From assembly GCA_946405115.1 (NCBI GenBank), contig CAMJGB010000052.1:1-10964 (forward strand): DNA of 10,964 nucleotides, in the 5' to 3' direction. Position numbers and translations under genes: made by a program. The first letter of the stretch is position 1. Each line of letters opens with the position of its first letter. Shown in pieces: positions 1 to 10,964 of the stretch. The notes beneath the pieces were generated by a model that was given only the letters and a program-made list of their open reading frames with translations, did not search any database and was not told the origin of the DNA. This DNA is from an uncultured Clostridia bacterium. Its GTDB lineage: Bacteria > Bacillota > Clostridia > Saccharofermentanales > Saccharofermentanaceae.

Positions 1-33
1 AGTCCCTCAAACGGAGATATAAGAAATGAATGA

Positions 34-1617
34 TTAAGCATCAATTCCGAAAGAGCTACAGGTAGCAGTCCACTCAGAGGAACCTGTGAAGCCTGCGATA
101 ACCTGTGATCTTGTAGCGCCGTTGTTAAGAGCGTTGATCCAGTTCTCGAGACCAGCCTGGTCAGGCTTTCTGTCGAAGAATACCTTGTAGAGAGTTGTTA
201 CGAACTGCTCATCATCGAGGTTTCTGGAAGCGAACTCGACTGAACCGAAGAATCCGTTTGCAACCTGAGTACCGGACTGCTGCTTAGAGTTAAGAAGATT
301 GATCCAATAAGCTCTGCCCTCGGAATCTGCATTACGGTTAAGAGCGCTTACATAAAGTCTGTCGACGAAGCCCTCAACACCGGTACGTGCAGCGCCGGCT
401 ACCAAAGTAGCGGGAGCAGAAACGGATGCAGATGCAGCGGGTGTCTCAGTCGCTGCGGGTGTCTCAGTCGCTGCGGGAGTCTCTGCAGGTGTAGCGGGAG
501 TCTCAGGATTTTCGACGGGAGTCTCTATAGGAGTCTCGTCTGCAGTAGGAGTCTCGTCGATGACGGGTGTCTCATCAGCAGTGTCGGAAGTGATGGGTTC
601 GAAGCCCGTTACCATAAAGTCGAATCCAACGGGGCACTCAGCGTAGTTACCTGTGTAAATGTAGTATGTCTCGCCTTCCTGAAGTACAGTGCTGAGGCGA
701 TAGTTGAATGAATTACCGTAGTCGTCGCTGATAAGAATGAGGTTCATATCGGAGTCGTAAAGCTCAACGCGGGGATCGAGCGTAGGAGTGATGACAGGAT
801 CATCTCCGAAATCATTGATATCAGGAGCGCCGTAAGACTCGATTACATATGTACCTGTTGCTGCAGGTGTGAAGTTGTACCAGCAGCCGTGGTCGTCTTC
901 GAAGCCTGCACATACACACCAGGACTCTTCGTATTCGATCTTAACGGAGAAGAAAGGAATCTTGTCCTCTTCTTCCTGCTGTGCAGCAGCTGAAGCAGAC
1001 TGCTCGTACATTGCAATCTCATCTGCAGTTACAGGATAGAGATTAACAGTTCCGTTATCGCTGATAGTTACACGGAAACCGACCTTGCCGATATCGAGCA
1101 TAAGCGCACCCTTGTTCGTCATATGGATGCGGATACGATTGTTAAAATTATAGAACTCACCGCCATTGAATTCTAAGCAGTTATGACCGTCAACGTACAA
1201 TGCGTAGTTACCTTCGGGAAGTACTGTGGCATCATTAACTGCACGGATAATCTGTCCGTCTGTGAATTCAACCTGTGACTCCTCGTGTTCATCTACAGGA
1301 ACGATTAACATAATCTCGTCACAGTCTGTGTCGTCCTGAGGATCATTTGTCAAACCGGAGAGTCTGTTTAAAGTTTCTTCGTCGTTTCCTCTGGAATTGA
1401 TTGAGATACCGTCGTTTGCATCTTCGGACTCCTCGGAATCATGGAGAATACCTGTGATCCTGCCCAAGGGCGTTACGCCGTCACCAATTACAATACCAGC
1501 CGACTCATCGCACTGTGCGTAGTCGATCTCGTCAGCAAAAACTGCTGTGCTGCCGAGCATTACTGTTGCTGCAACGGACGCTGCCATTACCTTACCGATC
1601 ATTGTGTTAACCTTCAT
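34..1617 (-). CDS. Secreted protein with PPC-like domain, Thr-Pro linker and C-terminal DUF4214
   Basis: A 527-residue exported protein of unknown exact role. Residues 1-28 form a Sec signal peptide: basic start, Ala/Val-rich core and a likely cut after VFA, before DE. Residues about 30-215 are acidic and unrecognised. Residues about 246-337 look like a pre-peptidase C-terminal (PPC) beta-sandwich: WYNFTPAATGTYVIES, then a VELYDSDMN strand and a GETYYIYTG strand. Residues about 345-400 are a Thr-Pro-Glu-Ala linker typical of surface proteins. Residues about 413-520 match DUF4214, with two related halves (NADSEGRAYWINLL and KPDQAGLENWINAL). DUF4214 is common at the ends of secreted clostridial proteins and has been linked to surface association, but its function is not established. 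No LPXTG or peptidase catalytic motif is visible. The ATG is chosen because AAAGGAG lies 10 bases upstream (about 1628-1634) and the signal peptide starts there. The gene is separated by 322 bp from the upstream operon, so it is probably transcribed separately. Confidence 0.88.
   Translation of the reverse strand: MKVNTMIGKVMAASVAATVMLGSTAVFADEIDYAQCDESAGIVIGDGVTPLGRITGILHDSEESEDANDGISINSRGNDEETLNRLSGLTNDPQDDTDCDEIMLIVPVDEHEESQVEFTDGQIIRAVNDATVLPEGNYALYVDGHNCLEFNGGEFYNFNNRIRIHMTNKGALMLDIGKVGFRVTISDNGTVNLYPVTADEIAMYEQSASAAAQQEEEDKIPFFSVKIEYEESWCVCAGFEDDHGCWYNFTPAATGTYVIESYGAPDINDFGDDPVITPTLDPRVELYDSDMNLILISDDYGNSFNYRLSTVLQEGETYYIYTGNYAECPVGFDFMVTGFEPITSDTADETPVIDETPTADETPIETPVENPETPATPAETPAATETPAATETPAASASVSAPATLVAGAARTGVEGFVDRLYVSALNRNADSEGRAYWINLLNSKQQSGTQVANGFFGSVEFASRNLDDEQFVTTLYKVFFDRKPDQAGLENWINALNNGATRSQVIAGFTGSSEWTATCSSFGIDA
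441..476. repeat. Two exact 18-bp tandem repeats in the Thr-Pro linker
   Basis: The 18-base unit GTGTCTCAGTCGCTGCGG occurs twice back to back (441-458 and 459-476), with degenerate copies further along. In the protein it encodes the repeated ATETPA element around residues 383-394. Such repeats can change copy number by slippage without breaking the frame, altering linker length. It lies inside the secreted-protein gene. Confidence 0.8.
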
Positions 1618-1808
1618 TGTCTTAATTCTCCTTTTTCTTGTTCGTAGAATTTGTTCTGTTTTTGTTAGCCACGAGTATTTAAACGCGACAATGAATGCAA
1701 CCCAATCAATAATGTTGGCTTGTTTTGTTGCTTAAGCGACAGTTATCGGCGTCTTTGTGGAAATAGATGAGGAGTTCAACCAGGAATAATTCGTTAAACA
1801 ACATAAAA
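1618..1808 (-). promoter_or_regulatory. Leader and upstream region of the secreted-protein gene
   Basis: No open reading frame of note is present. The 60 bases next to the start codon are purine-rich on the minus strand and end in a strong AAAGGAG ribosome binding site. A promoter for the minus-strand gene must lie here or within the neighbouring repeat array. I find only weak matches, such as TTGCAT followed at 15 bases by AATACT, so I do not name one. No hairpin long enough to be a riboswitch was seen by eye. Confidence 0.35.
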
Positions 1809-1921
1809 TTCATCACCGGGTTCATCACAATTGATAAAAGTGATGAGCAAAGTGATGAATAACGCCTTTTTTCATCACATCATTCATCATATTTTGCGAA
1901 AGTGATGAACCGTGTGATGAA
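1809..1921. repeat. Phased array of eight alternating 8-bp words (TTCATCAC / GTGATGAA)
   Basis: Eight copies of one 8-bp word: TTCATCAC at 1809 and 1821; GTGATGAG at 1840; GTGATGAA at 1852; TTCATCAC at 1871; TTCATCAT at 1883; GTGATGAA at 1902 and 1914. Six are exact and two have one change. Members of each same-direction pair are separated by 4 bp, and pairs by 11 bp, so start-to-start spacing is 12, 19, 12, 19, 12, 19, 12 and the full period is 31 bp, close to three helical turns. Spacer sequences are not conserved, only their lengths. It lies between the stop of the methyltransferase gene (18 bp away) and the upstream region of the secreted-protein gene. It could be an operator array, a REP-like structured repeat, or a paired hairpin that stops transcription: on the minus strand, the hairpin at 1859-1809 is followed by TTTTATGTTGTTT. 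Presence is directly visible; function is not known. Confidence 0.85.
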
Positions 1922-1939
1922 TTTCCTAATAAAGGTCTG

Positions 1940-2563
1940 TCAGTCCTTCTTATAATCCAATCTCAGCAACGCCTTGCCGTTGGGCAGAGGTTCTTTGTGA
2001 GACAGAATCTTCTTATAATTAATCTCATTCATTGCGGCATCCAATTCAGACTCTTCCATCTGATGGTGCACTTCATCGAGTCGGTCGAACGAATGAAGAT
2101 ACGGTGAATCGGAGACCCACTGTTTGGTATCTGTATTGATCTGTATTACGCATGAAACATAGTCAGGATCAACATTAACTACAGCATCCTTGAAGACGTC
2201 GTAACCAATATACTCGATAAGAAGATTGGCGATTACCAATCCTGCATGCGGCAGTATATCTGACTCATTAATAAGATCAATATTCATGCATCTGAGCACA
2301 TCAGAAAGATCAGCATATCTTTGTTCCACAACACGTAAATATTCTTCGTTGATATCAACGCCGTAGACAGTGCGATACTTATCACGGTCAACATGCTCCA
2401 GGCCGTTGCCGCCTGCAATTCCGAACACGATCACCGAATCGACAGGATAGTCATTAAACTGCGACTTCATGATCGCATTCATTGTCTGAAGCTGCTTAAC
2501 AGAATCCAGACTCATGTGATTCTCATAATCATCAAGCTTTATCTCTTCCCAAGGATTAGACAT
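1940..2563 (-). CDS. Class I SAM-dependent methyltransferase
   Basis: A 207-residue cytoplasmic protein with a Rossmann-type methyltransferase fold. The glycine-rich SAM-binding motif I is VIVFGIAGGNGLEH (residues about 44-57). An acidic ribose-binding residue follows in VYGVDIN (Asp70), and a motif-IV-like strand lies at LVIANLLIEYIG (about 109-120). The N terminus MSNPWEEIKLDDYENHM resembles stand-alone clostridial methyltransferases of unknown substrate. The frame stays open to an ATG at 2680, but I chose the ATG at 2563 because AAAGGAG sits at the right distance (about 2570-2576) and the family begins there. It lies 126 bp after the acyltransferase stop, with no clear terminator between, so it may be the last gene of the operon. 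It could modify a glycan precursor or be unrelated to the envelope genes; the substrate cannot be read from the sequence. Confidence 0.85.
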   Translation of the reverse strand: MSNPWEEIKLDDYENHMSLDSVKQLQTMNAIMKSQFNDYPVDSVIVFGIAGGNGLEHVDRDKYRTVYGVDINEEYLRVVEQRYADLSDVLRCMNIDLINESDILPHAGLVIANLLIEYIGYDVFKDAVVNVDPDYVSCVIQINTDTKQWVSDSPYLHSFDRLDEVHHQMEESELDAAMNEINYKKILSHKEPLPNGKALLRLDYKKD

Positions 2564-2689
2564 ATTAATCTCCTTTAACTCTCTGTCCGCCGAATGCGTG
2601 AATTGACCTGGTACCTGCTTTAACTCTTCCGCCTTGAAGACTTCCCTTCTCATAACCTTCGCCGCGCCCGAAGCAATCATAGATTCCGG

Positions 2690-3823
2690 TCATACGCGGC
2701 GCACCGCAAGAAACTTCAGCTTGTTACAAGCTTTGCAGGTAAGGGCATAAAGAAGATAAGAAGCTGCGCCTATGACGAACATTATTGCAATCCACTTAAG
2801 GTAGTTAACAGCGAAGATCCTAGGTGTGTAGTAGAACATGTCGACCCATTTTGTGAGGCCCCAGATGTCGTACCAGAATTCGTTGTCGTGGATGATGTAG
2901 ATCATGAAGGTGGTTCTGGCAATATAGTTTATGGGCTTAATGCTTCCTATGTTGATCCTTCTTGTGATCTCAAATATAGTAACCGCCATTACTATCGTGA
3001 TGATTCCCGTGTCAGTAATGCCGAATACCGGCTGCTTGAAAGTATCAATGCCTGAGCCCGCAAGCTGCCTTATGCCTACATCCTCAAGGTATTGAGCTAT
3101 CTTTGTGGTCGTGTTGTTGTAATAGGAAAGATAAAGGAGAGCTAAGATTGCTACAGGTATCGCAGCAAGAACCCATGCCCGTAGCTTTTCGAAAGGATTG
3201 TACTTACGGATATAGCCTCCGAGAGCGTAGAAGAAGATTCCGCCTGCGACTATATTCAAGTTATCCATGAGATTCTCGAGAAGCTTGCTTGTGAACAATA
3301 AGCTTACGATAAGGAAAAGGACGACTAATAATCTTCTATAGTGATCCCTATCCATCTTCCTTAATCTGTCGTTAAGGAAGATTGCACCTATAACGATCAC
3401 GATAAAGTAGTAGCCTATGAACCATACCCAATCGTTTACATATCTTATGTCGATCAGATTTACAGGAGTCGGGATCTTACTGCCTTGGATCTTGTAAAAA
3501 ATCATGGAACCGAGAGACAAGATCACCGCTCCGAATACAAGCTGAAGAATGAGCCTTTTACCGATCTTGGTAAGATCAACGGTCTTGCCTTCCCGGCCGG
3601 CCATATAGTATCCCGATATAAGGAAAAAGCTGGCATTGGCGATGCTGCCGAAGGACATTATCACCTGAAAAATAAATAGTCTGTTGTAGAATACCGGATT
3701 CGAGTAAACACTGTCATCCAACTGATAAAGAACACCATGCGCTGTAAGGTGGTACGCGATTATAAGAATCATCGCGACAATCCTTAACAGCTCAAAGTTT
3801 GACTCCCTGTTCTTTGCCGCCAT
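2690..3823 (-). CDS. Family-3 membrane acyltransferase (AT3)
   Basis: A 377-residue integral membrane protein with about ten hydrophobic segments. The AT3 signature is present at the N terminus: FELLRIVAMILIIAYH gives the R-X10-H motif (Arg14, His25) implicated in acyl transfer in this family. Other family features are FFLISGYYM (about 66-74), WFIGYYF (about 134-140) and a late IYIIHDN (about 308-314). AT3 proteins move acetyl or other short acyl groups across the membrane onto glycans, lipids or peptidoglycan; the bacterial OafA and OatA groups are examples. This one lacks a C-terminal SGNH domain, so it is of the membrane-only type. The ATG is supported by GGGGAGG at about 3829-3835. It follows the small membrane protein by 67 bp and probably shares its transcript. 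Its likely job is O-acylation of the surface polymer made by its neighbours, but the acceptor is unknown. Confidence 0.92.
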   Translation of the reverse strand: MAAKNRESNFELLRIVAMILIIAYHLTAHGVLYQLDDSVYSNPVFYNRLFIFQVIMSFGSIANASFFLISGYYMAGREGKTVDLTKIGKRLILQLVFGAVILSLGSMIFYKIQGSKIPTPVNLIDIRYVNDWVWFIGYYFIVIVIGAIFLNDRLRKMDRDHYRRLLVVLFLIVSLLFTSKLLENLMDNLNIVAGGIFFYALGGYIRKYNPFEKLRAWVLAAIPVAILALLYLSYYNNTTTKIAQYLEDVGIRQLAGSGIDTFKQPVFGITDTGIITIVMAVTIFEITRRINIGSIKPINYIARTTFMIYIIHDNEFWYDIWGLTKWVDMFYYTPRIFAVNYLKWIAIMFVIGAASYLLYALTCKACNKLKFLAVRRV

Positions 3824-3890
3824 TCTGACCTCCCCAGCTCATTTGACTGCAACGCACTCTGTTATAGAACAGCTATATTAATTGAACGTA

Positions 3891-4106
3891 TCAGATATCT
3901 GTCTTTTCCTCAGACACTTCAAGAATATCGTCTGATTCAACTTCCTTGTTTCTGTTCTCGTCTATTCCAAGCTTATCGCTTACCTTCTTCTTAGCCTTAC
4001 GGACAAATACACAAACCACGGCTCCGACAGCGATAACTATACCGGCGATAGCCTGGATCAAATATGTCATAACGGAAGGATCAATATACAGATCTTTATA
4101 CAACAT
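3891..4106 (-). CDS. Small single-pass membrane protein, 71 residues
   Basis: I do not recognise a named family. Residues about 13-35 (TYLIQAIAGIVIAVGAVVCVFV) form one transmembrane helix with an AGIVIAVGA small-residue face suited to helix packing. A positive cluster RKAKKK (about 36-41) follows, which predicts an outside N terminus and inside C terminus. The last 30 residues are highly charged and mostly acidic. The start is supported by AGGAGAGG at about 4114-4121. It begins 31 bp after the fusion gene stop and precedes the acyltransferase by 67 bp, so it is part of the same operon. It may be an accessory or tether for a neighbouring membrane enzyme; this is inference from position and topology. 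The good ribosome site and sensible topology make it a real gene rather than a chance frame. Confidence 0.8.
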   Translation of the reverse strand: MLYKDLYIDPSVMTYLIQAIAGIVIAVGAVVCVFVRKAKKKVSDKLGIDENRNKEVESDDILEVSEEKTDI

Positions 4107-4137
4107 AGTCTTACCTCTCCTCTAACATCTTCATTAA

Positions 4138-6054
4138 TTATATATCTTTCTTCCTGGCAGCAATCTTTTCCTGCAAAGATCTTATGATATACTTCGCACC
4201 TTCTTCAGCTGCACTTCCGTGATTATAAACAAATCTGTCATACATATCACCTATCACCTTCTTGTACTCATCGCTGTGATCAAGAAGATGGTTTACAGCC
4301 TCTGAAGTTTTTGCAACTTCCTCTACATCAAGATTCATGCCGATCTTATCGCGAAGATATATGTTTATGGGCTCAACAGTAAGCTTCTCCCACTCAGGAT
4401 TCATAACCTTCATCGGCGTATTAATGTAAAGCACCGGCTTCATTGTCGTAAATGAGTATTCACACGCAATGTCAGACCAGTCTGTTATCAGGACATCAGC
4501 CTCCATGACAGGATTGTTGGAAGTAAAGTCAGTCTGGATCTCGATATTAGGCACATCCTTATACTTATCGACCAGCGCCTGCATCTTCTCTGCCTTAATT
4601 CTTACTTCCTGCGGATGAGGACGCACGATAATGTCGTAATTGCCGTCCTTCAAACTATTAAGGATATCGTCCAGGCAAAGATCGATGATGTTATCCTTCT
4701 GCCAAGACGGCGCGATTAATATTAACGGTCTCTCATGCTTAGCTATCTGTCCCGAAGCAGTCTTCGTCTGATAATCAGCACACATATCGTCGATAAGTGG
4801 ATAACCTATCTTAAGTAAATTGCGCTCCTTAAGATCATAAACTTTCTGCGCCTCGACCTCTTCATCGTACTGATGTTCACCAACGCAGAATATCGTATCG
4901 AAGTTATCTGTCGCGCCTTGACGGAATGTAAGGTTATTGGAGCCCATTCCATGCTGCACGAACACGTACTCGATGTCTTTCCTTACATACGAACGCTTAA
5001 TGTGATACTTGCCAAGATCCGGCATCGTCATTACCACCATGTCGGCATCCATCTTCATCATAAGCGTAATGAGTCTGTTCTCGCCAATGTAGTACGGTCT
5101 GATCCTGGTCTCTGTCTTCGCCTTCTCGAAAATCCCGTCGTTGGGATCCGACGTGATGTAATGTATCGTGAGCTTCGTGTACTTAAGAAGATAATCGATA
5201 TATCCCTTGAAGTACTTATAGAAGCCGTTAGACTCGGAGTAGAACACGATGTGCTTGTTAACTACTTTGAAGAAACGCTTGTAATCGGCGCGCTCGCGTC
5301 TTTTCGCAGGTGAGAAGAAGCCCTCCCCCTTACGCTTGCCTGAAGCCTTAATGGAGTCGAGTTCCTTACGGCTCTTTTCGAGAGCTTCGTAATCCACGTA
5401 GCGCTTCGGCCTTACTATGGCGTTTAATGCGAAAAGCTGCAGTACAGCAAAGCAGTTGCTTGCAACCCAGTAAAGCACGGTGCCGATAAAGACGAAGAAT
5501 CCAAGATAAAGCGAGAGTCCTACGGAGATCGCCATGGTAAAGATCTTGTTCCCGATAGACTGCTCCGACTGGAGGATATCGAATTTATCCTGCACAAGGC
5601 ACAGCACAAGCGAAGCCAAGCCTGCAACGAGAGGAACCCAGATAAACGCTATTCCCTGCTCACGCGGGATCATGCCGAGATCCACGGGGCCGAAAGTCAT
5701 GTCGATTATGCCTTCGGCGATACCGGCTTTAATGACCTCAACGACACCCATCAAAATAAACAGCTGTATGATCAGCGGAACAGTTGAAAGAAGCGGATGA
5801 TAGCCGGCCTTCTTCTGAAGCTCCGACTGCTTCTCTGCGATAACGTCATTCTGACCGTAGTACTTAACCTTCAGCATGTTGATATCAGGCTGAATCTTAA
5901 CGATCTTAATCGAATTAAAGTAGGTCCATACCGTGACGGGCAGGATCAGCACTTTACTTAGAAAGGTAAACAGTATTATGGCCAGGCCGTAGTTACCGGC
6001 GAGGCTATAACACCAATCCATTATCAAACTGAAAAATCTTACAAGGTAACTCAT
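4138..6054 (-). CDS. Fusion of YidC/Oxa1-type membrane insertase and CDP-glycerol glycerophosphotransferase
   Basis: A 638-residue two-domain protein. Residues 1-213 follow the YidC/Oxa1 core: an amphipathic start, TM1 (about 19-40), a charged hairpin loop with KIQPDINMLKVKYYG, TM2 with the HPLLSTVPLIIQLFIL signature (about 86-105), then three more membrane segments to about 213. There is no lipoprotein signal, unlike most Gram-positive YidC proteins. Lys34 (FLSKVLILPV) occupies the place of the usual groove arginine. Residues 214-258 are a strongly basic linker. Residues about 259-630 match the TagB/TagF family: QHGMG (His368), APSWQ (448-452), RPHP (His480) and DVLITDWSDIACEY (520-533), the expected CDP-glycerol binding and catalytic elements. 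The ATG is one base after the upstream sulfatase stop and has no good Shine-Dalgarno, so translation is probably coupled to it. An in-frame extension to 6216 runs antisense-free but out of frame through the sulfatase end and is rejected. Role inferred: glycerophosphate transfer to a membrane-linked glycan, with the YidC part as anchor or insertase. Confidence 0.9.
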   Translation of the reverse strand: MSYLVRFFSLIMDWCYSLAGNYGLAIILFTFLSKVLILPVTVWTYFNSIKIVKIQPDINMLKVKYYGQNDVIAEKQSELQKKAGYHPLLSTVPLIIQLFILMGVVEVIKAGIAEGIIDMTFGPVDLGMIPREQGIAFIWVPLVAGLASLVLCLVQDKFDILQSEQSIGNKIFTMAISVGLSLYLGFFVFIGTVLYWVASNCFAVLQLFALNAIVRPKRYVDYEALEKSRKELDSIKASGKRKGEGFFSPAKRRERADYKRFFKVVNKHIVFYSESNGFYKYFKGYIDYLLKYTKLTIHYITSDPNDGIFEKAKTETRIRPYYIGENRLITLMMKMDADMVVMTMPDLGKYHIKRSYVRKDIEYVFVQHGMGSNNLTFRQGATDNFDTIFCVGEHQYDEEVEAQKVYDLKERNLLKIGYPLIDDMCADYQTKTASGQIAKHERPLILIAPSWQKDNIIDLCLDDILNSLKDGNYDIIVRPHPQEVRIKAEKMQALVDKYKDVPNIEIQTDFTSNNPVMEADVLITDWSDIACEYSFTTMKPVLYINTPMKVMNPEWEKLTVEPINIYLRDKIGMNLDVEEVAKTSEAVNHLLDHSDEYKKVIGDMYDRFVYNHGSAAEEGAKYIIRSLQEKIAARKKDI

Positions 6055-6055
6055 A

Positions 6056-8392
6056 TCAATAGAATGTATCCGTCCAAGGTAGTCTGTCCGTCGGACCTTT
6101 GTCTCCCGTCTCGCGAAGATCTGAAATATCTCCCGTGTATGTATATGCATAGAAACAGTTAAGATCAGACATTCCCGTGCTAAACACCTTGGGAACTTCA
6201 GGGAACTCATCATCAAAGCATCTCAAATAATATGTCCTCTCGCGCTGTTCATCCTGTGTATGATCGAAGATCGAAGTACCGAGATCTGAATATTCACCTC
6301 CGGCAAGGTAAATTACGGTAGGCATCATGTCCGTCTCGGATATAGGTGCATTTGTAACATTAAATGCATCCTGAACCTGTCCGAAAGGCTTAATGAAGAA
6401 TATTGGCTGTGCATCTTCATATCCCCACGGCCTTCCGTGATCAGCAGTAATTATGATTGTTGAATTGTCATATACTCCAAGTTCTTTCAACTGATTAAGA
6501 TACTCTTCAACAAGAACCCAGCAACCTCTCTCGGTTTCAAGAAGCGTCGGATCAGAAGCATTACGACAATCAGCGTCGACGCTAAGCGGTGTGTGTACAC
6601 CGTACATATGCTGCAATATGAAGTAATTGGCGGAATCGTCAGTCTGAAGGCCGGATGCAAGAAGCGTATCGTAGTATTCAGCGTTGCCGAGGATAATGTG
6701 TGTATTAACTGTTCGGCTGTCATCACGGCTCAAAACATCGAGCGCACCGGTGAAATCATCACCCGTAAAGTAGAAATTGTCTTTAAGGAACAACGGACAG
6801 AACCTGAATTCACTCGATCTTATAAGCATATCTCTGACAACATCATCATGAACTACAAACTCACAGTCCATTACTTCCAAATTAGATATCTTACCGAGTG
6901 CGTCGTGTCTGGCCTCGTTAGTCACAAAGGTAAACTCATTCGTGTACAGATTAAAGCGATATCCCTGCTCTGCCAGTCTATCGTAGAAATTATTATTTCT
7001 TTCGTTATCCCATGCATATGAGAACCATTCGTTAAGCGAGATCGTAGGATCAAATTCCGTTCCGGAGATCATGTAATTAACCGAATAAACGGAACTCTCG
7101 TAATGGCAATCCGCATTGTTGTAATAAGTAAAATCCTTCAGTATGTCTGCAACTTCAGGATATGTCTCTAGACATTCATCTATATAAGAATTGCTGTACG
7201 CATCAAGAAGGATGACGATTATATTGTTGTTTGCTGACACGGTGAACTGGTCATTTCCAGACAGATAGTACTGTTCAAAGTCAAATCTTGAAAAAGCATT
7301 CTTCGGTGATTGAAATAAGGTTACCGTAAGGCTCGTAAGCTGCATGGCAAGAAGCGCGAGGCATGCAAAGACGATAACTGTCTGTCCTTTGTTGTTGCGA
7401 ACTGCAAAGACTATCACTATAGGCAAAATAATGAGCACTGCCCATATAACGGCATTTACTGCGATATCGGCACTTGAGAAACCCATCTCACTTCCGTCCA
7501 TTAAACCAAGGTTACGGTTAAGGAAATTAAGCTGAACATACATCGCTAGGTCTATTCCCATTACAAGGCCGAACACTACATTGAAAGCTTTGCCGGGGAA
7601 CAACGCCATGATACCGGCAACACCTACACTGATAACAATGGCAGTAACGACGAATTCCAAAACGAAGTCACTCAGGATAAATTCAAGTTCTCCGGCATTC
7701 ATAAGGAAAAATTCGATAGGTGAATGGATCAGGAACATATAAGTAAGCAGGAATGCAGGTGCCATGGATTTATACATTCTGACTGTCCATTCGGATTTAT
7801 GGAAGATAAACGCTGACACTCCGACTCCCAGAATTATTGCAAGCGAGACTGCGAAGTACAGTATCTTTGATGGTGTCGCAGCCGGGGATTCAAAGCTCAT
7901 GCGGTAACACATGGTCTGTCCGAAGTCCACACCATCCGAAGAACATCCTGTTCCGTCCGGATTACAGAAGATAGTGACGCCGTCTCCGTAAAGAGCATCC
8001 GAAGTAAAATCAATATAATAAGTCTTCCCCGCACTATCCATAATAGGTGAAGATAACTCGATCGCATGGTAATAATTATCGCGAATAACGTCGGCGTTGA
8101 TCTGCCATTCTTCTATCGTCTGACCCTGATCATCTCTCAAGGTTACGAATACAGTCGGACGGCTTGTTGTGTTATAACGACCGAAAATAAAGTAGACAGC
8201 TTTCAGACCGTCCTTCTCGGGGTTTAACTGCTGGGTATAAGTAAAGCCCTGATTGATCTCGGGAAGCATGGATACAGGTTCGAATCCATCCGTCATATCC
8301 GGAACGCTGTGAAGACCCGTAAAAAACGACAGGCAGACAAGCGCCGTAAACACAGCTGTAAAAACCAAAGCTACCGTTCGCTTAACAGTCAT
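6056..8392 (-). CDS. Membrane-anchored sulfatase-fold transferase, promoter-distal copy
   Basis: A 778-residue protein of the alkaline phosphatase/sulfatase superfamily, related in layout to LtaS-type phosphoglycerol transferases. TM1 is at about 7-26. An outside beta-rich domain with three cysteines (143, 150, 162) spans about 28-175. Six more membrane segments lie between about 177 and 361, and the catalytic domain follows outside (about 386-778). Visible active-site elements are IIVILLDAYSN (metal Asp397), DCHYESSVYS (candidate nucleophile Ser434), GVHTPL (His600) and ITADHG (Asp651, His652). The sulfatase CXPXR maturation motif is absent, so a phospho-group transferase or phosphodiesterase is more likely than a true sulfatase. 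Start ATG 8392 is preferred over an upstream GTG at 8404 because GGGAG lies just before it. About 88% identical to the neighbouring copy, with no indels. It ends one base before the fusion gene. Confidence 0.88.
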   Translation of the reverse strand: MTVKRTVALVFTAVFTALVCLSFFTGLHSVPDMTDGFEPVSMLPEINQGFTYTQQLNPEKDGLKAVYFIFGRYNTTSRPTVFVTLRDDQGQTIEEWQINADVIRDNYYHAIELSSPIMDSAGKTYYIDFTSDALYGDGVTIFCNPDGTGCSSDGVDFGQTMCYRMSFESPAATPSKILYFAVSLAIILGVGVSAFIFHKSEWTVRMYKSMAPAFLLTYMFLIHSPIEFFLMNAGELEFILSDFVLEFVVTAIVISVGVAGIMALFPGKAFNVVFGLVMGIDLAMYVQLNFLNRNLGLMDGSEMGFSSADIAVNAVIWAVLIILPIVIVFAVRNNKGQTVIVFACLALLAMQLTSLTVTLFQSPKNAFSRFDFEQYYLSGNDQFTVSANNNIIVILLDAYSNSYIDECLETYPEVADILKDFTYYNNADCHYESSVYSVNYMISGTEFDPTISLNEWFSYAWDNERNNNFYDRLAEQGYRFNLYTNEFTFVTNEARHDALGKISNLEVMDCEFVVHDDVVRDMLIRSSEFRFCPLFLKDNFYFTGDDFTGALDVLSRDDSRTVNTHIILGNAEYYDTLLASGLQTDDSANYFILQHMYGVHTPLSVDADCRNASDPTLLETERGCWVLVEEYLNQLKELGVYDNSTIIITADHGRPWGYEDAQPIFFIKPFGQVQDAFNVTNAPISETDMMPTVIYLAGGEYSDLGTSIFDHTQDEQRERTYYLRCFDDEFPEVPKVFSTGMSDLNCFYAYTYTGDISDLRETGDKGPTDRLPWTDTFY

Positions 8393-8411
8393 ATTAACTC
8401 CCACTCCGACT

Positions 8412-8445
8412 TGTTATACTAGTTTTACAATCTACAAGTATAACA
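8412..8445. promoter_or_regulatory. Extended -10 promoter inside a 9-bp inverted repeat, between the sulfatase genes
   Basis: On the minus strand TGTTATACT (8437-8445) fits an extended -10 element (TGnTATAAT, one mismatch). The same positions form one arm of a perfect 9-bp inverted repeat with 8412-8420, loop 16 bases. The TGnTATACT is kept at the equivalent place in the other unit (10837-10845), although the surrounding region has diverged; the inverted repeat is not kept there. No good -35 is seen. A start point near 8430 would give a leader of about 38 bases. The second arm could bind a regulator or form a hairpin in the message. Confidence 0.4.
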
Positions 8446-8454
8446 CATGCTCAT
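8425..8454 (-). other. Vestigial start of the fusion gene at the duplication junction
   Basis: After the promoter-proximal sulfatase stop comes ATGAG, identical to the first five bases of the real fusion gene, placed one base after the stop as there. The frame then reads only MSMCYTCRL before TAA. It is best read as a relic of the duplication breakpoint and not as a peptide gene. It could still act as a short reading frame that ribosomes enter after the sulfatase stop. Confidence 0.55.
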
Positions 8455-10849
8455 ATCAATAGAATGTATCCGTCCAATGTAGTATCGCAGTCGGGCCGTT
8501 TGCTCCGGTAGCATGAAGATCCGAGAGATCTCCCGTATATGTATATGCATAGAAACAGTTAATCTCGGACATTCCCGGACTGTTAAGTTTGGGCACTCTC
8601 GGGAGATCTTCATCAAAGGCTCTCGCATAATATGTCCTCTCGCGCAGCTCATCATCTGTGTGCTCAAAGATCGTAGTGCCGAGATCCGAATATTCGCCTC
8701 CTGCAAGATAGATCACGGTAGGCATCATGTCCGTTGCAGATATAGGCGCATTAGTAACGTTAAATGCATCCTGAACCTGCCCGAAAGGCTTTATGAAGAA
8801 GATCGGCTGTGCATTTTCATATCCCCATGTTACGCCATGATCAGCAGTGATTATAATCGTTGAATTGTCATATACTCCAAGTTCTTTCAACTGATTAAGA
8901 TACTCCTCAACAAGAACCCAGCAACCTCTCTCGGTCTCAAGCAAAGTCGGAGCGGCAGCATTACGGCAATCAGCGTCGACGCTAAGAGGTGTGTGTACCC
9001 CAAACAAATGCTGCATTATGAAATAATTGGAAGAGTCGTCCGTCTGAAGTCCTGAAGAAAGGAGCATATCGTAGAATTCGGCGTCTCCCAGAATAAAATG
9101 CGTATTAACCCCAAGACTGTTATCGCGGCTCAAAACATCGAGCGCACCGGTATAATCTTCACCCGTAAAATAGAAATCGTCTTTAAGGAACAACGGACAG
9201 AACCTGAATTCACTCGATCTTATAAGCATATCTCTGACAACATCATCATGAACTACAAACTCACAGTCCATTATCTCCAAATTAGATATCTTGCCGAGTG
9301 CATCGTTCTTAGCCTCATTGTTCAGATAATCAAACTCATTCGAATACAGGTTAAAACGATATCCCTGCTCTGCCAGTCTATCGTAGAAATTATTATTCCT
9401 CTCGTTATCCCATGCATATGAGAACCATTCGTTAAGTGAGACTGAAGGATCGAATTCCGTTCCGGAGATCAGGTAATTGATCGAATATACGGATCCTTCG
9501 TAATGACAGTCTGCATTGTTGTAATAAGTGAAATCCTTAAGTATGTCAGCAACCTCAGGGTATGTCTCAAGACATTCCTCAAGATAAGCATTGCTGTACG
9601 CATCAAGAATAATAATGATTACATTATTGTTTGCCGACACCGTAAACTGGTCGTTGGCCGACAGATAATACTGCTCATAATCAAATCTGGAAAAAGCACT
9701 CTTCGGGGATTGAACCATGGCTGCAGTAAGGCTCGTAAGCTGCATAACAAGAAGCGCAAGACAAGCGAAAATGACTGCGGTCTGCCCCTTGTTGTTACGA
9801 ACTGCAAAGACTATCACTATAGGCAGAATAATGAGCACTGCCCATATAACGGCATTTACGGCGATATCGGCACTTGAGAAACCCATCTCACTTCCGTCCA
9901 TTAAACCGAGGTTGCGGTTAAAGAAATTAAGCTGAACATACATCGCTAGGTCTATTCCCATTACAAGGCCGAACACCGCATCGAAAACCTTGCCGGGAAG
10001 CAATGCGATGACACCTGCAGCACCTACGCTGATTACAATCGCCGTTACAACAAATTCCAGAACAAAGTCACTCAGGATAAACTCAAACTCTCCGGCATTC
10101 ATAAGGAAGAATTCAATGGGTGAATGTATCAGGAACATATAAGCAAAAAGGAATGCCGGCGCCATGGCTTTGTACATCCTTACCGTCCATTCTGATTTAT
10201 GGAAGATAAAGGCTGAGATTCCGACTCCCAAAACTATTGCAAGCGAGACTGCGAAGTACAGTATCTTTGATGGTGTCGCAGCCGGGGATTCAAAGCTCAT
10301 GCGGTAACACATGGTCTGTCCGAAGTCCACACCATCCGAAGAACATCCTGTTCCGTCCGGATTACAGAAGATAGTGACGCCGTCTCCGTAAAGAGCATCC
10401 GAAGTAAAATCAATATAATAAGTCTTCCCCGCACTATCCATTATTGGAGAAGACAACTCAATCGCATGGTAATAATTATCACGAATGACATCAGCATTAA
10501 TCTGCCATTCTTGTATTGTCTGACCCTGATCATCTCTCATGGTCACGAATACCATCGGTCTGCTGTTATGGTTATAACGTCCGAAAAGAAAATAGACTGC
10601 TTTAAGACCGTCTTTCTCAGGGTTGAGCTGCTGGGTATAAGTAAATCCCTGGTTGATCTCAGGAAGCATGGTAACTGGCTCAAAACCGTCCGTCATATCC
10701 GGAACGCTGTGAAGACCCGTAAAAAACGACAGGCAGACAAGCGCCGTAAACACAGCTGTAAAAACCAAAGCTACTGTCCGCTTAACAGTCATATCTATAT
10801 CCACCCCATTATGATGTACTTATTATTCAATCCTAAAGTATATCACGTC
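8450..10849 (-). repeat. Tandem duplication, promoter-proximal unit (2,400 bp)
   Basis: Second unit of the head-to-tail duplication. Its low-coordinate end keeps the TGATATGAG sequence that, in the other unit, is the sulfatase stop plus the start of the fusion gene. Here it runs straight into the upstream region of the other sulfatase gene, which marks the duplication junction near 8446-8450. Confidence 0.85.
8456..10792 (-). CDS. Membrane-anchored sulfatase-fold transferase, promoter-proximal copy
   Basis: The first gene of the operon and a tandem paralogue of the next gene, also 778 residues with identical layout: TM1, outside beta-rich domain, six membrane segments, outside catalytic domain. 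The same key residues are kept: VIIIILDAYSN with Asp397, DCHYEGSVYS with Ser434, GVHTPL with His600, ITADHG with Asp651 and His652. Ser433 of the other copy is Gly here, which favours Ser434 as nucleophile. By hand alignment about 95 of 778 residues differ. Differences cluster after ADHG (VTW against RPW), at about 487-496, and in the last 75 residues, while about 93-184 are identical. This suggests a shared reaction with a possible shift in acceptor or substrate. ATG 10792 is chosen to match the paralogue; a GTG at 10804 is in frame but has no support. A GGGGTGG sequence upstream is the ribosome site. Confidence 0.88.
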   Translation of the reverse strand: MTVKRTVALVFTAVFTALVCLSFFTGLHSVPDMTDGFEPVTMLPEINQGFTYTQQLNPEKDGLKAVYFLFGRYNHNSRPMVFVTMRDDQGQTIQEWQINADVIRDNYYHAIELSSPIMDSAGKTYYIDFTSDALYGDGVTIFCNPDGTGCSSDGVDFGQTMCYRMSFESPAATPSKILYFAVSLAIVLGVGISAFIFHKSEWTVRMYKAMAPAFLFAYMFLIHSPIEFFLMNAGEFEFILSDFVLEFVVTAIVISVGAAGVIALLPGKVFDAVFGLVMGIDLAMYVQLNFFNRNLGLMDGSEMGFSSADIAVNAVIWAVLIILPIVIVFAVRNNKGQTAVIFACLALLVMQLTSLTAAMVQSPKSAFSRFDYEQYYLSANDQFTVSANNNVIIIILDAYSNAYLEECLETYPEVADILKDFTYYNNADCHYEGSVYSINYLISGTEFDPSVSLNEWFSYAWDNERNNNFYDRLAEQGYRFNLYSNEFDYLNNEAKNDALGKISNLEIMDCEFVVHDDVVRDMLIRSSEFRFCPLFLKDDFYFTGEDYTGALDVLSRDNSLGVNTHFILGDAEFYDMLLSSGLQTDDSSNYFIMQHLFGVHTPLSVDADCRNAAAPTLLETERGCWVLVEEYLNQLKELGVYDNSTIIITADHGVTWGYENAQPIFFIKPFGQVQDAFNVTNAPISATDMMPTVIYLAGGEYSDLGTTIFEHTDDELRERTYYARAFDEDLPRVPKLNSPGMSEINCFYAYTYTGDLSDLHATGANGPTAILHWTDTFY

Positions 10850-10884
10850 TTCTTATTATTATGGGATTTTGCTTATTCTTTCAA
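10837..10884 (-). promoter_or_regulatory. Candidate promoter(s) of the envelope operon
   Basis: Two candidates overlap. One is an extended -10 TGATATACT at 10837-10845, conserved in the duplicated unit. The other is TTGAAA (10879-10884) with an 18-bp spacer to AATAAT (10855-10860), each one base from consensus. Either would transcribe the first sulfatase gene and, as spacing downstream is short, probably the following four to five genes. Confidence 0.45.
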
Positions 10885-10964
10885 AACAAAAGACTGAATA
10901 CCCTATTTTGTCGATCCTGTCAGATAAGATTCTCGGCCCATTTCTTTAGATCGGATTCGGATAC
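10846..10964. other. Upstream intergenic sequence at the window edge
   Basis: An AT-rich stretch beyond the duplication with no convincing gene. Apart from the candidate promoter elements described separately I see no long hairpin or repeat. It continues past the window, so a neighbouring gene cannot be judged. Confidence 0.4.

Follow-up and report, generated by a model that had tools for sequence, protein, structure and literature searches.

An array of eight short words in alternating orientation lies between two genes in a 10,964-nucleotide stretch of DNA from an uncultured Clostridia bacterium (the window, meaning that whole stretch), and the question is whether it serves a neighbouring gene, folds as a nucleic acid or belongs to a wider family of repeats. 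The word TTCATCAC occurs eight times between positions 1809 and 1921, six times exactly and twice with one change, and successive words are separated by 4, 11, 4, 11, 4, 11 and 4 bp. The first-pass annotation had described an eight-word phased array with fixed gaps, which is exact. The array and its surroundings are laid out as follows.

34..1617, minus strand, gene for a secreted DUF4214 protein, its start 192 bp from the array
1767..1786, degenerate arm of a second word family (family word TTCCTGAT), reading ATGAGGAG TTCA ACCAGGAA, with 2 mismatches
1809..1921, entire array, eight words forming four 20-bp arms (8-4-8), the two words of each arm pointing the same way and the arms running forward, reverse, forward, reverse
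Word starts: 1809 (+), 1821 (+), 1840 (-, CTCATCAC), 1852 (-), 1871 (+), 1883 (+, TTCATCAT), 1902 (-), 1914 (-)
1809..1828, plus strand, arm 1, TTCATCAC cggg TTCATCAC
1840..1859, minus strand, arm 2, TTCATCAC tttg CTCATCAC as read on that strand
1871..1890, plus strand, arm 3, TTCATCAC atca TTCATCAT
1902..1921, minus strand, arm 4, TTCATCAC acgg TTCATCAC as read on that strand
About 1834, 1865 and 1896, dyads of the array, spaced 31 bp
1940..2563, minus strand, the other neighbour gene, its stop 19 bp from the array

Allowing up to 3 mismatches, the pair TTCATCAC-N4-TTCATCAC has 5 matches in the window, all within or overlapping the array, against 0.19 expected, and none of 200 shuffles reached five. 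Single words with at most one mismatch are not enriched in the window (17 matches against 13 expected), so it is the arrangement and not the word that is unusual. As the annotation had stated, no exact TTCATCAC is found elsewhere in the window on either strand. With a word-free four-word score (maximum 48), the three overlapping 51-bp units of the array score 45, 42 and 45, while 33 is the maximum both elsewhere in the window, at a coding repeat starting near position 435, and over 50 mononucleotide shuffles. An origin by chance or by drift in AT-rich DNA is refuted by the shuffles, by a second array of identical geometry and by a genus-wide family of such arrays; we found no point in its favour and regard its probability as practically nil.

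The second TTCATCAC array is located in the same genome, at 3211-3323 of contig C144, and matches the window array exactly in length and geometry. No further TTCATCAC pairs at up to one mismatch were found in the genome beyond these two arrays. Abutting the second array is a third (C144, 3098-3210) of identical geometry with a different word, TTCCTGAT/CTCCTGAT, and these two adjoining arrays indicate that the geometry is fixed while the word is free. The family of the degenerate arm at 1767-1786 is thus represented intact on C144, and another unit with the TTCCTGAT word is found at the very start of contig C77. The C144 segment concerned (L034:2264-3351) comprises 1,088 bp with a gene for a 227-aa protein and both arrays, compared with 15 bp in the relative G030.

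The annotation had proposed searching the host and its relatives for the four-word pattern. At up to 3 mismatches this search succeeded in the own genome and gave 0 hits in 98 relatives. The impression of a species-specific site came from this word-fixed search alone and was rejected, since word-free scans and a covariance model show a genus-wide architecture. Single TTCATCAC pairs with at most one mismatch, present in 46 of 85 genus genomes, are mainly a recurrent TTCATCAGGGTGTTCATCAC and were taken to be unrelated. The covariance model, built from seven 51-bp units at three loci of the own genome, matched 13 of the 85 genus genomes at E<=0.01, the own genome among them, and 22 at E<=1; several of the weakest matches were discarded after reading. 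Six loci (L158, L159, L160, L161, L163 and L165) were discarded because they did not show the architecture or resembled coding DNA, and L151 and L153 were left undecided, L151 being retained in the neighbour table. Two weak matches (L162 and L164, E ~0.8) were also kept in that table, and L164 is counted among the solo arrays described below. In the loci read the arrays have a period of 62 or ~72 bp and are sometimes compound with two words; the words read include TTCATCAC, TTCCTGAT, CTCTTCAC/TTCTGCAA, ATTCATAA, GTTCTCTG, GTCCTCTG and others. The window array is one copy of a family of arrays, each with a word of its own, that occurs in many rumen bacteria of the Saccharofermentans type; among the roles first suggested for it, an uncatalogued intergenic repeat family is the one that holds. 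A separate hairpin-like repeat of ~83 bp (GCCGTAAAACTTGCCATAGC...) is present in three tandem copies in genome G110 (L148:1984-2212).

Two other suggested roles fared less well. As an operator of the secreted-protein gene the array is unsupported: it is absent from two stretches in G102 and one in G039 that match the start or promoter region of the DUF4214 gene, the similarity to the G102 region ending at ~1741, short of the array. No matching array was found in the 480 bp following orthologues of the 1940..2563 gene in 29 relatives (of 41 with a match); one of these flanks (L316) reaches the threshold score of 31 with a different word and was set aside. In G030, G039 and G058, the three closest relatives read, the two neighbour genes do not occur as a pair. 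Neither window neighbour thus has an array conserved beside its orthologues, the exception to this pattern being a nuclease gene that carries arrays upstream in six species. A bidirectional terminator is unlikely, as the second copy in the own genome sits between two divergently oriented genes. Within the window, the segment 1541-1741 (start of the DUF4214 gene and upstream sequence) is 73% similar in G102, and in G039 the similarity covers 43 bp and ends in a GTTGCTTAAGCGAC stretch; of the arrays compared, 4 have a DUF4214-type gene nearby. Further along, one frame (4138-6216) carries a YidC/60KD_IMP membrane-insertase domain together with a CDP-glycerol glycerophosphotransferase domain, a fusion that struck us as unusual, and two adjacent, very similar 782-aa frames (6056-8404 and 8456-10804) form a tandem duplication, the first matching the Sulfatase family.

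The nuclease is a multicopy PD-(D/E)XK protein of ~250 aa with matches in 84 of the 85 genus genomes, at 1 to 11 per genome. At 59 of 70 loci, a subset of all matches taken mostly from the top of the match list, the word-free scan places a four-word unit with a score of 31 or more within 450 bp of the nuclease gene, while 11 of the 70 genes have no array at this threshold. At the same threshold shuffled flanks gave 0/70 (maximum 29) and segments 730-1200 bp away 0/68 (maximum 30); the distant segments are largely coding, and the 29 neighbour-orthologue flanks served as an intergenic control, with 1/29 at threshold. The thresholds used (31, 34 and 36) were picked after the shuffle scores were known. 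Six of the 70 loci had themselves led to the nuclease gene, and excluding them leaves 53 of 64 with an array. In a non-redundant set of 90 nucleases, from which translations with stops, those below 200 aa and those with identical last 150 residues were excluded, 72 have an array nearby. The 12-bp word step is specific; a 10-bp step also reaches 21/70 at the lower threshold of 31, probably through TTTTTGTCGG repeats. The own genome, whose assembly is 84.6% complete, has four nuclease matches, with E 1.8e-22 at best. As none of them is near the TTCATCAC or TTCCTGAT type, the window copy is without a visible partner nuclease. Three of the four were examined for arrays: L196 has the word ATCCAC, L197 the word TTGTCTCA, and L198 has no array at threshold.

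Conserved acidic residues and fold place the nuclease, by prediction, in the PD-(D/E)XK superfamily. E137, K152, D167 and E182 are invariant in 20 nuclease sequences, and the structural model (pLDDT 92) has matches to the PD-(D/E)XK fold; in the textbook motif the lysine is on a different strand than K152 here. Searches of Pfam (E 0.001), NCBIfam (two nucleases) and PDB sequences returned no name for the protein. At E 0.1 Pfam gave nine scattered matches, of one member each, and the HuH Y1 transposase family PF01797 was not among the matches of the 20 nucleases up to that value. Viral contigs contained 0 nuclease relatives and 0 exact word arrays, plasmids gave no matches, and phages showed similarity to the catalytic domain only, in 3 records.

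The catalytic domain (P0001 residues ~118-240) is related to the C-terminal domain of the large candidate defence proteins PDC-S68, all 20 members matching (best 1.6e-16). This relationship, together with the 1 to 11 matches per genome, would suit a model in which the nucleases are host defence enzymes held at chromosomal arrays that act as decoys or safety sites. Against it, neighbour gene families recur in at most 5 of the 70 nuclease loci (flanks of ~1.2-1.5 kb), arrays exist without the gene, and at the site compared below array and gene either both occur or are both missing, as a block, so that we consider a defence or addiction role very unlikely.

Dyad-to-dyad distances bear on how the arrays are recognised. 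Among 84 distances of up to 45 bp (longer ones excluded) in 45 segments, 54 are 30-31.5 bp and 24 are 35.5-37 bp, the remainder being 24.5-25 (3), 41-42 (2) and 16 bp (1); distances inside one array are not independent of each other. Shuffles of 140 segments gave no such distances. With 20-bp arms and gaps of ~0, 11 or 21 bp, neighbouring arms would be ~20, 31 or 41 bp apart, or 2, 3 or 4 turns. Because the dyad steps cluster at 31, 36 and 25 bp, they point to arrays bound as B-DNA on one helix face rather than as RNA, and the initial reading of fixed spacing with free spacers as protein contacts on one helix face was judged right. The class of dyad spacing tracks nuclease kinship at every identity cap tried, while the side of the gene that holds the array tracks kinship only if identities above 70% are allowed, which is what inheritance alone would give. 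Were the unit a fold of RNA or of single-stranded DNA (REP-like or cruciform) that is recognised by its shape and resolved or cut by the catalytic domain, this would explain why 91% of cells with changes on both sides still pair between arms (7 units), and would agree with the match of 15 of the 20 nucleases to a phage 'Holliday junction resolvase' profile and with weak Foldseek matches of the N-terminal domain to dsRNA-binding domains. However, a fold needs no dyad steps of 31, 36 or 25 bp, and pairing does not need inner and outer words that are mostly alike as direct repeats. The window also gave 0 Rfam matches at the gathering score, and for the N-terminal domain alone a clear fold match was not found, which we do not read as evidence of a new fold. 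Recognition by shape is in our estimation distinctly unlikely.

Word similarity increases with nuclease identity (Mantel r 0.34, 0/5000 permutations) over 51 loci, which include one identical pair. When the catalytic domain is controlled for, the identity of the N-terminal domain predicts the word (partial r 0.19, 0/2000); with the N-terminal domain controlled for, the catalytic domain adds nothing (partial r 0.03, 413/2000). For pairs with catalytic identity of at least 65%, an N-terminal identity under 45% goes with shared words in 4 of 70, and one of 55% or more with shared words in 16 of 20. The joint variation of word and N-terminal domain could partly reflect linkage of array and gene. 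Linkage could favour the N-terminal domain for upstream arrays, and the catalytic end is nearer to downstream ones; downstream arrays were accordingly tested alone (26 loci, weak power), with values of 0.137 for N given C (55/2000) and 0.007 for C given N (904/2000), a trend of the same sign. From these correlations the front part of the nuclease appears to read the array word.

One site is found both filled and empty. It follows the stop of a gene and is occupied in G039 and G030 by an array, a promoter and the nuclease gene, where in the own genome the flanks are only 4 bp apart; the segment corresponding to these 4 bp is 957 bp in G039 and 967 bp in G030, the right flank is 96.4% and 85.3% identical to the own sequence, respectively, and G102 has the left flank only. 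Between G039 and G030 identity is 94% in the left flank, 53% in the array, 69% in the promoter, 46% in the N-terminal domain, 87% in the linker, 82% in the catalytic domain and 84% in the right flank. Array and reader domain therefore differ together, while the catalytic domain and flanks are 82-94% identical, and because array, promoter and N-terminal domain are contiguous a single exchange would suffice for the difference. The last codons of both nuclease genes fall within sequence that the own genome also has, which at this one site fits insertion and is also compatible with loss. Reading the G039 junctions against the own genome at this site, no terminal inverted repeats or target-site duplication were seen.

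Arrays are also found as solo copies. No nuclease remnant was detected in 25 solo loci. Solo words resemble the words of nucleases in their own genome (3.13 against 2.28 in random draws, n=28, the mean lying above all 400 draws), a test that covered part of the nucleases and in which the 28 arrays are not independent, 10 coming from G058. Singly, 13 of the 28 match a same-genome nuclease word at p<=0.1 and 15 do not. In G058, array-bearing blocks occur twice between different genes (163 bp at 97.5% and 207 bp at 86%), and in G110 such a block occurs twice within one locus (106 bp at 94%). None of the own nucleases matches the window word, whose best match is the G045 nuclease (4.25). The best reading of the window array is a solo, nuclease-free copy, missing beside the orthologous genes examined in relatives.

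The alternative that the nuclease controls its own gene through the array, with solo arrays as the rest of its regulon and no mobility, has in its favour that fixed phased sites are operator-like. With a slightly wider loop range 62 of the 70 loci have units, and the better one is upstream of the gene in 37; in the other 25, however, it is downstream (3'), and solo arrays are positioned 5' or 3' of various genes and are absent beside the orthologues examined. Regulation could also be carried out by a TTTGTCG box, which lies within 200 bp upstream of 52/70 nuclease genes (opposite strand 3/70) independently of the word and within 200 bp of only 1/22 solo loci. It often repeats every 10-11 bp upstream of the nuclease starts (L166-L235). 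The box resembles the Spo0A core TGTCGAA (PMC3485338), and could be a Spo0A box. A purely regulatory system is, on this evidence, unlikely, although regulation through the same binding is a serious second role.

We consider it probable that the arrays are word-specific, phased protein-binding sites of mobile nuclease units, and that the window holds a solo copy. The N-terminal (alpha-beta3-alpha) domain of the cognate small nuclease would read the array word by word. With the four words of each 51-bp unit on the same face of the helix, several protomers could load around a two-fold axis and set their catalytic domains across the dyads. Together with promoter and nuclease gene the array would form a ~0.95 kb unit that is gained or lost as one block, and arrays may also spread without the gene, as in the window. 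The nuclease presumably binds at or close to arrays and cuts or nicks the DNA there, spread then occurring via break repair or joining; an enzyme adjoining its own target would have to avoid self-cutting. A TTCATCAC reader like the G045 nuclease (L130/L171) may act, or may have acted, on the window copy.

No description of such a nuclease-plus-array system was found in the open-access literature, as judged by titles and abstract openings, and it looks like an undescribed mobile system. It is possible, though we put this forward tentatively, that it represents a new class of mobile element, a unit of ~0.95 kb that combines a nuclease gene with its own phased array and has the N-terminal domain as an exchangeable reader, from which a recognition code could be learned. 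There are probably hundreds of natural reader/word pairs in this one genus, and these, with the joint switch of array and reader at one site, are what would make a protein-DNA code learnable. Since word and reader vary jointly over dozens of natural pairs, the specificity of a small DNA-binding domain is directly testable, as is the physical model of assembly that the stepwise dyad spacing provides. If the proposal is true, the protein sets the dyad spacing of the arrays (31, 36 or 25 bp), and the system joins the few known ways in which bacteria fill intergenic DNA with repeats; we know of no PD-(D/E)XK-type enzyme in a repeat-spreading role. The arrays may also account for some contig breaks in these rumen genomes, the own contig C77 beginning in one.

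Several known systems can be compared with this organization. Homing endonucleases (EDxHD/Vsr-like, I-Bth0305I) differ in that the array here is intact beside the gene rather than split by it, and in the four or more copies of one word, the many paralogues with different words and the solo arrays. Unlike TnsA of Tn7, the nuclease has no constant transposase/ATPase partner in the 70 loci, and at the site compared the array is at one end of the unit only. In type I restriction specificity subunits the recognition domain is exchanged while the rest stays orthologous, much as the reader domain differs between G039 and G030; restriction-modification systems differ in having a constant neighbour such as a methyltransferase, whereas here no neighbour family, counted without assigning names, recurs in more than 5 of the 70 loci, and the site is a chromosomal array that travels with the gene. 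Integron attC sites, with 8-4-8 arms and an unpaired centre, look alike on paper, yet the boxes within an arm are direct here, not inverted, and the copies are tandem. There are also parallels with REPtrons (TnpA-REP/RAYT), in which a transposase gene lies beside cognate REP/BIME palindromes and the repeats are scattered intergenically (PMC8266576). As with those, the gene of a DNA-cutting enzyme adjoins palindromic repeats of alternating orientation, enzyme and repeat co-evolve, and cognate repeats are scattered in the same genome. However, the enzyme is PD-(D/E)XK-like rather than HuH/Y1, GTAG/CTAC occurs within 8 bp outside the edges in 0/19 arrays, and the repeat consists of four to eight phased copies of a single word. 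PMC8266576 describes tnpA-REP as mostly single copy and its mobility as not evidenced, whereas the nuclease described here is multicopy, with one site filled in some species and empty in another.
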